From NCBI GenBank assembly GCA_019873655.1, contig JAIOAU010000002.1, positions 124,001 through 188,000 on the forward strand: a stretch of 64,000 nucleotides of DNA. Reading direction: 5' to 3'. A program made the position numbers and the translations under genes. Shown piece by piece: positions 1 to 64,000 of this stretch; the stretch's first letter is position 1; the number at the start of each line of letters is the position of its first letter. The notes under the pieces were generated by a model. It did not search any database and had not been told where the DNA came from. It saw only the letters and a program-made list of their open reading frames with translations. This DNA comes from Chloroflexota bacterium. GTDB lineage: Bacteria > Chloroflexota > Anaerolineae > Anaerolineales > Villigracilaceae.

Positions 1-1011
1 CGGTTGGACGTCGGCGTCCTCTTTGGCGATCTTTTTCATGTACATCGAGCGCGCCATCCCGACCGAAAATAACATTTGGTCGAGCAGAAAACAGGCGAAG
101 ATAAGGACCAGCGCCGTCTGTTCGGCCAGAATGGATTTGGCAAATCCATAACCGAGGCAGACGAACACCAAAAGGACCGCCTCTGCCTGCAGAATCTTCT
201 TCTCGCCGAAGCGGTCGATGGCCCGCCCCAGAAAGGGCTGGAACAGGATGCCGATGACGCCGCCGATGGTGAACAGCGTCGCCAGCGTCTCGGTCGGCTG
301 GTTGAAAATGGTGACGATGACCCAGGGGGCGAAGGTGATGAAAATCTGCTTGCGCGAACCGGAAAGGACATTCAGGAGATAGAACAGGCAGTATTCGCGG
401 TGCAGCCGCAGGAACGTGCGGGGCGGCCTGACCTCGTCCCGCTTCATTGCCAGCATCAGCGCCGCGGCCGCGCCCAGTCCGAGCGCCGCCAAAGCGAACG
501 AATGCTCGAAGCGGAAGCCCAGAAAGCGGAAGCCCAAAACGACCAGGAAACTGCCCAGGATGGCGGCGAAATTGCGGATGGCGTTCAACTGACCCAGCCG
601 CCGCCCGGTCTGGCCCTCGCGCGCCAGTTCCATGCCGATCGTCGAGGCCAGCGGCATCATCAGGTGCTGTCCCATGCTGTAGATGAATAGGAACAACACC
701 ATAATTCCGTAACTCGCCGAGGCAAAACCGATCAAGAGCGCCCCCGCGGCGCTCATCAGCAGAGAGGCGGCGCTCAGTCGGCGGCTGCACAGAAACCACA
801 ACGCCGCCGAGACGAACACCACTAGAAAGCCGGGCAACTCGCGCGGAAATTCCAGGAACGAACGCTGGAAGCCGGTCAAGTCGAAGCGGAAGTCGAGAAA
901 GTTGTTGAAGGTGGAATCGTAGATGCTGTACGCCATCCCCATCATCAACGACGCGGCGGCGAACAGTTTCAACTCGCGGGGAATGCTTCCCCAACGGGCA
1001 ACAGGGTTCAT
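1..1011 (-). CDS. MFS transporter, 3' part cut by the window edge
   Basis: An open minus-strand frame runs from an ATG at 1011 to base 1 with no stop, giving 337 residues of a hydrophobic protein; the C-terminus lies outside the window. Alternating hydrophobic segments and short basic loops fit a 12-helix major facilitator superfamily permease. The N-terminus reads MNPVARWGSIPRELKL, followed at once by the first membrane helix. It starts 10 bp after the mevalonate kinase stop, so it is probably the last gene of the ubiA - mevalonate kinase - MFS operon. The substrate cannot be told from the sequence, and a link to isoprenoid or lipid export is only suggested by the neighbours. Confidence 0.75.
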   Translation of the reverse strand, partial: MNPVARWGSIPRELKLFAAASLMMGMAYSIYDSTFNNFLDFRFDLTGFQRSFLEFPRELPGFLVVFVSAALWFLCSRRLSAASLLMSAAGALLIGFASASYGIMVLFLFIYSMGQHLMMPLASTIGMELAREGQTGRRLGQLNAIRNFAAILGSFLVVLGFRFLGFRFEHSFALAALGLGAAAALMLAMKRDEVRPPRTFLRLHREYCLFYLLNVLSGSRKQIFITFAPWVIVTIFNQPTETLATLFTIGGVIGILFQPFLGRAIDRFGEKKILQAEAVLLVFVCLGYGFAKSILAEQTALVLIFACFLLDQMLFSVGMARSMYMKKIAKEDADVQP

Positions 1012-1021
1012 CGATGGCCTC

Positions 1022-1948
1022 TCATGAGAGTGTGGTGATGATGGTCTGACGGGCCCCGGCGGACTGCAGGGCGGCGGCGACCGCCCCGGCGTTTTGCGGC
1101 TCGACCAGCGCGACCATGTTCCCCCCGCGCCCTCCGCCGCTCATCTTCGCCCCCAGCGCCCCGGACCCGCGGGCGGCGTCCACCAACCGGTCCAGTTCGG
1201 CGCTGGAGACGGTCAACTCTTGCAGGAGCGTGTGATTATCGTCCATCAGCGCGCCCAGCAGACGCCAGTCGCCCCGCTCGAGGGCGCTGCGCGCCGCCCG
1301 GACAATTTCCCCGATCTGGTCGAAGACCCGCTCCCAGCGCTGCGGATCGGCCTCCCAAAGCCTGCGGACGTCCGCGACCGATTCTTTTGTCGGCGCTGCA
1401 ACGCCCGTGTCGCCGATGACCAGCGTAAACGGCATTCCTACCTTTAGCCGCTCGATGGGCTGTCCCCGAACAAAGTACACCGCCTGGCCGTAGGTGATGA
1501 CCGTGTTGTCGATGCCCGAAGGCGTGCCGTGGTGCAATTTCTCGGCCTCGAAGGCCAGGGCGTTGACCTGTTCATCGGTCAGCGGCTGGCCCAGAAAGGC
1601 CGAAAGCGCCCGGATGACGGCCACGCTCACCGCCGCGCCGGAACCCAGGCCGGAGGCGACCGGAATGGTGGACCGAACGTGAACCGTGCAGTCGGGCGGG
1701 CGGGAGACGCCCAGGGCGGAGAACACGCTCCGGATGACGGCCGCCAGCGGCTGGTCGGGGGCGAGATCGGCCAGCGGGGCCGAGAGACCGACGTCCGGCG
1801 CTTTCACCCAGACCCCGCCGCGGGCGTCCGCGCCGACCGTCGCTGTCGCCTGCACCTGAGTCACCGGCGCGGCCAGGGCCGGGCGTCCGTAAACGACGGC
1901 GTGTTCGCCGAACAGGATGATCTTGCCGGGCGCGGAAGCAGTTGCCAT
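1022..1948 (-). CDS. mvk: Mevalonate kinase (GHMP family)
   Basis: This 308-residue protein phosphorylates mevalonate to 5-phosphomevalonate in the mevalonate route to isoprenoids (family knowledge). The N-terminus SAPGKIILFGEHAVVYG is the GHMP substrate-binding start. The glycine-rich ATP loop IPVASGLGSGAAV lies at residues 95-107, and the C-terminal GHMP motif GAKMSGGGRGGNMVALV is near the end. Length and motifs match short bacterial/archaeal mevalonate kinases. It begins 3 bp after the ubiA-type gene and is followed by the MFS gene 10 bp on, so the three are likely co-transcribed. HMG-CoA synthase and reductase lie about 53 kb away in the same window; later pathway enzymes (phosphomevalonate kinase or decarboxylases, IPP isomerase) were not found here. 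Confidence 0.92.
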   Translation of the reverse strand: MATASAPGKIILFGEHAVVYGRPALAAPVTQVQATATVGADARGGVWVKAPDVGLSAPLADLAPDQPLAAVIRSVFSALGVSRPPDCTVHVRSTIPVASGLGSGAAVSVAVIRALSAFLGQPLTDEQVNALAFEAEKLHHGTPSGIDNTVITYGQAVYFVRGQPIERLKVGMPFTLVIGDTGVAAPTKESVADVRRLWEADPQRWERVFDQIGEIVRAARSALERGDWRLLGALMDDNHTLLQELTVSSAELDRLVDAARGSGALGAKMSGGGRGGNMVALVEPQNAGAVAAALQSAGARQTIITTLS

Positions 1949-1951
1949 GGA

Positions 1952-2821
1952 TTAGACGAAATAGAACACAGCCAGGACGGTCAATCCCCACAGGATGAGA
2001 GATATTTGGAACGGCCGGTCGGAAAGCAGAATCTCCTCCGGTTCACTGCCGCTGTTCTTGACCTGGACCAGGTACAGATAGCGGAAGATGGCATAGGCCA
2101 CGAAGGGGATGGTCAGCATCAGGGCGTGGTTGGCGGGGGCTTCGGGCCGGAAGAAAGTGTAGAGCGAGTAGGTCACCAGGGTGGTGCCGGAGACGATGGT
2201 GATGAACTGGTCGAGCAGGGGGAGGGTGTAGCCGTCCAGCACCTTGCGGTGACCGCCGGAGGCTGCTTCGAGCAGATACAACTCGGCGCGGCGCTTGCCG
2301 AAGCCCAGATAGAGGGCCAGCAGCGTCATCAGGACATACAGCCAGGGCGAGAAGCGCTCCACGACGATCAAGGTCGTGCCGGCGTGGACGCGCAGGACGA
2401 AGCCGGCGGCGATGACCAGCACATCCAGGATGAGGGCGTGCTTGAGCCACTTGGAATAGGCCAGCATCAGGGCAAAATAGACCAGCAGGGTGAGGGCGAA
2501 CTGCCAGGCCAGGAAATAGCCCGCAATCATCGAACCCAGCGCCAGGATGGCGGCGACGGCGGCGGCGAGGCGGATGGGCAGCGCCCCCGAGGCGATGGGA
2601 CGTTTCTTCTTGGCCGGGTGCTGGCGGTCGGCTTCCACGTCCAGGATGTCGTTGATGAGATAGACGGCGCTGGAGATGAGGCAGAACAGGCCGAAGCCAG
2701 CCAGCGTGCGCAGGAAGTCGGTCGGGTGGAAAAGTTTGCCGTCGAAGACCAGAGCGGCAAAAATGAAGGCGTTTTTCGTCCACTGGCGCGGACGCAGGGC
2801 TTTGAGCAAGGCTTTGAGCAT
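1952..2821 (-). CDS. UbiA-family prenyltransferase, decaprenyl-phosphate phosphoribosyltransferase-like
   Basis: A 289-residue polytopic membrane protein of the UbiA superfamily. The Mg-binding motif NDxxDxxxD is present (N57, D58, D61, D65), and a second acidic region follows the middle helices. The N-terminal RPRQWTKN resembles the decaprenylphosphoryl-5-phosphoribose synthase branch, which moves phosphoribose onto a polyprenyl phosphate; other UbiA substrates are possible. Downstream mevalonate kinase fits a polyprenyl link. The ATG at 2821 lies exactly 7 nt after a TAAAAT box read on the minus strand (2833-2828), so the mRNA may be leaderless. It diverges from tlyA. Confidence 0.82.
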   Translation of the reverse strand: MLKALLKALRPRQWTKNAFIFAALVFDGKLFHPTDFLRTLAGFGLFCLISSAVYLINDILDVEADRQHPAKKKRPIASGALPIRLAAAVAAILALGSMIAGYFLAWQFALTLLVYFALMLAYSKWLKHALILDVLVIAAGFVLRVHAGTTLIVVERFSPWLYVLMTLLALYLGFGKRRAELYLLEAASGGHRKVLDGYTLPLLDQFITIVSGTTLVTYSLYTFFRPEAPANHALMLTIPFVAYAIFRYLYLVQVKNSGSEPEEILLSDRPFQISLILWGLTVLAVFYFV

Positions 2822-2827
2822 GGGTGT

Positions 2828-2850
2828 ATTTTACACGATAGCGGTACAAT
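2828..2850. promoter_or_regulatory. Divergent leaderless promoter pair, ubiA-like / tlyA
   Basis: Only 35 bp separate the two divergent starts. On the minus strand a TAAAAT box (2833 down to 2828) places +1 at 2821, the A of the ubiA-type ATG. On the plus strand TACAAT (2845-2850) places +1 at 2857, the A of the tlyA ATG. Neither side has room for a Shine-Dalgarno sequence, and the -35 elements are weak. Transcription starts are inferred from the usual 6-7 nt spacing. Confidence 0.6.
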
Positions 2851-2856
2851 ACGGAT

Positions 2857-3627
2857 ATGGAAAAAAACCGCCTCGACCTCCTGCTCGTCGAACGCGGCCT
2901 GGCCGAGAGCCGCGCCAAAGCCCAGGCGTTGATCATGGCCGGCCAGGTGCGCGTGGACGGGCAGGTGGTGGATAGACCTGCATCGAATGTTTCGAATGAG
3001 GCGAATATAGTTGTTGACGAAGGCCCGCGCTTCGTCTCGCGCGGCGGCGAGAAACTGGAAGCCGCGCTGACGGCCTTCGGCGTCGAGGTCGGCGGCCGCG
3101 TCTGCGCCGACGTGGGCGCGTCCACCGGCGGGTTCACCGACTGTCTGCTCCAGCGCGGGGCGGCCAAAGTGTACGCCATCGACGTGGGCAAGGGGCTGCT
3201 GCACTGGAAACTGCGCTCCGACCCGCGCGTGATCGTCATGGAGGAGACGAACGCCCGTTTCGTCGAGCGCCTGCCGGAGCCGGTCGGCCTGACGACGATC
3301 GACGCCTCGTTCATTTCGCTCAAGATTTTGCTGCCGGTGGTCAAGGGGTGGGGGGACGAGGTCATCGCCCTCATCAAGCCCCAGTTCGAGGCCGGGCGCA
3401 GGGAGTCGGCCCGCCACAAGGGCGTGATTCGCGACCCCGAAGTCCATCGCGCCGTGCTGAACGAGGTGCTGTCCTTTGCCCGGGAAATCGGTTTTGGCGT
3501 GCGCGGCCTGATTCGCTCGCCCATCCTGGGGCCGAAAGGAAACGTCGAGTTCCTGGCCTGGCTGCGCCTGGGCGAGGCGGGGGATTCCAGAGACCTGGAG
3601 ACCACCCTGGAGACTCTTGGCCTCTAG
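2857..3627 (+). CDS. tlyA: TlyA family rRNA 2'-O-methyltransferase
   Basis: A 256-residue protein combining an N-terminal S4 RNA-binding domain (about residues 1-65, beginning [20 protein letters not shown]) with an FtsJ-like Rossmann methyltransferase. The SAM-binding motif [15 protein letters not shown] lies at about residues 84-98, and LIKPQFE supplies the later catalytic-region lysine. TlyA enzymes methylate 16S/23S rRNA and were once called hemolysins. The ATG is 7 nt beyond a TACAAT box, suggesting leaderless translation. lepA follows 38 bp downstream with its own -10 box. Confidence 0.9.
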
Positions 3628-3648
3628 GGGTCTGGGGTGAAAATCGGG

Positions 3649-3654
3649 TATACT
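3649..3654 (+). promoter_or_regulatory. Likely -10 box of lepA
   Basis: TATACT at 3649-3654, between the tlyA stop and the lepA ATG at 3666, predicts +1 near 3661 and a 5-nt leader. No Shine-Dalgarno sequence precedes the ATG, so lepA is probably translated from a nearly leaderless transcript. Confidence 0.5.
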
Positions 3655-3665
3655 TCCGGCGCGCC

Positions 3666-5462
3666 ATGAACAACATCCGCAACTTCTGCATCATCGCTCA
3701 TGTGGATCACGGCAAGTCCACCCTGGCCGACCGGCTGCTGCATCTGACCGGAACGGTGCCTGAGCGCGACACCACCGAGCAGATTCTCGACTCGATGGAT
3801 TTGGAGCGCGAGAAAGGTGTCACCATCAAGGCTTCGGCGGTGCGCATGAACTACACCGCCGCCGACGGCCAGACCTACGAACTGAATCTCATCGACACCC
3901 CCGGCCACGTGGACTTCGGCTACGAGGTCAGCCGCGCCCTGGCGGCCTGCGAGGGGGCCATCCTCGTCGTGGACGCGACCCAGGGCATCGAGGCCCAGAC
4001 CCTAGCCAACCTCTACCAGGCCCTCGAAGCCGACCTGACCATCGTGCCGGTCATCAACAAGATCGACCTCGTCACCGCCCGGCCGGATGAGGTCGCCGAG
4101 GACATCGCCAGCCTGCTGGGGGTCCCGCCCGAGTCGATTTTGCGCGTCTCGGCCAAGACCGGCGAGAACGTCGCCGCGGTGCTGGAGGCGGTCGTCGCCC
4201 GCGTCCCGCCGCCGAAAGGGGACGCCGAGGCGCCGCTGCGCGCCCTGGTCTTCGACTCGCACTACGACTCGTACAAAGGCGTGGTCGCCTACGTGCGCGT
4301 CGTCGAGGGCCGTTTGGCCGCCGCCGACGACATCCGCATGATGTCCACCGGCGCGGCGGTCAAGCCCATCGAGGTGGGGATTTTCGCCCCGATGATGAAG
4401 CCGGTCGCCGCGCTTTCGGCGGGCGAGGTGGGTTACATCGCCACCGGCCTGAAGAGCGTGCGCGACGCCCGCGTCGGCGATACCATCACCAGCGCCGCCC
4501 GTCCCGCCGCCGCGCCGCTGCCTGGCTACCGCCACCCCAAGCCGATGGTCTTCGCCGGCATCTACCCGGCCGAGGCCGACGACTATCAGGATTTGCGCGA
4601 GGCGCTGGAAAAACTGCAACTCAACGACGCCTCGCTCTACTTCGAGCCGGAGACCTCGCAGGCGCTCGGCTACGGCTTCCGCGCCGGATTCCTGGGTCTG
4701 TTCCACATGGAAATCATCCAGGAGCGCATCGAGCGCGAGTACGACCTGGACGTGGTCTTCACCGCTCCGACCGTGGCCTACGAGGTCCTGCTGCGCGACG
4801 GCACGACCCGCATCGTGGACACCCCCGCCGACCTGCCCGACGAGGGCGAGATCGAGGAAATCCGCGAGCCGTGGATGACCATCGAAATCATCACCCCGAC
4901 CGAGTTCTACGGCCCGATCATGGAACTGGCCACCAAACGGCGCGGCATCTTCAAGGGGCCGCAATATCCCGCTCCGCACCGCGTCCAGTTGAACTTCGAG
5001 ATTCCGCTCTCCGAGATCATCGTGGACTTTTTCGATGAGTTGAAGAGCCGCACGCGCGGCTACGCCTCGCTCGATTATCAGTTCCTCGAATACCGCCCCG
5101 ATAAACTGCAAAAACTGGAGATTTTGGTCAACGGCGAGCCGGTGGACGCCTTGGCGGCCATCGTCCACACCAAGGATGCCTATCACAAAGGCCAGCGGAT
5201 GATCACCAAACTGAAGGAACTCATCCCGCGCCAGTTGTTCGAGGTCGCCATTCAGGCCTCTTCGGGCGGACGGGTCATCAGCCGCGCCAACGTCAAGCCG
5301 CTGCGCAAGGACGTGCTGGCCAAGTGCTACGGCGGCGACATCACCCGCAAGAAGAAATTGCTCGAAAAGCAAAAGAGAGGCAAGAAGCGCATGAAGATGG
5401 TGGGAAACGTGGAAATCCCCCAGGATGCCTTCATGGCGGTGCTGAAATTGGAAGAGGAGTGA
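3666..5462 (+). CDS. lepA: Elongation factor 4 (LepA), ribosome GTPase
   Basis: A 598-residue translational GTPase. G1 is AHVDHGKST at residues 11-19, followed by the switch region with DTPGH and the NKID guanine-specificity motif. The C-terminal LepA-specific domain ends with [20 protein letters not shown] and a basic tail, which separates LepA from EF-G and TypA. LepA acts on stalled or maturing ribosomes. The frame stays open upstream, but the conserved N-terminus [19 protein letters not shown] fixes the start at 3666. Length is normal for the family. Confidence 0.97.
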
Positions 5463-5574
5463 TTCTGGCCGCGAAGCAACGGTGCAAGGATTTGGTTCCG
5501 AATTCTGGAGACTTCGGACTGCGCGTGTTCTTGCTCGCATAGACCAGACTGCAACTTCGCGTCGAAGGATTCCT

Positions 5575-6573
5575 ATGTCGAATTTCTGGAAATCGGCCCG
5601 GCGCTGGCTGCCCGGGGTCCTCGTCAGCCTGGCGGCCGTCGCCGCGATTCTCTACTTCGTGGATTTGAAGGAACTCGCCTCCGCGCTGCAGAAAGCAGAC
5701 TGGCGTTTTCTGGCGGCGGCTGTGTGCGTCTCTACCGTCTGGATTTTTGTGCGCGGCGCAGTCTGGCGCGCCCTGCTGCAGAACCGGGCCTCGTACTGGC
5801 GCGTCTTCCTGACCGTCTGCGAGGGGTATCTGCTCAACAATTTCTTTCCCTTTCGCTTGGGGGAGGTGGGGCGGGCTTTCCTGATCAGCCGCAAGAGCGA
5901 GGTCGGTTTCATGGAAGCCCTCTCGACCATCGTCATCGAGCGCGTCCTCGATCTGGCCTATTCGGCGGCGGTTCTGCTCCTCGGCGTGAGTTTCCTCGTC
6001 CAGGCGGCCGGTGCAGAGACGGTAGCCTATCTCATCGGCGGAGTGATGCTCTTCGGCCTGGCGGTTCTTTACCTGCTGGCCCGCAACCGCGCCTGGGCGG
6101 CGGCCCGCTTCGAGCGGTTGAGTCAGCGCTGGCCTGCCCTCCAGCGCCTCGGCGGGCAATTCCTGTCTTCGTTCTTTGCCGGCCTGGAGGTCCTGACCGA
6201 CAGCCGCCGTTTTTTGGGCGTTCTCGGGCTGATGACCCTCAACTGGAGCATTGCCGTCTTGCAGTTCTTTCTCTTTATCCGGGCTTTCTTCCCCGACGCC
6301 CTCTGGACCTGGGCGGTCTTCGGTCTGGGCGCAACGGCATTCGGCAACGCCATCCCCTCTCTGCCCGGCGCCGCCGGGACATTCGAGGGCGCTTTCGCCG
6401 GCGCGCTGACCCTGCTGACCGGCAAAGAGGCCGTCGCTCTGGCCGCGGCCCTGACCAGTCACCTGGCGGGGTATCTCATCAACGGCGTTCTGGGCGTCTA
6501 TGCCTTCTCCACCGAGGGAGAGACGCTGATGGGGGTCTATCGGCAACTGCGCAGACAACAGGAGCGGGTCTGA
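5575..6573 (+). CDS. Lysylphosphatidylglycerol synthase-type flippase membrane protein (UPF0104/AglD family)
   Basis: A 332-residue polytopic protein with about eight membrane helices, starting MSNFWKSARRWLPGVLV. The ENN-like region NNFFPFRLGEVGRAFLISRKS, the motif SLPGAAGTFEGAF and the closing glycine-rich helices are typical of the lysylphosphatidylglycerol synthase transmembrane family, whose members flip or modify lipid-linked molecules. The ATG at 5575 was preferred to an in-frame start at 5482 because AAGGA precedes it at a good distance and the membrane segment follows directly. The nearby glycosyltransferases suggest a role with polyprenyl- or lipid-linked sugars (inference). Confidence 0.8.
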   Translation: MSNFWKSARRWLPGVLVSLAAVAAILYFVDLKELASALQKADWRFLAAAVCVSTVWIFVRGAVWRALLQNRASYWRVFLTVCEGYLLNNFFPFRLGEVGRAFLISRKSEVGFMEALSTIVIERVLDLAYSAAVLLLGVSFLVQAAGAETVAYLIGGVMLFGLAVLYLLARNRAWAAARFERLSQRWPALQRLGGQFLSSFFAGLEVLTDSRRFLGVLGLMTLNWSIAVLQFFLFIRAFFPDALWTWAVFGLGATAFGNAIPSLPGAAGTFEGAFAGALTLLTGKEAVALAAALTSHLAGYLINGVLGVYAFSTEGETLMGVYRQLRRQQERV

Positions 6574-6597
6574 CGCTCTGCTCGTTTTTTCCTGCGT

Positions 6598-6804
6598 TAT
6601 AATCAGCCCGTTTCGCGAGGCGCTAATTCAACCTTTTTGCTGCAAAGATTGTCTGGAAGGTAAAAGCATCGAATTAGCGAATTTTCCAAACCTTTTTCGT
6701 AGAACTCGCGTCATTCGATGCTGAAAAGCAGCAACGCGCTGGCCGCGACGAAAGTTTGAATCACCTCGAGTGAAACCTCCCCGGTTTGGGTGTCTGGTCG
6801 TTTT
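6598..6804 (+). ncRNA. Candidate structured leader or small RNA
   Basis: A TATAAT box at 6598-6603 predicts +1 near 6610, about 195 nt before the glycosyltransferase ATG. The transcript can form nested long-range helices: CGAGG (6616-6620) with CCTCG (6764-6768) and ATTCAAC (6626-6632) with GTTTGAAT (6754-6761, one bulge); TTGCTGC (6637-6643) with GCAGCAA (6728-6734); AGCATCGAAT (6665-6674) with ATTCGATGCT (6713-6722). A competing 9-bp helix CGCTAATTC (6621-6629) with GAATTAGCG (6671-6679) would break the outer and inner ones. No known RNA family was recognised. It may be a cis-regulatory leader or a separate small RNA; no strong terminator follows. Confidence 0.4.
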
Positions 6805-7962
6805 ATGAACATCTTGATTACGCTCACCTATTACCGTCCCCATTATTCCGGCCTGACCATCTACGCTGAACGGTTGGCGATGGCGCTGGCCCGCCGCGGC
6901 CACCACGTGGCGGTGCTGACCTCGCAATTCTCGCCGCGCCTGCCGCGTCTCGAGCGCCTGGACCGGGTGACGGTGGTGCGCATGCCGCCGCTGATGCGCG
7001 TCAGCAAAGGCCTCATCATGCCCGGCATGCCCTTCGCGGCCTGGCGTCTCGCCCGCTGGGCCGATGTCATCAACCTGCACATGCCGCAACTCGACGCCGC
7101 TTACATCGCCTGGATTGGCAGGCTGCTGCGCAAACCGGTCGTCCTGACCTATCAGTGCGACTTGCGCCTGCCGCGCGGCCTGATTCACGCGATCGCCAAC
7201 CAGGTCTCGCACGTTGCCAATCACATTGCCGCCTGGGGCAGTCAGGCCATCGTCAGCATCACCCGCGACTACGCCGAGCATTCCCCTTACCTGAGGCGTT
7301 ACTTGAACAAAGTGCGCGCCTTCGATCCGCCCATCCAACTGGCTCACGCTTCCGACGCCGACGTGCAGGCTTTTCGGCAAAAATACGCCGTCCGGCCGGA
7401 ACAGCGCATCATCGGCATGGCGGCCCGCCTGGCGACCGAAAAGGGCGTCGAGTTCCTCGTCCAGGCCTTGCCCGAAATTCTCAAGGCTTTTCCCACCGCC
7501 CGCGTCTTGTTCGTGGGGCCGTATCAGAATGTCGTCGGCGAGGAGAAATACGCCCGCCGCATCCTTCCTCTCCTCCGCGGCCTGGAAGACCACTGGACTT
7601 TTCTGGGAATCGTCCCCGATGTGGAAATGACCGCTTTTTTCAAGACGTGCGAAGTGCTTGTCCTGCCGAGCCTGAACAGCACCGAGGCCTATGGCCTGGT
7701 GCAGGCCGAAGCCATCACTTGCGGGACGCCGGTGGTCGCCTCCGACCTGCCCGGGGTGCGCGTCCCGGTGACCGAGACGGGGATGGGCCGCGTCGTCCCG
7801 GTCGGCGATTCGGAAGCCATCGCCCGGGCGGTAATCGAGATCCTTTCAGCGCCAGAGCGATTCCGCCGCGACCCAGCCGACTTCCAGCGGCGCACCTCGC
7901 CGGATACGCTGGCGGCGCGCTACGAAGACTTGTTCGAGGAATTGCTTTCGAAGAATGGTTAA
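6805..7962 (+). CDS. Glycosyltransferase family 4 (GT-B fold)
   Basis: A 385-residue GT-B glycosyltransferase. The N-terminal domain begins MNILITLTYYRPHYSG, typical of GT4 acceptor domains. The C-terminal half carries GMAARLATEKGVEFL and the EX7E motif in STEAYGLVQAE, which bind the nucleotide sugar. There is no signal peptide, so it probably acts at the inner membrane face on lipid-linked acceptors. An in-frame GTG at 6790 is possible, but the conserved start is the ATG at 6805. Family GT4 enzymes retain the anomeric configuration; donor and acceptor are unknown here. Confidence 0.88.
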   Translation: MNILITLTYYRPHYSGLTIYAERLAMALARRGHHVAVLTSQFSPRLPRLERLDRVTVVRMPPLMRVSKGLIMPGMPFAAWRLARWADVINLHMPQLDAAYIAWIGRLLRKPVVLTYQCDLRLPRGLIHAIANQVSHVANHIAAWGSQAIVSITRDYAEHSPYLRRYLNKVRAFDPPIQLAHASDADVQAFRQKYAVRPEQRIIGMAARLATEKGVEFLVQALPEILKAFPTARVLFVGPYQNVVGEEKYARRILPLLRGLEDHWTFLGIVPDVEMTAFFKTCEVLVLPSLNSTEAYGLVQAEAITCGTPVVASDLPGVRVPVTETGMGRVVPVGDSEAIARAVIEILSAPERFRRDPADFQRRTSPDTLAARYEDLFEELLSKNG

Positions 7963-7963
7963 T

Positions 7964-8452
7964 TCATCGGCGCTCGACGCGCACGTACAGGATGCCGGCG
8001 TTGTCGTCCAGGGCGTTGTCGTTGATGCGCAGTTCCAGCCAGCCGCTTCGGAGCGCGGGAGCGGCGTACTCCTTGCCGATGCAGAACATCTCGTAAGCGG
8101 AGAGCCGGCCGATCAGGGCCGCGTGGTGACAGCCCGTCAGGACATTGTTGTCCTGATTGAGGCCGGATTCCAGATTGCCGTCCCCGTCCCGAAACGGGCA
8201 GCCGTAATCCGGGCATTCGGACCACGAACCGCCGACCTGCGTGATGACCAAAAGATCGCCTGCTTGCACCCACAGGCCGGCGTGCTGCCAGCCTCGATCG
8301 GCCCGCACCTCGACGATGGCGCCGGTCGGGGCGGAGGGCGCTGGCTTGAGCAGCCACCCGGCGGCGAACCCCGCCGCGCCGACGGCGCACACCAGGCCGG
8401 TCAGCGCCGCGCCGAGCAGGAAAAAGACGAGATTTTGACGATCTATTCTCAT
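7964..8452 (-). CDS. Membrane-anchored PA-IL-like lectin domain protein
   Basis: A 162-residue protein with a short cytoplasmic N-terminus, one membrane helix or uncleaved signal (about residues 9-34), and an exported domain. That domain has the pattern WQHAGLWVQAGDLLVITQVG, then ALIGRLS, then LELRINDN...DNAGILYV, resembling the galactose-binding PA-IL/LecA-like fold found in many exported bacterial proteins. Sugar binding is inferred from the fold only. Two or three Cys (SECPDYGC, GCHHA) could form disulfides outside the cell. It is convergent with the GT4 gene (1 bp apart) and diverges from the methyltransferase with only 13 bp between starts. Confidence 0.65.
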   Translation of the reverse strand: MRIDRQNLVFFLLGAALTGLVCAVGAAGFAAGWLLKPAPSAPTGAIVEVRADRGWQHAGLWVQAGDLLVITQVGGSWSECPDYGCPFRDGDGNLESGLNQDNNVLTGCHHAALIGRLSAYEMFCIGKEYAAPALRSGWLELRINDNALDDNAGILYVRVERR

Positions 8453-8465
8453 ACCTCAATTATAC

Positions 8466-9236
8466 ATGCCTGCTAAAGACCTGCTTTTCCTTCACCTGCG
8501 CGACCTGCCCTACTTCCGCGCCCTGCTGCGGTCGGTGGAGGCGCAGTTCTACCCGGCCCTCGACCTGCCCGCCCCGACCCTCGACCTGGGCTGCGGCGAC
8601 GGACATTTCGCCTCCCTGGCCTTCGACCGTCCCCTCGAAGCGGGCCTGGACCCCTGGCGGGATTCCCTGCGCGAAGCGCAGCGCCGCCGGGCGCACCGCT
8701 GGCTCGTCCAGGCCGATGGCGCGGCGATGCCGTTCCCGGCCGGTTATTTTGGCAGCGCCCTCAGCAACTCGGTGCTGGAACATATTCCGCACGTCGAAGC
8801 CGTCCTGGCCGAAGTCGCCCGGGTGCTGCAACCCGGCGCGCCGTTCGTCTTTTGCGTCCCCAATCCGCGTTATTTCAGCGCCCTTTCGCTGGCGCGCCTG
8901 CTTGGGCCCGGCTACCGGCGGTGGTTCGGCCGCGTCTCGCGCGTCGTTCACGCCGACGAGCCGCCGGTCTGGGAGGCGCGGCTGGAGCGGGCCGGTTTCC
9001 GGCTGGAGAGGTGGTGGTCCTATTTCTCCCCGGCGGCCATGCGCGTGTTAGAATGGGGACATTACCTGGGCCTGCCTTCGCTGCTTGCCCGCAAACTGAC
9101 CGGCCGCTGGATTCTCGTCCCCTCGCGGGCCAATTTGTTGCTGACGGAACGGTTCGTCCGCCGGTACGCCTCCGCCGAGCCGGTCGAGGACGGCGTGTTC
9201 ACCTTCTACGTTGCCCGAAGACATTCAACGATTTGA
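8466..9236 (+). CDS. Class I SAM-dependent methyltransferase
   Basis: A 256-residue methyltransferase. The SAM-binding motif LDLGCGDGHFA is near residues 39-49, and the motif-IV region reads SNSVLEHIPHVEAVLAEVAR, as in the Methyltransf_11 family. The C-terminal part is more hydrophobic and variable, so the acceptor cannot be named. It sits 29 bp upstream of a second methyltransferase and upstream of the GT-C genes, which suggests methylation of a cell-envelope lipid or glycan (inference). Confidence 0.85.
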   Translation: MPAKDLLFLHLRDLPYFRALLRSVEAQFYPALDLPAPTLDLGCGDGHFASLAFDRPLEAGLDPWRDSLREAQRRRAHRWLVQADGAAMPFPAGYFGSALSNSVLEHIPHVEAVLAEVARVLQPGAPFVFCVPNPRYFSALSLARLLGPGYRRWFGRVSRVVHADEPPVWEARLERAGFRLERWWSYFSPAAMRVLEWGHYLGLPSLLARKLTGRWILVPSRANLLLTERFVRRYASAEPVEDGVFTFYVARRHSTI

Positions 9237-9265
9237 CCCTCTGACTGCCGACTATCTGATTTGCA

Positions 9266-10006
9266 ATGCCCTTCGACGAAACCTATTTTTCCTCTCACGC
9301 TTACCGGAACGTCTCCTTTGCCCGCTTCAGCCAGTATTGGTGGTCGAACCGCTTTTACGCCATCCTGGCGCGCCGCGCCGGACGTCGCGGCGGTCGCCTG
9401 CTCGAGGTCGGTTCCGGGCTGGGACATCTGGTCGGGCGGCTGGAGGGTCATTTCGAGACCTTCGCGGTGGACGTCAATCCCTGGGCGCTGGTACAATCGA
9501 AGACCGTTGCAAGGCGCACGCCGCTGTCCCTGGCCTCGGCCGAGGAGTTGCCTTTTACGGACGGCGTCTTCGACGTCGTTGTGCTCAAGCATGTGGTTGA
9601 GCATCTGCCGCGCCCGGAGCGGGCGCTCGCCGAGGCGGCTCGTGTTCTGGCCCCGGGCGGAGGCTTGATTCTTTCGGCGCCCAATCTGTCCTCGGTGGCG
9701 CGTCGCTGGAAAAAAGAAAAATGGATCGGCTATCAGGATCCAACGCACATCTCGCTCAAAGAACCGGCGGAGTGGCTGGCCCTTCTGGGCGCGGCCGGGT
9801 TCGAGGTCCGGCGCGTCTTCTCCGATGGGTTGTGGGACGCGCCCTATATCCCCCTCGCGCCGAAGGCGCTCCAAAAGTTGATCTTTGGCGCGCCGGGCGG
9901 TTTCCAGGCGGTGACAGGAATCGTCTTCCTCCCCCTGCGCTGGGGCGAGACGATGATCGTGATTGCGCGGAAATCAAACCACCTTCAAGAGCAACCAACG
10001 GACTGA
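9266..10006 (+). CDS. Class I SAM-dependent methyltransferase
   Basis: A 246-residue methyltransferase. Motif I is LLEVGSGLGHLVGRL, the acidic residue after strand 2 is in FAVDVNPWAL, and motif IV reads VVLKHVVEHLPRPERALAEA. The domain layout resembles Methyltransf_11 enzymes found in polysaccharide clusters. It is not a close repeat of the preceding methyltransferase. The next gene, a GT-C membrane protein, starts 6 bp downstream, so the two are probably translated from one mRNA. Confidence 0.85.
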   Translation: MPFDETYFSSHAYRNVSFARFSQYWWSNRFYAILARRAGRRGGRLLEVGSGLGHLVGRLEGHFETFAVDVNPWALVQSKTVARRTPLSLASAEELPFTDGVFDVVVLKHVVEHLPRPERALAEAARVLAPGGGLILSAPNLSSVARRWKKEKWIGYQDPTHISLKEPAEWLALLGAAGFEVRRVFSDGLWDAPYIPLAPKALQKLIFGAPGGFQAVTGIVFLPLRWGETMIVIARKSNHLQEQPTD

Positions 10007-10012
10007 TGTAGC

Positions 10013-12166
10013 ATGCAGGAGCCAAGCGTACTCGATTACGTCAAGTCCATTTTCAAAGACTGGAAATCGTTCGTCGGCTTCCTCCGCGCCCTCTTCGACG
10101 CGGCCCGGTGGGAGGAGTTCAACCGCCATTTCGTCGAGGCGATGCCGCCCGAACCGCTCCCGCCCGAGCCGCCGGTTTTGCCGGCGGAGGGCCAGGCGGT
10201 CTTTCCCTGGCGCGCTGCCCTGGCGCTCTTCCTGGCCCTGGTGGGACAATGGTTTCTGGAAGCGGGCGTCCGCAATGCTGCGGCCGGGATTCTTTTCTAC
10301 GCGCTGGCGGTTGCTCTGGCGGTCTGGAGCGCGCGGCGCGGCGAGTGGATTCTGGCCTCCCCGCCTGCCGCGACCCAGCGCCGCGCCGAGGCGTTGACCG
10401 TCCGTCTGCTGCCGTTCCTGATCGGCAGCCTGGGGGGAACGGTTTGTGCCGTGGCGGCCTTCCTCGATTTTGGCGGCAATCGCTTCACCTGGCACAATCT
10501 CATCTGGTGGCTGCTGGCCACCGGTTTCTGGATGTTGGTCTTCTGGCAGTCGTCATCCCAGGCGCGCCAGCGTCGGCGGCCGCCGCGGACTGCCGCGGAG
10601 CGCCGTCAGGCCTGGCTGTGGGCCGCGCTCGTGTTGGCGGCGGCGGTCGTGGTCATCTTCTTCCGTGTGTACCGCCTGAATGAAGTCCCCGCCGAGCCGT
10701 TCAGCGATCACGCCGAGAAAATCCTGGACGTATATGACCTCAGCCAGGGACAGTACAAGATTTTCTTCGAACGCAACACCGGCCGGGAGGGTTTGCAAAT
10801 GTATCTCACCCTGGCCGTGGCGCGCCTGTTCAAAACCGGCCTCTCTTTCCTCAGCCTGAAGATTGGCACGGTGCTGTGCGGCCTCTTGACCCTGCCTTAC
10901 GTTTACCTGCTGGGCAGGGAGGTCGGCAACCGCCGCGTGGCGCTGCTGGCGCTCTTCCTGGTCGGCGTCGCCTATTGGCCGAACGTCATCAGCCGCGCCG
11001 GGCTGCGTTTCCCGTTCTATCCGCTCTTTGTCGCGCCCGTCCTTTACCATTTGCTGCGCGGCCTGCGCAACCAAAATCGCAGCGACTTCGTGATGGCCGG
11101 CTTTTTCCTCGGCTTGGGACTGCACGGCTACAGTCCCTTCCGCATCGTGCCGCTGCTGGTTGTGGTCGGCGTCGGCCTCTATGCGTTGCACAACCGTCCC
11201 CGCCAGTCGTGGACGCGGGCGGTGATCTGGGTGGGCATCATGGCGACGGTCGCGCTGATGGTTTTCCTGCCGCTCTTGCGCTACGCGGTCGACAATCCCG
11301 GGATGTTTTCTTACCGGGCCATGTCGCGGCTTGGGACGGTGGATCAGCCCCTGCCCGGCCCCGCCTGGCAAATCTTTCTCTCGAATGTCTGGAAGGGGCT
11401 GCTGATGTTCAACTGGGACAACGGCGAAATTTGGGTGCATTCTATCCCCCACCGCCCGGCCCTGGACCTGATTTCGGCGGCCCTGTTCGTACTCGGCGCG
11501 GCGCTGGTCCTGACCCGTTACCTGCGTCAGCGCCGCTGGCTGGACCTCTTCCTCTTGCTGTCCATTCCTATTTTGCAACTCCCCTCTACCCTTTCGCTGG
11601 CGTTCCCGGCCGAGAATCCGGCGCTCAACCGGGCGGGCGGCGCTTATCTGCCGGTTTTTCTGCTGGCTGCTCTGGCGCTCGACGGGCTGGCCAGCAGCCT
11701 CCAGGCGCGTACCAGCCGTCGTCTGGGACCGCTGCTGGCCAACGGCCTGGTCTTCCTGCTCTTGCTCTGGTCTTCCTTCCAGAACTTCAATCTGGTATTC
11801 ATTCAGTATGATCAACGTTTCCGCGAGGGTGCCTGGAATTCCTCGGAGATGGGGTCGGTGATCGCCGACTTCCGCCAGAAGTACGAGACGACCGATACCG
11901 TCTGGATCGTCGCCTATCCCCACTGGGTGGACACGCGCCTGCCGGGAGTCTGGGCGGGCATCCCCAACCGGGATTTTGCCATCTGGCCGGAGCAGATCGA
12001 GTCAACTCTGCCGCTGGCCGGCCCCAAGATGTTCCTCCTGCGCCCCGATGACGTCAACGGCCTCGAGACGCTCCAGCGCCTGTATCCGCAAGGCGAGGTG
12101 CAACGATACTCCTCGCGTCTGCCGTCTCATGATTTCCTGATCTACTTCGTCCCGGCTCAGCCGTGA
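10013..12166 (+). CDS. GT-C membrane glycosyltransferase (PMT/ArnT-like, GT39 group)
   Basis: A 717-residue polytopic protein. A soluble N-terminal stretch and three helices (about residues 1-200) precede an ArnT/PMT-like core, whose first outer loop has an acidic motif (D232 in EPFSDHAEK). About a dozen helices follow, then a roughly 120-residue soluble tail. GT-C enzymes use polyprenyl-phosphate sugars on the outer membrane face. The N-terminal extension is longer than in ordinary ArnT proteins. It is followed 17 bp later by the 1645-residue GT-C/YYY protein, so the two are likely co-expressed. Confidence 0.75.
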   Translation: MQEPSVLDYVKSIFKDWKSFVGFLRALFDAARWEEFNRHFVEAMPPEPLPPEPPVLPAEGQAVFPWRAALALFLALVGQWFLEAGVRNAAAGILFYALAVALAVWSARRGEWILASPPAATQRRAEALTVRLLPFLIGSLGGTVCAVAAFLDFGGNRFTWHNLIWWLLATGFWMLVFWQSSSQARQRRRPPRTAAERRQAWLWAALVLAAAVVVIFFRVYRLNEVPAEPFSDHAEKILDVYDLSQGQYKIFFERNTGREGLQMYLTLAVARLFKTGLSFLSLKIGTVLCGLLTLPYVYLLGREVGNRRVALLALFLVGVAYWPNVISRAGLRFPFYPLFVAPVLYHLLRGLRNQNRSDFVMAGFFLGLGLHGYSPFRIVPLLVVVGVGLYALHNRPRQSWTRAVIWVGIMATVALMVFLPLLRYAVDNPGMFSYRAMSRLGTVDQPLPGPAWQIFLSNVWKGLLMFNWDNGEIWVHSIPHRPALDLISAALFVLGAALVLTRYLRQRRWLDLFLLLSIPILQLPSTLSLAFPAENPALNRAGGAYLPVFLLAALALDGLASSLQARTSRRLGPLLANGLVFLLLLWSSFQNFNLVFIQYDQRFREGAWNSSEMGSVIADFRQKYETTDTVWIVAYPHWVDTRLPGVWAGIPNRDFAIWPEQIESTLPLAGPKMFLLRPDDVNGLETLQRLYPQGEVQRYSSRLPSHDFLIYFVPAQP

Positions 12167-12183
12167 GGTTTGAGGATTAAGGT

Positions 12184-15100
12184 ATGTCTGTTTCGGAACG
12201 TCGCGCCCGCGCCCTGAATCTGGCCTGTGATTTGCTCTTCCTGCTCGTTTTGCTGATGGCTACGCTGCTGCGCGCCACCGGCCTGGACTGGGGCGAGTTC
12301 GCCCATCAGCACCCGGACGAATTGTTCCTGACCTCGGTGACCGCCGACATCCAGCCGGTCGGCAGTCTGCGCGAATACTTCGACACCGCCCATTCCAGCC
12401 TGAACCCCCAAAACCGCGGTCACGGTTTCTTCGTCTATGGCACACTGCCGGTCTTCCTGACCCGCTACGTAGCCGAATGGAGCGGGGCGACGAACATCAA
12501 ACTCATCGGCCGCCAACTCTCCGCCCTGGCCGACCTGGGGACGATCATCCTGCTCTATTTCATCGTCGCCCGCGTCTATCACCGCGGCGTGGCGCTGCTG
12601 GCGGCTGCCTTCTCGTCGCTGGCGGTGATGCAGATTCAGCAGGCGCATTTCTATACTGCTGATCATTTCGTCAATTTTTTCCTCTTCCTGGCGCTCTGGT
12701 TTGCCGTCCTGATCGCCGAGCGGCGCTGGCCGGGTGTGCAAGTCGAACTGCCCGTCCGGTCGGCCGAAACCGACGCCGAGGCCCAAGGGCGGGAGCGGCT
12801 GGGCGCTTTGACGCGCGCTTTCCTGCGCGATCGCCTCACCTGGTACAGCCTGGCTTTTGGGGCGGCGCTTGGCATGGCCGTGGCCTGTAAGATCAACGCC
12901 GCCTTTGGGGCTCTCCTTTTGCCAGCGGCGCTGGTCGTCGCTTATTTCCGCAAGGAGGGCGCCGCGGCCGTCTCTCCCGACCCGGCGCGGCAGGAAGCGT
13001 TCCTGCGCTATGTCTGGGTCTATCTGATTCTGGGCGGCCTGGCGACGCTGCTCTTTTTCCGCATTTTCCAGCCGTACGCCTTCGATGGTCTTCTCCCCAA
13101 CAGCGAGTGGATTGCCAGCATCCGCGCTCAGCGGTCGCAGGTCGGGGCCGATCTGCCCTGGAATTTGCAATGGGTGCGGCGCTCGCGCCTGTTTTCCTTC
13201 CAGAATTTGACCGTCTGGGGTCTCGGCCTGCCGCTGGGGGTGCTGGCTTGGGCCGGCTTCCTCGCCATGGGCTGGCGCATCCTGCGCCGCGAGTGGAGTC
13301 AGCACGTCCTGTTGTGGGGCTGGACTCTGGCCTACTTTACCTGGCAGTCGCTGCAGTTCAACGCGACAATGCGGTATCAGTTGCCGGTTTACCCGCTCCT
13401 GGCGATGATGGCGGCCTGGGGCGTCTTCGCCCTCCTCGGCGGGCCGCTTCCCGGACGGGACGCCCGTTGGCTGCGCCTCCTGGCCAGGCTGCGAAAGGCC
13501 GCCGCGCTGACGATCGCTTTTGTCGTCCTGGGCCTGACCGCCGCCTGGGCGGTGGCTTTCCACAGCATCTACCTGCGCCCCGAACCGCGCATCGCCGCCT
13601 CGTACTGGATTTATGAAAACGTCCCCGGCCCGATCAACTTGCGCATCCGGCAGGCCGACGGGCGGGTGGTCCAGCAGCCGATTCCGTTCCCGACCGGATT
13701 CGTGATTCGGGCCGGGCAGCCTTTCGAAGCGGTCATCGTCCCGCGCACGGACGGCAGTCTCCAGGAGGTGACTCTCGGCCACGTGCTGGATACCCAGGCC
13801 GAGGGTCCGGCGACGCTGCGCCTCACGGTTGTGGGGCTGGCCTCGGATGGTCAGTCCCTGGCCTCGACTTCTCTGACGGCCGATTTCGTCTCTCGGACCG
13901 ACCCGCGCGGCGAGTCCTACACCCTGACCTTCGATTCTCCCGTCTCTGTGCAGAGCGGCGGGATGTACATTCTGCGCTTCGAGACCGACCGCGGCGCGCT
14001 GACCTTCTCCGGCGCGGCCCTGGTCAACGAGACCGATTACGACTATGGCTTGCCCTTCCGGGTGGGCGGATTCGACGGCTTTGGCGGCATCTACCGCGGC
14101 GATCTCAATTTGCAGGTCTATTGGCCCGACAACGCCGACAAGGTGACCCGCCTGCTGACCTGCCTCGAGCAGGGCGATTACATTCTTATCCCCACCAACC
14201 ACCAGTACGGGCAGATTACGCGCCTGCCGGAGCGGTATCCGCTCACCACGCATTACTACCGCGAATTGATCGGCTGTCCGCCCGACCGCGAGATTGCCTG
14301 GTGCTACCGCGTCGCCGAGCCGGGCATGTTCGAGGGCCGGCTGGGGTACGATCTGGTGGCGGTCTTCACTTCCTACCCGACCCTCGGCCCGTGGACGATC
14401 AACGACCAGGCCGCGGAGGAAGCCTTTACTTTCTACGATCATCCCAAGGTCCTGATCTTCCAACGGCGTCCGGATTTCGATCGTGAGCAGGCAGCGGCCA
14501 GCCTGCAGTCGGTGGACCTCAGCCAGGTGGTCAACCTGACGCCCCTTCAGGCCGATGACTATCGCAGCACCCTGCTCCCGCCCGATCGTCTGGCGGCCCA
14601 GCAGGCAGGCGGGACCTGGTCCGAGTTGTTCGACCGCCAGGCCTGGTACAACCGCTTCCCCGGCCTGGGCGCGGCGCTCTGGTATCTGGTCGTCTTCGGC
14701 GTTGGCCTGCTGGCCTATCCGGTGGTGCGGGCGGCGTTGCCGGGGTTGCCCGACCGGGGCTATCCCCTGGCGCGCATGGCCGGTTTGCTGCTGTGGGCCT
14801 GGTTCTCCTGGCTGGCGGGTTCGGCGGGCATCCCCTACAGCAAGACGACCATCGCCGTCTGTCTGGGGCTGATGGCGCTGATTAGCGCGCTGCTGGCCTA
14901 TCGTCAGCGCGATGAACTGCGGGAAGAATGGCGCACGAAGAAGAAATATTTCCTGACGGTCGAATTGCTCTTCCTGCTCTTCTTCCTGCTCGATTTGGGC
15001 ATCCGCCTCGGCAACCCGGATATGTGGCATCCCTCCAAGGGCGGCGAGCGGCCGATGAATTTCTCCTACTTCAACGCCATCCTGCGCAGCACGACTTTCC

Positions 15101-17121
15101 CGCCCTATGATCCGTGGTTCGCCGGTGGTTACATTAACTACTACTACTTCGGTTACGTCATCTTTGGCACGCCGGTCAAATTGCTCGGCATCCTGCCTTC
15201 GATCGCCTGGAATTTGCTTCTGCCGACCCTGTACGCGGTGCTGGCGCTGAGCGCCTTCTCGGTTGGCTGGAACCTGGTCGGCAGCGGCAAGGAGGCGGAG
15301 GCGAAAATCGGGTCTTTCCTGCGCCAGCCGGCCTTTCTCGCGGGCCTGGCGGCCGCGGCGGCCATGGTCCTGCTGGGCAATCTGGGGATTGTGCGCCTGT
15401 TCTATCAGGGATTCCAGCGCGTCGGCGCGCCGGGCGGCCTCATCGCCGACGGCGATCTCTTCCAGCGTCTGGCCTGGGCGGTGAAGGGATTCTTCCAGGT
15501 GCTGGCGGGGGTGCGTCTCCCCATCGGCCGCGGCGACTGGTACTGGTTCCCCAGCCGCATCATCCCCGCCCCGGGCGACGTGGAACCGATCACCGAGTTC
15601 CCGGTCTTCACTTTCCTGTACTCGGACATGCACGCTCACAACCTGTCCATGCCGGTCGAGGTGCTGTCCGTTGCCTGGGCGCTCTCGGTTCTGCGCGGCC
15701 AGTTCCGGCGCCGCTCGCCGCTCGACCTGGCGCTGTGTTTTCTCTTCGGCGGCCTGGTCATCGGCGCGCTGTATCCCATCAATCTGTCGGATATTTACAC
15801 CTACCTGCCGCTGGGTTTCGTCGCCCTTGCCTACACCATCTGGCGTTATGTGGACGTGACCGCCATCCCCGGGCTGAATCGTCTGCCGCCCTGGCTGGCT
15901 CGTCTGTTGCTGGCGGCTGTCGGCGTCCTGACCCTGACGCTGCTGGCTTATCTGATGTACCAGCCCTACCGCCACTGGTATGTCCAGGCCTATGGGCGGG
16001 TGACCTTGTGGAAAGGGACGCGCACGCCCATCTCCTCGTACCTGGCCCACTGGGGCGTGTTTTTGTTCGTGATTGTTTCGTGGATGGTCTGGGAGACGCG
16101 CGAGTGGATGGCGGCCACGCCTCTCTCGGCCCTGCGCCGTCTCAAACCGTACCTCAACCTGATTCTGACCGCCCTCTTTTTGCTCCTCCTGCTGATGGTC
16201 GTCCAGCAAGTTTCGGTGCTTCTGCCCTCCAACTACGCGCCCTGGAAGGGAATCAGCGTCATCTGGCTTGTTTTGCCGCTGGCGGCCTGGGCGGGCGTTC
16301 TGATTTTGCGCCCCGGTCTGCCGGATTCGCGGCGGGCGGTTCTGTTTCTCATCGGCACGGCGCTGATGCTGACCCTGATGGTCGAGGTCGTCGTCGTCAG
16401 CGGCGACATCGGGCGCATGAACACCGTCTTCAAGTTCTACCTCCAGGCCTGGATTTTGCTCGGCCTGAGCGCCGCGGCGGCGTTTACCTGGCTGCTGCCG
16501 GAATTGCCGAAATGGACATTCCGCTGGCGCGCCTTCTGGCAGTTGTCTGCGACGGTGCTTTTGACTTTCTCCGCCCTGTTCTTGTTGATCGGCGGCATGG
16601 ACAAAATCCAGGATCGCACGACTCCCAGCGCGCCTCATACGCTGGACAGTATGACGTACATGGCCACCTCGCAGTATTACGACTATGGCGTGATGATGGA
16701 CCTGAGCGAAGATTACCGCGCCATCCAATGGTTGCAGGACAATGTGCAGGGGTCGCCGGTCATTGTCGAGGCCAATATCCCCGAATACCGCTGGGGTTCG
16801 CGCTATACGATCTACACCGGCCTGCCCGGCGTGGTCGGCTGGAACTGGCATCAGCGTCAGCAGCGCGCCCTGACCCCCGAATGGGTCACGAACCGGGTGG
16901 CAGAGATCAACCGCTTCTACACGACCACCGATTCGACCGTTGTGCGAGACTTTCTGGTCAGGTACAATGTACGTTACATCATTGTCGGTCAACTGGAGCG
17001 CGCCGTTTATGCCAGCGGTTACGGCCTCCGGAAATTCGAGTGGTTCGAGGGCCGTTTCTGGCGGGAAGTTTATCGCGACGGCCAGACGGTGATTTATGAG
17101 GTGATCGAAGGAGCGCGGTGA
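12184..17121 (+). CDS. Giant GT-C / YYY-domain (DUF2298) fusion membrane protein
   Basis: A 1645-residue membrane protein with two halves. Residues 1 to about 800 resemble GT39-type enzymes: an early acidic motif HPDE (D45, E46), many helices, then a beta-rich soluble insert at about residues 475-650. Residues from about 830 form a YYY (Chlor_Arch_YYY, DUF2298) domain with the signature YYYFG at 986-990, FYLQAW near residue 1418, and a C-terminal soluble part ending in VRYIIVGQLER. The YYY family is known from Archaea and Chloroflexota and has no proven activity. The fusion suggests that a sugar transferase and the YYY unit work on the same lipid-linked substrate (inference). Confidence 0.85.
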   Translation: MSVSERRARALNLACDLLFLLVLLMATLLRATGLDWGEFAHQHPDELFLTSVTADIQPVGSLREYFDTAHSSLNPQNRGHGFFVYGTLPVFLTRYVAEWSGATNIKLIGRQLSALADLGTIILLYFIVARVYHRGVALLAAAFSSLAVMQIQQAHFYTADHFVNFFLFLALWFAVLIAERRWPGVQVELPVRSAETDAEAQGRERLGALTRAFLRDRLTWYSLAFGAALGMAVACKINAAFGALLLPAALVVAYFRKEGAAAVSPDPARQEAFLRYVWVYLILGGLATLLFFRIFQPYAFDGLLPNSEWIASIRAQRSQVGADLPWNLQWVRRSRLFSFQNLTVWGLGLPLGVLAWAGFLAMGWRILRREWSQHVLLWGWTLAYFTWQSLQFNATMRYQLPVYPLLAMMAAWGVFALLGGPLPGRDARWLRLLARLRKAAALTIAFVVLGLTAAWAVAFHSIYLRPEPRIAASYWIYENVPGPINLRIRQADGRVVQQPIPFPTGFVIRAGQPFEAVIVPRTDGSLQEVTLGHVLDTQAEGPATLRLTVVGLASDGQSLASTSLTADFVSRTDPRGESYTLTFDSPVSVQSGGMYILRFETDRGALTFSGAALVNETDYDYGLPFRVGGFDGFGGIYRGDLNLQVYWPDNADKVTRLLTCLEQGDYILIPTNHQYGQITRLPERYPLTTHYYRELIGCPPDREIAWCYRVAEPGMFEGRLGYDLVAVFTSYPTLGPWTINDQAAEEAFTFYDHPKVLIFQRRPDFDREQAAASLQSVDLSQVVNLTPLQADDYRSTLLPPDRLAAQQAGGTWSELFDRQAWYNRFPGLGAALWYLVVFGVGLLAYPVVRAALPGLPDRGYPLARMAGLLLWAWFSWLAGSAGIPYSKTTIAVCLGLMALISALLAYRQRDELREEWRTKKKYFLTVELLFLLFFLLDLGIRLGNPDMWHPSKGGERPMNFSYFNAILRSTTFPPYDPWFAGGYINYYYFGYVIFGTPVKLLGILPSIAWNLLLPTLYAVLALSAFSVGWNLVGSGKEAEAKIGSFLRQPAFLAGLAAAAAMVLLGNLGIVRLFYQGFQRVGAPGGLIADGDLFQRLAWAVKGFFQVLAGVRLPIGRGDWYWFPSRIIPAPGDVEPITEFPVFTFLYSDMHAHNLSMPVEVLSVAWALSVLRGQFRRRSPLDLALCFLFGGLVIGALYPINLSDIYTYLPLGFVALAYTIWRYVDVTAIPGLNRLPPWLARLLLAAVGVLTLTLLAYLMYQPYRHWYVQAYGRVTLWKGTRTPISSYLAHWGVFLFVIVSWMVWETREWMAATPLSALRRLKPYLNLILTALFLLLLLMVVQQVSVLLPSNYAPWKGISVIWLVLPLAAWAGVLILRPGLPDSRRAVLFLIGTALMLTLMVEVVVVSGDIGRMNTVFKFYLQAWILLGLSAAAAFTWLLPELPKWTFRWRAFWQLSATVLLTFSALFLLIGGMDKIQDRTTPSAPHTLDSMTYMATSQYYDYGVMMDLSEDYRAIQWLQDNVQGSPVIVEANIPEYRWGSRYTIYTGLPGVVGWNWHQRQQRALTPEWVTNRVAEINRFYTTTDSTVVRDFLVRYNVRYIIVGQLERAVYASGYGLRKFEWFEGRFWREVYRDGQTVIYEVIEGAR

Positions 17122-17125
17122 ATCG

Positions 17126-17485
17126 GTGAGCGGCTTCATTCTCCATATCACCACGCGTTGGGCCTGGCAGGCGGCGCAGGCGGCTGGTTTCTACGCCGCC
17201 GATTCGCTCGCGGGGCAGGGGTTCATCCACTGTTCCCATCCCTCGCAGGTCTTGCGTGTAGCCAATAATCTCTTTCGCGGGCAGGATGACCTCGTCCTGC
17301 TGGTCATTGACCCCGCTCGTCTGACCGCTCCCTGGAAATGGGAGCCGGCCGCCGACCTGGCGACCGAGACTTTTCCGCACATCTACGGCCCGCTCAACCT
17401 GGACGCGGTTGTCGGCGTCCTGCCCTTTGGCCGCGACGCCGCCGGCGACTTTGTCCTGCCGCCCGAATTGGACGACCGAGCCTGA
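17126..17485 (+). CDS. DUF952 domain protein
   Basis: A 119-residue soluble protein of the DUF952 family, starting at GTG 17126. Family landmarks are GFIHCSHPSQ, the run VANNLFRGQDDLVLLVID, and FPHIYGPLNLDAVVGV. DUF952 has a fold related to ADP-ribosyltransferases/RNA phosphotransferases, but no established reaction. It lies between two giant YYY genes with 4-bp gaps on both sides, so it is probably co-translated with them; a functional link is unproven. Confidence 0.8.
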   Translation: MSGFILHITTRWAWQAAQAAGFYAADSLAGQGFIHCSHPSQVLRVANNLFRGQDDLVLLVIDPARLTAPWKWEPAADLATETFPHIYGPLNLDAVVGVLPFGRDAAGDFVLPPELDDRA

Positions 17486-17489
17486 ACCT

Positions 17490-20255
17490 ATGCTTGCTTT
17501 TCTTGCCTGGTATCTCGCCATTTCTTGTCTCGGCTGGCTGACCTTTCCGCTGGCCTATCGCCTCTTTCCGGCGCTGGCCGACCGCGGCTATGCTCTGGCG
17601 CGTACGCTCGGCCTGTTGCTGTGGGGGGCGTCCTTCTGGCTGTTGACTTCACTGGGCTTCATTCGTAATAACGTCGAAGGGTTGTTGCTGACCGGCTCTT
17701 TGCTGGCGGCGGCGAGCGTCTGGTCGTTGTCTCGGCCTGCAAACGGCGGGGAGGGGGGATGGGCCTCGTTGTGGGCCTGGCTGAAAGCCAACCGGCGGCT
17801 GGCGCTCGTCGTCGAGGCCATCTTCCTGCTGGCTTTTGCCGGCTGGACGGTGGTGCGGGCGGCCAATCCGGAAATCCTCGGCACCGAAAAACCGATGGAA
17901 CTGGCCTTTATCAACGCGATCCTGCGCTCGGAGACCTTTCCCCCTCACGACCCCTGGCTTTCTGGATACGCCATCTCTTATTACTACTTCGGTTACGTCT
18001 TGACCGCCATGCTGGCCAAATTGACCGGCGTGCTCGGCAGCGTGGCCTTCAATTTGATGCTGGCCCTGGTCTTTGGGCTGGCGGCCAGCGGGGCGTACGG
18101 CCTGCTCTATGACCTGCTCGCCGTCTGGCGCGAGGAGCGCGGCGAGGCGGATGAGGCCTTTCCGCTCGGTTTGCCCCTGCTGGGGCCGCTCTTCCTCCTC
18201 TTGGTCAGCAATGTAGAGGGTTTCCTGGAGGTGCTTCACCGGCGGGGGCTTTTCTGGCGCTGGAACGCCGATGGTTCGGCGACTTCGTTCTTCTGGACCT
18301 GGCTCGATATCAAAGAGTTGAACCTGCCGCCCTCCGGCTCGCCAGGCTGGATGCCCGACCGCTACATGTGGTGGTGGCGCGCCTCGCGCGTCCTCCAGGA
18401 TTTCGACCTGCAGGGCCGGCCGCTGGGCGAGGTGATCGACGAGTTCCCCTTCTTTTCGTTCTTGCTCAGCGACCTGCACCCGCACGTCCTCGCCATTCCA
18501 TTTGGGCTGCTGGCGATCGCCGCGGCGCTGAATCTTTTCCGGGGCGGGTGGCGGGCGCGGGCCGAGGATTGGCGCGTCCGCCTCGATCTGCGCGCCTGGG
18601 CGTGGATCGGCGCGGCGGCGGCTCTGCTCGGCGCAATCGCCCTGGGGATGGGAATCGGCCGGGTGGTGGAAACCATTGGAGAGGTCCGGCAGGGCGTTGT
18701 TCCTGTACAGGCTCCGCTCTTTGGCCTGGCGCTGCCGTTTTTGGTCGTCTTGTTCTGTCTGTGGGCCGCTACGCTCATCTTGGATGAGATCGTCCAGTTG
18801 CCGCTCTTGGGGTGGTCGGTCTTCGCGCGCCGCGACCTGGGCGAATACTCTGTGCGCTATCCTTTGGAGGTTTCTCCCGCCGGGCTGATCTTGCTGGGCG
18901 CGTTGACCGGCGGGATGGCGTTTTTGAATGTCTGGGACATCCTCTTCGGGCTGGCGTTGTTCTGCGGCGCTTATTTTCTGGCGCGCCTCTTGCAGCGCGG
19001 CTGGGACTGGGCGCGGCTGGCCGAAACGGTTTTCTTTGCCCTGCCGGTGATCGCCCTGGCCGGGCTGTTCTATCTGCCGTTCTTCGTTGGTTTTTCTTCT
19101 CAGGCGGGCGGAATCTTGCCCAATCTGGTCGCACCGACGCGCGGCGCGCATTTGTGGGTGATGTTCGCGCCGCTCTTGCTGCCCATCTTTGCCTATCTGG
19201 CCTACTTGCGCCGCGGCGAGGGTTGGCCTGCGGCCTGGGGACGCGGCTTGGGGCTGGCGGCCGTCGTTGCCGCCCTGCTCTGGGGGCTGTCCTGGCTGCT
19301 GACTCTGCCCATCCAGGCGCTGCATCCCGAAGTCGTCTCTGCGTTTCTCAATCAGAACGGCGTCGCCAGCCTGGGCGATTTGTTCACGGCGGCGCTGGGC
19401 GCTCGCCTTGCTGCGGCAGGCGGCTGGATGACCCTTTTGCTCTTGTTGGGGATGACGCTGGCTTACTTGATGGGCGCGGCTGGCCGGCGAGACGAGGCGG
19501 CCGGGGAGACCGCAAGGAAATCCTTCTCTGACGCGGCGGTTTTCGTCCTTTTTCTGGTTCTCATCGGCGCGCTGCTCGTCTTGGGGCCGGAGTACCTCTA
19601 TCTGCGCGACCTGTTCGGGACGCGCATGAACACGGTCTTCAAGTTCTACTATCAGGCCTGGATGGTCTGGAGCCTGGCGGCGGCTTTCGGCGCGGCCGTC
19701 CTGTTGCGGCGTCTGCGCGGCGCGGCAGGGACGGCCTTCCAGATCGGCCTGGCCCTTCTGCTGATGGTGAGTCTCACGTATCCTCTGCTCGGCCTGCTGA
19801 CTCGCACGAACAATTTCCGGCCTTTCTACGGCTGGACGCTAGACGGCGCTGCCCATCTCGAGTACGGAAGCCGCGGCGACGCCGACGCCATCCGCTGGCT
19901 GCAGTCGGCCCCGTTTGGGGTCGTGGCCGAGGCCGGTTCCCCGGGTGGAAGTTATACCTACTACAGCCGCATCTCCACCTACACCGGCCTGCCGACCGTC
20001 TTGGGCTGGCCGGGCCATGAGGGCCAGTGGCGCGGCGGCTACGAAGTGCAGGGCAGCCGCCAGGCGGACTTGCAGCGCTTGTACACTACCCCCAACTGGG
20101 TTGAGGCGCAGATGGTCCTGAATCGGTATGACATCCGTTACGTGGTGGTCGGGCCGCTCGAACGCGCCACCTATCCGGTCGAGGAAGGTAAGTTTCGGCA
20201 GTATCTGATCGTCGCTTACCAAAACGACGAAGTCACCATTTACGTTGTCCCGTAA
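17490..20255 (+). CDS. YYY-domain (DUF2298) membrane protein
   Basis: A 921-residue polytopic protein starting MLAFLAWYLAISCLGW. The family signature YYYFG is at residues 164-168, preceded by FPPHDPWLSGYAIS. A conserved KFYYQAW segment and a soluble C-terminal part ending in IRYVVVGPLERATYP repeat the layout of the C-terminal half of the upstream 1645-residue protein, so the two YYY units are paralogues. This is the single-domain class of the family. The function is unknown; membrane topology and neighbours suggest envelope glycan or glycolipid work. An upstream in-frame start at 17409 would overlap the DUF952 gene and was rejected. Confidence 0.85.
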   Translation: MLAFLAWYLAISCLGWLTFPLAYRLFPALADRGYALARTLGLLLWGASFWLLTSLGFIRNNVEGLLLTGSLLAAASVWSLSRPANGGEGGWASLWAWLKANRRLALVVEAIFLLAFAGWTVVRAANPEILGTEKPMELAFINAILRSETFPPHDPWLSGYAISYYYFGYVLTAMLAKLTGVLGSVAFNLMLALVFGLAASGAYGLLYDLLAVWREERGEADEAFPLGLPLLGPLFLLLVSNVEGFLEVLHRRGLFWRWNADGSATSFFWTWLDIKELNLPPSGSPGWMPDRYMWWWRASRVLQDFDLQGRPLGEVIDEFPFFSFLLSDLHPHVLAIPFGLLAIAAALNLFRGGWRARAEDWRVRLDLRAWAWIGAAAALLGAIALGMGIGRVVETIGEVRQGVVPVQAPLFGLALPFLVVLFCLWAATLILDEIVQLPLLGWSVFARRDLGEYSVRYPLEVSPAGLILLGALTGGMAFLNVWDILFGLALFCGAYFLARLLQRGWDWARLAETVFFALPVIALAGLFYLPFFVGFSSQAGGILPNLVAPTRGAHLWVMFAPLLLPIFAYLAYLRRGEGWPAAWGRGLGLAAVVAALLWGLSWLLTLPIQALHPEVVSAFLNQNGVASLGDLFTAALGARLAAAGGWMTLLLLLGMTLAYLMGAAGRRDEAAGETARKSFSDAAVFVLFLVLIGALLVLGPEYLYLRDLFGTRMNTVFKFYYQAWMVWSLAAAFGAAVLLRRLRGAAGTAFQIGLALLLMVSLTYPLLGLLTRTNNFRPFYGWTLDGAAHLEYGSRGDADAIRWLQSAPFGVVAEAGSPGGSYTYYSRISTYTGLPTVLGWPGHEGQWRGGYEVQGSRQADLQRLYTTPNWVEAQMVLNRYDIRYVVVGPLERATYPVEEGKFRQYLIVAYQNDEVTIYVVP

Positions 20256-20263
20256 CTTGCGGG

Positions 20264-20269
20264 TAAAAT
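20264..20269 (+). promoter_or_regulatory. Possible -10 box for the 568-residue GT-C gene
   Basis: TAAAAT at 20264-20269 lies just after the YYY stop and predicts +1 near 20276, only 2 nt before the ATG at 20278. This would allow near-leaderless expression of the GT-C gene independently of the upstream operon. Confidence 0.4.
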
Positions 20270-20277
20270 TGGGCATC

Positions 20278-21984
20278 ATGTCCTCTTCGCGCGATTTCAC
20301 CATCGAACACGCTCTCTATGGCCTGGCGCTGGCGCTCGGCCTGGGAATCCGTCTCTTGCAGTTGGGGCGGCTGCCGCTCTCCGACTTCGAGGCCGGTTGG
20401 GCGTTGCAGGCGCTCGACCTGGCGCAAGGAACGGGGCGTCAGGTCGGGGCCAATCCCGCCTATGTGCATCTGACGGCTATTCTCTTTTATTTGCTGCCGG
20501 CCTCCAATTTCCTGGCGCGTCTCTGGCCGGCGCTGGCCGGGACAAGTTTGATTCTTCTGCCGTTCTTCTGGCGCGACCGCCTGGGGCGTCTTCCGGCGCT
20601 CCTGCTGGCCTTCGGCCTGGCGCTCGACCCCGGCCTGACAGCGCTGGCGCGTCTGGCGGGCGGGCCGATGCTGGCGCTGGCCGCCCTGTTGTGGGCCGGG
20701 ACGTTCTGGCGGCATCGCCGTCCGGCCGCGGCGGGAATCTGCGCCGGGGCGGCGCTGCTCTCCGGACCGGCGGCCTGGTTCGGAATCTCCAGCCTGGCCC
20801 TGGCTGCCGGGCTGGGATGGGCCGGGCCTCGTCCGGGCGCGGGGGAAGCGGAGCAGGCTCGGGGTCCGGGCCGTTTCGATTGGGGCGCGGCGCGCGCCGC
20901 CGCCTTGTGGGGCCTGGGGACGATTCTGCTGCTCGGAACGCTGGGATTGCTCTCGCCGCTCGGCGTGAGCGGCGTCTTCGGCGCGCTGCTCGATTTTCTG
21001 CGCGGCTGGGGGACGACGCCGCAGGTGTTGCCTCATTATCTGTTGATCGCCCTGCCGGCCTATGCGCCGCTGGCGCTGATCTTTGGGCTGGCGGGAATCG
21101 GGCGCGCCGTTCTCGAAAGGGATCGCGACAGGATTGGGCTGGGATTGTGGGCGCTGGCCGTCTTGCTGCTGGCCCTCGTCTATCCCGGCCGTCAAACAGC
21201 CGACCTGATGTGGATGCTTGCGCCGCTTTGGGCGCTGGCGGCGGCGGAACTGAGTCGTCATTTCGATTTCGGCTTGCATAACCGCTGGGGCGCAGCCGGG
21301 ACGGTGACGCTGACCTTTGCTTTGCTGACCTCCACCTGGTTCTATCTGACCAATGCCGTCAGCGTCAACCTGCCGGGCGAACTCGGCCAGGCGCGCCTGC
21401 TGATTTTGCTGGTCCTTCTGCTGGTGTTGGCCCTGGCGCTGGTGCTGGTGGCCTACGGCTGGTCGCTGGCGCTTTCGCGCCTGGGCCTGGTGTGGGGCGG
21501 AGGCGTGTTCCTGCTCCTGTTGACGATTGCCGCCCTGACCGACGCCGCCGGCCTGCGTCAGCCGCGGACAGCCGAGTTGTGGACGCCCGCCCCGCGCATC
21601 GCCCAGGCCGACCTTTTGCTCGAAACGATCGAAGAACTTTCGGCCTGGAACGCCCGCGATCCCCGCGGCTTGCCGGTGACGGCGGCGGGAGTCGAGTCGC
21701 CGGCCTTGCGCTGGCTCTTGCGCGATCATTCGCTCGCGTTTATGGCCGCGCCGCCGGTGAACCAGGCGCCGCCTCTGTTGATCACCGCCGAGATGCAGCC
21801 CAGTCTGATGACGGCTTACCGCGGCCAGGACTTCGTCTGGCGGCAGACGCCCGATTGGGCGAACGCCCGCCCCGCCGACTGGCTGCGCTGGTATCTGTTC
21901 CGGCAGATTTCTTTGCGGTCGGAAAACATCATCCTGTGGGCGCGCAGCGACCTGCTCTTCGAATCGCTGCCCGCCGCTCCCTGA
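20278..21984 (+). CDS. GT-C family membrane protein (GT39/TIGR03663-like)
   Basis: A 568-residue polytopic protein. After the first helix it has the GT-C acidic signature DFE (D36, E38) in PLSDFEAGWALQALDLAQG, expected in the first extracytoplasmic loop. About twelve helices and a roughly 120-residue soluble C-terminus follow. It resembles PMT/ArnT-type sugar transferases, with no identified donor. The start at 20278 is favoured because the upstream frame overlaps the YYY gene and a TAAAAT box precedes 20278. cmk follows 9 bp downstream with an AAGGAGA ribosome-binding site. Confidence 0.7.
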   Translation: MSSSRDFTIEHALYGLALALGLGIRLLQLGRLPLSDFEAGWALQALDLAQGTGRQVGANPAYVHLTAILFYLLPASNFLARLWPALAGTSLILLPFFWRDRLGRLPALLLAFGLALDPGLTALARLAGGPMLALAALLWAGTFWRHRRPAAAGICAGAALLSGPAAWFGISSLALAAGLGWAGPRPGAGEAEQARGPGRFDWGAARAAALWGLGTILLLGTLGLLSPLGVSGVFGALLDFLRGWGTTPQVLPHYLLIALPAYAPLALIFGLAGIGRAVLERDRDRIGLGLWALAVLLLALVYPGRQTADLMWMLAPLWALAAAELSRHFDFGLHNRWGAAGTVTLTFALLTSTWFYLTNAVSVNLPGELGQARLLILLVLLLVLALALVLVAYGWSLALSRLGLVWGGGVFLLLLTIAALTDAAGLRQPRTAELWTPAPRIAQADLLLETIEELSAWNARDPRGLPVTAAGVESPALRWLLRDHSLAFMAAPPVNQAPPLLITAEMQPSLMTAYRGQDFVWRQTPDWANARPADWLRWYLFRQISLRSENIILWARSDLLFESLPAAP

Positions 21985-21993
21985 AGGAGAAGC

Positions 21994-22668
21994 ATGCCTG
22001 TTCCGAACATCATTGCCATTGACGGCCCGGCGGCTTCGGGCAAATCCACGCTGGGCAAGCGTTTGGCTGACGCCCTGGGCTATCTGTTCTTCGACACCGG
22101 CGTCATGTACCGGGCGGTCACCTGGGCCGCCCTGCAGCGCGGCATTCCCATCGAGGACGAGGCAGAGGTAACGCGCCTGGCCGAGACCGCCCAGATCGAC
22201 GTCCGCCCGCCCTCGCGGGACGACGGCCGCGCCTGCGACGTGCTGGTGGATGGGGTGGATTGCACCTGGGAGACGCGCCGCCCCGAGGTGGACGCCAACG
22301 TCTCGCCCGTCTCGGCCTATCCGGGCGTGCGGCGGGCGCTGGCCGCCCAGCAGCGCCGAATCGGATTGCGCGGCCGGGTGGTGATGGTCGGCCGCGACAT
22401 CGGGACGGTGGTCCTGCCCGAGGCCGATTTGAAGATTTACCTGGACGCCTCGCCCGAGGAGCGCGCCCGCCGCCGCTACCGCGAGATTCTCGGGCGCGGC
22501 GGTCAGGCCAATTACGAGGAGATTCTGGCGGGCGTCCGCCGGCGGGACGAGATCGACTCGACCCGCGCCGTCGCGCCGCTGCGGCCAGCCGAGGACGCCA
22601 TCATCCTCGATTCCGATTGCCTGAACGCCGACGAGGTCTTTGCCCGCGTGGAGGCGCTATGCCGCTGA
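21994..22668 (+). CDS. cmk: Cytidylate kinase
   Basis: A 224-residue P-loop kinase that converts CMP/dCMP to the diphosphates. The P-loop GPAASGKST is near the N-terminus, FFDTGVMYRAVTWAAL is the conserved cmk segment, and GRDIGTVVLPEADLKIYLDAS with ERARRRY forms the lid region. Length is normal. AAGGAGA lies just upstream of the ATG. The end overlaps the first plsC gene by 10 bp, implying translational coupling. Cmk next to PlsC is a known arrangement in bacteria. Confidence 0.96.
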   Translation: MPVPNIIAIDGPAASGKSTLGKRLADALGYLFFDTGVMYRAVTWAALQRGIPIEDEAEVTRLAETAQIDVRPPSRDDGRACDVLVDGVDCTWETRRPEVDANVSPVSAYPGVRRALAAQQRRIGLRGRVVMVGRDIGTVVLPEADLKIYLDASPEERARRRYREILGRGGQANYEEILAGVRRRDEIDSTRAVAPLRPAEDAIILDSDCLNADEVFARVEALCR

Positions 22669-23360
22669 AGGCGGATGGCTATCGGGTGGCCTGGTGGCGG
22701 CGCTGGATCGCCCGTCCGCTCATCCGTCTGGTCTTGCGGACGCTGTTCCATCTGCTGGCGCCGGTGACCATTACCGGCCGCGAGAATGTGCCGCGCCGCC
22801 GTCCGTACATTGTCGCCATCAATCACGTTTCGCTGTTCGATCCGCCTTTTGTCGGCGTGTTCTGGCCTGAGCAATTGGAGGCGATGGGCGCGGTGGATAT
22901 CTGGTCGCGGCCGGGGCAGAATGTGCTGGCCTGGCTGTGGGGCGGGATCAAGGTCCATCGCGGCGAGTACGACCGGGCCATGTTCGAGAAAGTGCTGGCA
23001 GCGCTGAGGGCTGGCTATCCGCTGTTGATTGCGCCGGAGGGAGGCCGCTCTCATGCGCCGGGGATGCAGCGCGCCCGGCCGGGAGTGGCTTACCTGGCGG
23101 AACAGGCGGGCGCGCCGGTGGTGCCGGTGGGCGTCGTCGGCACGACGGATGATTTCTGGCGCAAGGCCAGGCGGGGGCTGCGTCCGCGCCTGGAGATGCA
23201 CATCGGCCAGCCGATGGATTTGCCCGCAGTGGAGGAACGCGGCGCGGCGCGGCGCGAGGCCCGCCAGCGCAACGCCGATCTGATCATGCAAAAAATTGCC
23301 GAATTGCTTCCGGAGGAGTATCGTGGCGTCTACCGAGATTCCCCCCAAGCCGGTCAGTGA
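22659..23360 (+). CDS. plsC: 1-acyl-sn-glycerol-3-phosphate acyltransferase (PlsC family), copy 1
   Basis: A 233-residue PlsC-type acyltransferase. The catalytic HX4D motif is in INHVSLFDPP, and the glycerol-phosphate-binding motif is in LLIAPEGGRSH. One hydrophobic N-terminal segment fits membrane association. PlsC transfers an acyl chain to lysophosphatidic acid to make phosphatidic acid. The ATG at 22659 overlaps the end of cmk. It is the first of three tandem, clearly diverged family members. Confidence 0.88.
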   Translation: MPLKADGYRVAWWRRWIARPLIRLVLRTLFHLLAPVTITGRENVPRRRPYIVAINHVSLFDPPFVGVFWPEQLEAMGAVDIWSRPGQNVLAWLWGGIKVHRGEYDRAMFEKVLAALRAGYPLLIAPEGGRSHAPGMQRARPGVAYLAEQAGAPVVPVGVVGTTDDFWRKARRGLRPRLEMHIGQPMDLPAVEERGAARREARQRNADLIMQKIAELLPEEYRGVYRDSPQAGQ

Positions 23361-24048
23361 AGTCTGGCGGCCCGAACTGGTGCGTCTGCCCAGGCTGACG
23401 CCCGCCCGGCGGTTGTTCCGGCTCTTCGTGCGCGGCCTGTGCCGTCTGGTGACCGTCCTTTGCACCAGGCCCAGTGTGTGCGGCCTGGAGAATTATCCCC
23501 GCCAGGGGCCGGCGCTGATTGCCATGAATCATCTGGGCGATCCCGATTCTTTCCTCATCTTGGGCTATCTGCCCGAAGTGCCCGAGTCGATGGGCAAGAT
23601 CGAATTGCGCGACATCCCCGTGCTGGGGGCGGTGATGGAGGCGCTGGGGGTGATTTGGGTGCACCGCGGCCGGGCCGACCGGCGGGCGATCGCCGCCGCC
23701 CTGGAAGGATTCCGCCAGGGACGGCGCATCCTGATCGCCCCCGAGGGGCGCGAATCGCTGACCGGTGCCCTCGAACCGGGGACGGAGGGGGCCGCCTTCC
23801 TGGCGCTCAAAGCAGGTGTTCCGGTCGTGCCGCTGGTCGTCACCGGCACCGAAACCTGGCGGATTTTCGGCAATCTCAAGAAATTGCGCCGCACGCCCGT
23901 CTCGCTGACGGTGGGCAAACCGTTCATGCTATCGGGCGAGGGCCGCGAGGCGGTGCGGGAGGGCACGCGTCTCATCATGGAGGCGCTGGCTCGCTTGCTG
24001 CCGCCCGAATACCGCGGCGTTTACAGTTATGTCGAGGAGAAAGAATGA
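23323..24048 (+). CDS. PlsC-family acyltransferase, copy 2
   Basis: A 241-residue acyltransferase starting at GTG 23323, supported by GGAGGAG at 23312-23318; it overlaps the end of copy 1. The HX4D motif is in MNHLGDPDS and the second motif in LIAPEGRES. The HX4D motif reads HLGDPD rather than the more usual H-x-S/T form of its neighbours, so substrate preference may differ. Its stop overlaps the ATG of copy 3 (ATGA), so the three copies form one translation-coupled unit. Confidence 0.85.
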   Translation: MASTEIPPKPVSEVWRPELVRLPRLTPARRLFRLFVRGLCRLVTVLCTRPSVCGLENYPRQGPALIAMNHLGDPDSFLILGYLPEVPESMGKIELRDIPVLGAVMEALGVIWVHRGRADRRAIAAALEGFRQGRRILIAPEGRESLTGALEPGTEGAAFLALKAGVPVVPLVVTGTETWRIFGNLKKLRRTPVSLTVGKPFMLSGEGREAVREGTRLIMEALARLLPPEYRGVYSYVEEKE

Positions 24049-24755
24049 CCGAGACGCCCGTTTATGTCCATGCTGAACACGAGCGTATCCGACGCATTCT
24101 GCGGTTCTGGATCAAGGTGGCGGCCTCTCTGTTGGTCAAGATGGGGCCGTTCGAGGGCGCCGAGCGCGTCCCTGCCGAGGGGCCGTTGCTGCTCTACAGC
24201 AATCACATTTCGATGATAGACCCCATTCTCATCATTCATGCTGTCAAGCGCAACCTCGTGCCGCTGGCGAAAATCGAGGCGTATGATTATCCGATCATCG
24301 GCGTTTTCCCGCGTCTGTGGCGTGTTATCACTGTCCAGCGCGGCGAGGTCGACCGGCGCGCCCTGCAGGCCTGCCTGGCGGTGTTGCGGGCGGGCGAGAT
24401 TTTGTGGATGGCCCCGGAGGGGACCCGCCGGCCGGCGCTCCTGGAGGCCAAGGACGGCATGGCCTACCTGGCGGCGCGCACCGGCGCGCCGCTGATGCCG
24501 GTCGCCGTGGACGGGACGCGCGGCTTCCCGGCGCTGCCGTTCAGCCGGCGGTGGCGGGAAGGGCCGCCGGCTACCCTGAAGTTCGGACGCCTCTTCCGCT
24601 TCAAGCCGCTCCAAAATCCGCGCGACCGGGCCATGTTGGCCAAGATGACGCGGGAGGCGATGTACATTCTCAGCGCGCTGCTGCCGCCCGAGCGGCGCGG
24701 CGCATTCGCCGACCTGTCGCAGGCAACGGAAGACACCATCGAATGGCTCGACTGA
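24045..24755 (+). CDS. PlsC-family acyltransferase, copy 3
   Basis: A 236-residue acyltransferase whose ATG overlaps the previous stop. The HX4D motif is in SNHISMIDPI and the EGTR motif in MAPEGTRRPA, both intact. The N-terminus is more polar (HAEHERIRRILRFW) than in copy 1. Having three adjacent family members suggests separate acyl acceptors or chain preferences (inference). The open frame extends far upstream, but the coupled ATG and family length favour 24045. Confidence 0.85.
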   Translation: MTETPVYVHAEHERIRRILRFWIKVAASLLVKMGPFEGAERVPAEGPLLLYSNHISMIDPILIIHAVKRNLVPLAKIEAYDYPIIGVFPRLWRVITVQRGEVDRRALQACLAVLRAGEILWMAPEGTRRPALLEAKDGMAYLAARTGAPLMPVAVDGTRGFPALPFSRRWREGPPATLKFGRLFRFKPLQNPRDRAMLAKMTREAMYILSALLPPERRGAFADLSQATEDTIEWLD

Positions 24756-24782
24756 CAACGCCTATTTTTTAAACGGCCATGC

Positions 24783-24788
24783 TATAAT
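24783..24788 (+). promoter_or_regulatory. -10 box for the large sensor kinase
   Basis: A perfect TATAAT at 24783-24788 predicts +1 near 24795 and an 11-nt leader before the ATG at 24806. The -35 region is poor and no Shine-Dalgarno sequence is evident. Confidence 0.5.
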
Positions 24789-24805
24789 GATGCAACGGGG
24801 CGCCT

Positions 24806-27800
24806 ATGATGCCTTTTCTGACGCTCTTGACGGAACCCGCTTACATCATCCCGCTGACCAGTCTGTCGGGGTGGCTGGTGTGGTTTGTTCTGTTGGGGCT
24901 GACGATAGGAGCGGCGGCGCGCTGGCGCGTGTATCAGGCGCGGGGCAGGCATCGCTGGCTGGTGATGCTCATCTTCATCGCCATGATTCCGCTGACGGGC
25001 CTCTTTGTGGGGGTGCGTTTGCCTGTCGGCGTGGCGTTGCCCCAGCCGGGGATCCCCGAAGCCCCCCATAGCCCATCGTTGATTCTCTTTGCCGCTCTGC
25101 CGTGGATGCTGGCGGGCGGCTTTTTGGGGCCGGTGCAGGCGGTCGTCGTCGGCCTGTTGGCCGGCCTGACCCGCAGTTTGTGGGATACGCACAGCCTGTT
25201 CACCGTTCTCGAACCGGCCATCCTGGCGGTTCTGTTCAGCGCGGCGGTCCGTCAGCGGTATCGCACCTTTTTTTATCGTCTGCTGCGCCAGCCGCTGCTG
25301 ATGGCCGTCTTCCTTGTCCCGGTCTATGCGTTGATTTTCATTGTCGGCGCTTTTTCATCGGCGGCTGGCGCTTTGCCGGCCCGCCTCGACTATGCCTTCA
25401 CGAATGTGTGGCCCGCCACTCAAGCCTGCGCGGGCGAATTGCTCCTGGCGGGATTGTTCGTGCAATTTATCGCCCTGGCGGCCGGACGCGCCTGGGGGCA
25501 AAAAGAGCCCCTTCAACCCTCGCCGGGCGAGCGCAGCCTGGAAGCGCGTTTCCTGTTCGGCGGCGGAGCGTTTATCGCTCTCTTGTTGCTCTCGCTGCTC
25601 GTCGGCGATTGGATCGTCGCCGGCAACGCCGCCCAGCGCCTGTTGCGGGAGCGCCTCTCCAGCACGGCTCAGTCGGCGGCCGAGAGCGTCCCCTTCTTTC
25701 TTGAGACAGGACAAAACCTGGCCGTGCAACTGGCGGGCGACCCGCGCCTGTTGAGCGAGTCGGGGGAGGGCCTGGTTCTGGTGTTGAGCGAACAGATTCG
25801 CTCGGTGCCTTATTTCGATCAACTGGCCGTCCTGGATGCCCAGGGAATCGTGATCGGCGGTTATCCTGTGGGCGAAGCCCAATCTCTGGCGCTGACGCCC
25901 CAGGAGGCCATCGGCATCCAGATGGCTTTTCAAGGTGTGGCCATCCAGATTTACTCGATTCCGCCTGCGCCAGGAGGCGCGGCGGCGCGTCTCTCTTTCC
26001 TGGCCGCGATTGCCGATGAAAACGGTCAGACTCGGCGAGTGCTGTTGGGACGAACCGACCTGAACAACAATCCTCTCACTCAGCCCCTGCTCAACAGTTT
26101 GCGCGGCATGGAAGCATTGGGCGGCACCGGTTTGCTGCTCGATGAGGAAGGGCGCGTTCTTTTCCACCCCAGTTCTGCGCTCCTGATGACGTCCTATCCC
26201 ATCGAGCGGCGCGAACGAGCCGACTTCTATACGCTGCCGGCCCCCGGCGGGACGCGCAACCTGGTCTATTACCAGCCGGTTCCGGGGCGGGCGTGGGCGG
26301 TGGTCTTGATTGTGCCGGCCGAACAGGCTCAGCAACTCTCGCTGGATATTGCTACGCCGCTCTCGCTGATGATCATTATCCTGGCGTTGATTACTCTCAT
26401 CTTCTTCCGCATCAGCCTGAAGACGGTGACCTCCTCTCTGAAGAATCTGGCGACCGAGGCCGCCCGCATCGCCCAGGGGCAACTCGACCACCCTCTCCAG
26501 GTGGAGGGCGTGGACGAGGTCGGTCAGTTGGGGCGGGCCTTTGAGCAGATGCGCGTCAGTCTGCACGCCCGGCTGGAAGAACTGAACCAGTTGCTCCTGG
26601 TCAGCCAGGGGGTGGCCTCCAGCCTGGAAATGGAGGACGCCGTCCAGCCGGTGCTGGAGGCGGTCCTGGCGAGCGGGGCCAGCGCGGTGCGAGTGGTCTT
26701 GCTGCCCGCTCCTTCCCAGTTGCCCGATGAGAGCGGCCTGCACTTTGCGCTTGGTCCGGACAAAGAATTGTACGCCTATCTGGATGAGCAGATTCTCAGT
26801 CTGGTGCAGCGACAAGGGCGGCTGGTTGTGAGCAATCTCAGCCGGACGCGTCTGTTGGATGTGAAACCGGGCCAACCCTTGCCGGCGGCGTTGATCGCCG
26901 TTTCTCTCTACCACGAAAATCGTTATTATGGCGCTCTTTGGGCAGCCTATAACCAGCCGCGCCAGTTCTCCGAGGAAGATGTGCGTTTCTTGACCACCCT
27001 GGCCGGTCAGGCGGCGGTCGCGGCCTCGAATGCTCGTCTGTTCCGCACCGCCGAGGTCGGCCGCCAGCGGCTGGCCGCCATTTTGGCTTCCACCCCTGAC
27101 CCGGTGCTGGTGACCGACCAGGAGAACCGTCTCCTGCTGGCCAATCCGGCGGCCAAACAAGCCCTGGGCGCGACGCTGGGAGCGGCGGAGGGCCAGCCGA
27201 CCGAGAAGGTCATCAGCCAGCAGGAACTGCGCGATCTGCTCAAGGTGCTGGAGGATACCAAGCAATCCGCCGAGTTGATTATGCCGGATGGGAAAGTCTA
27301 TTTTGCCACGGCGTCCTCCGTCATCGCCGACGGCCGTCCGGTGGGCCGGGTGTGCGTGATGCGCGACGTCACCCATTTCAAGGAACTGGACGCTCTCAAG
27401 TCGGACTTCGTGGCTACGGTGAGCCACGATTTGCGCTCGCCGCTGACCCTGATGCGCGGCTACGCCACCATGCTCGAAATGGTGGGCGACCTGAACGAAC
27501 AGCAGCACAGTTACGTCACCAAGATCATCGCTGGCGTGGAAAGCATGTCTCGGCTGGTGAACAATTTGCTGGACCTGGGGCGCATCGACGCCGGAGTGGG
27601 GCTACAAGTCGAGCAGACGCCCGTCCTGGATGTGGTGGAAAACGTGGTCAGCACGCTTCAGATGCAGGCGGATCAAAAGCAGATCAGCCTGGGGATGGAA
27701 GTGGATCGCGATTTGCCGCAATTGATCGCGGCCGACCGGGCGTTGATTCAGCAGGCGCTCTACAATCTGGTCGAAAACGCGGTCAAATATACGCCAAACG

Positions 27801-28105
27801 GCGGGCGGGTGGTGGTGAGGCTGCGCGGCCGTCCGGACGGAATCCAGTTCGAGGTCCAGGATAACGGCATCGGCATTCCGCCAGCCGATCAGCCGCGGCT
27901 GTTCGAGAAATTCTTCCGCGGCACCAGCCGCGAAGCCCGTCAGCAGCGCGGCAGCGGGCTAGGGCTGGCGATTGTCCGCTCGATCGCCGAGCGCCATGGC
28001 GGGCGGGTCTGGGTGGAGAGCCGGCTGGGGGAGGGGAGTACGTTCTTCTTGTTCATCCCCTATAAGGGCGGCGGGGAAAAGAAAAGAGACTCGAAACAGA
28101 TTTGA
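24806..28105 (+). CDS. Large membrane sensor histidine kinase (multi-TM, Cache-like, HAMP, GAF, PAS)
   Basis: A 1099-residue hybrid of sensing modules. The order is: about six N-terminal membrane helices (residues 10-225), another helix near 250-270, an extracytoplasmic Cache-like region (about 275-505), a helix, HAMP (about 535-590), GAF (about 590-745), PAS (about 753-858), HisKA with phospho-acceptor His874 in SHDLRSPL, and HATPase_c with N box LVENAVKY and G boxes DNGIGIP and GSGLGLAIV. All kinase residues are present. The input signal is unknown. It stands alone, without an adjacent response regulator, directly upstream of rpmH and where dnaA often lies in other bacteria. Confidence 0.9.
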   Translation: MMPFLTLLTEPAYIIPLTSLSGWLVWFVLLGLTIGAAARWRVYQARGRHRWLVMLIFIAMIPLTGLFVGVRLPVGVALPQPGIPEAPHSPSLILFAALPWMLAGGFLGPVQAVVVGLLAGLTRSLWDTHSLFTVLEPAILAVLFSAAVRQRYRTFFYRLLRQPLLMAVFLVPVYALIFIVGAFSSAAGALPARLDYAFTNVWPATQACAGELLLAGLFVQFIALAAGRAWGQKEPLQPSPGERSLEARFLFGGGAFIALLLLSLLVGDWIVAGNAAQRLLRERLSSTAQSAAESVPFFLETGQNLAVQLAGDPRLLSESGEGLVLVLSEQIRSVPYFDQLAVLDAQGIVIGGYPVGEAQSLALTPQEAIGIQMAFQGVAIQIYSIPPAPGGAAARLSFLAAIADENGQTRRVLLGRTDLNNNPLTQPLLNSLRGMEALGGTGLLLDEEGRVLFHPSSALLMTSYPIERRERADFYTLPAPGGTRNLVYYQPVPGRAWAVVLIVPAEQAQQLSLDIATPLSLMIIILALITLIFFRISLKTVTSSLKNLATEAARIAQGQLDHPLQVEGVDEVGQLGRAFEQMRVSLHARLEELNQLLLVSQGVASSLEMEDAVQPVLEAVLASGASAVRVVLLPAPSQLPDESGLHFALGPDKELYAYLDEQILSLVQRQGRLVVSNLSRTRLLDVKPGQPLPAALIAVSLYHENRYYGALWAAYNQPRQFSEEDVRFLTTLAGQAAVAASNARLFRTAEVGRQRLAAILASTPDPVLVTDQENRLLLANPAAKQALGATLGAAEGQPTEKVISQQELRDLLKVLEDTKQSAELIMPDGKVYFATASSVIADGRPVGRVCVMRDVTHFKELDALKSDFVATVSHDLRSPLTLMRGYATMLEMVGDLNEQQHSYVTKIIAGVESMSRLVNNLLDLGRIDAGVGLQVEQTPVLDVVENVVSTLQMQADQKQISLGMEVDRDLPQLIAADRALIQQALYNLVENAVKYTPNGGRVVVRLRGRPDGIQFEVQDNGIGIPPADQPRLFEKFFRGTSREARQQRGSGLGLAIVRSIAERHGGRVWVESRLGEGSTFFLFIPYKGGGEKKRDSKQI

Positions 28106-28131
28106 CCATTTTTGCCCCTGTACGGTATAAT
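28102..28131 (+). promoter_or_regulatory. Strong promoter of the rpmH-rnpA operon
   Basis: TTGACC (28102-28107) and TATAAT (28126-28131) are separated by 18 bp. The predicted +1 is near 28138, giving an 82-nt leader before rpmH. The -35 box overlaps the stop codon of the upstream kinase gene. Confidence 0.75.
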
Positions 28132-28163
28132 AGCGTGCCGGTTTGAACCTGGTCCGAAAAATT

Positions 28164-28203
28164 CCCGGCGGCTTAGCGGCGCCGGGAGAGAACTTCTTTT
28201 TTT
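28164..28203 (+). promoter_or_regulatory. Hairpin and T-run in the rpmH leader
   Basis: CCCGGCG (28164-28170) pairs perfectly with CGCCGGG (28180-28186) around a 9-nt loop. A run of seven T lies at 28197-28203, 10 nt beyond the stem. The gap is too long for a classical terminator, but an attenuator or a stabilising 5' stem are both possible in this leader. Confidence 0.4.
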
Positions 28204-28219
28204 GTCGAGGTTTGAATAG

Positions 28220-28393
28220 ATGTCGCCTAAACGTACTTATCAACCGAAAATCAGAAGGCGGGTGCGCGTGCACGGTTTTCGCCAGCGCATGTCCACGGCG
28301 GATGGCCGTCAGGTGCTCAAGCGTCGTCGTCTGCGCGGCCGCTATCGGCTGACCGTGCGCAGCAACCAACATGTCAAGCGGGTGCGCTGGTAG
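28220..28393 (+). CDS. rpmH: Ribosomal protein bL34
   Basis: A 57-residue basic protein, [16 protein letters not shown] at the start and then HGFRQRM and [18 protein letters not shown], all typical of bL34. The C-terminal tail (about ten residues ending VKRVRW) is longer than in the common 44-46-residue form. It is driven by the TTGACC/TATAAT promoter and followed by rnpA, the near-universal arrangement. Confidence 0.96.
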
Positions 28394-28471
28394 GGGCCCG
28401 GAAGCGATTGCGGGAGACCGCTGCGGCGGCCGCGGCAATGTCGGCTCCTCTCAGCGCCAGTCGAGTTCCAG

Positions 28472-28822
28472 GTGAAGCGCCGCTTTCGCCTGACCCGGTC
28501 ACAAGACTTCAAGCGGGTGCGACAGGCAGGCAAGTCTTATACGCACCCGCTTCTTGTGTTGTATGTAGTTCCTGCCGACAGGCCGGGGGTGCGGATTGGG
28601 GTGGCAGCCAGCCGCGGGGTAGGAAGCGCCGTGAAGCGTAACCGCGCCAAGCGTTTGCTGCGGGCGGCGATGTCTGCGTTGCTTCCCGAACTCCTTCCGG
28701 GTTTTGATTTGTTGCTGATCGCCCGTGCTCCGCTGGCGGCTTCGAACGCCCTTCAGGCCAAACAGGCTCTTGCCGCGCTCCTGGCCCGCGCCGGATTGCT
28801 CACTCCCTCAGAGAATGGCTGA
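28472..28822 (+). CDS. rnpA: Ribonuclease P protein component
   Basis: A 116-residue basic protein that binds RNase P RNA and helps mature tRNA 5' ends. The family pattern is [38 protein letters not shown] (the RNR motif region) and [10 protein letters not shown]. It follows rpmH after 78 bp and overlaps yidD by 8 bp. Confidence 0.95.
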
Positions 28823-29108
28823 TTTCTCGTATTTGCCGCGCGAATATCCCCATGAACCGCGCCTGCGCGACCTGCCGCGCTCGGTGATCTACTGGCCGCG
28901 CTGGATCCTCCTGGCGCTCATCCGGCTCTATCAGATGACCATTGCGCAGACCCTGCCTCCCGACACCTGCCGCTTCTATCCGTCCTGCTCGCATTATGGC
29001 TATCAGGCGATTTACAAGCACGGCGTCTTGAAGGGCGGGCTGATGGCCGTCTGGCGCGTCTTGCGTTGCAATCCTTTCAACCCTGGCGGGTACGACCCCG
29101 TTCCTTAG
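28815..29108 (+). CDS. yidD: Membrane protein insertion efficiency factor YidD
   Basis: A 97-residue protein with an amphipathic segment ([16 protein letters not shown]) and the family hallmark [15 protein letters not shown], ending in [14 protein letters not shown]. YidD aids insertion of proteins by YidC. A 25-residue polar N-terminal extension precedes the usual start. The ATG at 28815 overlaps rnpA by 8 bp, supporting coupled translation. Confidence 0.93.
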
Positions 29109-29112
29109 GAGA

Positions 29113-30195
29113 ATGAATCGCTCCATGAAAACCAAAGTATATGTGACGTTGTTCTTCCTGGCTGCGCTCGGCCTGCTGGTCAGCGGCTGCGCCAGTGACC
29201 TGGTGGCCGGCGCCTGGCCGGGCGTTTCGGCGGACGAGACGCGGGCCTACGTGGCGGCTGGCTCCTTCGTCTACGCGGTCGACTTGCAGACCGGGGTAGA
29301 AGTATGGCGCTTTCCCGAAAAGGCCTCGACGGCCAACCCCTTCTATGCTACTCCTGTTTTGACCCCCGACGGATCGCAACTCATCGTCGGCGGATTCAAT
29401 CATATTCTCTACAGCCTCGATCCGCGAGACGGCGCCGTCAATTGGGAATTCAACGTTTCGCGCGACCGTTACTACGCCGCTCCTCTGATCGCCAACGACC
29501 TGATTTACGCGCCGTCGGCCGATTACAATCTGTATGCAGTCACATTCGATGGTCGCCTGGCCTGGCAGTTTTCGGCCTCGCAGGCGATTTGGTCCACGCC
29601 GGTCAGCGACGGCTCCCGCGTCTACTTCGGGGCGCTCGACCGCACGATTTACGCCCTCGACGCCCGCCGCGGGACCTTGATTTGGAAGCAGACGCTGGAC
29701 AGCGCCATCCTCGGCTCGCCGGCGCTGGGGCCGGAAGGACAGGTGTACGTCGCATCCATGAGCGGTTTGGTTTACGCATTTGACGGCGAGAACGGCGCTT
29801 CTCTTTGGCCGCAGCCCTTCCAGGCGGACGGTCAGATATGGGCGGCCCCCTTCTTCTTCGAGGGCCAGTTGTATGTGGCCGATGTAGGCGGCGTGATCTA
29901 TACCCTCGATCCGGCTGCGGGACGAGAAAGCGGGGCGCAGGTGCGCGCCGGCAGCGCCATTCTCAGCGCGCCGCGTCCCTTCGAGCAGACGCTCGTCTTT
30001 GGCACCGAGGGCGGTTCTTTGTTGATGTTGACCGTCCCGGATGAAGTTCAGACCTTCGAGGTGGACGGCCGTCTGTACGGCACGCCGGCCCTGGCTGGCG
30101 AGACCATCCTGGTCGCTCCTTATCAGGCCGATTCGCCCCTGATCGCGGTCACCCTGCAAGGGGCGCGGCGCTGGTCGTTCACGCCGGAGAAATAA
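29113..30195 (+). CDS. PQQ-like beta-propeller lipoprotein (BamB-like fold)
   Basis: A 360-residue exported protein. The signal sequence ends in LLVSGC, a plausible lipobox with the Cys near residue 26. About seven repeats of the type VYAVDLQTGVEVWRF, ILYSLDPRDGAVNWEFN and IYALDARRGTLIWKQ form a PQQ-like propeller as in BamB. It is inserted between yidD and yidC, 12 bp before yidC. BamB acts in outer-membrane assembly, while Chloroflexota generally lack a classical outer membrane, so a scaffold or insertase-partner role is only a guess. The start could be 29113 or 29125. Confidence 0.82.
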   Translation: MNRSMKTKVYVTLFFLAALGLLVSGCASDLVAGAWPGVSADETRAYVAAGSFVYAVDLQTGVEVWRFPEKASTANPFYATPVLTPDGSQLIVGGFNHILYSLDPRDGAVNWEFNVSRDRYYAAPLIANDLIYAPSADYNLYAVTFDGRLAWQFSASQAIWSTPVSDGSRVYFGALDRTIYALDARRGTLIWKQTLDSAILGSPALGPEGQVYVASMSGLVYAFDGENGASLWPQPFQADGQIWAAPFFFEGQLYVADVGGVIYTLDPAAGRESGAQVRAGSAILSAPRPFEQTLVFGTEGGSLLMLTVPDEVQTFEVDGRLYGTPALAGETILVAPYQADSPLIAVTLQGARRWSFTPEK

Positions 30196-30207
30196 GGGAG
30201 AAATGCC

Positions 30208-30990
30208 ATGTGGGAAACGTTGATCGTCAACCCATTTACCAATGTTCTGCTTTTGATCTATAACCTGGTGGGCCAGAATTTCGGCGTGGCCATCATCGTC
30301 TTTACGGTGCTGATTCGCCTGATCACCCACCCGCTGACGGCCAAGCAGATCAAATCCACCCAGGCCATGCAGGAACTGCAGCAATCGAAAGAGTGGCAGG
30401 CGATTCAGAAGAAATACAAAGACGATAAAGAAAAATTGGGCCAGGAACAAATCCGCCTGTATAAGGAAAAAGGAATCAGCCCCTTCGGCTCCTGCCTGCC
30501 GACCTTCATCCAGTTGCCCATCATGCTCGGCCTCTACCAGAGCGTGATTCGCGCCCTGGCCGCCTCGCCGATGCAATTGCTCGTCCTGACTCGCGTCCTG
30601 TGGCCCTTGCCTGGCCTTTCCGAGTTAATCCCCATCAACAGTCAATTTCTGTGGATGAATCTGGGCCAGCCGGAACGCATCTACATCGGCGGAATCGGCA
30701 TTCCTTTTCTGGCGATTGTCGTTGCCGTGACCACTTATATCCAGTCGAAGGTGACCGTCCCGCCGGTGACCAATCCGAACGATCAGGCGGCGCAGATGAA
30801 TCAATCCATGACGCTGATGATGCCGTTGATGATGGCCTACTTTGCGCTCAGTTTTGCTTCTGGACTGGCGGTGTACATCATTGTGAGCAACTTGCTCAGT
30901 TTGGTCCAGTATGCGGCGTTGGGCAAGGTGTACTGGAGCAATCTGTTGCCCAAGAGCCGCCGTTCCGACAGCAATAAGACGGAGAAGTGA
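30208..30990 (+). CDS. yidC: Membrane insertase YidC/Oxa1
   Basis: A 260-residue insertase of the short Gram-positive type without the large periplasmic domain. It has five predicted helices, a conserved positive residue in the first core helix (LIRLITHPLT), a cytoplasmic coiled hairpin (QELQQSKEWQAIQKKYK) and GSCLPTFIQLPIMLGLY. Its place between the lipoprotein and jag genes matches the rnpA-yidD-yidC-jag order seen in many bacteria. Confidence 0.95.
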   Translation: MWETLIVNPFTNVLLLIYNLVGQNFGVAIIVFTVLIRLITHPLTAKQIKSTQAMQELQQSKEWQAIQKKYKDDKEKLGQEQIRLYKEKGISPFGSCLPTFIQLPIMLGLYQSVIRALAASPMQLLVLTRVLWPLPGLSELIPINSQFLWMNLGQPERIYIGGIGIPFLAIVVAVTTYIQSKVTVPPVTNPNDQAAQMNQSMTLMMPLMMAYFALSFASGLAVYIIVSNLLSLVQYAALGKVYWSNLLPKSRRSDSNKTEK

Positions 30991-30994
30991 AAGT

Positions 30995-31723
30995 ATGGAA
31001 AAGCGTGCCACACTTGAAGTCATTGCCCCGACCGTCGAGGAAGCGGTCAATCAGGGGCTGAGTGAATTGGGACTTCCGCCCGATGCCGTGGAGATCGAGG
31101 TTCTCGATTCGGGGGCGCGCGGACTGTTTGGCCTGGGAGGCCGCCAGGTGCGCGTCCGGCTGACGGTCAAGGGCGGCGAGGCGGAGTCCGCCGGCGAGAG
31201 TCCGGCGGCGCCTGAGGGCGTCGTCTCCGAGGCGGGCGAGGTCTCCGCCGAGGCGGACGATGCGTTGTTGCGCCTGGCCGAACAGACGGTGGCCGAATTG
31301 CTCGACCGGATGAAGATTCGGGCGCGCCTGGAAACGCGCTACGGCGAGGCCGACGACGATGGCCGCCGGCCGGTCCTGGTGGACATCCACGGCGACGACC
31401 TGGGAGTCCTGATCGGCCGCCGGGCGGAAATCTTGAACGCGCTGCAATACATCGTCAATCTGATCGTTGGCAAGAAGGCGGAGTCTTGGGTCCAGATTGT
31501 GATCGACGTAGAGGGCTATCGCATGCGGCGCGACCGTCAGTTGCGTCAGATGGCCCGCCGCATGGCCGAGCAGGCGGTGCGGACCGGCCGCCGTCAGGTC
31601 TTGGAGCCGATGGCCGCGAACGAGCGGCGCATCATCCACCTGGAATTGCGCGACCATCCCCAAGTGCTGACCCAAAGCATCGGCGAAGAACCGGCCCGCA
31701 AGGTCACGATTGTGCCGAAATAG
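30995..31723 (+). CDS. jag: Jag/KhpB RNA-binding protein (KH-R3H)
   Basis: A 242-residue protein. The N-terminal Jag domain (LEVIAPTVEEAVNQGLSELG) is followed by an acidic linker, a KH domain containing LIGRRAEILNALQYIVNLIV, and an R3H domain with LEPMAANERRIIHLEL. KhpB binds RNA and affects cell division and envelope growth in Firmicutes. It starts 4 bp after yidC. A strong intrinsic terminator lies 22 bp after the stop. Confidence 0.94.
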   Translation: MEKRATLEVIAPTVEEAVNQGLSELGLPPDAVEIEVLDSGARGLFGLGGRQVRVRLTVKGGEAESAGESPAAPEGVVSEAGEVSAEADDALLRLAEQTVAELLDRMKIRARLETRYGEADDDGRRPVLVDIHGDDLGVLIGRRAEILNALQYIVNLIVGKKAESWVQIVIDVEGYRMRRDRQLRQMARRMAEQAVRTGRRQVLEPMAANERRIIHLELRDHPQVLTQSIGEEPARKVTIVPK

Positions 31724-31745
31724 GCGCATTTCGCTTAACTTTTCT

Positions 31746-31777
31746 GCGCAACGCTGGCGGCGTTGCGCGCTTTTTTT
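31746..31777 (+). terminator. Intrinsic terminator after jag
   Basis: GCGCAACGC (31746-31754) and GCGTTGCGC (31760-31768) form a perfect 9-bp stem with a 5-nt loop, followed by GC and seven T (31771-31777). This should end the rpmH-jag operon. Confidence 0.92.
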
Positions 31778-31786
31778 GCCCTCAGG

Positions 31787-31792
31787 TATAAT
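31787..31792 (+). promoter_or_regulatory. Leaderless promoter of the PfkB gene
   Basis: TATAAT at 31787-31792 lies 9 bp beyond the terminator T-run. The usual spacing puts +1 at 31799, exactly the A of the ATG. A weak -35 candidate (TTGCGC, 31763-31768) would lie inside the terminator stem. Confidence 0.6.
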
Positions 31793-31798
31793 GTACTT

Positions 31799-32647
31799 AT
31801 GTCCGCCCCGTTCCCGCAAGAGGCAATTGATTATCTGGTTGTCGGACATCTCTCCCACGATTTAGCGCCGGAGGGGGCGCGCCTGGGAGGGACAGCAGCC
31901 TACGCGGCGCTGACGGCGCGCGCCCTCGGGCTGCGGGTGGGGATCGTCACCGCCTGGGGCAACGAGATCGGCTTGGAGGCGCTGGACGGGATTTGGGTCT
32001 GGAATGTTTCGGCCGAGCGCAGCACCACCTTCGAGAACATCTACACCGCCCGGGGCCGCGTCCAACACCTGCATCATCGCGCTCCAGATTTGTTCCCCGA
32101 CCAGATTCCTCCTGCCTGGCGGGAGGCGGCGATCATTCACATTGGCCCGATTGCTCAGGAGGCCAAGCAAGTGGTGTCGGGCGAACTATCTCCGGCCTTG
32201 CTGGGGCTGACGCCCCAGGGCTGGCTGCGCGCCTGGGACGAGAACGGACGAGTCTCGCCCTGCGTCTGGCCCGAGGCGGCCGCGACCCTGCCGCTCGCCG
32301 ACGCGGTCGTCATCAGCGTCGGGGACGTCGGAGGGGACGAGGAAGCGATCGAATCGATGGCCCTGGCCAGCCGCATCCTGGCCGTCACCGAGGGGCCGTG
32401 CGGGGCGCGCCTCTACTGGCATGGCGATTTGCGGCGTTTCCGCGCCCCCAAAATGGAGGAGGTGGACGCGACCGGCGCCGGAGACATCTTTGCGGCGGCG
32501 TTCTTCTGCCGCCTGCACGCCACGCGCGATCCCTGGGAGGCGGCCCGCTTTGCCACTCGTCTGGCGGCCTTTTCGGTCGCGCGGCGCGGTTTGTCGGGCA
32601 TTCCTACCCAAGAAGAGATTCAGAACTGCTTGGTGGAGGTCTTTTAG
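31799..32647 (+). CDS. PfkB-family sugar or nucleoside kinase
   Basis: A 282-residue ribokinase-like protein. It starts with IDYLVVGHLSHD and has the GGTAAYAALTARALG substrate loop. The anion-hole/catalytic motif is DATGAGDIFAAAF, with the catalytic Asp at 229. Substrate cannot be assigned. It overlaps parA by 1 bp, so a sugar kinase-like gene is co-transcribed with the chromosome partition genes. Confidence 0.85.
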   Translation: MSAPFPQEAIDYLVVGHLSHDLAPEGARLGGTAAYAALTARALGLRVGIVTAWGNEIGLEALDGIWVWNVSAERSTTFENIYTARGRVQHLHHRAPDLFPDQIPPAWREAAIIHIGPIAQEAKQVVSGELSPALLGLTPQGWLRAWDENGRVSPCVWPEAAATLPLADAVVISVGDVGGDEEAIESMALASRILAVTEGPCGARLYWHGDLRRFRAPKMEEVDATGAGDIFAAAFFCRLHATRDPWEAARFATRLAAFSVARRGLSGIPTQEEIQNCLVEVF

Positions 32648-33438
32648 TGGGACGCGTTTACACCCTGGTCAACCAGAAGGGCGGCGTTGGAAAGACCACG
32701 ACCGCCATTAACCTCGGCGCTTACCTGGCTCAGTATGGCCAGCGAGTGCTGATTGCGGATATCGACCCCCAGGCCAACGCCACTTCCTCGCTGGGGGTGG
32801 ACAAACACACCGTCCACGCCGGCATGTACGAGTGTCTGGTGGGCAGCGCCCCGGCGGCGGCCAGCGTCTTGTATAATGCTCGTTTGAAGTTGTCTCTTCT
32901 CCCATCCTCTCCTTCTTTGGCCGGGGCGGAGGTGGAACTGGTCGAAATGGACGGCCGCGAGGCGCGTCTCAAAACGACGCTGGCCCCGCTCCTTGACCGC
33001 TACGATTACATTCTCGTCGACTGTCCGCCGTCCCTGGGCCTGTTGACCGTCAACGGGCTGGTGGCCGCCCGCGACGGGGTCATCATCCCCGTCCAATGCG
33101 AGTACCTGGCCCTCGAAGGCCTGGGCGAATTGACCCGCACCATCCAGCGCGTGCGTTCTTCTTTGTTCCTCGGCCTCAAGGTGCGCGGCGTCGTGCTGAC
33201 GATGTTCGACGGCCGCACGCACCTGTCGGGCGATGTGGTCAACGAGGTGCGCAAGTACTTTGGCGAGCAGGTTTTTCAGACGGTGATTCCGCGCAGCATC
33301 CGCCTGGCGGAAGCGCCGTCTTACGGCCTGCCCATTTCGGCCTACGCGCCCGGTTCGAGCGCGGCCGCCGCCTACGCGGCCCTGGCTCGAGAGGTTTTGC
33401 TGGGCGACGGGGTGCCGGTTCCCGCGATGGAGGAGTAG
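32647..33438 (+). CDS. parA: Chromosome partition ATPase ParA (Soj)
   Basis: A 263-residue deviant Walker ATPase starting at GTG 32647. The P-loop KGGVGKTT is at the N-terminus, DIDPQANATSSLG is the switch region, and LVDCPPSLGLLTVNGL is Walker B. ParA moves ParB-bound origins over the nucleoid. It overlaps the PfkB gene by 1 bp and parB starts 3 bp later. An open frame reads further upstream, but homology begins at GRVYTLVNQKGGVGKT. Confidence 0.95.
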   Translation: MGRVYTLVNQKGGVGKTTTAINLGAYLAQYGQRVLIADIDPQANATSSLGVDKHTVHAGMYECLVGSAPAAASVLYNARLKLSLLPSSPSLAGAEVELVEMDGREARLKTTLAPLLDRYDYILVDCPPSLGLLTVNGLVAARDGVIIPVQCEYLALEGLGELTRTIQRVRSSLFLGLKVRGVVLTMFDGRTHLSGDVVNEVRKYFGEQVFQTVIPRSIRLAEAPSYGLPISAYAPGSSAAAAYAALAREVLLGDGVPVPAMEE

Positions 33439-33441
33439 CCT

Positions 33442-34299
33442 ATGCCGCAGAAAACAGGTCTTGGGCGCGGATTGAGCGCCCTGATTCCCGGCAACGACGG
33501 CGCGGCGGTCGAACAGGGGGGCGTGAATATGGTGGAGGTGGAGCGGATTCTGCCCAATCCCCGTCAGCCGCGCGGCAGCATGGACCCGGCCGAATTGGAG
33601 GAGTTGACCGCCTCGGTGCGCGAACACGGCGTCTTGCAGCCGCTGATCGTCACCCCCAGCGACGCGGATGGCAAGTACGTGCTCATTGCGGGCGAACGCC
33701 GTCTGCAGGCGGCGCGCCTGGCCGGGCTGACGAGGGTGCCGGTCGTCGTCCGTCCCGCTTCCGACCAGCAGCGCCTCGAACTGGCGATCATCGAAAACAT
33801 CCAGCGCACCGACCTGAGTCCGCTTGAAGAGGCGGAGGCCTATCGGCAGTTGGCCGTGGATTTCAACCTCTCGCACGAAGAGATCGCGGCCCGGGTGGGA
33901 AAGAGCCGCGTGGCGGTCACGAACACCTTGCGCCTGCTCAAACTGCCGGATTCGGTCAAGAATGCCCTCATCGAGCGGCGCATCAGCGAGGGGCACGCCC
34001 GCGCCCTGCTGGCCCTCTCGTCTGCGGCCGCCCAGACGGCGGCTCTGCGCACCATTTTGAGCCAGGAACTCAATGTCCGTCAGACCGAGGACCTGGTGCG
34101 AAAGTTGAGCGGCGAAAAACCCGCCAGCCGGCCCAAGCCGGCCCCCGCGCCCGAACTGACCGCACTGGAGGAGCGCCTGCGTTCCAGCCTGGGGACGAAA
34201 GTCAGCCTGCGGGCGGGACGAAAAGGCGGCGTCATCACCATTCATTATTACTCTGACGAGGAACTCAACGCCCTGTTGGAACGTTTGCTGCGGGATTGA
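33442..34299 (+). CDS. parB: Chromosome partition protein ParB (Spo0J)
   Basis: A 285-residue ParB. GLGRGLSALIP is the typical N-terminus. The CTP-binding region includes LIAGERRLQAARLAG and NIQRTDLSPLEEA, and the HTH follows (SHEEIAARVGKSRVAVTN). A C-terminal dimerisation part ends the protein. ParB spreads from parS sites; no clear consensus parS palindrome was noticed in the window. Confidence 0.95.
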   Translation: MPQKTGLGRGLSALIPGNDGAAVEQGGVNMVEVERILPNPRQPRGSMDPAELEELTASVREHGVLQPLIVTPSDADGKYVLIAGERRLQAARLAGLTRVPVVVRPASDQQRLELAIIENIQRTDLSPLEEAEAYRQLAVDFNLSHEEIAARVGKSRVAVTNTLRLLKLPDSVKNALIERRISEGHARALLALSSAAAQTAALRTILSQELNVRQTEDLVRKLSGEKPASRPKPAPAPELTALEERLRSSLGTKVSLRAGRKGGVITIHYYSDEELNALLERLLRD

Positions 34300-34313
34300 C
34301 CCCGAGGCAGAAA

Positions 34314-35891
34314 ATGAAACTGCTGCATAATGCGCGTATCCATACTCTCGATCCGCTCCGGCCGACTGCTTCGGCGCTGGCTATCGAGCGCGAATGGATC
34401 GTCGCGGTTGGGGGCGAGGAATTGCTGGATGAGTTCCCCGGCGCGGAGCGGCAGGATATGGGCGGTCGGACGATTCTCCCCGGCCTGACGGACGCGCATC
34501 TCCATTTGATGCGGTATGCGCTGACGCTGCAACAGGTGGATTGTGAGACGCCCACCAAGGAGGAATGTCTGCGCCGGGTGACGGAGCGCCTCGCGACGAC
34601 GCGGCCCGGCGCCTGGGTGTGCGGTCACGGCTGGAATCAGAACGAGTGGGGCGGCGAGTGGCCGACCGCCGCCGACCTCGACCGGATCGCGCCCGAGACG
34701 CCGGTCTTCCTGACCGCCAAATCTTTGCACGCCGCCTGGGTCAACTCGGCGGCTTTGCGCTTGGCGGGCATCGACGCGCACACCCCCGACCCGCCGCGCG
34801 GTCAGTTCCTGCGCGACGAGCATGGTCAACCGACCGGCATTTTGCTGGAGGAGGCCTATTTGCAGGTGCAGCAGGTCATCCCCCTGCCGCCGCTGGAGGA
34901 GGTCGTCGCCGCGCTGCGGGCGGCTCAGCCGCGTTTGTGGCAGATGGGGCTAACCGGCGTCCACGATTTCGATCCGGTTTTGTCTTTCCAGGCGCTGCAA
35001 GTCTTGCAGGAGCGCGGCGAACTGGCGTTGCGCGTAGTCAAAAGTATCCCGCTGGAGAGTCTTTCGGCGGCGCTCGAGACCGGCCTGCGCACGGGCTTCG
35101 GCGACGACTGGCTGCGAATCGGCTCGGTCAAGATTTTTTCCGACGGCGCGCTCGGCCCGCGTACCGCAGCCATGCTCGATCCGTATGTTGACGACCCGCA
35201 AAATTGTGGTATTCTAAATCTGACGGGCGAGCAATTGTATGAGATCGGGCGCCGGGCTGTTGACGGAGGTCTCAGCCTGGCGGTGCACGCGATTGGCGAC
35301 CGCGCCAACCGCGAAGTACTCGATGGGTTTGCCCGCCTGCGGGAATATGAACAACAGAACCGCCTGCCGGCCCTGCGTCATCGCATCGAGCATGTCCAGG
35401 TGATTCATCCCCAGGATGCCGGCCGCCTGGCGGCCTTGAACGTGACTGCCTCGATGCAGCCGATTCACGCCACCTCCGACATGTTCATGGCCGAACGCGC
35501 CCTGGGCGAGAGAGCGGCCTGGTCCTACGGCTGGCAGACTCAGGTCCGGCATGGGGCGCGGCTGGCTTTTGGCTCGGATGCGCCGGTCGAGTCGCCGAAC
35601 CCGTTCTGGGGCCTGCACGCGGCCGTCACCCGTCGGCGGCGGGACGGCGCGCCCGGCATCCAGGGCTGGTATCCGCAGGAGTGCCTTTCGCTGCGGATGG
35701 CGCTGGAGGCTTTCAGCGGCGGTCCGGCGTTTCTGGCCGGCATGGAGGACCGGCTGGGATGTTTGTCGGCTGGCCGGCTGGCCGATGCGATCGTTCTCGA
35801 CGTCGATCCGTTTGTCTGCCCGGCCGATGAAATTCATCTCATTCAGCCAACGGCGACGATGGTTGGCGGAGAATGGGTTTGGCAATCGTGA
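34314..35891 (+). CDS. Amidohydrolase family 3 protein (YtcJ-like)
   Basis: A 525-residue metal-dependent amidohydrolase. The first metal motif HxH is in LTDAHLHLMRY, and later His/Asp ligands are in AVHAIGDRANREVL, RIEHVQVIH and FGSDAPVESPNPF. The protein matches the YtcJ-like group of unknown substrate. There is no signal peptide. The ATG at 34314 was chosen over the open frame from 34296. It follows parB by 14 bp. Confidence 0.87.
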   Translation: MKLLHNARIHTLDPLRPTASALAIEREWIVAVGGEELLDEFPGAERQDMGGRTILPGLTDAHLHLMRYALTLQQVDCETPTKEECLRRVTERLATTRPGAWVCGHGWNQNEWGGEWPTAADLDRIAPETPVFLTAKSLHAAWVNSAALRLAGIDAHTPDPPRGQFLRDEHGQPTGILLEEAYLQVQQVIPLPPLEEVVAALRAAQPRLWQMGLTGVHDFDPVLSFQALQVLQERGELALRVVKSIPLESLSAALETGLRTGFGDDWLRIGSVKIFSDGALGPRTAAMLDPYVDDPQNCGILNLTGEQLYEIGRRAVDGGLSLAVHAIGDRANREVLDGFARLREYEQQNRLPALRHRIEHVQVIHPQDAGRLAALNVTASMQPIHATSDMFMAERALGERAAWSYGWQTQVRHGARLAFGSDAPVESPNPFWGLHAAVTRRRRDGAPGIQGWYPQECLSLRMALEAFSGGPAFLAGMEDRLGCLSAGRLADAIVLDVDPFVCPADEIHLIQPTATMVGGEWVWQS

Positions 35892-35898
35892 GGAAACC

Positions 35899-36921
<1,023 letters not shown>

Positions 36922-36936
36922 CTCGATGGGGCGCGC

Positions 36937-38133
36937 ATGGCCAACGAACAGTTGGAGTATTTCACCGCTCTGAGCAACACCATTTCCAAAGGGGAATGGA
37001 AATCTGCGTTGGACGCCATGTTTGTCGCCTTGCGCAAGCGTTTCGTCTTCGACAATCTGGCGATTTACCGCGTGGACAACGAGCCGGGGCGCAACCTGCC
37101 CGAAGTGATCTACGCCCGGGCGGTCGGCCGGGGAAAGAGCCGGGAGGCGGACGCCTCGTGGGGGGAGAACATCGCCAACCAGGTGATTTCGAGCGGCCGG
37201 ATGATGATTTTGAGCCCCGAAAAACCTTCGGAAGACCGGATTGCCATGCCCTATCTGCTCGGTCTGCCGCTCGATTTTCCGGTCGCGAAAGGGGCTTTGG
37301 TGTTCGTCCGTTTTGGCGGGCCGCCTTACCTGGATGAACATCTTCCAATGGCCGTCTTGGGAGCGGCGCTGGGAGCGCGCATTCTGGAGCGCCGTCAGTT
37401 GCAGGAGCAGATTGCCTTGTTCGAGCAGGCCCGCTACCGGGCGCAGTTGCAAGATGATTTCATTGCTACGATTTCCCACGACTTGCATACGCCGCTTGGA
37501 TTCATCAAAGGGTATGCGACCTCGCTGCTCCGTTCCGACACCGTTTGGGACGCTGCCACGCAACGCGAATTCTTGACAATTATTGACGAAGAGACCGATC
37601 ATCTGATTGCTCTGATCGACCGTCTGCTCGATTCTTCGCGGCTGCAGACCGGCATGCTGGCGATGGATTTCCAGCCGGTCGTCCTCGATAAACTGATTCG
37701 CGATGTGGTTCAGCGGATGAGCAGTCGCTGCCCGGACCTAAGCGTTTCTCTCAAGATGGGCAAGTTGCCGGCCATCCAGGCCGATAACGTCCGGCTGGGG
37801 CAGGTTTTCGAAAATCTGCTCGACAACGCCGTCAAATATGCCCCCGGTTCGCCCGTGACGATTCGTGCCGAGGCGCGCGATCAGGCCATCGTGCTGACGT
37901 TTTCCGACCGGGGTCCGGGCATCCCGGTCGAACATCTGCCTTATGTGTTCGAACGCTTTTACCGCGTCCCGGGTCAGACAAGTCAGCGCGGCACCGGTCT
38001 GGGGCTTTTTATTTGCAAACAAATCGTCCAGGCTCACCATGGGCAGATCGCGGTGGAAACGGCGCCTGGAAAAGGGACGACATTTCGCATCGAACTTCCT
38101 GTCTCACAGGAGGGGAAAGGGAAGCAGCCATGA
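36937..38133 (+). CDS. Soluble histidine kinase with GAF-like sensor
   Basis: A 398-residue kinase. Residues 1-155 form a GAF-like sensor (LSNTISKGEWKSALDAMFV... ILERRQLQEQIALFEQ) with no membrane segment. HisKA has phospho-acceptor His181 in ISHDLHTPLGFIKGY, and HATPase_c has LLDNAVKYAP, DRGPGIP and GTGLGLFICKQ. The stop overlaps the response regulator ATG (ATGA), so the pair is probably cognate. Confidence 0.87.
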   Translation: MANEQLEYFTALSNTISKGEWKSALDAMFVALRKRFVFDNLAIYRVDNEPGRNLPEVIYARAVGRGKSREADASWGENIANQVISSGRMMILSPEKPSEDRIAMPYLLGLPLDFPVAKGALVFVRFGGPPYLDEHLPMAVLGAALGARILERRQLQEQIALFEQARYRAQLQDDFIATISHDLHTPLGFIKGYATSLLRSDTVWDAATQREFLTIIDEETDHLIALIDRLLDSSRLQTGMLAMDFQPVVLDKLIRDVVQRMSSRCPDLSVSLKMGKLPAIQADNVRLGQVFENLLDNAVKYAPGSPVTIRAEARDQAIVLTFSDRGPGIPVEHLPYVFERFYRVPGQTSQRGTGLGLFICKQIVQAHHGQIAVETAPGKGTTFRIELPVSQEGKGKQP

Positions 38134-38822
38134 CGACGCGTATTCTGGTGGTCGATGACGAACCGCGTTACCTGCGCCTCTTGGAAGCCAATCTGCTTAC
38201 CGAGGGCTATGAGGTCATCGCCGTGGACAATGGCCCTGAGGCGCTGGAGGTCTTTTCGACCCAGCCGGTGGACCTGATTCTGCTCGACATTCTGCTGCCT
38301 GGCATGGACGGGTTTACCGTATGTCAGCGCATTCGGCAATTTTCCAGCGTCCCGATCATCATGCTGACGGCCAAGGGCGAAGAACAAGACCGGGTGCGGG
38401 GCCTGGATGTGGGCGCGGATGACTATCTGGTCAAGCCGTTTTCGGTGATGGAGTTGCTGGCGCGCGTCCGGGCCGTGCTGCGGCGGGCGCAAGTCAGCGA
38501 GGCCGGGCAAGAGCGTTTCTTTACGCACGGCGATTTGCGCATCGACTTTGCCCGCGCCGAGGTCTGGTTGGGCGATCAGCCCGTCTATCTTTCGGCCACC
38601 GAGTATCGGCTGTTGCTGCAATTTTCTCACAACATCGGGAAAATCCTGACGGCCGAAGAATTGCTCACCAGCGTTTGGGGGCCGGAATATCGCGAGGACA
38701 AGGAAATTTTGTGGGTGACCATTGCTCGTCTGCGCCAGAAGGTGGAAAAGGACCCGCACTCGCCGCGTCACATCGTGACCCGGTCGGGGCTGGGCTATCT
38801 GATGCCGCCGCTGGAGGAGTGA
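38130..38822 (+). CDS. OmpR/PhoB-type response regulator
   Basis: A 230-residue regulator. The receiver has the acidic pair D9/D10, phospho-acceptor D53 (LILLDILLPG), a Thr in MLTAKG and the Lys in DYLVKPFSV. The C-terminal winged helix has LSATEYRLLLQF and VWGPEYREDKEILWVTIARLR, as in PhoB-like DNA-binding domains. It overlaps the upstream kinase by 4 bp, and the preceding kinase may also feed it. Confidence 0.93.
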   Translation: MTTRILVVDDEPRYLRLLEANLLTEGYEVIAVDNGPEALEVFSTQPVDLILLDILLPGMDGFTVCQRIRQFSSVPIIMLTAKGEEQDRVRGLDVGADDYLVKPFSVMELLARVRAVLRRAQVSEAGQERFFTHGDLRIDFARAEVWLGDQPVYLSATEYRLLLQFSHNIGKILTAEELLTSVWGPEYREDKEILWVTIARLRQKVEKDPHSPRHIVTRSGLGYLMPPLEE

Positions 38823-38835
38823 GGAAGGAAGGATT

Positions 38836-39996
38836 ATGGAAGGCGAGGAGTCTTTAAGTGTTCTGATCGTTGACCAGGATGCCGCCAGCCGCAATTATCT
38901 GTCGGTGATGCTGCGCCGGGCTGGTTATACGGTTCTGACGGCGCCCTCGGCCCGCGAGGGTCTCATCTCGATTTGGCGGGATTTGCCCGCGCTGGCGATT
39001 TTCGACCCCGCTCTTGCCGATATGCCCGCTGTCGAGATGGTGCGGCGTCTGCGCCAGGACCGGCGCACAGAACGCATGCCGCTGGTGGCTCTGAGCAGCA
39101 GGGAAAACGCTGAGGAGATGAACGCGCTCCTTTCGGCCGGCTGCAACGATTATCTGGTCAAATCCGGTCAGACGGTTCCTCAACTGCTCCAACTCATCCC
39201 GCGCCTGTTGCGCCAGCAGACGGATGTCAAGAAGGGCGGCTATTTGGTCGTCTTCTTGAGCGCCAAAGGCGGCACCGGCACCTCCTCCTTGTGCGCCAAC
39301 GTGGCGATGTGCCTGGGCAAGAACAAACCCGACGCCTCGGTGGTGGTCGCGGACATGGTCTTGCCGATTGGTTCGATTGCCAGCATCGTAGGTTACAACG
39401 ATCGCCTCAATCTCATCAGCGTTGCGATGCAGAGTCCCGACCTGATCACGGCTCGCTATTTCAAAGAACATCTGCCGAAGATCAATGAATGGTACTTTCG
39501 TTTGCTAGCCGGTTCGCCCGACCCGGATGTCGCCAACCAGTTGCCCGGCGACCGGCTGGGACCCGTCGTCTCCGGGCTCCAGGAAGCATTCGATTACGTG
39601 TTCATCGACCTTGGCCGCTCTCTTTCGCGTTTGAGCCTGCCGATCATCCTGCACGCCGATGTGCTGGCGTTGGTGCTGAGTACGGAGATGGCCTCGGTCA
39701 CGCTGACGCAAACCGTCTGGTCTTACTTGCAGGCGCAAGGAGTCGATTCCCGGCGCGTCTATGCCATTCTCAACCGCGCGGTGGGATTGGAGGGGTTGAC
39801 CAAGGCCGAAGCCGAGCAAATGCTCAATTTGCCGATTCAGTATGCCATGCCGTATATGGGCGGCAATTTCTCTCTGGCCAACAACCGCCACGAGCCGGTG
39901 GCGACCAAATTCCCTCTCGACGCCGCTACCCTGACCCTCAACCAGATGGCCGATCAGATTGCCGATCTGGCCCAACGGTTGCGGCGCGGCGGCTAA
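38836..39996 (+). CDS. TadZ/CpaE-like ATPase with receiver-like domain
   Basis: A 386-residue protein. The first 120 residues resemble a receiver (VLIVDQDAASRNYL, Asp in LAIFDPALAD, Lys in DYLVKSG). Residues from about 135 form a MinD/ParA-like ATPase with deviant P-loop SAKGGTGTSSLCANVA and FDYVFIDLGRSLSR as Walker B. TadZ/CpaE proteins localise Tad pilus machinery. No tad genes follow in this window; instead it sits behind the kinase-regulator genes. Confidence 0.82.
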   Translation: MEGEESLSVLIVDQDAASRNYLSVMLRRAGYTVLTAPSAREGLISIWRDLPALAIFDPALADMPAVEMVRRLRQDRRTERMPLVALSSRENAEEMNALLSAGCNDYLVKSGQTVPQLLQLIPRLLRQQTDVKKGGYLVVFLSAKGGTGTSSLCANVAMCLGKNKPDASVVVADMVLPIGSIASIVGYNDRLNLISVAMQSPDLITARYFKEHLPKINEWYFRLLAGSPDPDVANQLPGDRLGPVVSGLQEAFDYVFIDLGRSLSRLSLPIILHADVLALVLSTEMASVTLTQTVWSYLQAQGVDSRRVYAILNRAVGLEGLTKAEAEQMLNLPIQYAMPYMGGNFSLANNRHEPVATKFPLDAATLTLNQMADQIADLAQRLRRGG

Positions 39997-40013
39997 AGGG
40001 ACCGTTTCTCTGC

Positions 40014-40019
40014 TATAAT
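40014..40019 (+). promoter_or_regulatory. -10 box upstream of the double-HTH gene
   Basis: TATAAT at 40014-40019 lies 17 bp after the TadZ-like gene's stop and predicts +1 near 40026, a 27-nt leader. It probably starts a new unit of HTH, TPR, GNAT and V4R genes. Confidence 0.5.
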
Positions 40020-40052
40020 GATTTCATCCTACCTCCATTGTCCGAGGCGTCT

Positions 40053-40730
40053 ATGAGCGTAAAAGACCAGGTCAACATTCGAACCCGCAAATTGGGCGTC
40101 CTCATCCGAGACGCCCGTTTAGCCGCCCGTAAAACTCTCAGCGAATGCGCCCGGGCAATTGGCGTGACTCCTGGCACGCTGCGCGCCTGGGAGGAAGGAC
40201 GCCGGGCCCCTTCTCTGCCCGAGTTGGAAGTGCTGGCTTATTTCCTCGGCTTGCCCATCCGTCATTTTTGGGGCAAAGAGGCCATCTCGGACAATCCGCC
40301 GCCGACCGAGGCGCTCAATTTGCCGGTGTTGGTAGGGGTGCGGCAGCGGAAGGTGGGGGCCTTGCTGCGCCAGGAGCGCGAGAAGGCCAGTCTCTCCCTG
40401 CGGGCGCTTGCCGAGCAGACGGGGCTGTCCACTGCCCGCATCAAATCCTATGAACTGGGCGAACGCCCGATTCCCCTGCCCGATCTGGAGGTCATGATGA
40501 ACATCCTGGGCGGGCAGGTCGAGAGTCTGTTCGACCAGACCGGGCCGATTGGTCTGTGGATGATTCAACAGCGCGCCATTCAGGATTTTCTGGATTTGCC
40601 GCCCGAATTGCAAGCCTTTGTCTGCAAGCCGGTCAACCGGCCGTATCTGGAACTGGCTCTCAAACTCAGCACCCTCTCTACCGAACGGCTGCGCTCGGTG
40701 GCCGAGGGTTTGCTCGACATTACTTTCTGA
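40053..40730 (+). CDS. Protein with two XRE-type HTH domains
   Basis: A 225-residue soluble protein with two helix-turn-helix units in tandem. The first includes LIRDARLAARKTLSECARAI and ends LEVLAYFLGLP; the second includes LLRQEREKASLSLRALAEQT and ends LEVMMNILGGQ. A C-terminal region with ELALKLSTLSTERLRSVAEG resembles the end of some single-HTH regulators. A monomer with two HTHs could read a direct or inverted DNA repeat. Target unknown; autoregulation is possible. Confidence 0.82.
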   Translation: MSVKDQVNIRTRKLGVLIRDARLAARKTLSECARAIGVTPGTLRAWEEGRRAPSLPELEVLAYFLGLPIRHFWGKEAISDNPPPTEALNLPVLVGVRQRKVGALLRQEREKASLSLRALAEQTGLSTARIKSYELGERPIPLPDLEVMMNILGGQVESLFDQTGPIGLWMIQQRAIQDFLDLPPELQAFVCKPVNRPYLELALKLSTLSTERLRSVAEGLLDITF

Positions 40731-40736
40731 GTTCCT

Positions 40737-41270
40737 ATGATGACGTCTCTCTCTCCCGAACAATTAGCGGACGAAGCCCGGCGCCTTTACCAGGCCGGCG
40801 ATTTTGCAGCCGCGGCCGAGGCCTATGGCCGCGCCGCCGAAGCCTACGCAGGAGCCCAGGACGCTTTGATGGCGGCCGAGATGCGCAACAATCAGGCGGT
40901 TAGTCTGCTGCGCGCCCGGCGGCCGGAGGCCGCTCTGAGCGCTGTCCAGGGAACGGACGCCGTCTTCGAGCAGGCCGGCGATTGGAAACGCCAGGGAATG
41001 GCCCTGGCCAATCTGGCCAGCGCGCTGGAGGCCTTGAAGCGCAGGAAAGAAGCGATGACCTATTATCAGCGCGCCGCCGACGCGCTCGAAAAGGCCGGCG
41101 AAGGCGATTTGCGCGTCGAAATCATGCAATTGCTGGCGATGGATTATCTGCGCCGGGGCAAGTTCTTCGACGCCGTGCTGGCGCTTCAATCGGGCATGGC
41201 GGGCGTCAAGAATCCGACGCCGCGCCAAAAACTCTTCAAAAAACTGCTCTTCCTGCGTCTATGGCGATAG
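40737..41270 (+). CDS. Tetratricopeptide repeat protein
   Basis: A 177-residue protein with about three to four TPR-like helical pairs, for example ADEARRLYQAGDFAAAAEAY and ALANLASALEALKRRKEAMT followed by YYQRAADALEK. There is no signal peptide or membrane helix. It starts 6 bp after the double-HTH gene and overlaps the GNAT gene by 10 bp, which points to an operon. TPRs mediate protein-protein contact; the partner may be one of the adjacent products. Confidence 0.78.
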   Translation: MMTSLSPEQLADEARRLYQAGDFAAAAEAYGRAAEAYAGAQDALMAAEMRNNQAVSLLRARRPEAALSAVQGTDAVFEQAGDWKRQGMALANLASALEALKRRKEAMTYYQRAADALEKAGEGDLRVEIMQLLAMDYLRRGKFFDAVLALQSGMAGVKNPTPRQKLFKKLLFLRLWR

Positions 41271-42127
41271 AGTCCGGGGCGCGCATCCGCTCGGCGGTCT
41301 TTGCCGACCAGCGGCGGCTTGCCAGCCTCTTCAACGGCGACGTCCTCCTGCACCGCCACCTCGATTGGCGCAAGCCCCTCGATTGGATCGGGACTCCGCC
41401 CTTCCTGGTCTTAGAAGAATACGACCAAATTTTGGCCGCCCTGGCCTGCCCGCCCGACCCGCAGGGGATTGCTTGGGTGCGCCTGTTCGTTGCGACTGGC
41501 CGCTTGCCTGTCCGGGATGCCTGGTTTCCTTTGTGGGAGGCCGCCCGGCGCGACCTGGCCAGCCGCGGCGGTTTTGTTGCCGCGGCGATTGCCTTGCAGC
41601 CCTGGTTTGTGGATGTATTGGAAGCCAGCCGTTTCGAATTGCGCCAGCACATCGTCATGCTCGAGCGAGAATCCCAGGCGGCGGTCGGTTATTCCCTGCC
41701 GGACAATGTCGCTTTGCGTTTGATGATGCCTTACGATTTGCCGGCAGTGGCCGAGGTCGACGCCGCGGCCTTCGAGCCGCTTTGGCAGAACAGCCTGTCG
41801 GCCCTGGAGTGGGCTTATCCGCAGGCGATCGTTGCGACGGTGGCCGAACAGGATGGCCGCCTGGTCGGGTATCAAATCAGCACGCCCAATCCCCTCGGCG
41901 CTCATTTGGCCCGTCTGGCGGTCTGTCCCGACATGCAGGGACACGGCGTGGGATTTGCCCTGATCGCCGACCTTGTCCAGCGGCTGGCGCGCCGCCGCAT
42001 CTACCGACTGACGGTCAACACCCAGAGCGACAACGCGGCTTCTTTGAAGTTGTACCAGCAAATGGGTTTCCGCCTTACCCATGAACGGTATCCGGTGTAT
42101 TGTATGCAAGTGGAAGGAGGTGCATGA
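41261..42127 (+). CDS. GNAT-family N-acetyltransferase
   Basis: A 288-residue protein with a diverged N-terminal half and a GNAT domain in the C-terminal half (about residues 145-285). The acetyl-CoA-binding region is RLAVCPDMQGHGVGFALIAD, and NTQSDNAASLKLYQQMGFR is the typical final motif. The target is unknown. It overlaps the TPR gene before it and the V4R-like gene after it. Confidence 0.85.
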   Translation: MAIESGARIRSAVFADQRRLASLFNGDVLLHRHLDWRKPLDWIGTPPFLVLEEYDQILAALACPPDPQGIAWVRLFVATGRLPVRDAWFPLWEAARRDLASRGGFVAAAIALQPWFVDVLEASRFELRQHIVMLERESQAAVGYSLPDNVALRLMMPYDLPAVAEVDAAAFEPLWQNSLSALEWAYPQAIVATVAEQDGRLVGYQISTPNPLGAHLARLAVCPDMQGHGVGFALIADLVQRLARRRIYRLTVNTQSDNAASLKLYQQMGFRLTHERYPVYCMQVEGGA

Positions 42128-42747
42128 TGGTCAGCACAGACGAGGCTGTCATTGTCAACGCTTTGGTCCGACAGGCGTTGGTCGCGGCGCAGGAGGTCAT
42201 GGGGGAGAACGGCTTACATGCCGTCTTGCGCAGCAGCGGGTTGGAGCGGTTCATTGACAACCTGCCGCCGGATAACCTGGAGCCGGGAATCAAAACCGTC
42301 GAATACGCCCGTCTGAACGAAGCCATCGAGGCCTTCTACGGCCGCGGCGGGCGCGGCATGCTGCGCCGGATTGGGAAAGCGTCTTTTCAGTACGGCGTCC
42401 GCGAGCAGGGCGCTTTGCTCGGTCTGGCTGGCGCGGCCCTCAAACTGGTCCCGCAGCATGGGCGCATCAAATTCATCCTGAATGCGCTGGTCAATGCGCT
42501 CAAGAAGACCAACCCCCAAGTCGACGCCTGGGTCGAAGAGAAGGATGGAAAACTGGCCTATATCGAATCGACCTGCGCGATTTGCAAAGGGCGGACCAGC
42601 GACGCGCCCATTTGTCATTTGTACGTCGGCTCGATTGGGGAGGCGGTTCGTTGGGCCACCGGCCAGGAATATGAAATCATCGAAACCCATTGCATTGCCA
42701 AGGGCGATCCCTATTGCCGCTTCGAGGTGGGGGAGGTGAGAACATGA
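42124..42747 (+). CDS. V4R-like domain protein 1, Cys-rich
   Basis: A 207-residue soluble protein. The C-terminal third shows a V4R-like pattern with clustered Cys: STCAICKGRTSDAPICHL, then GEAVRWATGQEYEIIETHC and DPYCRFEV. V4R domains bind small hydrophobic molecules in sensors such as DmpR/XylR and occur in BchJ. The Cys/His set could bind a metal (inference). GGAAGGAGG precedes the start and the ATG overlaps the GNAT stop. The next gene is a diverged paralogue. Confidence 0.68.
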   Translation: MMVSTDEAVIVNALVRQALVAAQEVMGENGLHAVLRSSGLERFIDNLPPDNLEPGIKTVEYARLNEAIEAFYGRGGRGMLRRIGKASFQYGVREQGALLGLAGAALKLVPQHGRIKFILNALVNALKKTNPQVDAWVEEKDGKLAYIESTCAICKGRTSDAPICHLYVGSIGEAVRWATGQEYEIIETHCIAKGDPYCRFEVGEVRT

Positions 42748-43364
42748 CCGCCGAGGGTGTGGCGCGCGTCTTCTCCCCGTCTTTGCTGATTCATTTTGTG
42801 GATGTGCTCCGTCAGGAAGTGGGCGCGGAGAAATGGCCTCTCATCCTGGCGGGGGTTCATCTTTCCTCCGCCATGTTCGAGAAAGAGAGTCTGGAGGCCC
42901 TCGATGGCGCCGGCGCAGCAGACCTCTATGCCCGCGCCCAGCAGGCATTGCGTCTCTTCTATGGACGCGGGGCGCGCGGCATTTTGATTCGCGTCGGTTT
43001 TGGGTTGTGGGAACGGCTGGCCGCCTCCGCCTCTTTTGTGGAGAAGGCCGAACTCCATGTGTTGCGCAGTTTGCCTGCTCCGGCCAGGCCGCGGCGGGCG
43101 CTGGAGGTACTGGCCGCCCGTCTGCGCGAGGGCGGCGGCAGCATCTCGATTCACACCCTGGACCTGGATTTGCTACTGGCCGACCATTCCAGTCCGAGCA
43201 CGCTCGGCCAGTCAGACGAGTCTCCCATTTGCTACGTGACCCTGGGCCTGATTCAGGCCGCCCTGCGCTGGGCTACCGGCCGCGAATTCGACGTCGAAGA
43301 AATCGCCTGCAGGGCTACAGGACAGACGGCCTGCGAATTCAGAATCAAAGTCGGAGGTAGTTGA
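42744..43364 (+). CDS. V4R-like domain protein 2
   Basis: A 206-residue paralogue of the preceding protein, sharing FYGRGARGILIRVGF (versus FYGRGGRGMLRRIGK) and ALRWATGREFDVEEIACRAT (versus AVRWATGQEYEIIETHCIAK). It keeps only part of the Cys set (SPICYV, ACRA, ACEF), so the putative metal site is weakened. The start overlaps the upstream stop (ATGA). The pair may form a heterodimeric sensor (inference). Confidence 0.65.
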   Translation: MTAEGVARVFSPSLLIHFVDVLRQEVGAEKWPLILAGVHLSSAMFEKESLEALDGAGAADLYARAQQALRLFYGRGARGILIRVGFGLWERLAASASFVEKAELHVLRSLPAPARPRRALEVLAARLREGGGSISIHTLDLDLLLADHSSPSTLGQSDESPICYVTLGLIQAALRWATGREFDVEEIACRATGQTACEFRIKVGGS

Positions 43365-43367
43365 TTT

Positions 43368-44189
43368 ATGGAATGGACCTGGAAATCATTCGATGGCCTC
43401 GACATGTTCGGGCGCGGCTGGATCCCGGAAGGCAAGCCCAAGGCTGTCATCGTGCTGGTTCATGGCCTGGGCGAACATTGCGGGCGCTACGATCATGTGG
43501 GCCAAATGCTGGCCGGGAACGGTTATGCTTTGCTGGCCTTTGACCTGCGCGGCCACGGCAAGTCCGGCGGACAGCGGGGCCACGCGCCCTCTATCGAAGC
43601 CTTTATGAGGGACATTGACGAAATGCTCGCCCAGGCGGCCGCCCGCTATCCGGGCCTGCCGCAATTTATCTACGGCCATAGTTTGGGCGGCATTTTGGTC
43701 TTGAACTACGTCTTGCGCCGCAAGCCGGCGCTGGCCGGGGCGCTGGTCTCGTCGCCGGGCCTGCGCACGGCGCTCGAGGCCCAGAAGGCGAAGGTGGCGC
43801 TTGCCAAACTGTTGGGCGCTCTGATGCCGACCGGCGGCCTTCCCAGCGGGCTGGACGCCAATATGATTTCCCGCGACCCCGAGGTGGTTAAGCGTTACAA
43901 AGAAGACCCTCTTGTCCATGACAAGATCACCTTTGGCATGGCCAAGGAATTGATGGGCGCGATTGCCTGGGCTTTTGAACACGCCAGCGAGTTCTCGATT
44001 CCGCTCCTGCTCATGCACGGGACGGCCGACCAGATCGCTTTCGACCGCGGCAGTAAAGAATTTGCCGCCAGCGTCAAGGGCGATTGCACGCTGAAACTCT
44101 GGGAGGGCCTCTATCACGAGCCTCACAACGAGCCGGAAAAACAGGAAGTGTTCCGCTTTATGCTGGATTGGCTAAAAGCGCACTGTTGA
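43368..44189 (+). CDS. Alpha/beta hydrolase, monoacylglycerol lipase-like
   Basis: A 273-residue serine hydrolase. VHGLGEHCGRYDHV is the oxyanion-hole region, GHSLGG is the nucleophile elbow, and the acidic residue and His lie in HGTADQIAF and EGLYHEPHNEPEK. This matches monoacylglycerol lipase/lysophospholipase proteins. It lacks a signal peptide. It is 3 bp after the second V4R-like gene and ends the unit. Confidence 0.88.
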   Translation: MEWTWKSFDGLDMFGRGWIPEGKPKAVIVLVHGLGEHCGRYDHVGQMLAGNGYALLAFDLRGHGKSGGQRGHAPSIEAFMRDIDEMLAQAAARYPGLPQFIYGHSLGGILVLNYVLRRKPALAGALVSSPGLRTALEAQKAKVALAKLLGALMPTGGLPSGLDANMISRDPEVVKRYKEDPLVHDKITFGMAKELMGAIAWAFEHASEFSIPLLLMHGTADQIAFDRGSKEFAASVKGDCTLKLWEGLYHEPHNEPEKQEVFRFMLDWLKAHC

Positions 44190-44242
44190 TTCTGCGTGAC
44201 CGATGATTTTCGTGTAGCCAATATCCTAAAACGATCCTGGCG

Positions 44243-45091
44243 ATGACCATCGGCGAATGGCTCGAAAGAGCGGCTGCCCGTTTGCGCAGGCAGAGCGAGA
44301 CGGCCGAGTTGGACGCCCAGGTGCTGCTGGCCAAAATTCTGGGGCGGCCGCGCGCCTGGCTGCTGGCCCATCCGGAAGTCGCCCTTACCCAGGAGCAAGC
44401 AGACCTCCTCGAGAAAGCGCTGACGCGTCTGAGACGCGGCGAACCCCTCCCTTATGTGCTGGGGGAGTGGGAGTTCTTTGGCTTGTCCTTCCTGGTAACC
44501 CCGGAGGTCTTGATTCCCCGGCCCGAGACCGAACTTCTGGTTGAGCGCGCCCTGGAATGGCTGCGGACTCACCCTGGTCGGCGGCGTCTGCTGGACGTGG
44601 GCACCGGCTCGGGGTGTATCGCCGTTGCCTTGGCGGTCAACGTCCCGGATTTGAACGTTCTCGCCACCGACATTTCTTCTTCTGCCCTCGAGGTGGCGCG
44701 CCGCAACGCCGCTCGGCTGGGAGTCGAGGGGCGGGTCGAATTTGTCCAGTGGGATTTGCTGCCCGATCAACCGTCAGGCGGGGTCGAGCCTTTCGATGTG
44801 ATTGCCGCGAATTTGCCCTATATTCCGACCCGCCTTCTTCGCAAACTGGCGGTGTATCGCCGCGAACCCGTCCTCGCCCTCGACGGCGGCCAGGACGGTC
44901 TGGACCTGGTGCGCCGGCTGCTGGCGGCGGCTCCAGATTGGCTGTCTCCTGGTGGGCTGGTTTTGCTAGAAATTGAGGCCTCCGAGGGGCCGGCGGCGAT
45001 GGCGCTGGCGTTCGATTTGTTCGTGCAGGCCGAGATTCACCTGTATCAAGACTTGTCGGGGCACGACCGCTTGCTGGAGATTCGGACCTAA
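44243..45091 (+). CDS. prmC: Peptide chain release factor Gln methyltransferase PrmC
   Basis: A 282-residue HemK/PrmC enzyme that methylates the GGQ glutamine of release factors. The N-terminal helical domain ends around residue 80, followed by LIPRPETELLVERAL, SAM motif DVGTGSGCIAVALAV and the catalytic loop. The loop reads NLPYIPT where the family usually has NPPY; the substitution is seen in sequence and its effect is unknown. It is convergent with the adenosyltransferase gene, with only 6 bp between stops. Confidence 0.92.
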   Translation: MTIGEWLERAAARLRRQSETAELDAQVLLAKILGRPRAWLLAHPEVALTQEQADLLEKALTRLRRGEPLPYVLGEWEFFGLSFLVTPEVLIPRPETELLVERALEWLRTHPGRRRLLDVGTGSGCIAVALAVNVPDLNVLATDISSSALEVARRNAARLGVEGRVEFVQWDLLPDQPSGGVEPFDVIAANLPYIPTRLLRKLAVYRREPVLALDGGQDGLDLVRRLLAAAPDWLSPGGLVLLEIEASEGPAAMALAFDLFVQAEIHLYQDLSGHDRLLEIRT

Positions 45092-45097
45092 AGGCCT

Positions 45098-45646
45098 CTA
45101 CAGTCCTTTTGCCAGAGTCGTTGACCGGCCAGCGTGTTGATTTTCGAGTAGTTCGAGCGCAAAGCACAGGGAGGAGAGCCGGTTCAGATATTGCAACGGC
45201 AGCCGATTGTTCAGTTCTTGCTGGTCTATCAGCGCCGAGATGCGCCGCTCGGCGCGGCGGACGACGGTGCGGGCCAGCGCCAGGGCTGCGCCGGCGAGCG
45301 AATCGCCGGGCAGAATGAACTCGCGCGGGATGGGGGCAACAGCAGACAACGCCTCGGCCTGCTCGTCCAGCCATTGCAGGCGCGCCGGTTCCAGGGACCG
45401 GAAGCGTTCGGCGTGGGCCGGCGCAGCGGCCACCTCGGCCATGATTTTATAGAGGTCGCGCTGAACCTCCACGAGGAGGGGCGCGGTCTGGGGCGCGGCG
45501 GCCAGGGCGCGCGCCAGCCCCAAAGCGGCGCTGGCCTCGTCGAGCGTTCCGAGCGCTTCGAAACGCGGATGATGTTTGGGCAGACGGCCCTCGCCAAGCA
45601 GGCCGGTCGTGCCGTCATCGCCTGTACGGGTGAAGAAAGTGGGCAT
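45098..45646 (-). CDS. PduO-type cob(I)alamin adenosyltransferase
   Basis: A 182-residue ATP:cob(I)alamin adenosyltransferase making coenzyme B12. It starts FTRTGDDGTTGLLGEGRL, the family ATP-binding N-terminus; FILPGDSLAGAALALART and VVRRAERRI supply the later active-site residues. The ATG at 45646 was chosen over a frame starting at 45739, because conservation begins at MPTFFTRTGDDG and a TATAAT box on the minus strand (45658-45653) places +1 exactly at 45646. Confidence 0.93.
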   Translation of the reverse strand: MPTFFTRTGDDGTTGLLGEGRLPKHHPRFEALGTLDEASAALGLARALAAAPQTAPLLVEVQRDLYKIMAEVAAAPAHAERFRSLEPARLQWLDEQAEALSAVAPIPREFILPGDSLAGAALALARTVVRRAERRISALIDQQELNNRLPLQYLNRLSSLCFALELLENQHAGRSTTLAKGL

Positions 45647-45652
45647 GGATGA

Positions 45653-45696
45653 ATTATAACCAAATGAGGGGGGAATCGAGACTTTTGGCTTATAAT
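45653..45696. promoter_or_regulatory. Divergent promoters, adenosyltransferase / cyclase
   Basis: On the minus strand TATAAT (45658 down to 45653) predicts +1 at 45646, the start codon itself. On the plus strand TATAAT (45691-45696) predicts +1 near 45703, a 26-nt leader for the cyclase gene. Neither -35 box is strong. Confidence 0.55.
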
Positions 45697-45728
45697 ATTC
45701 GAAGACCTTTTCTCTCCTTCGAGCCAAC

Positions 45729-48503
45729 ATGAACACCAAAAAGCGCTTTTCCTGGCTGTTTCATCTTCCTACTCTGATGGTGGCTTCGATTGCCATCGCC
45801 ATGCTGGCGCTGACGCCCGTTTGGGCTGTCCGCTATTACCAGACGCCCTTTTTGGGGATGTTGCTCGAGCCGCACGGCGTGGTCAGCAAGATTTCGGGGG
45901 ATGGTTGGCCGGCGCGCTCGGCCGGGGTCGAGTGGCCCGACCGCCTGATCAGCATCAACGGTCATTTGCTCGCGTATGACGACCGGCCCGACCACTGGCT
46001 GGCCGAAGGGGATTATCGGCCGGTGGAATTGGTCTTCGAGCGGCATAATATGGGGCGCTACTATCTGGTGGTGACGCCTATCCCGATGCCGCGCGGCAAT
46101 TTCATCGAACTGTTCGTGGTCCCTTACCTGGTGGGGCTGGTTTTTCAGGTCATTGGCATATGGGCCTATAGTCTGCGCCGCAACTTGCGCTCCAGCCGTG
46201 CCTTGCTGGTGTTTACCTCGGCCGTCAGCATCACTACGACGACCTTCTTCGATATGAACACCACTCATCATGTGACGGCCCTGTGGTCGGTGAGCCTGCC
46301 GGTGGCGGCGACGGCGTTGATTTATTTGGCGCTGGTGTTTCCGCGCGAGGCGACGCTCATCAAACGCTGGCCGTGGGCGCGTTTCATCCCCTGGTTCCTG
46401 TGCCTGGGGATTGCCGTGCCGGCCTGGCTTGAGGTCACAAGGCCGTCTTCGGCGCTGGCCTATATTATGGTCTGGCAGGCCAGTTATGCCTATATGGCGT
46501 TGGGGATCGCGATTTTCCTCTTCATGTTGGTCTGGCACATTTTGCGCAGCGAGTCGGCGATTGTGCGCCAGCAGAGCCGCGTCATTGTTTTCGGCGCGGC
46601 GCTGGCCTTCGCGCCGATGATGATCTTCTACCTGCTGCCGACGGCTTTCAGCGCCAGCCCGCAAGAGTTTCGAGCGGCCATCTATTTTCCTTTATTGATT
46701 TTGCTGCCTCTCTCCATCACGTATGCCATCTTGCGTTATCGTCTGCTCGATGTGGATCGCGTCCTGGGGAAGGCACTCATCTACGCTCTGACGACGGCCG
46801 CGGCGCTGGCGGCGTTTTACGGCTTGCTGAACGTTTTGTCCTATGCGCTGCGGCGGACGATCGCGGCCGATAATCCCTGGTTGATTGCCCTTTACCTGCT
46901 CCTGTTGGTGTTCGGCTTGATGCCGCTGCGCAATCTGATGCAGCGGCTGATCGACCGTCTGTTCTACCGTTCGCCTGCTGATTATCAACGCGTCCTGAAC
47001 AACCTGGCTGCCGGACTGGTGATTACGCCCGACATCGAGCGGACGGTCGAATTGCTGGACCAGCAGATCGGCATGGCGCTGGCGCCTGAGTCGTTTGTCA
47101 TTTATCTCTATGATGATGATCAAGCCCTCTACCTGGTTGGATCCCAGAAGAAAAGGGATTATCCCGTCTTCGATACGGAGCATCCTCTCATCCGTTTGTT
47201 GCGCGGCGCAAAAGCGGCTTTCTGGTTCCCGCCAGAGGCAACCTTGCCCCTCGACCTGGCCGCTTCGGAAGACTTTCAGCGGTTAGGGTGCCGGGCCTTC
47301 GTGCCGCTGCGATATGAGGGCAGTCTGATCGGCTTTATGGCGCTTGGGATGCGCCGTTCGGGCGATCCTTATAACCAGGAAGATTTGAACTTCCTCTCCA
47401 CGGTGGGCGGTCAGTCCACCCTGGCGCTCGAGAACGCGCGTCTGTTTGCCAACCTGCGCCGCACGCTGGACCAGACCCTCGAAATGAAGAATTTGATGGA
47501 TGACATCTTTGCCTCCATCGCCACCGGCGTCATTACCACCGATATCCAGCGTCAGATTACGCTTTTCAACCAGGCCGCCGAGCGCATTTTGGGGACGCCG
47601 GTCGAGCAGGTCGTTGGGAAACGGCTGCCCGAGGCGCTGCCGCAAATTTGCCGGGTGCTGGAGGACGCCGCTTGCGGCGCTGTCGAGCGCGGCGAAGTCA
47701 CCCTCGGCAAGGACGTGACCGCTACCATCCCCTCGCGCGGCGACCTCTACCTGCGCCTGTCCTGCTCTCCCTTGCGGGACGCCTACCTGGGCACCAAAGG
47801 CGCTACCATCGTGCTGGAAGACCTGACCGAGCGCCGAAGACTGGAGGCCGAACAAGAACGCATCCGCCAGACGTTTGGGCGCGTGGTCGCCCCCCGCGTC
47901 CGCGACCGCCTGCTTTCCGATCCCAGCCATTTGCGTCTGGACGGCACTCGCCAGCGGGTGACGATTCTCTTTGCCGACCTCAAGGGGTTCACCAGTTTCA
48001 GCGAAATTCACGACCCCGAACTGATTTTCCGAGTCCTGAACGACTATCTATCTTTGGCGGCGCAGGCCATCCTCGAAGAAGAAGGCACGCTGGACAAATT
48101 CATGGGCGACGCGGTCATGGCGTTGTGGAACGTCCCGGACCCGCAGGAAGACCATGCCCTGCGGGCCGTGCGCGCCGCCCTGCAAATCATCGAGCGCGCC
48201 CGCCAGGCGCATCTGCGCCTCAGCGACCCCGACCATCATCTCCTGTTTCGCATCGGCGTCACGACCGGCGAGGCCATGGTGGGCAACGTCGGAACGCGCG
48301 AACTCTTCAATTACACCGCGATCGGGGATGTGGTCAATCTGGCGCAGCGATTGGAGACGACTGCCCATCCGGGCCAGATTCTGATCGACCACACGACCTT
48401 CGCTTTGGTCGGAGAACATGTAATTGCCCTGCCGATGGAACCGGTTCAAGTCCGGGGACGCACTCAGCCGGTGGCTGTATACGCCTTGCAGAGATTGAAA
48501 TGA
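45729..48503 (+). CDS. Membrane class III adenylate/guanylate cyclase with PDZ-like, GAF and PAS domains
   Basis: A 924-residue protein. One N-terminal helix is followed by an extracytoplasmic PDZ-like region (about 45-125, GVVSKISGDGWPARSAGVEW), then about seven membrane helices (125-395), GAF (about 430-580), PAS (about 590-700) and a class III cyclase domain (735-922). Metal-binding Asp750 (FADLKGF) and Asp794 (FMGDAVMALWN), plus the N-x-A-x-R motif in VVNLAQRLE, are present, so catalysis is expected; ATP versus GTP cannot be decided by eye. The signal is unknown. Confidence 0.87.
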   Translation: MNTKKRFSWLFHLPTLMVASIAIAMLALTPVWAVRYYQTPFLGMLLEPHGVVSKISGDGWPARSAGVEWPDRLISINGHLLAYDDRPDHWLAEGDYRPVELVFERHNMGRYYLVVTPIPMPRGNFIELFVVPYLVGLVFQVIGIWAYSLRRNLRSSRALLVFTSAVSITTTTFFDMNTTHHVTALWSVSLPVAATALIYLALVFPREATLIKRWPWARFIPWFLCLGIAVPAWLEVTRPSSALAYIMVWQASYAYMALGIAIFLFMLVWHILRSESAIVRQQSRVIVFGAALAFAPMMIFYLLPTAFSASPQEFRAAIYFPLLILLPLSITYAILRYRLLDVDRVLGKALIYALTTAAALAAFYGLLNVLSYALRRTIAADNPWLIALYLLLLVFGLMPLRNLMQRLIDRLFYRSPADYQRVLNNLAAGLVITPDIERTVELLDQQIGMALAPESFVIYLYDDDQALYLVGSQKKRDYPVFDTEHPLIRLLRGAKAAFWFPPEATLPLDLAASEDFQRLGCRAFVPLRYEGSLIGFMALGMRRSGDPYNQEDLNFLSTVGGQSTLALENARLFANLRRTLDQTLEMKNLMDDIFASIATGVITTDIQRQITLFNQAAERILGTPVEQVVGKRLPEALPQICRVLEDAACGAVERGEVTLGKDVTATIPSRGDLYLRLSCSPLRDAYLGTKGATIVLEDLTERRRLEAEQERIRQTFGRVVAPRVRDRLLSDPSHLRLDGTRQRVTILFADLKGFTSFSEIHDPELIFRVLNDYLSLAAQAILEEEGTLDKFMGDAVMALWNVPDPQEDHALRAVRAALQIIERARQAHLRLSDPDHHLLFRIGVTTGEAMVGNVGTRELFNYTAIGDVVNLAQRLETTAHPGQILIDHTTFALVGEHVIALPMEPVQVRGRTQPVAVYALQRLK

Positions 48504-48541
48504 ACTCCTGACGGCGGCCGGGTTTCCAAGAGATTGCGATC

Positions 48542-49210
48542 ATGCTCAAGGGGTATCACCGCCTCATCACCGAGCGAGCGTTATCGACGCGTCTGGGGCC
48601 GCGGCCGCTCAAAATCGTGATTGCCGCCAATTTGCACCAGGACCATCTCTTGACCGGTCAAATCGGCCACCCCGAGTTCCATTTCGACGACAACGCCTTT
48701 GCCGCCAGCGCGGCGTACATGGAAACGCAGCGAGAGCAGGCGCGTTGGGCGCTCCAGAAAAATCGACCGTCTTTGGCCTGGCAGGCTTTTGGGCGGCTCG
48801 TTCATGCCGCTCAAGACTTCTATGCTCACAGCAATTACGTCAGCCTGTGGCTGGCGCGTTTTCCCGCCGACGCCCTGCCGCCAGCGGAGACGATCGAGCC
48901 GTGCGATGACGCCGTCCTGACCAGCCCGGCCCTGCGTTCGGGCAGAGTGTATTATTTTCTCGAAATAGCAAGTCTTTTGCCTCTCTCGCGCGCCTGGGCG
49001 CTCAGACGCCTGCCGCCCGATTCGCACGCCCGGATGAATCTGGACTCTCCTGAGCGCGGCCCTCTATTCGCCTACGCGGTCGAGGCGGCGGTCAAGCGCA
49101 CCGTCCTGGAATATGAGCGCGTGCTGGACGGCCTGTCGGCGGCGCAGGCGCGTCTTTTCGAGGGACTGGGTCAATCGTCCGGAAGCGCCCCGGATTCTTC
49201 AAACGATTAA
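48542..49210 (+). CDS. HET-C-like, possible zinc-dependent phospholipase-fold protein
   Basis: A 222-residue soluble protein. The segment LVHAAQDFYAHSNYVSLWL, with earlier HPEFHFDDNAF, resembles the QDF(Y/S)SHSN motif of HET-C and related zinc-dependent phospholipase C/P1-nuclease-fold proteins. The His/Asp pattern suggests metal ligands. No signal peptide was seen, unlike many secreted members. Function unassigned; it follows the cyclase gene by 38 bp. Confidence 0.55.
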   Translation: MLKGYHRLITERALSTRLGPRPLKIVIAANLHQDHLLTGQIGHPEFHFDDNAFAASAAYMETQREQARWALQKNRPSLAWQAFGRLVHAAQDFYAHSNYVSLWLARFPADALPPAETIEPCDDAVLTSPALRSGRVYYFLEIASLLPLSRAWALRRLPPDSHARMNLDSPERGPLFAYAVEAAVKRTVLEYERVLDGLSAAQARLFEGLGQSSGSAPDSSND

Positions 49211-49285
49211 GGCGGTCAAGCCGCCATCGAGCCCTGGATTCTATTGCGCGAAGCGCGCGATTCGAGATGCCATTCCCTTGCGAGG

Positions 49286-49291
49286 TATAAT
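49286..49291 (+). promoter_or_regulatory. Leaderless promoter of yqeY
   Basis: TATAAT at 49286-49291 puts +1 at 49298, the A of the ATG. A small GC stem (GGCGG 49211-49215 with CCGCC 49221-49225) lies upstream without a T-run. Confidence 0.6.
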
Positions 49292-49297
49292 GACCCT

Positions 49298-49744
49298 ATG
49301 GACACCAAACAGAGACTGGAAACTGCCCTGAAAGAAGCCATGAAAGCCGGCGACGAGGTCCGCAAGCGCACCATCCGCATGGCGCTGGCGGCCATCAAAC
49401 AGGCGGAAGTGGACCGCCAAACCGTCCTGGACGAAGCGGCGGTGATCTCATTGCTCCAGAAGGAAGTCAAGTTGCGCAAAGAAGCGCTGGAAGAAGCGCG
49501 TACGGCCAACCGCGCCGACTTGGCGGCGGCGGCCGAGGCCGAGATTGCCGTGGTCAGCGAGTTCTTGCCCCAAAGCCTGAGCGAGGCGGAACTGCGGGCG
49601 CTCATCCAGGCGGCCATCGCCGAGGCGGGCGCCTCCTCGCCCGCCGACATGGGCAAGGTGATGAAACTGGTCATGCCCCGCGTGGCCGGCCGCGCGCCCG
49701 GCGACCAGGTCAGCGCGCTCGTCCGCCAGTTGTTGCAGGGGTAG
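49298..49744 (+). CDS. yqeY: GatB/YqeY domain protein
   Basis: A 148-residue YqeY protein, starting MDTKQRLETALKEAMKAGDE, with LLQKEVKLRKEALEEA and EFLPQSLSEAELRALI. It is related to the C-terminal tail domain of the amidotransferase GatB, but its own function is not settled. The leaderless-type promoter and conserved N-terminus favour 49298 over an upstream in-frame start at 49244. Confidence 0.92.
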   Translation: MDTKQRLETALKEAMKAGDEVRKRTIRMALAAIKQAEVDRQTVLDEAAVISLLQKEVKLRKEALEEARTANRADLAAAAEAEIAVVSEFLPQSLSEAELRALIQAAIAEAGASSPADMGKVMKLVMPRVAGRAPGDQVSALVRQLLQG

Positions 49745-49763
49745 AGCGGGCTTCGAACCGGCG

Positions 49764-51878
49764 ATGAGCGATTCCCGTCCTCCGCGGCGTTTGGCCTGGT
49801 TTTCTATCCTGATTCTGGTTTGCGTCAGCATCCTGTCCTACCTGGCGCTGATTCAGCCTTGGGCGTTGCGGCAGGATCAGGCGCCGATTGTGGAAAACGA
49901 GGTCGCCGCGCAGGATTTACGCGCCCCCTATGATTTCCAATACATCAGCGAAGTGCGCACCGAACAGGCGCGCCGCGAGGCCGAGCGCGCCGTTCAGCCG
50001 GTGTATTCGCCGCCCGACCCGAATGTGGCGCGTCAGCAGTTCGAACTCCTCGACGCGGCTCTCTCGGACATTGCCGCCATCCGCGCCGACCAGAACCTGA
50101 GCATCGATGAAAAGAAGGCCGCCGTCGAGGCGATTTCCACCCTGCAGTTACGCTCCGAGTCGGTGGACATTTTGCTGCGCCTGTCCAACGCTCGCTGGGA
50201 AAAAGTGCGCGCCGCCGCCCTCAGCGTCCTGGAACAGGCCATGCGGACCCCCATTCGCAACCAGGACCTGTCGGCTGTCCGCGCCGGCCTGCCGCTGTTC
50301 GTCAGCCCCAGCGCCGGCCTGACGCAGGTCGAGACCGATTTGGTCGTTGAACTCGTCGCCCCTCTGGTCGTCCCCAACAGTTTCTACAGCCCCGAATTGA
50401 CCGAGGCGGCCCGCCAGGCGGCTCGCGACGCCGTGGAACCGGTCATTCAATCGTACAAGCAGGGACAAATGATCGTGGCGAGCGGCGAAATCATCACCCC
50501 GGCGCACTACGAGGCCCTGACCGAATACGGCCTGATCGCTCCCACCAATCCGGCCAATCGTTATGCGGGCGCGGCGGCCATCGTGGTAGTTTCGGCGCTT
50601 TTCACCGTTCTCTACTTCCTTCGCCGTCGGACGCCGCCGCTGCAAGATTTACGCGGCATGCTGGTCTTCTCGGCCATTCTGCTCGTCTTTCTGGTGGGGG
50701 CGCGCGTCATCCTGCCCAACCGGAGCATCCTGCCCTATCTGTATCCGCTGCCCGCCTTCGGATTGCTCGTTTCCGTCCTCTTCGGCATGGAAAGCGGGAT
50801 GGTCTTCAGCCTGCTGATGAGCATCCTGGTCGCTTACGGCATGCCCGATGGTCAATGGCTTCTGCCTTATTACCTGTTGACCAGCCTGTGCGGCGTGCTT
50901 GCCCTGGGCCGCGCCCGCCGTTTGGGACAGTTCCTCTATGCGGGCGGAGCCATTACCGCTTCGGGCATGGCGCTGATTATGGCCTATCGCTTTCCCTTTA
51001 CCGACATCGACTGGATCGGCTTGCTGACCTTGCTGGGCGCGGCTGTCTTCTACGGCGTGGCCTCCCCAAGTTTGACCATCCCTTTCCAGTACCTGCTTTC
51101 TCAGTTTCTGGGACTGACGACCGCGTTGCAGCTCCTCGAAATTTCGCGCCCCGATTCGCCCTTGCTCAAATATTTCCTGCAGCGCGCCCCCGGCACCTAC
51201 CAGCACAGTCTCCAGGTGGCCAACCTCGCCGAGCAGGCCGCCGAGCGCATCGGCGCCGATGGCCTGCTGACGCGCGTCGCCGCCCTGTTCCACGATGTGG
51301 GCAAGGCGGCTAACCCGCTCTTCTTCGTCGAGAACCAGCCGTCCAACCAGATCAACGCCCATGATGATATGGAGCCGCTCGATGCCGCCGATCATATCAT
51401 TCGGCACGTCGAGGACGGCCTCAAACTGGCGCGCAAGTACCGTCTGCCGCGCCGCCTTCTCGATTTCATCTCCGAGCATCATGGCACTCTGGTCGCCCGC
51501 TACCAGTACAACCGGGCGGTCGAAGCCGCCGGAGGCGATGCTTCGAAAGTCGATATCGAACGTTTCCGCTACCCGGGCCCCAAACCGCGTTCGCGCGAGA
51601 CGGCCATCCTGATGCTGGCCGACGGCGTTGAAGCGCGCGCCCGCGCCGAGCGCCCGCAGAACGACGAGCAAATGTACGCGATGGTGCGCAGCGTCATCGC
51701 CCACATCCAAAAGGACGGTCAACTCGACGATGCGCCCTTGACCCAAAAAGACTTGCAGGAAATCGCCGAATCGTTCGTCTCGACCCTGCGGGTGACGTAT
51801 CATCCTCGTTTGGAGTACCCGAAAGATTTGCCGGAAACCCCCTCGCCGCCGCTTTCCAAAACCCGGAGCCGGAAATGA
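49764..51878 (+). CDS. pgpH: 7TM-HD phosphohydrolase (PgpH/YqfF), probable c-di-AMP phosphodiesterase
   Basis: A 704-residue protein with helix 1 (11-28), an extracytoplasmic 7TMR-HDED region (about 40-265), a membrane block (about 265-470), and a cytoplasmic HD domain. HD residues include His481 (YQHSLQVANLAEQ), His510-Asp511 (LFHDVGKA) and NAHDD, HHGT further on. PgpH proteins hydrolyse c-di-AMP. The order yqeY - pgpH - ybeY - dgkA matches many bacteria, though phoH, often just upstream of pgpH, is missing. Confidence 0.92.
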   Translation: MSDSRPPRRLAWFSILILVCVSILSYLALIQPWALRQDQAPIVENEVAAQDLRAPYDFQYISEVRTEQARREAERAVQPVYSPPDPNVARQQFELLDAALSDIAAIRADQNLSIDEKKAAVEAISTLQLRSESVDILLRLSNARWEKVRAAALSVLEQAMRTPIRNQDLSAVRAGLPLFVSPSAGLTQVETDLVVELVAPLVVPNSFYSPELTEAARQAARDAVEPVIQSYKQGQMIVASGEIITPAHYEALTEYGLIAPTNPANRYAGAAAIVVVSALFTVLYFLRRRTPPLQDLRGMLVFSAILLVFLVGARVILPNRSILPYLYPLPAFGLLVSVLFGMESGMVFSLLMSILVAYGMPDGQWLLPYYLLTSLCGVLALGRARRLGQFLYAGGAITASGMALIMAYRFPFTDIDWIGLLTLLGAAVFYGVASPSLTIPFQYLLSQFLGLTTALQLLEISRPDSPLLKYFLQRAPGTYQHSLQVANLAEQAAERIGADGLLTRVAALFHDVGKAANPLFFVENQPSNQINAHDDMEPLDAADHIIRHVEDGLKLARKYRLPRRLLDFISEHHGTLVARYQYNRAVEAAGGDASKVDIERFRYPGPKPRSRETAILMLADGVEARARAERPQNDEQMYAMVRSVIAHIQKDGQLDDAPLTQKDLQEIAESFVSTLRVTYHPRLEYPKDLPETPSPPLSKTRSRK

Positions 51879-52327
51879 TTTTCCTCGACCTCGATCCCGC
51901 TCTCGAACCTCTGCCTGCGCCCGACCTGCTCGAGCGCGCCGCCCAGGCGACCCTCGACCTGCAGGCCGCCCTCGACGCCGATCTGACCCTCGTCCTGACC
52001 GGCGACGAACAAATCCGCGACCTGAATCGCCGCTACCGGCAGGTGGACGCCCCGACCGATGTGCTGGCCTTCCCGGCGGGCGACGCCGACCCGGAGACGG
52101 GCCGCCTCTACCTCGGCGACGTCATCCTCTCCTTGCCGCGCGCCGCCGCCCAGGCCGCGGCGGGCGGTCACTCCCTCGAGGCCGAGTTGCAGTTGCTGAT
52201 CGTGCATGGCGTCTTGCATCTTCTCGGTCACGACCATGCCGACAGCGAGGAAAAAAGCCGAATGTGGGCCGCCCAGGCCGACGTCCTGAAGCATCTTGGA
52301 ATTTCGCCAGCCATTCTTCATGAATAA
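51875..52327 (+). CDS. ybeY: Endoribonuclease YbeY
   Basis: A 150-residue metalloprotein for 16S rRNA 3'-end maturation and ribosome quality control. The zinc motif H-x3-H-x5-H is in HGVLHLLGHDH. VLAFPAGD and LGDVILSLPRA are also conserved. It overlaps pgpH by 4 bp and dgkA by 8 bp. Confidence 0.95.
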   Translation: MIFLDLDPALEPLPAPDLLERAAQATLDLQAALDADLTLVLTGDEQIRDLNRRYRQVDAPTDVLAFPAGDADPETGRLYLGDVILSLPRAAAQAAAGGHSLEAELQLLIVHGVLHLLGHDHADSEEKSRMWAAQADVLKHLGISPAILHE

Positions 52328-52709
52328 ATTCGCCTACTTCTTCGTTTCGCGCTATCGCGCCTTCGGTCACGCCTTTCGCGGGTGGTGGTATGTCATTCGC
52401 ACCCAGCGCAACGCCTGGATTCACGCCCTGGCCACGGCGCTGGTCGTCCTGTTGACTGCCTGGCTGCGTTTGCCGGCCCGCGATTGGGCCGTCCTGTTGG
52501 TGACGATTGCCCTGGTCTGGACGGCGGAATTCATCAACACCGCCCTCGAAGCGGTGGTGGATTTGGCCAGCCCGCGGCATCATCCGCTGGCCCGGGTCGG
52601 CAAGGACGTGGGAGCGGCCGCCGTCTTGATTGCCGCCCTGACTTCCATCCTGGTCGGCTTGCTCATTCTCGGCCCGCCGTTGTGGTCCCGCCTGTTTCCC
52701 CCCTCCTGA
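52320..52709 (+). CDS. dgkA: Diacylglycerol/undecaprenol kinase family protein
   Basis: A 129-residue small membrane kinase with three helices. The family signature is WTAEFINTALEAVVDLASP, followed by ARVGKDVGAAAVLIAAL. Enzymes of this family phosphorylate diacylglycerol or undecaprenol at the inner membrane. It overlaps ybeY by 8 bp. Confidence 0.9.
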   Translation: MNKFAYFFVSRYRAFGHAFRGWWYVIRTQRNAWIHALATALVVLLTAWLRLPARDWAVLLVTIALVWTAEFINTALEAVVDLASPRHHPLARVGKDVGAAAVLIAALTSILVGLLILGPPLWSRLFPPS

Positions 52710-52758
52710 TTTCCCGCCGCTTTTCCTGAGGCCTGCTCAGAACACGAATTCCCGTCCC

Positions 52759-53604
52759 ATGTCTCTTTCCTTCCGTTTTGGCACCGTTGGCTCTCCTCTG
52801 GCTACCCCGCCCCGGCCCGGCGGGACGGTCGGCGGCGTCCACTATGCCGCCTCGCTGGGCCTGGACGCCCTCGAATTGGCCTGGGTTCAGGGAGTGCGCG
52901 TTGGCGAGGCGGCCTGCGCTGCGATTCGAGCCGCCGCCGAGGAGCGCAACGTCGCCCTCTCGGTGCACGCCCCGTACTACATCAACTTGAACGCCGAGGA
53001 CGAGAAATGGCCGCGTCTGCGCCGGTACTTGATGGACGCGGCGCATTACGGTCATCTGGCCGGCGCAACCGACATCGTCTTTCACCCCGGCACGTATTTT
53101 GGGCGTCCGGCTCAGCAAGTCCTGGAGCGCGTTCTTCCTCGTCTGCAGGCTTGCGTGGACGAACTGCGCGCCGCCGGCAACCCCGTCCTCCTGCGCCCCG
53201 AGACGAGCGGCAAAGCGGCTATGCTCGGCTCGCTGGCCGACGTCCTCGAGATGGCGAAGATTCCGGGCGTCGTCCCCTGCCTCGACTTCGCCCACCTGCA
53301 CGCCCGTCTCGGCGATGGCTCGATGAATACCTACGAAGAATGGATGGACGCTCTTGCTGTGTATCGCCAAGCCCTCGGCGAGGAAGCCATGCACTCTTTG
53401 CACATTCACCTTTCGGGCATCGAATACGGCCCGAAGGGCGAAAAGAATCACATCGTCATGGAAGAAGCCGATCTCAACTTCCGCGACCTGATGCGCGCCC
53501 TGCGCGATTCGGGCGCAAGCGGCCGGATTTTGTGCGAAAGCCCCGTCCTGGAAGAGGACGCCCTCAAGTTCCAGGCGTTGTGGCGCGAGGTGAGCGGGGA
53601 GTAG
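52759..53604 (+). CDS. TIM-barrel protein, endonuclease IV / sugar isomerase-like
   Basis: A 281-residue protein of the xylose isomerase-like TIM-barrel superfamily. Motifs include SVHAPYYINLNAEDEKW, HPGTYFG, LLRPETSG, PCLDFAHLHAR and the C-terminal CESPVLEED, which together resemble Nfo-type metal sites (His, Glu, Asp, His). It may be an AP endonuclease-like enzyme or a sugar isomerase/epimerase; the exact reaction is undecided. It is followed by the hairpin cluster. Confidence 0.72.
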   Translation: MSLSFRFGTVGSPLATPPRPGGTVGGVHYAASLGLDALELAWVQGVRVGEAACAAIRAAAEERNVALSVHAPYYINLNAEDEKWPRLRRYLMDAAHYGHLAGATDIVFHPGTYFGRPAQQVLERVLPRLQACVDELRAAGNPVLLRPETSGKAAMLGSLADVLEMAKIPGVVPCLDFAHLHARLGDGSMNTYEEWMDALAVYRQALGEEAMHSLHIHLSGIEYGPKGEKNHIVMEEADLNFRDLMRALRDSGASGRILCESPVLEEDALKFQALWREVSGE

Positions 53605-53624
53605 ATCGGGCCTGCAAAGACTCG

Positions 53625-53796
53625 ACGACCCGTTTCCTTTTCGAGGAAACGGGTCGTTCGCGCCTGGACTCAACACCCCATTTCCTTCCGGGGAAACGGG
53701 GTGTTCTCGGACTCAACACCCCATTTCCTTTCCGAGGAAACGGGTCGTTCGCGTCTGGACTCAACACCCCGTTTCCTTCCGGGGAAGCGGGGTGTT
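53625..53796. repeat. Four tandem REP-like hairpins of two types
   Basis: Four palindromes lie between convergent genes. H1 (53625-53657) is a perfect 14-bp stem beginning ACGACCCG with a 5-nt loop. H2 (53672-53705) is a 14-bp stem beginning AACACCCC with one mismatch. H3 (53715-53749) has the left arm of the AACACCCC type and the right arm of the GGGTCGTT type, giving three mismatches. H4 (53763-53796) is AACACCCC type with one wobble. Linkers share the sequence CTGGACTC or CGGACTC. There is no T-run, so this looks like a repeat family rather than a simple terminator. Confidence 0.75.
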
Positions 53797-53809
53797 GCAG
53801 CAATCTGGT

Positions 53810-54208
53810 TTAGTTCATCACCGGCCGGAACTTGTAGCCGTAGATGAGAATACTGCGGTCGTCTCCATCCTGCCGCAGGCGGCGGGTGACCATCTCGACC
53901 GGCATGCCGATCTCGACCGGCTTGTCGCCCAGGTCGGTCAATTGCGCCGTGACCAGCGGACCTTCTTCCAGTTTGACCAGGGCGACGGTGTAAGGGGCTT
54001 TGTCCTCGAAGCCGGCCGGAGCCTCGTAGATGGTGGTGTACGAGTACACCTCGCCGCGCCCGCTGAAGGTGTAGGGCGTTCTGGCCTCGCCCCCGCAGTT
54101 CGGGCAGACATCGCGGGGCGGGAAGACTTTCACCTGGCAATGCGGACAAACTTCGCCGACCAACCCATACCGTTGTTGTTTGAGACGCCAATGGCGGGGA
54201 ATTTCCAT
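53810..54208 (-). CDS. Zn-ribbon/OB-fold (DUF35) acyl-CoA-associated protein
   Basis: A 132-residue protein. An N-terminal zinc ribbon (CPHCQVKVFPPRDVCPNCGG) is followed by an OB-fold ending LIYGYKFRPVMN. DUF35 proteins form complexes with thiolase-fold enzymes; in archaea they hold thiolase and HMG-CoA synthase together. It is the last gene of the minus-strand HMG-CoA cluster, 63 bp after the thiolase-like gene. Confidence 0.88.
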   Translation of the reverse strand: MEIPRHWRLKQQRYGLVGEVCPHCQVKVFPPRDVCPNCGGEARTPYTFSGRGEVYSYTTIYEAPAGFEDKAPYTVALVKLEEGPLVTAQLTDLGDKPVEIGMPVEMVTRRLRQDGDDRSILIYGYKFRPVMN

Positions 54209-54271
54209 GTTTGCACTCCTTAATTCAGCCTAATTAACTCCAATTTTACAGAGCCGGACTCTCAAGAACTA

Positions 54272-55432
54272 TCAATCTGCGCGTTTCAGGACGTGGGTCA
54301 CGGCGGTGGAGGCTGGCCCGCCCAGGGCCTGGATGAGCGCGCAGCGGGCGTCGGGGATTTGATTCGCGCCGGCCTGGCCGCGCAGTTGCAGGGTCGCTTC
54401 GACGGCCTGATAGACGCCGGTCGCGCCGCCCGGGTTGCCGCGCGCCTTCAGCCCGCCCATCGTCGCGCAGGGGATCTTCCCCTGCAGACCGCTCTCTCCT
54501 TCGGCGGCCAGTTTCCAGCCCTGGCCGCGGGCGGCGAATCCGGCCGCCTCGAGCGACAGCGCGGCGTAGATCGAATAGGCGTCGTAATATTCGAACAGGT
54601 CGATTTGCTCGCGGCTCAGCCCGGCTTTTTTGAGCGCCTGTTCGACCGAAGCCTGGGCGGCGGCGAACCAGAGCGGCTCGGGGCGGTTGTGCAGCCCCAG
54701 CGTGTCGGAGACCGAGGCCGAGGCGGCGACTTGCACCACGGGGTGGGGGAAGTCCCTGGGGAGCCGGTCGCGGCGGGTCAGAATCAGGGCCGCCGCGCCG
54801 TCGGCGTTGGGGGCCAGGTCGAACAGGTTGAGCGGGTCGCTGACCATTTCGGCCTTTTGGTAGGCCTCCAGCGTGATGGCTTTGCGATACATCGCGTTGG
54901 GATTTCCGGCCCCGTTGGCGTGGGCGGTCAGGACGAAACCGGCCAGTCCGTCGGCGGGCAGGCCAAATTCGTGCTGGTAGCGGCGCATCAACAGGGCGGC
55001 CTGGGCGGCCGGAGTCAGCCCGTGGATGGCCTCGAAGTCGCTGTCGGTGGTGGTGGCAAGAGCGGCCTCGACTCCCGGACCGATCAGGTCGGTATATTTT
55101 TCGACGCCGACGACCAGAGCCACATCCACCAGGCCGCTGGCGACGGCCAGGTACCCCTGGCGGAGGGCGGCCGCGCCCGACGCCCCGGCTGCTTCGAGCG
55201 CCTCGGCCTCGATGCCGGCCAGCCCGCTGAAATCGGCCAGCAGCGTCCCTACATGGGCCTGGCGCGACAGGTTGGCGGCCAGCATATTGCCGGCGTAGAG
55301 CGCCTGCGGCTGCAGACCGCCGGAGTCTTTGATGGCGGCCCGGATGGCCCGCACGCCCAGCGAACGCAGCGACAGATCCCAGAATTCCCCGACCCGCGTT
55401 TGGCCGATTCCAGCGATGACAACTTCGGTCAT
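54272..55432 (-). CDS. Thiolase-fold protein lacking key catalytic residues
   Basis: A 386-residue thiolase-superfamily protein of the SCP-x/archaeal type. The nucleophile position reads EAAGASGAAA (Gly83) where thiolases have Cys; the GHP motif reads GNP (Asn333 in LKARGNPGGATG); and the usual HD of VHDAF reads YYDAY (Tyr283). Loss of Cys with a Tyr change resembles the Ltp2/DitF aldolase-like group that also pairs with DUF35. It might thus be an aldolase-like enzyme or a structural partner, not an acetoacetyl-CoA thiolase. Gene context (HMG-CoA synthase upstream, DUF35 downstream) is the archaeal order. Confidence 0.8.
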   Translation of the reverse strand: MTEVVIAGIGQTRVGEFWDLSLRSLGVRAIRAAIKDSGGLQPQALYAGNMLAANLSRQAHVGTLLADFSGLAGIEAEALEAAGASGAAALRQGYLAVASGLVDVALVVGVEKYTDLIGPGVEAALATTTDSDFEAIHGLTPAAQAALLMRRYQHEFGLPADGLAGFVLTAHANGAGNPNAMYRKAITLEAYQKAEMVSDPLNLFDLAPNADGAAALILTRRDRLPRDFPHPVVQVAASASVSDTLGLHNRPEPLWFAAAQASVEQALKKAGLSREQIDLFEYYDAYSIYAALSLEAAGFAARGQGWKLAAEGESGLQGKIPCATMGGLKARGNPGGATGVYQAVEATLQLRGQAGANQIPDARCALIQALGGPASTAVTHVLKRAD

Positions 55433-55452
55433 GATTCACCTCTCCGGGGCGG

Positions 55453-56523
55453 TTATTTCATCCTGATCTTGCCGCGATAGCGGGCGTAGGCGGCGTAATC
55501 GATTTCGGTGCGGCGGGCGATGTAGTCCTGCGTTTTGAGGGCTTTGTCGCGCCGCTCGAGCAGTTTGTCGGTGACGACGATATCGAAGGCGTCGGAGCCG
55601 GCCCCGGAGCCGAACGAGACGACCAGGATGCGGTCGCCGGGGCGGGCGATGTCGAGGGTGGCGGTCAGGCCGATGATGGCCGCGCCGGCATAGGTGTTGC
55701 CGATGACGGGTGAGAGCAGGCCGGGGGCAATTTGCTCCGGCGAGAAGCCCAGCATTTGGGCGGCTTTTTGCGGGAATTTGGTGTTCGGTTGATGGAAGAT
55801 GGCCCAGGCGTAATCTTTGGCGCTCGTACCGGCGGCCTCCATCAGGGTCTTGCCCGCCTCGGTGATGTGCCGGAAGTAGGCCGGGTCGCCGGTGAAGCGC
55901 TGACCGTGTTCGGGGTAAATCTGGTGTTCGCGCCGCCAGAAGTCGGGGGTGTCGGTGACGAAGGAGTAGGAGGCGTTGATGACGGCCAGGCTCTCTTCGG
56001 CCGGGCCGATGATGAAGGCCGCTCCGCCGGCGGCGGCGGTGTACTCGAGGGCGTCGCCCGGTTTGCCCTGGGCGGTGTCCATGCCGATGGCGAGGGCGTA
56101 GCGGGCCATCGAGGAGCCGACCAGACCCATCGCCATGACCATCGCCTCTGTCCCTGCTTTGCAGGCGAACTCCATGTCGGCGGCCTGGACGTGCGGGGCG
56201 GCCCCGATCGCCTCGGCGACGATGGTCGAACTGGGCTTGACCGCGTAGGGGTGCGATTCGGAGCCGATCCAGACGGCTCGAATCTCGGCCGGGTCGATCT
56301 CGGCGCGTTTCATGGCGTTGCGCGCCGCCTCGATGGACATGGTGATGACGTCTTCGTCCAGGCCGGGCACGGCTTTTTCTTTGATCGGCAGTCCGGCGGC
56401 CCGTCCGCCCGTCCACATGCGGGCGACCTCTTTGGCGGGCAGGCGGTAGCGCGGCACGTAGGCGCCATAGCCGACGATTCCAACCGGCCGGGAGGGTTTG
56501 AGCAGGGTTTTGTTTTCGGTCAT
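55453..56523 (-). CDS. Hydroxymethylglutaryl-CoA synthase, archaeal-type
   Basis: A 356-residue HMG-CoA synthase that joins acetyl-CoA and acetoacetyl-CoA. The catalytic Glu89 is in [11 protein letters not shown], nucleophile Cys121 in [12 protein letters not shown], and the His is in [12 protein letters not shown]. Thus all three key residues are kept, unlike in the next gene. The protein starts [15 protein letters not shown], as in archaeal enzymes. It lies 39 bp after the 70-residue gene and 20 bp before the thiolase-like gene. Confidence 0.93.
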
Positions 56524-56562
56524 GATTCATCTCCTAAAGGGGGCGCGCCGCCCGCTAGCGGG

Positions 56563-56775
56563 TTATGAATATTCGATTTGACGCGCTTCTTTTGCGCATA
56601 GTTTTAGGGTGGCGTCAATTCTATGTTCCGGGCACACTTTCGAAACCGAATGTCCCAGTTCGTCGATGCCTTCGATACGGTACAGGCCGGATTCGAGCCT
56701 TTCGTAGCGGAAGAACCAGCCGTCCAGCAGGCCGTCGATCGGGTATTTGGATTTGAGTGCGATTGGAAGCGCCAT
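56563..56775 (-). CDS. Small 70-residue protein between HMG-CoA reductase and synthase genes
   Basis: A 70-residue protein that I do not recognise. It has one Cys pair (VCPEHR and LCAKEAR) and no signal peptide, membrane helix or clear domain. Its ATG lies 1 bp after the reductase stop, so it is surely read as part of the operon. Small size and position suggest a partner of the HMG-CoA enzymes (inference). Base composition at its end (near 56563-56640) is less GC-rich than its neighbours. Confidence 0.6.
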   Translation of the reverse strand: MALPIALKSKYPIDGLLDGWFFRYERLESGLYRIEGIDELGHSVSKVCPEHRIDATLKLCAKEARQIEYS

Positions 56776-56776
56776 G

Positions 56777-58054
<1,278 letters not shown>

Positions 58055-58077
58055 GGTTGGGTGTTCCCTTTGAGGGT

Positions 58078-58083
58078 ATTGTA
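58078..58083 (-). promoter_or_regulatory. -10 box of the HMG-CoA operon
   Basis: TACAAT read on the minus strand (58083 down to 58078) predicts +1 near 58071 and a 17-nt leader. An AAAGGGA ribosome-binding site lies in the leader before the reductase ATG at 58054, so this promoter is not leaderless. Confidence 0.5.
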
Positions 58084-58170
58084 TCGGCGGTTGCTGGCAA
58101 AACCTATCAGACTTGAAAAACGGCCGGAATCGAGGCCGCTGGAATGTCGCCTTTTGGAGGCGCGCCGCCC

Positions 58171-58199
58171 TTGCCTGTTTTCGGGCGGCGTGATAAAAT
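58171..58199 (+). promoter_or_regulatory. Promoter of tRNA-Gln
   Basis: TTGCCT (58171-58176) and TAAAAT (58194-58199) with a 17-bp spacer predict +1 near 58206, nine bases before the mature tRNA 5' end. Confidence 0.7.
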
Positions 58200-58214
58200 A
58201 CCGCCCGCTGGCGG

Positions 58215-58285
58215 TGGGGGCTCGTCTAATGGCAGGACGACTGACTCTGGATCAGTTAGTAGAGGTTCGAATCCTTTGCCCCCAG
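58215..58285 (+). tRNA. tRNA-Gln (anticodon CUG)
   Basis: A full cloverleaf is visible. The acceptor stem TGGGGGC (58215-58221) pairs with GCCCCCA (58278-58284), with discriminator G58285. The anticodon stem-loop ACTGA-CTCTGGA-TCAGT gives CUG. The T arm is AGAGG-TTCGAAT-CCTTT. The CCA end is not encoded and must be added. It reads CAG glutamine codons. Confidence 0.96.
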
Positions 58286-58289
58286 CCTG

Positions 58290-58313
58290 AAAACACCCCG
58301 AGAGGGGTGTTTT
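58290..58313 (+). terminator. Intrinsic terminator after tRNA-Gln
   Basis: AAAACACCCC (58290-58299) and GGGGTGTTTT (58304-58313) form a perfect 10-bp stem with loop GAGA. Because the stem is A-rich on the left and T-rich on the right, it could also stop minus-strand transcripts arriving from the CRISPR array. Confidence 0.9.
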
Positions 58314-58600
58314 TCGATTTCTGAGTTGTGACAGAGGACTTTCGAAAGGAGACGGGGGACGGGAGAGTGGCGCTTCAATCCTGGATTGCGATCGCGGGTG
58401 TTCAAGACACATTGCTCCGCACGCCGCACCTGGCACGCTTGTAGTTTCAATCCCTCAATCGGGACAAAGGACGTTCGAATGGGGGACGGGAGACGGGAGA
58501 CGGGGTATGGGAGATGGGAGAAGGCGGCGTTTCAATTCCGGATTGCAATCGCGGGTGTTCAAGACACATTGCTCCGCACGCCGCACCTGGCACGCTTGTA
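58311..58600 (-). CRISPR. Decayed, duplicated trailer end of the CRISPR array
   Basis: Four degenerate repeats precede the intact array: 58311-58347 (about 25 of 37 bases match), 58372-58408 (both ends match, middle diverged), 58444-58480 (only the last bases differ, ending TTCGAAT), and 58529-58565 (close to the one at 58372). The spacers at 58409-58443 and 58566-58600 are identical (35 nt). The other two gaps (58348-58371 and 58481-58528) hold purine-rich GGGAGAC-like repeats. The layout is a duplication of a two-repeat block. Decay at this end marks it as the leader-distal (trailer) side. Confidence 0.8.
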
Positions 58601-61600
58601 GTTTCAATCCCTCAATCGGGACAAAGGACGTTCAAACGAGTACCTGCAAGCCATCACCACCATCAACAGCGTGGGTTTCAATCCCTCAATCGGGACAAAG
58701 GACGTTCAAACTTCGACCCTGCGCAGGTTGTCATCGGTAAGATTGATGTTTCAATCCCTCAATCGGGACAAAGGACGTTCAAACCGGCGACTTCACCCCG
58801 TCTCGCCTGTCAACAGACAGGTTTCAATCCCTCAATCGGGACAAAGGACGTTCAAACTATGTTATTCGTGTATGCGAGCGGGAGGCGTTTAGCACTGTTT
58901 CAATCCCTCAATCGGGACAAAGGACGTTCAAACTCTTCATGCAAACAAAAAACCCGAAGCCAGTCCGAGTTTCAATCCCTCAATCGGGACAAAGGACGTT
59001 CAAACATGTTTTTGCAATGTTCGCGCAGCGTTTACGTTGTAGTTTCAATCCCTCAATCGGGACAAAGGACGTTCAAACAAGGGTAGAAATTGGTTGTACG
59101 AGCGGGCGAAGGAAATGTTTCAATCCCTCAATCGGGACAAAGGACGTTCAAACGTTGAAACTGCCGAAAACAGACGAATAATCTTCGCCGAGTTTCAATC
59201 CCTCAATCGGGACAAAGGACGTTCAAACTCGTCTTCGACCCAGACGCCCGCGAGGCCGGAGAGAGTTTCAATCCCTCAATCGGGACAAAGGACGTTCAAA
59301 CCTGGCGAACTGTGGTGGGCGGCCCCTCTTCTGGCAGTTTCAATCCCTCAATCGGGACAAAGGACGTTCAAACCCATTTTCGCCATCCGGACGAAAGGGG
59401 GAACAGATAGTTTCAATCCCTCAATCGGGACAAAGGACGTTCAAACTCAGGGTAGGCATCGGGGTCGCGAATGTCAAAATCGGTTTCAATCCCTCAATCG
59501 GGACAAAGGACGTTCAAACGGATAGCGCGGCCACGATAGAGGCGCACATCGGGCGTTTCAATCCCTCAATCGGGACAAAGGACGTTCAAACGTATTCCTC
59601 GCCGGACACGCCGGACGTGACAAGATAGTTTCAATCCCTCAATCGGGACAAAGGACGTTCAAACCCGCTATTCAGAGCCAATTACAACGCGAACCAAAAT
59701 TGTTTCAATCCCTCAATCGGGACAAAGGACGTTCAAACCCACCCCCACGCTACCCCGTCAGGCCGGTCAGATAAGTTTCAATCCCTCAATCGGGACAAAG
59801 GACGTTCAAACATCCGAGATAGCGCTGTCAACAAGCGAATACCTCAAGGTTTCAATCCCTCAATCGGGACAAAGGACGTTCAAACAGTCGAGTTGCGCTG
59901 GGACGCTCTGAGAGGACAGGGTTTCAATCCCTCAATCGGGACAAAGGACGTTCAAACGCAGGCAGACAAAATTCCAGATTCGAGGAACCCTCAAGTTTCA
60001 ATCCCTCAATCGGGACAAAGGACGTTCAAACGGGAAGCGGGGGGGACAACGGGTTTGCCGGTTGGCAAGTTTCAATCCCTCAATCGGGACAAAGGACGTT
60101 CAAACCCCTCGAGGTGCCCGAGGAGATCGGGGAACTCAACGACGAAGTTTCAATCCCTCAATCGGGACAAAGGACGTTCAAACGCGTAAACTGTTCTGAA
60201 TCACACACACACACACATTGTTTCAATCCCTCAATCGGGACAAAGGACGTTCAAACGCGTGGATTACATTACTTGTACGTTAGTAGGCAGGGGTTTCAAT
60301 CCCTCAATCGGGACAAAGGACGTTCAAACCATTACTCCCTATCCTACCGCAACACCCGACTTGACGTTTCAATCCCTCAATCGGGACAAAGGACGTTCAA
60401 ACGAAGACGCCGAATATAGCGCATCATGTCCCAGCAAGTTTCAATCCCTCAATCGGGACAAAGGACGTTCAAACCGCGAGTTCGGCATTCAGAATTTCGA
60501 TGGTGTTCTCGTTTCAATCCCTCAATCGGGACAAAGGACGTTCAAACGTGGCGGGGCCATCCTGCTGGCGAAGGCGATGCAAGGTTTCAATCCCTCAATC
60601 GGGACAAAGGACGTTCAAACCTCCGCAGGCTGCTGCTGCGCCTCCAGCGGTGGACGGTTTCAATCCCTCAATCGGGACAAAGGACGTTCAAACCGGCGGA
60701 CGAACCGCCGAGAAAGGATGGGAGAGATAATGTTTCAATCCCTCAATCGGGACAAAGGACGTTCAAACCCGCGAGCGCAAAAAAGGAAGGAAGGGCTATT
60801 ATGTCGGGTTTCAATCCCTCAATCGGGACAAAGGACGTTCAAACAAGCCCTCGGGGCGCTCCTGCGCTTCCTGATGGACAAGTTTCAATCCCTCAATCGG
60901 GACAAAGGACGTTCAAACAATACGCCTTGCCCGCATTTTCGCACCACCCCGTTTCGTGGTTTCAATCCCTCAATCGGGACAAAGGACGTTCAAACGTCCT
61001 TTGACTTAAGATTGTCGCCATCGAGAGAAGGGTTTCAATCCCTCAATCGGGACAAAGGACGTTCAAACATTATCCTCGTGCCGTTTTGGTTGGTTGGCAA
61101 GCATGGTTTCAATCCCTCAATCGGGACAAAGGACGTTCAAACGTCGTCAAAAGTTGGAGGTCGAAGGTCGGATTAATGGTTTCAATCCCTCAATCGGGAC
61201 AAAGGACGTTCAAACGGGGCCGCCTTCGGCGTGTACCCATCCCACCGCGAGGTTTCAATCCCTCAATCGGGACAAAGGACGTTCAAACGCAACGATGGTG
61301 TATCAGCAGGTGGCGGCGGAGGCGTTTCAATCCCTCAATCGGGACAAAGGACGTTCAAACCCTGCGCCAACTCGATGACCTCCTTCTCGCTCAAATCGGT
61401 TTCAATCCCTCAATCGGGACAAAGGACGTTCAAACGGAAAACGCCGAGCGCCGTCCCGACGATGGAAATCTTGTTTCAATCCCTCAATCGGGACAAAGGA
61501 CGTTCAAACCCAGATAGCGCGAGGCCCGACAAGCGGGCGGTCGAAGTTTCAATCCCTCAATCGGGACAAAGGACGTTCAAACTCGCAAGAGACCCTGCCC

Positions 61601-64000
61601 CGGCCGAGGTTCTAAACGTTTCAATCCCTCAATCGGGACAAAGGACGTTCAAACCTATGACGGGGCGGGGAACGAAATTGACAATTCCGTTTCAATCCCT
61701 CAATCGGGACAAAGGACGTTCAAACTCCGGCGCGGCGAAATTGACCCAGGCGTGCCGCACCGGTTTCAATCCCTCAATCGGGACAAAGGACGTTCAAACA
61801 TGCCAGGGCGGAACTTGCGCGCGCCATCGAAATTCTCGTTTCAATCCCTCAATCGGGACAAAGGACGTTCAAACCAGGCCGCCAACCAGTCACGGGCAGG
61901 GGTGACCGGTTTCAATCCCTCAATCGGGACAAAGGACGTTCAAACCCCCATCCAGAATGCCAGTTGTAGCAAAACATAGGTGTTTCAATCCCTCAATCGG
62001 GACAAAGGACGTTCAAACTACTATGTCAAAGGCCGCTTGTATCACGTCTCCCTTGTTTCAATCCCTCAATCGGGACAAAGGACGTTCAAACACGACCCCG
62101 AGGGCGAGAGCGTTGTCGCGATGGCCGTTTCAATCCCTCAATCGGGACAAAGGACGTTCAAACTCACTGCTTTGACGCGCAATTGGCAGCGGTATTGGGT
62201 TTCAATCCCTCAATCGGGACAAAGGACGTTCAAACATAGTTCGCGCTCTTGTCGCTGACGGCGGTCGTCACGTTTCAATCCCTCAATCGGGACAAAGGAC
62301 GTTCAAACTTTCCTGGGCGGCGATTGACGTTGATGACGGCAGGGTTTCAATCCCTCAATCGGGACAAAGGACGTTCAAACCAAATCGACTGCCTTTTCGG
62401 GCTTGCGGCGCAGAACGCAGTTTCAATCCCTCAATCGGGACAAAGGACGTTCAAACGCGGGCAAGGAAATCGTCACGGTCATCCTTGACAAGGTTTCAAT
62501 CCCTCAATCGGGACAAAGGACGTTCAAACCGGTATTGCTGGCGGCCTGCGAGGTTGTCGTGCCGGTGTTTCAATCCCTCAATCGGGACAAAGGACGTTCA
62601 AACCTTCGAGGCTTGTTTGATGAAGCGAGACATGGCCTCGTTTCAATCCCTCAATCGGGACAAAGGACGTTCAAACATATGGGGCGAGGGCGGCTTCGGC
62701 CTCAGCCTTGACGTTTCAATCCCTCAATCGGGACAAAGGACGTTCAAACGCCTCGCTCAGGCTGCGAAGGAAAATGGCCAGGACGTTTCAATCCCTCAAT
62801 CGGGACAAAGGACGTTCAAACCTTGCAGGCGTACCACCGCGGGCGCATGAATCGGGCGGTTTCAATCCCTCAATCGGGACAAAGGACGTTCAAACCGCCA
62901 GCCGCTCCGCCTTCATCCCCGCTTCCAGGAACGCGTTTCAATCCCTCAATCGGGACAAAGGACGTTCAAACGTCATCCGGCTGGCGGCGATGCAGCGGCC
63001 GGATTTCGTTGTTTCAATCCCTCAATCGGGACAAAGGACGTTCAAACAGGAGAAATGGACGAGATTTGGAGTAAGGCGTTGGGTTTCAATCCCTCAATCG
63101 GGACAAAGGACGTTCAAACGCGGGTGGAATGACAGTCTTGCCGGTGGGTAATACAGTTTCAATCCCTCAATCGGGACAAAGGACGTTCAAACGGGCCGCG
63201 CGGCTCGAAGTCCTCCCGAATTTCGAGTGTTTCAATCCCTCAATCGGGACAAAGGACGTTCAAACACCAGCGCGGCGGTGCGCGCGGGGGTGGGAATATA
63301 GGTTTCAATCCCTCAATCGGGACAAAGGACGTTCAAACTCGACCACCCGTCTCTGGCAGTTACGCTCACAGAAAAGTTTCAATCCCTCAATCGGGACAAA
63401 GGACGTTCAAACTCGGGAGGGCTGCCATCGGTCGCTCCTTTTGAGAAGTTTCAATCCCTCAATCGGGACAAAGGACGTTCAAACTTTGAGACCTCCATCG
63501 CCTCGCGGAATGGGGAAACGGTTTCAATCCCTCAATCGGGACAAAGGACGTTCAAACATAAGTGGCTCATAATATGGGCGCACATTCTCGACGTTTCAAT
63601 CCCTCAATCGGGACAAAGGACGTTCAAACGGCGCAGGCGTCCATCCATGTCTACTTCCTGACTGTTTCAATCCCTCAATCGGGACAAAGGACGTTCAAAC
63701 GCGACGCCCGGCACGCCTTTACGGTTGAATACCTGGTGTTTCAATCCCTCAATCGGGACAAAGGACGTTCAAACTGTCTTTCAGCCACCACCAGCCCAGT
63801 AGAATACCCTGGTTTCAATCCCTCAATCGGGACAAAGGACGTTCAAACATGGGTCGTAGTGTATGCGTTTCCCGTCCGTGCTATGTTTCAATCCCTCAAT
63901 CGGGACAAAGGACGTTCAAACGTTTGGCTGACCGATTGTGGCCGTAATACCATCAGTTTCAATCCCTCAATCGGGACAAAGGACGTTCAAACGGTTCGTC
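58601..64000 (-). CRISPR. CRISPR array, 74 intact 37-nt repeats, continues past the window
   Basis: Seventy-four copies of one 37-nt repeat, starting GTTTCAATCCCTCAATC and ending AAAGGACGTTCAAAC on the plus strand, lie from 58601 to 63992, appearing identical on reading. Spacers are 34-41 nt, 73 complete plus one cut by the window end. The reverse complement ends in ATTGAAAC, the usual 8-nt 5' crRNA handle of many type I and III systems, so transcription is assigned to the minus strand with the leader right of 64000. No cas gene is in the window, so the type is undecided. Open frames through the array repeating FNPSIGTKDVQT are not genes. Confidence 0.97.

Follow-up and report, generated by a model that had tools for sequence, protein, structure and literature searches.

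The mevalonate operon and its thiolase-like protein

The window analyzed here is the whole 64-kb stretch of DNA and, judged from its sequence, the open reading frame at 54272-55432 encodes the thiolase subunit of an operon of the archaeal type (HMG-CoA reductase/HMG-CoA synthase/thiolase/DUF35). The following features are discussed below.

54272-55432, minus strand: thiolase-like protein without the nucleophile Cys (386 aa, ATG start; Pfam Thiolase_N and Thiolase_C_1)
55184-55186, minus strand: codon GGG of Gly83, at the nucleophile Cys position (Cys85 in 6ESQ)
54584-54586, minus strand: codon TAC of Tyr283, at the His position of the HD motif
54434-54436, minus strand: codon AAC of Asn333, at the His position of the GHP motif
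54998-55069, minus strand: Glu122/Pro141/Ala145 region (Thr122, Phe141 and Asn145 in Cys-intact homologs)
55453-56523, minus strand: HMG-CoA synthase, archaeal type (TIGR00748 555 bits, cut-off 353; 6esq_I 453 bits)
53810-54208, minus strand: DUF35/ChsH2-type bridging protein (OB_ChsH2_C and zf-ChsH2; best PDB match 6esq_E, 113 bits)
56777-58054, minus strand: HMG-CoA reductase, class II type (PF00368 370 bits; TIGR00532 431 bits)
1022-1948, minus strand: mevalonate kinase (TIGR00549 271 bits, cut-off 163)

On the minus strand, the HMG-CoA reductase gene comes first, followed by those for HMG-CoA synthase, the thiolase-like protein and, directly downstream of the latter, the DUF35 protein, which carries four zinc-ribbon cysteines (21, 24, 35 and 38). 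The HMG-CoA synthase/thiolase/DUF35 order pointed out in the first-pass annotation is found here and is conserved in most relatives. The mevalonate kinase gene lies ~53 kb from the operon, inside the same window, and is adjoined by a gene for a UbiA-type prenyltransferase (the pair covers 1022-2821) whose best NCBIfam match is decaprenyl-phosphate phosphoribosyltransferase. Directly upstream of the mevalonate operon is a very large CRISPR-like array (58444-64000, reaching the end of the window), with more than 70 copies of the 37-nt repeat GTTTCAATCCCTCAATCGGGACAAAGGACGTTCAAAC at a spacing of ~73 nt.

All three complex proteins match the Methanothermococcus thermolithotrophicus complex (6ESQ/6ET9); for each, a 6ESQ chain ranks first or second among the PDB matches by sequence. 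When the thiolase-like protein was modeled with AlphaFold2 (pLDDT 90), the best structural match was 6esq_A (Z 60, rmsd 1.5 Å over 383 residues, 36% identity). The protein nevertheless scores below the NCBIfam curated cut-offs (373.7 vs 420 bits for PRK06064 and 312 vs 600 bits for AcCoTHIOL_METTL), whereas an intact solo copy in the same genome, with 446 bits, lies above the PRK06064 cut-off.

When the protein was aligned to 6ESQ, 7YVY, BbsB and ST0096, it read EAAGASG where the references show EAACASG, and in the same alignment the HD motif was YD (Tyr283) and the GHP motif GNP (Asn333). The alignment and the codons agree with the first-pass annotation on all three replacements and their coordinates. 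Tyr283 is a local variant, since most relatives have His at the HD position. A shifted nucleophile is ruled out: C322 and C364 are the only cysteines of the protein. The neighboring HMG-CoA synthase retains its catalytic Glu89, Cys121 and His244, so the earlier statement that this enzyme is intact also held when these residues were read.

Loss of the catalytic residues across Chloroflexota

We found 146 distinct Cys-less cluster thiolases in Chloroflexota, with Gly (113), Asp (19), Glu (7), Ser (3), Gln (2), Asn (1) or Ala (1) at the Cys position. The HMG-CoA synthase encoded beside them had Glu, Cys and His in all 137 readable cases. Named loci that were fetched were Cys-less in 80/80 cases, nearly all of them from Anaerolineales and including Leptolinea tardivitalis YMTK-2 and Anaerolinea thermolimosa IMO-1. 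Among the Anaerolineales members read, loss of Cys83 was universal and loss of His333 near-universal, the one exception (L274) having Asp83 but GHP. Within the class Anaerolineae, many families retain the Cys, which in others is replaced by Asp, Glu, Gln, Ser, Ala or Gly. All 16 loci fetched from other Chloroflexota classes were Cys-less, most of them with S/T/C-D-P-H and ARGD motifs. The DUF35 partners at loci outside Anaerolineae (L259-L273) mostly lack the four zinc-ribbon cysteines. Since the Cys is missing across many independent genomes, both chance and a sequencing error are ruled out.

In the family to which the window belongs, the cluster copy is present in 51 of 61 genomes (61-90% identity outside its own genome) and a second, solo archaeal-type copy in 53 of 61 (~45-51% identity). 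All cluster copies read were Cys-less and all solo copies read had Cys, HD and GHP. A solo thiolase-like protein in another genome (L143 in G105) has Thr at the Cys position and sits on a long branch; the cluster copy of that genome is also Cys-less. The HMG-CoA synthase and Cys-less genes remain near neighbors even where the DUF35 gene has been relocated. The latter lies far from the pair in G057, G044, G007 and G053 (L174, L175, L168 and L176; 75-78% identity), and in G057, a single-contig genome, it is megabases away. The Cys-less gene was found in 51/52 family genomes with HMG-CoA synthase and 0/9 without, but this co-occurrence was set aside as evidence because operon linkage and assembly gaps confound it.

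The Cys was taken as ancestral because archaeal outgroups have it. On the HMG-CoA synthase tree of Anaerolineae, the Cys/non-Cys state requires at least nine changes, and Cys-less families group with Cys-intact ones with good support (f21 with f4, f37 with f5, f17 with f27, f12 with f24, and f40 with f36/f41). A quick thiolase tree, for which pocket columns were masked and Cys-intact archaeal sequences served as outgroups, requires at least six changes and still places f37 beside f5. These six to nine changes are a parsimony count rather than proven events, some of which gene replacement could explain. On these trees, the catalytic residues of Chloroflexota cluster thiolases are reconstructed as lost several times over.

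As a reference for what decays, we used the 103 columns conserved at 95% or more among 93 Cys-intact homologs. Both Cys-less groups keep 68 of them at 90% or more, and 13 representatives of separate Cys-less families have lost 5-16 each, mostly the same ones. The columns mainly lost outside Anaerolineales are C83, F141, N145, H333, T122, A285, V335 and A128. The replacements at lost columns differ between lineages, which is what a site freed from selection would be expected to show. Families f12, f39 and f17 have lost the Cys and retained H333. Family f24 holds possible intermediates, one with the Cys but with T122, F141, N145 and H333 replaced (L079) and another with the Cys and GNP (L088). 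Within the genus, pairwise dN/dS of the thiolase-like gene is 0.07-0.21, close to the 0.06-0.12 of HMG-CoA synthase; together with the full-length open frames, these values rule out a pseudogene. In these comparisons the protein body is held by selection and the active site is released from it.

The isoprenoid route and the proposed role of the Cys-less subunit

IspG, the marker used for the MEP route, was detected in none of the 61 family genomes, while controls were detected, and mevalonate kinase is present alongside intact HMG-CoA synthase and reductase. With IspG absent and mevalonate kinase present, the pathway must work, and mevalonate is probably the sole isoprenoid route of the family. 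Since IspG is in no family genome, the nine genomes without both HMG-CoA synthase and the Cys-less gene probably miss the contig. The class Chloroflexi is described as having no MEP (DXP) pathway, and lower mevalonate steps have been shown in Roseiflexus castenholzii (eLife 2013, PMC3857490).

The search for intact Cys-His thiolases that the first-pass annotation had proposed returned two in the same genome, an archaeal-type one with CGSG, HD and GHP sited away from the operon (L002) and a canonical one (L161). None of the Cys-less genomes tested lacked a canonical thiolase above the TIGR01930 cut-off; these were 59 genomes in which the residue had been read and a further 14 family members for which the cluster copy had not been read one by one. 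Of 65 Cys-intact genomes, 11 had no such thiolase. The association gave a Fisher p of 0.0007 on the 59 genomes with relatedness ignored; by family, it was 14/14 for Cys-less and 21/27 for Cys-intact (p = 0.08).

We consider it likely that the protein is a pseudo-thiolase that persists in the synthase complex for its structural contribution to the CoA site, acetoacetyl-CoA coming from outside. Its ancestor would be the acetoacetyl-CoA thiolase found in archaeal-type complexes with HMG-CoA synthase and DUF35, and Claisen and thiolysis chemistry would no longer be possible in it. It would be retained because the HMG-CoA synthase still requires a thiolase-shaped partner. With a fused CoA site held by DUF35, removal of the thiolase body would harm the CoA site or the stability of the synthase. 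A separate intact thiolase would make acetoacetyl-CoA, and because this would reach the synthase from solution, the original channel would no longer serve the first reaction. We infer that the complex forms, that the subunit has a structural role and that acetoacetyl-CoA has this source. The structural-partner idea draws on the CoA site that thiolase and synthase share in the archaeal complex and on the inactive PhlA still needed by PhlACB, as set out in the published accounts discussed below. A dead scaffold supplied from elsewhere was one of the two readings offered in the first-pass annotation. This reading is supported by loss of the same set of catalytic residues in several lineages, purifying selection, intact thiolases elsewhere, intact HMG-CoA synthase, HMG-CoA reductase and mevalonate kinase, and the lack of an MEP pathway marker.

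Some observations argue against this structural role. The residues Q144, F256, Y289 and P373, which are new and near-invariant in Anaerolineales, may reflect a new function instead of packing. Conservation-based interface mapping found only seven complex-specific positions separating cluster from solo copies, a weak signal, and the canonical-thiolase association weakens at the family level, as given above. The near-invariant residues would also fit a site re-purposed for another CoA-thioester reaction (retro-aldol, as in Ltp2 or Sal, or decarboxylation) with a different product or substrate, as would the W145/D333 shared by Chloroflexia-type copies, a DUF35 partner like that of Ltp2 and Sal, and the precedent of CtSal, which works as an aldolase although Gly occupies its Cys position (PMC12329534). 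We regard such a re-purposed site as quite improbable, since no catalytic residue set is common to the Cys-less lineages, the best relatives are archaeal acetoacetyl-CoA thiolases and the operon partners are intact HMG-CoA synthase and reductase. The catalytic dyads are Tyr294 and Tyr344 in Ltp2 and Tyr302 and Cys304 in Sal (PMC12329534), and neither the Tyr/Tyr nor the Tyr/Cys dyad is present in the window protein or in any of the 146 relatives. An Ltp2-like aldolase was rejected on these dyads, the window protein having Y283 with N333 and A285, where the placement of Ltp2 Tyr344 at column 333 rests on a pairwise alignment. The other earlier reading, a likeness to Ltp2/DitF aldolases or a cluster with a different product, is not supported: the closest proteins are those of 6ESQ and 7YVY, and Tyr283, a minority residue, is not conserved.

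A ligand-sensing or regulatory subunit, in which acetyl-CoA or CoA bound in the old active site tunes HMG-CoA synthase, would agree with the retention of the overall fold, the Pfam domains and most conserved columns, and with the acidic residues that often replace the Cys outside Anaerolineales. It is nonetheless unlikely, as the pocket residues vary both between and within lineages, a pattern more in keeping with lost constraint than with ligand binding at a conserved site. Alternatively, the Cys-less protein and the intact solo thiolase (49% identical) could form a mixed dimer or tetramer in which a live thiolase site remains. The wide presence of the solo copy in the family, intact wherever it was read, including in the genome of the window, would allow this. 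However, six HMG-CoA synthase-positive family genomes showed no full-length solo copy, many Cys-less families outside that of the window show one copy only, and the solo copy L002 is sited away from the operon, making a mixed oligomer very unlikely.

Comparison with known complexes

The archaeal 6ESQ complex has the same gene set, and the window subunit fits 6esq_A, but in contrast to the 6ESQ thiolase it lacks the Cys, the GHP His and the HD His, so that neither the first reaction nor the channel described for that complex can operate in it. The closest solved sequence, the Pyrococcus furiosus thiolase PFC_04095 (7YVY; 330 bits, full length), likewise differs from the window protein in having Cys, HD and GHP intact. 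According to the published accounts, thiolase and HMG-CoA synthase of the archaeal complex share one CoA site and DUF35 joins them (PMC12329534, PMC6392133). That complex has been described as a machine in which acetoacetyl-CoA is handed from thiolase to HMG-CoA synthase through the fused CoA site.

There is about an even chance that, in much of Chloroflexota, the mevalonate pathway relies on a DUF35 complex in which the thiolase is a dead but obligatory part of HMG-CoA synthase. If so, the losses in several lineages would mean that what holds the complex together is the common CoA site and assembly rather than substrate channeling. They amount to a large natural experiment that separates channeling from assembly, the first active site being repeatedly destroyed and the gene set retained, and related bacteria provide matched living and dead complexes for comparison. 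In these mevalonate operons, the product of the gene labeled as encoding a thiolase or an acetyl-CoA acetyltransferase probably does not make acetoacetyl-CoA, and the misleading annotation touches pathway models and any engineering that copies the operons. A Cys-less thiolase in such an operon was not found described in the literature searched, which is not proof of novelty.

The Ltp2-ChsH2(DUF35) and Sal-Shy(DUF35) aldolases (6OK1, 9MYR) likewise pair DUF35 with a thiolase fold without the nucleophile Cys, but they are more distant from the window protein in sequence and fold (Z 48 vs 60). PhlACB/PpATase (5M3K), a Friedel-Crafts acylase, has the same subunit plan and also retains one catalytically inactive partner for assembly (PMC6392133). 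This partner, PhlA, is an HMG-CoA synthase-like subunit with Gly115 in place of the Cys, non-catalytic but required by the PhlACB complex (PMC6392133). The two are mirror images: PhlACB has an inactive HMG-CoA synthase-like PhlA and an active thiolase PhlC, whereas the window has an inactive thiolase and an intact HMG-CoA synthase. The genome of the window also encodes a second HMG-CoA synthase-like/thiolase-like/DUF35 triple (L003, 262-3056) that is closest to PhlA and PhlC; its HMG-CoA synthase-like protein lacks the Cys (Asp), the Glu (Gly) and the His, and its thiolase-like protein retains the Cys and HD. Both kinds of half-dead complex thus seem to be encoded in this one genome.
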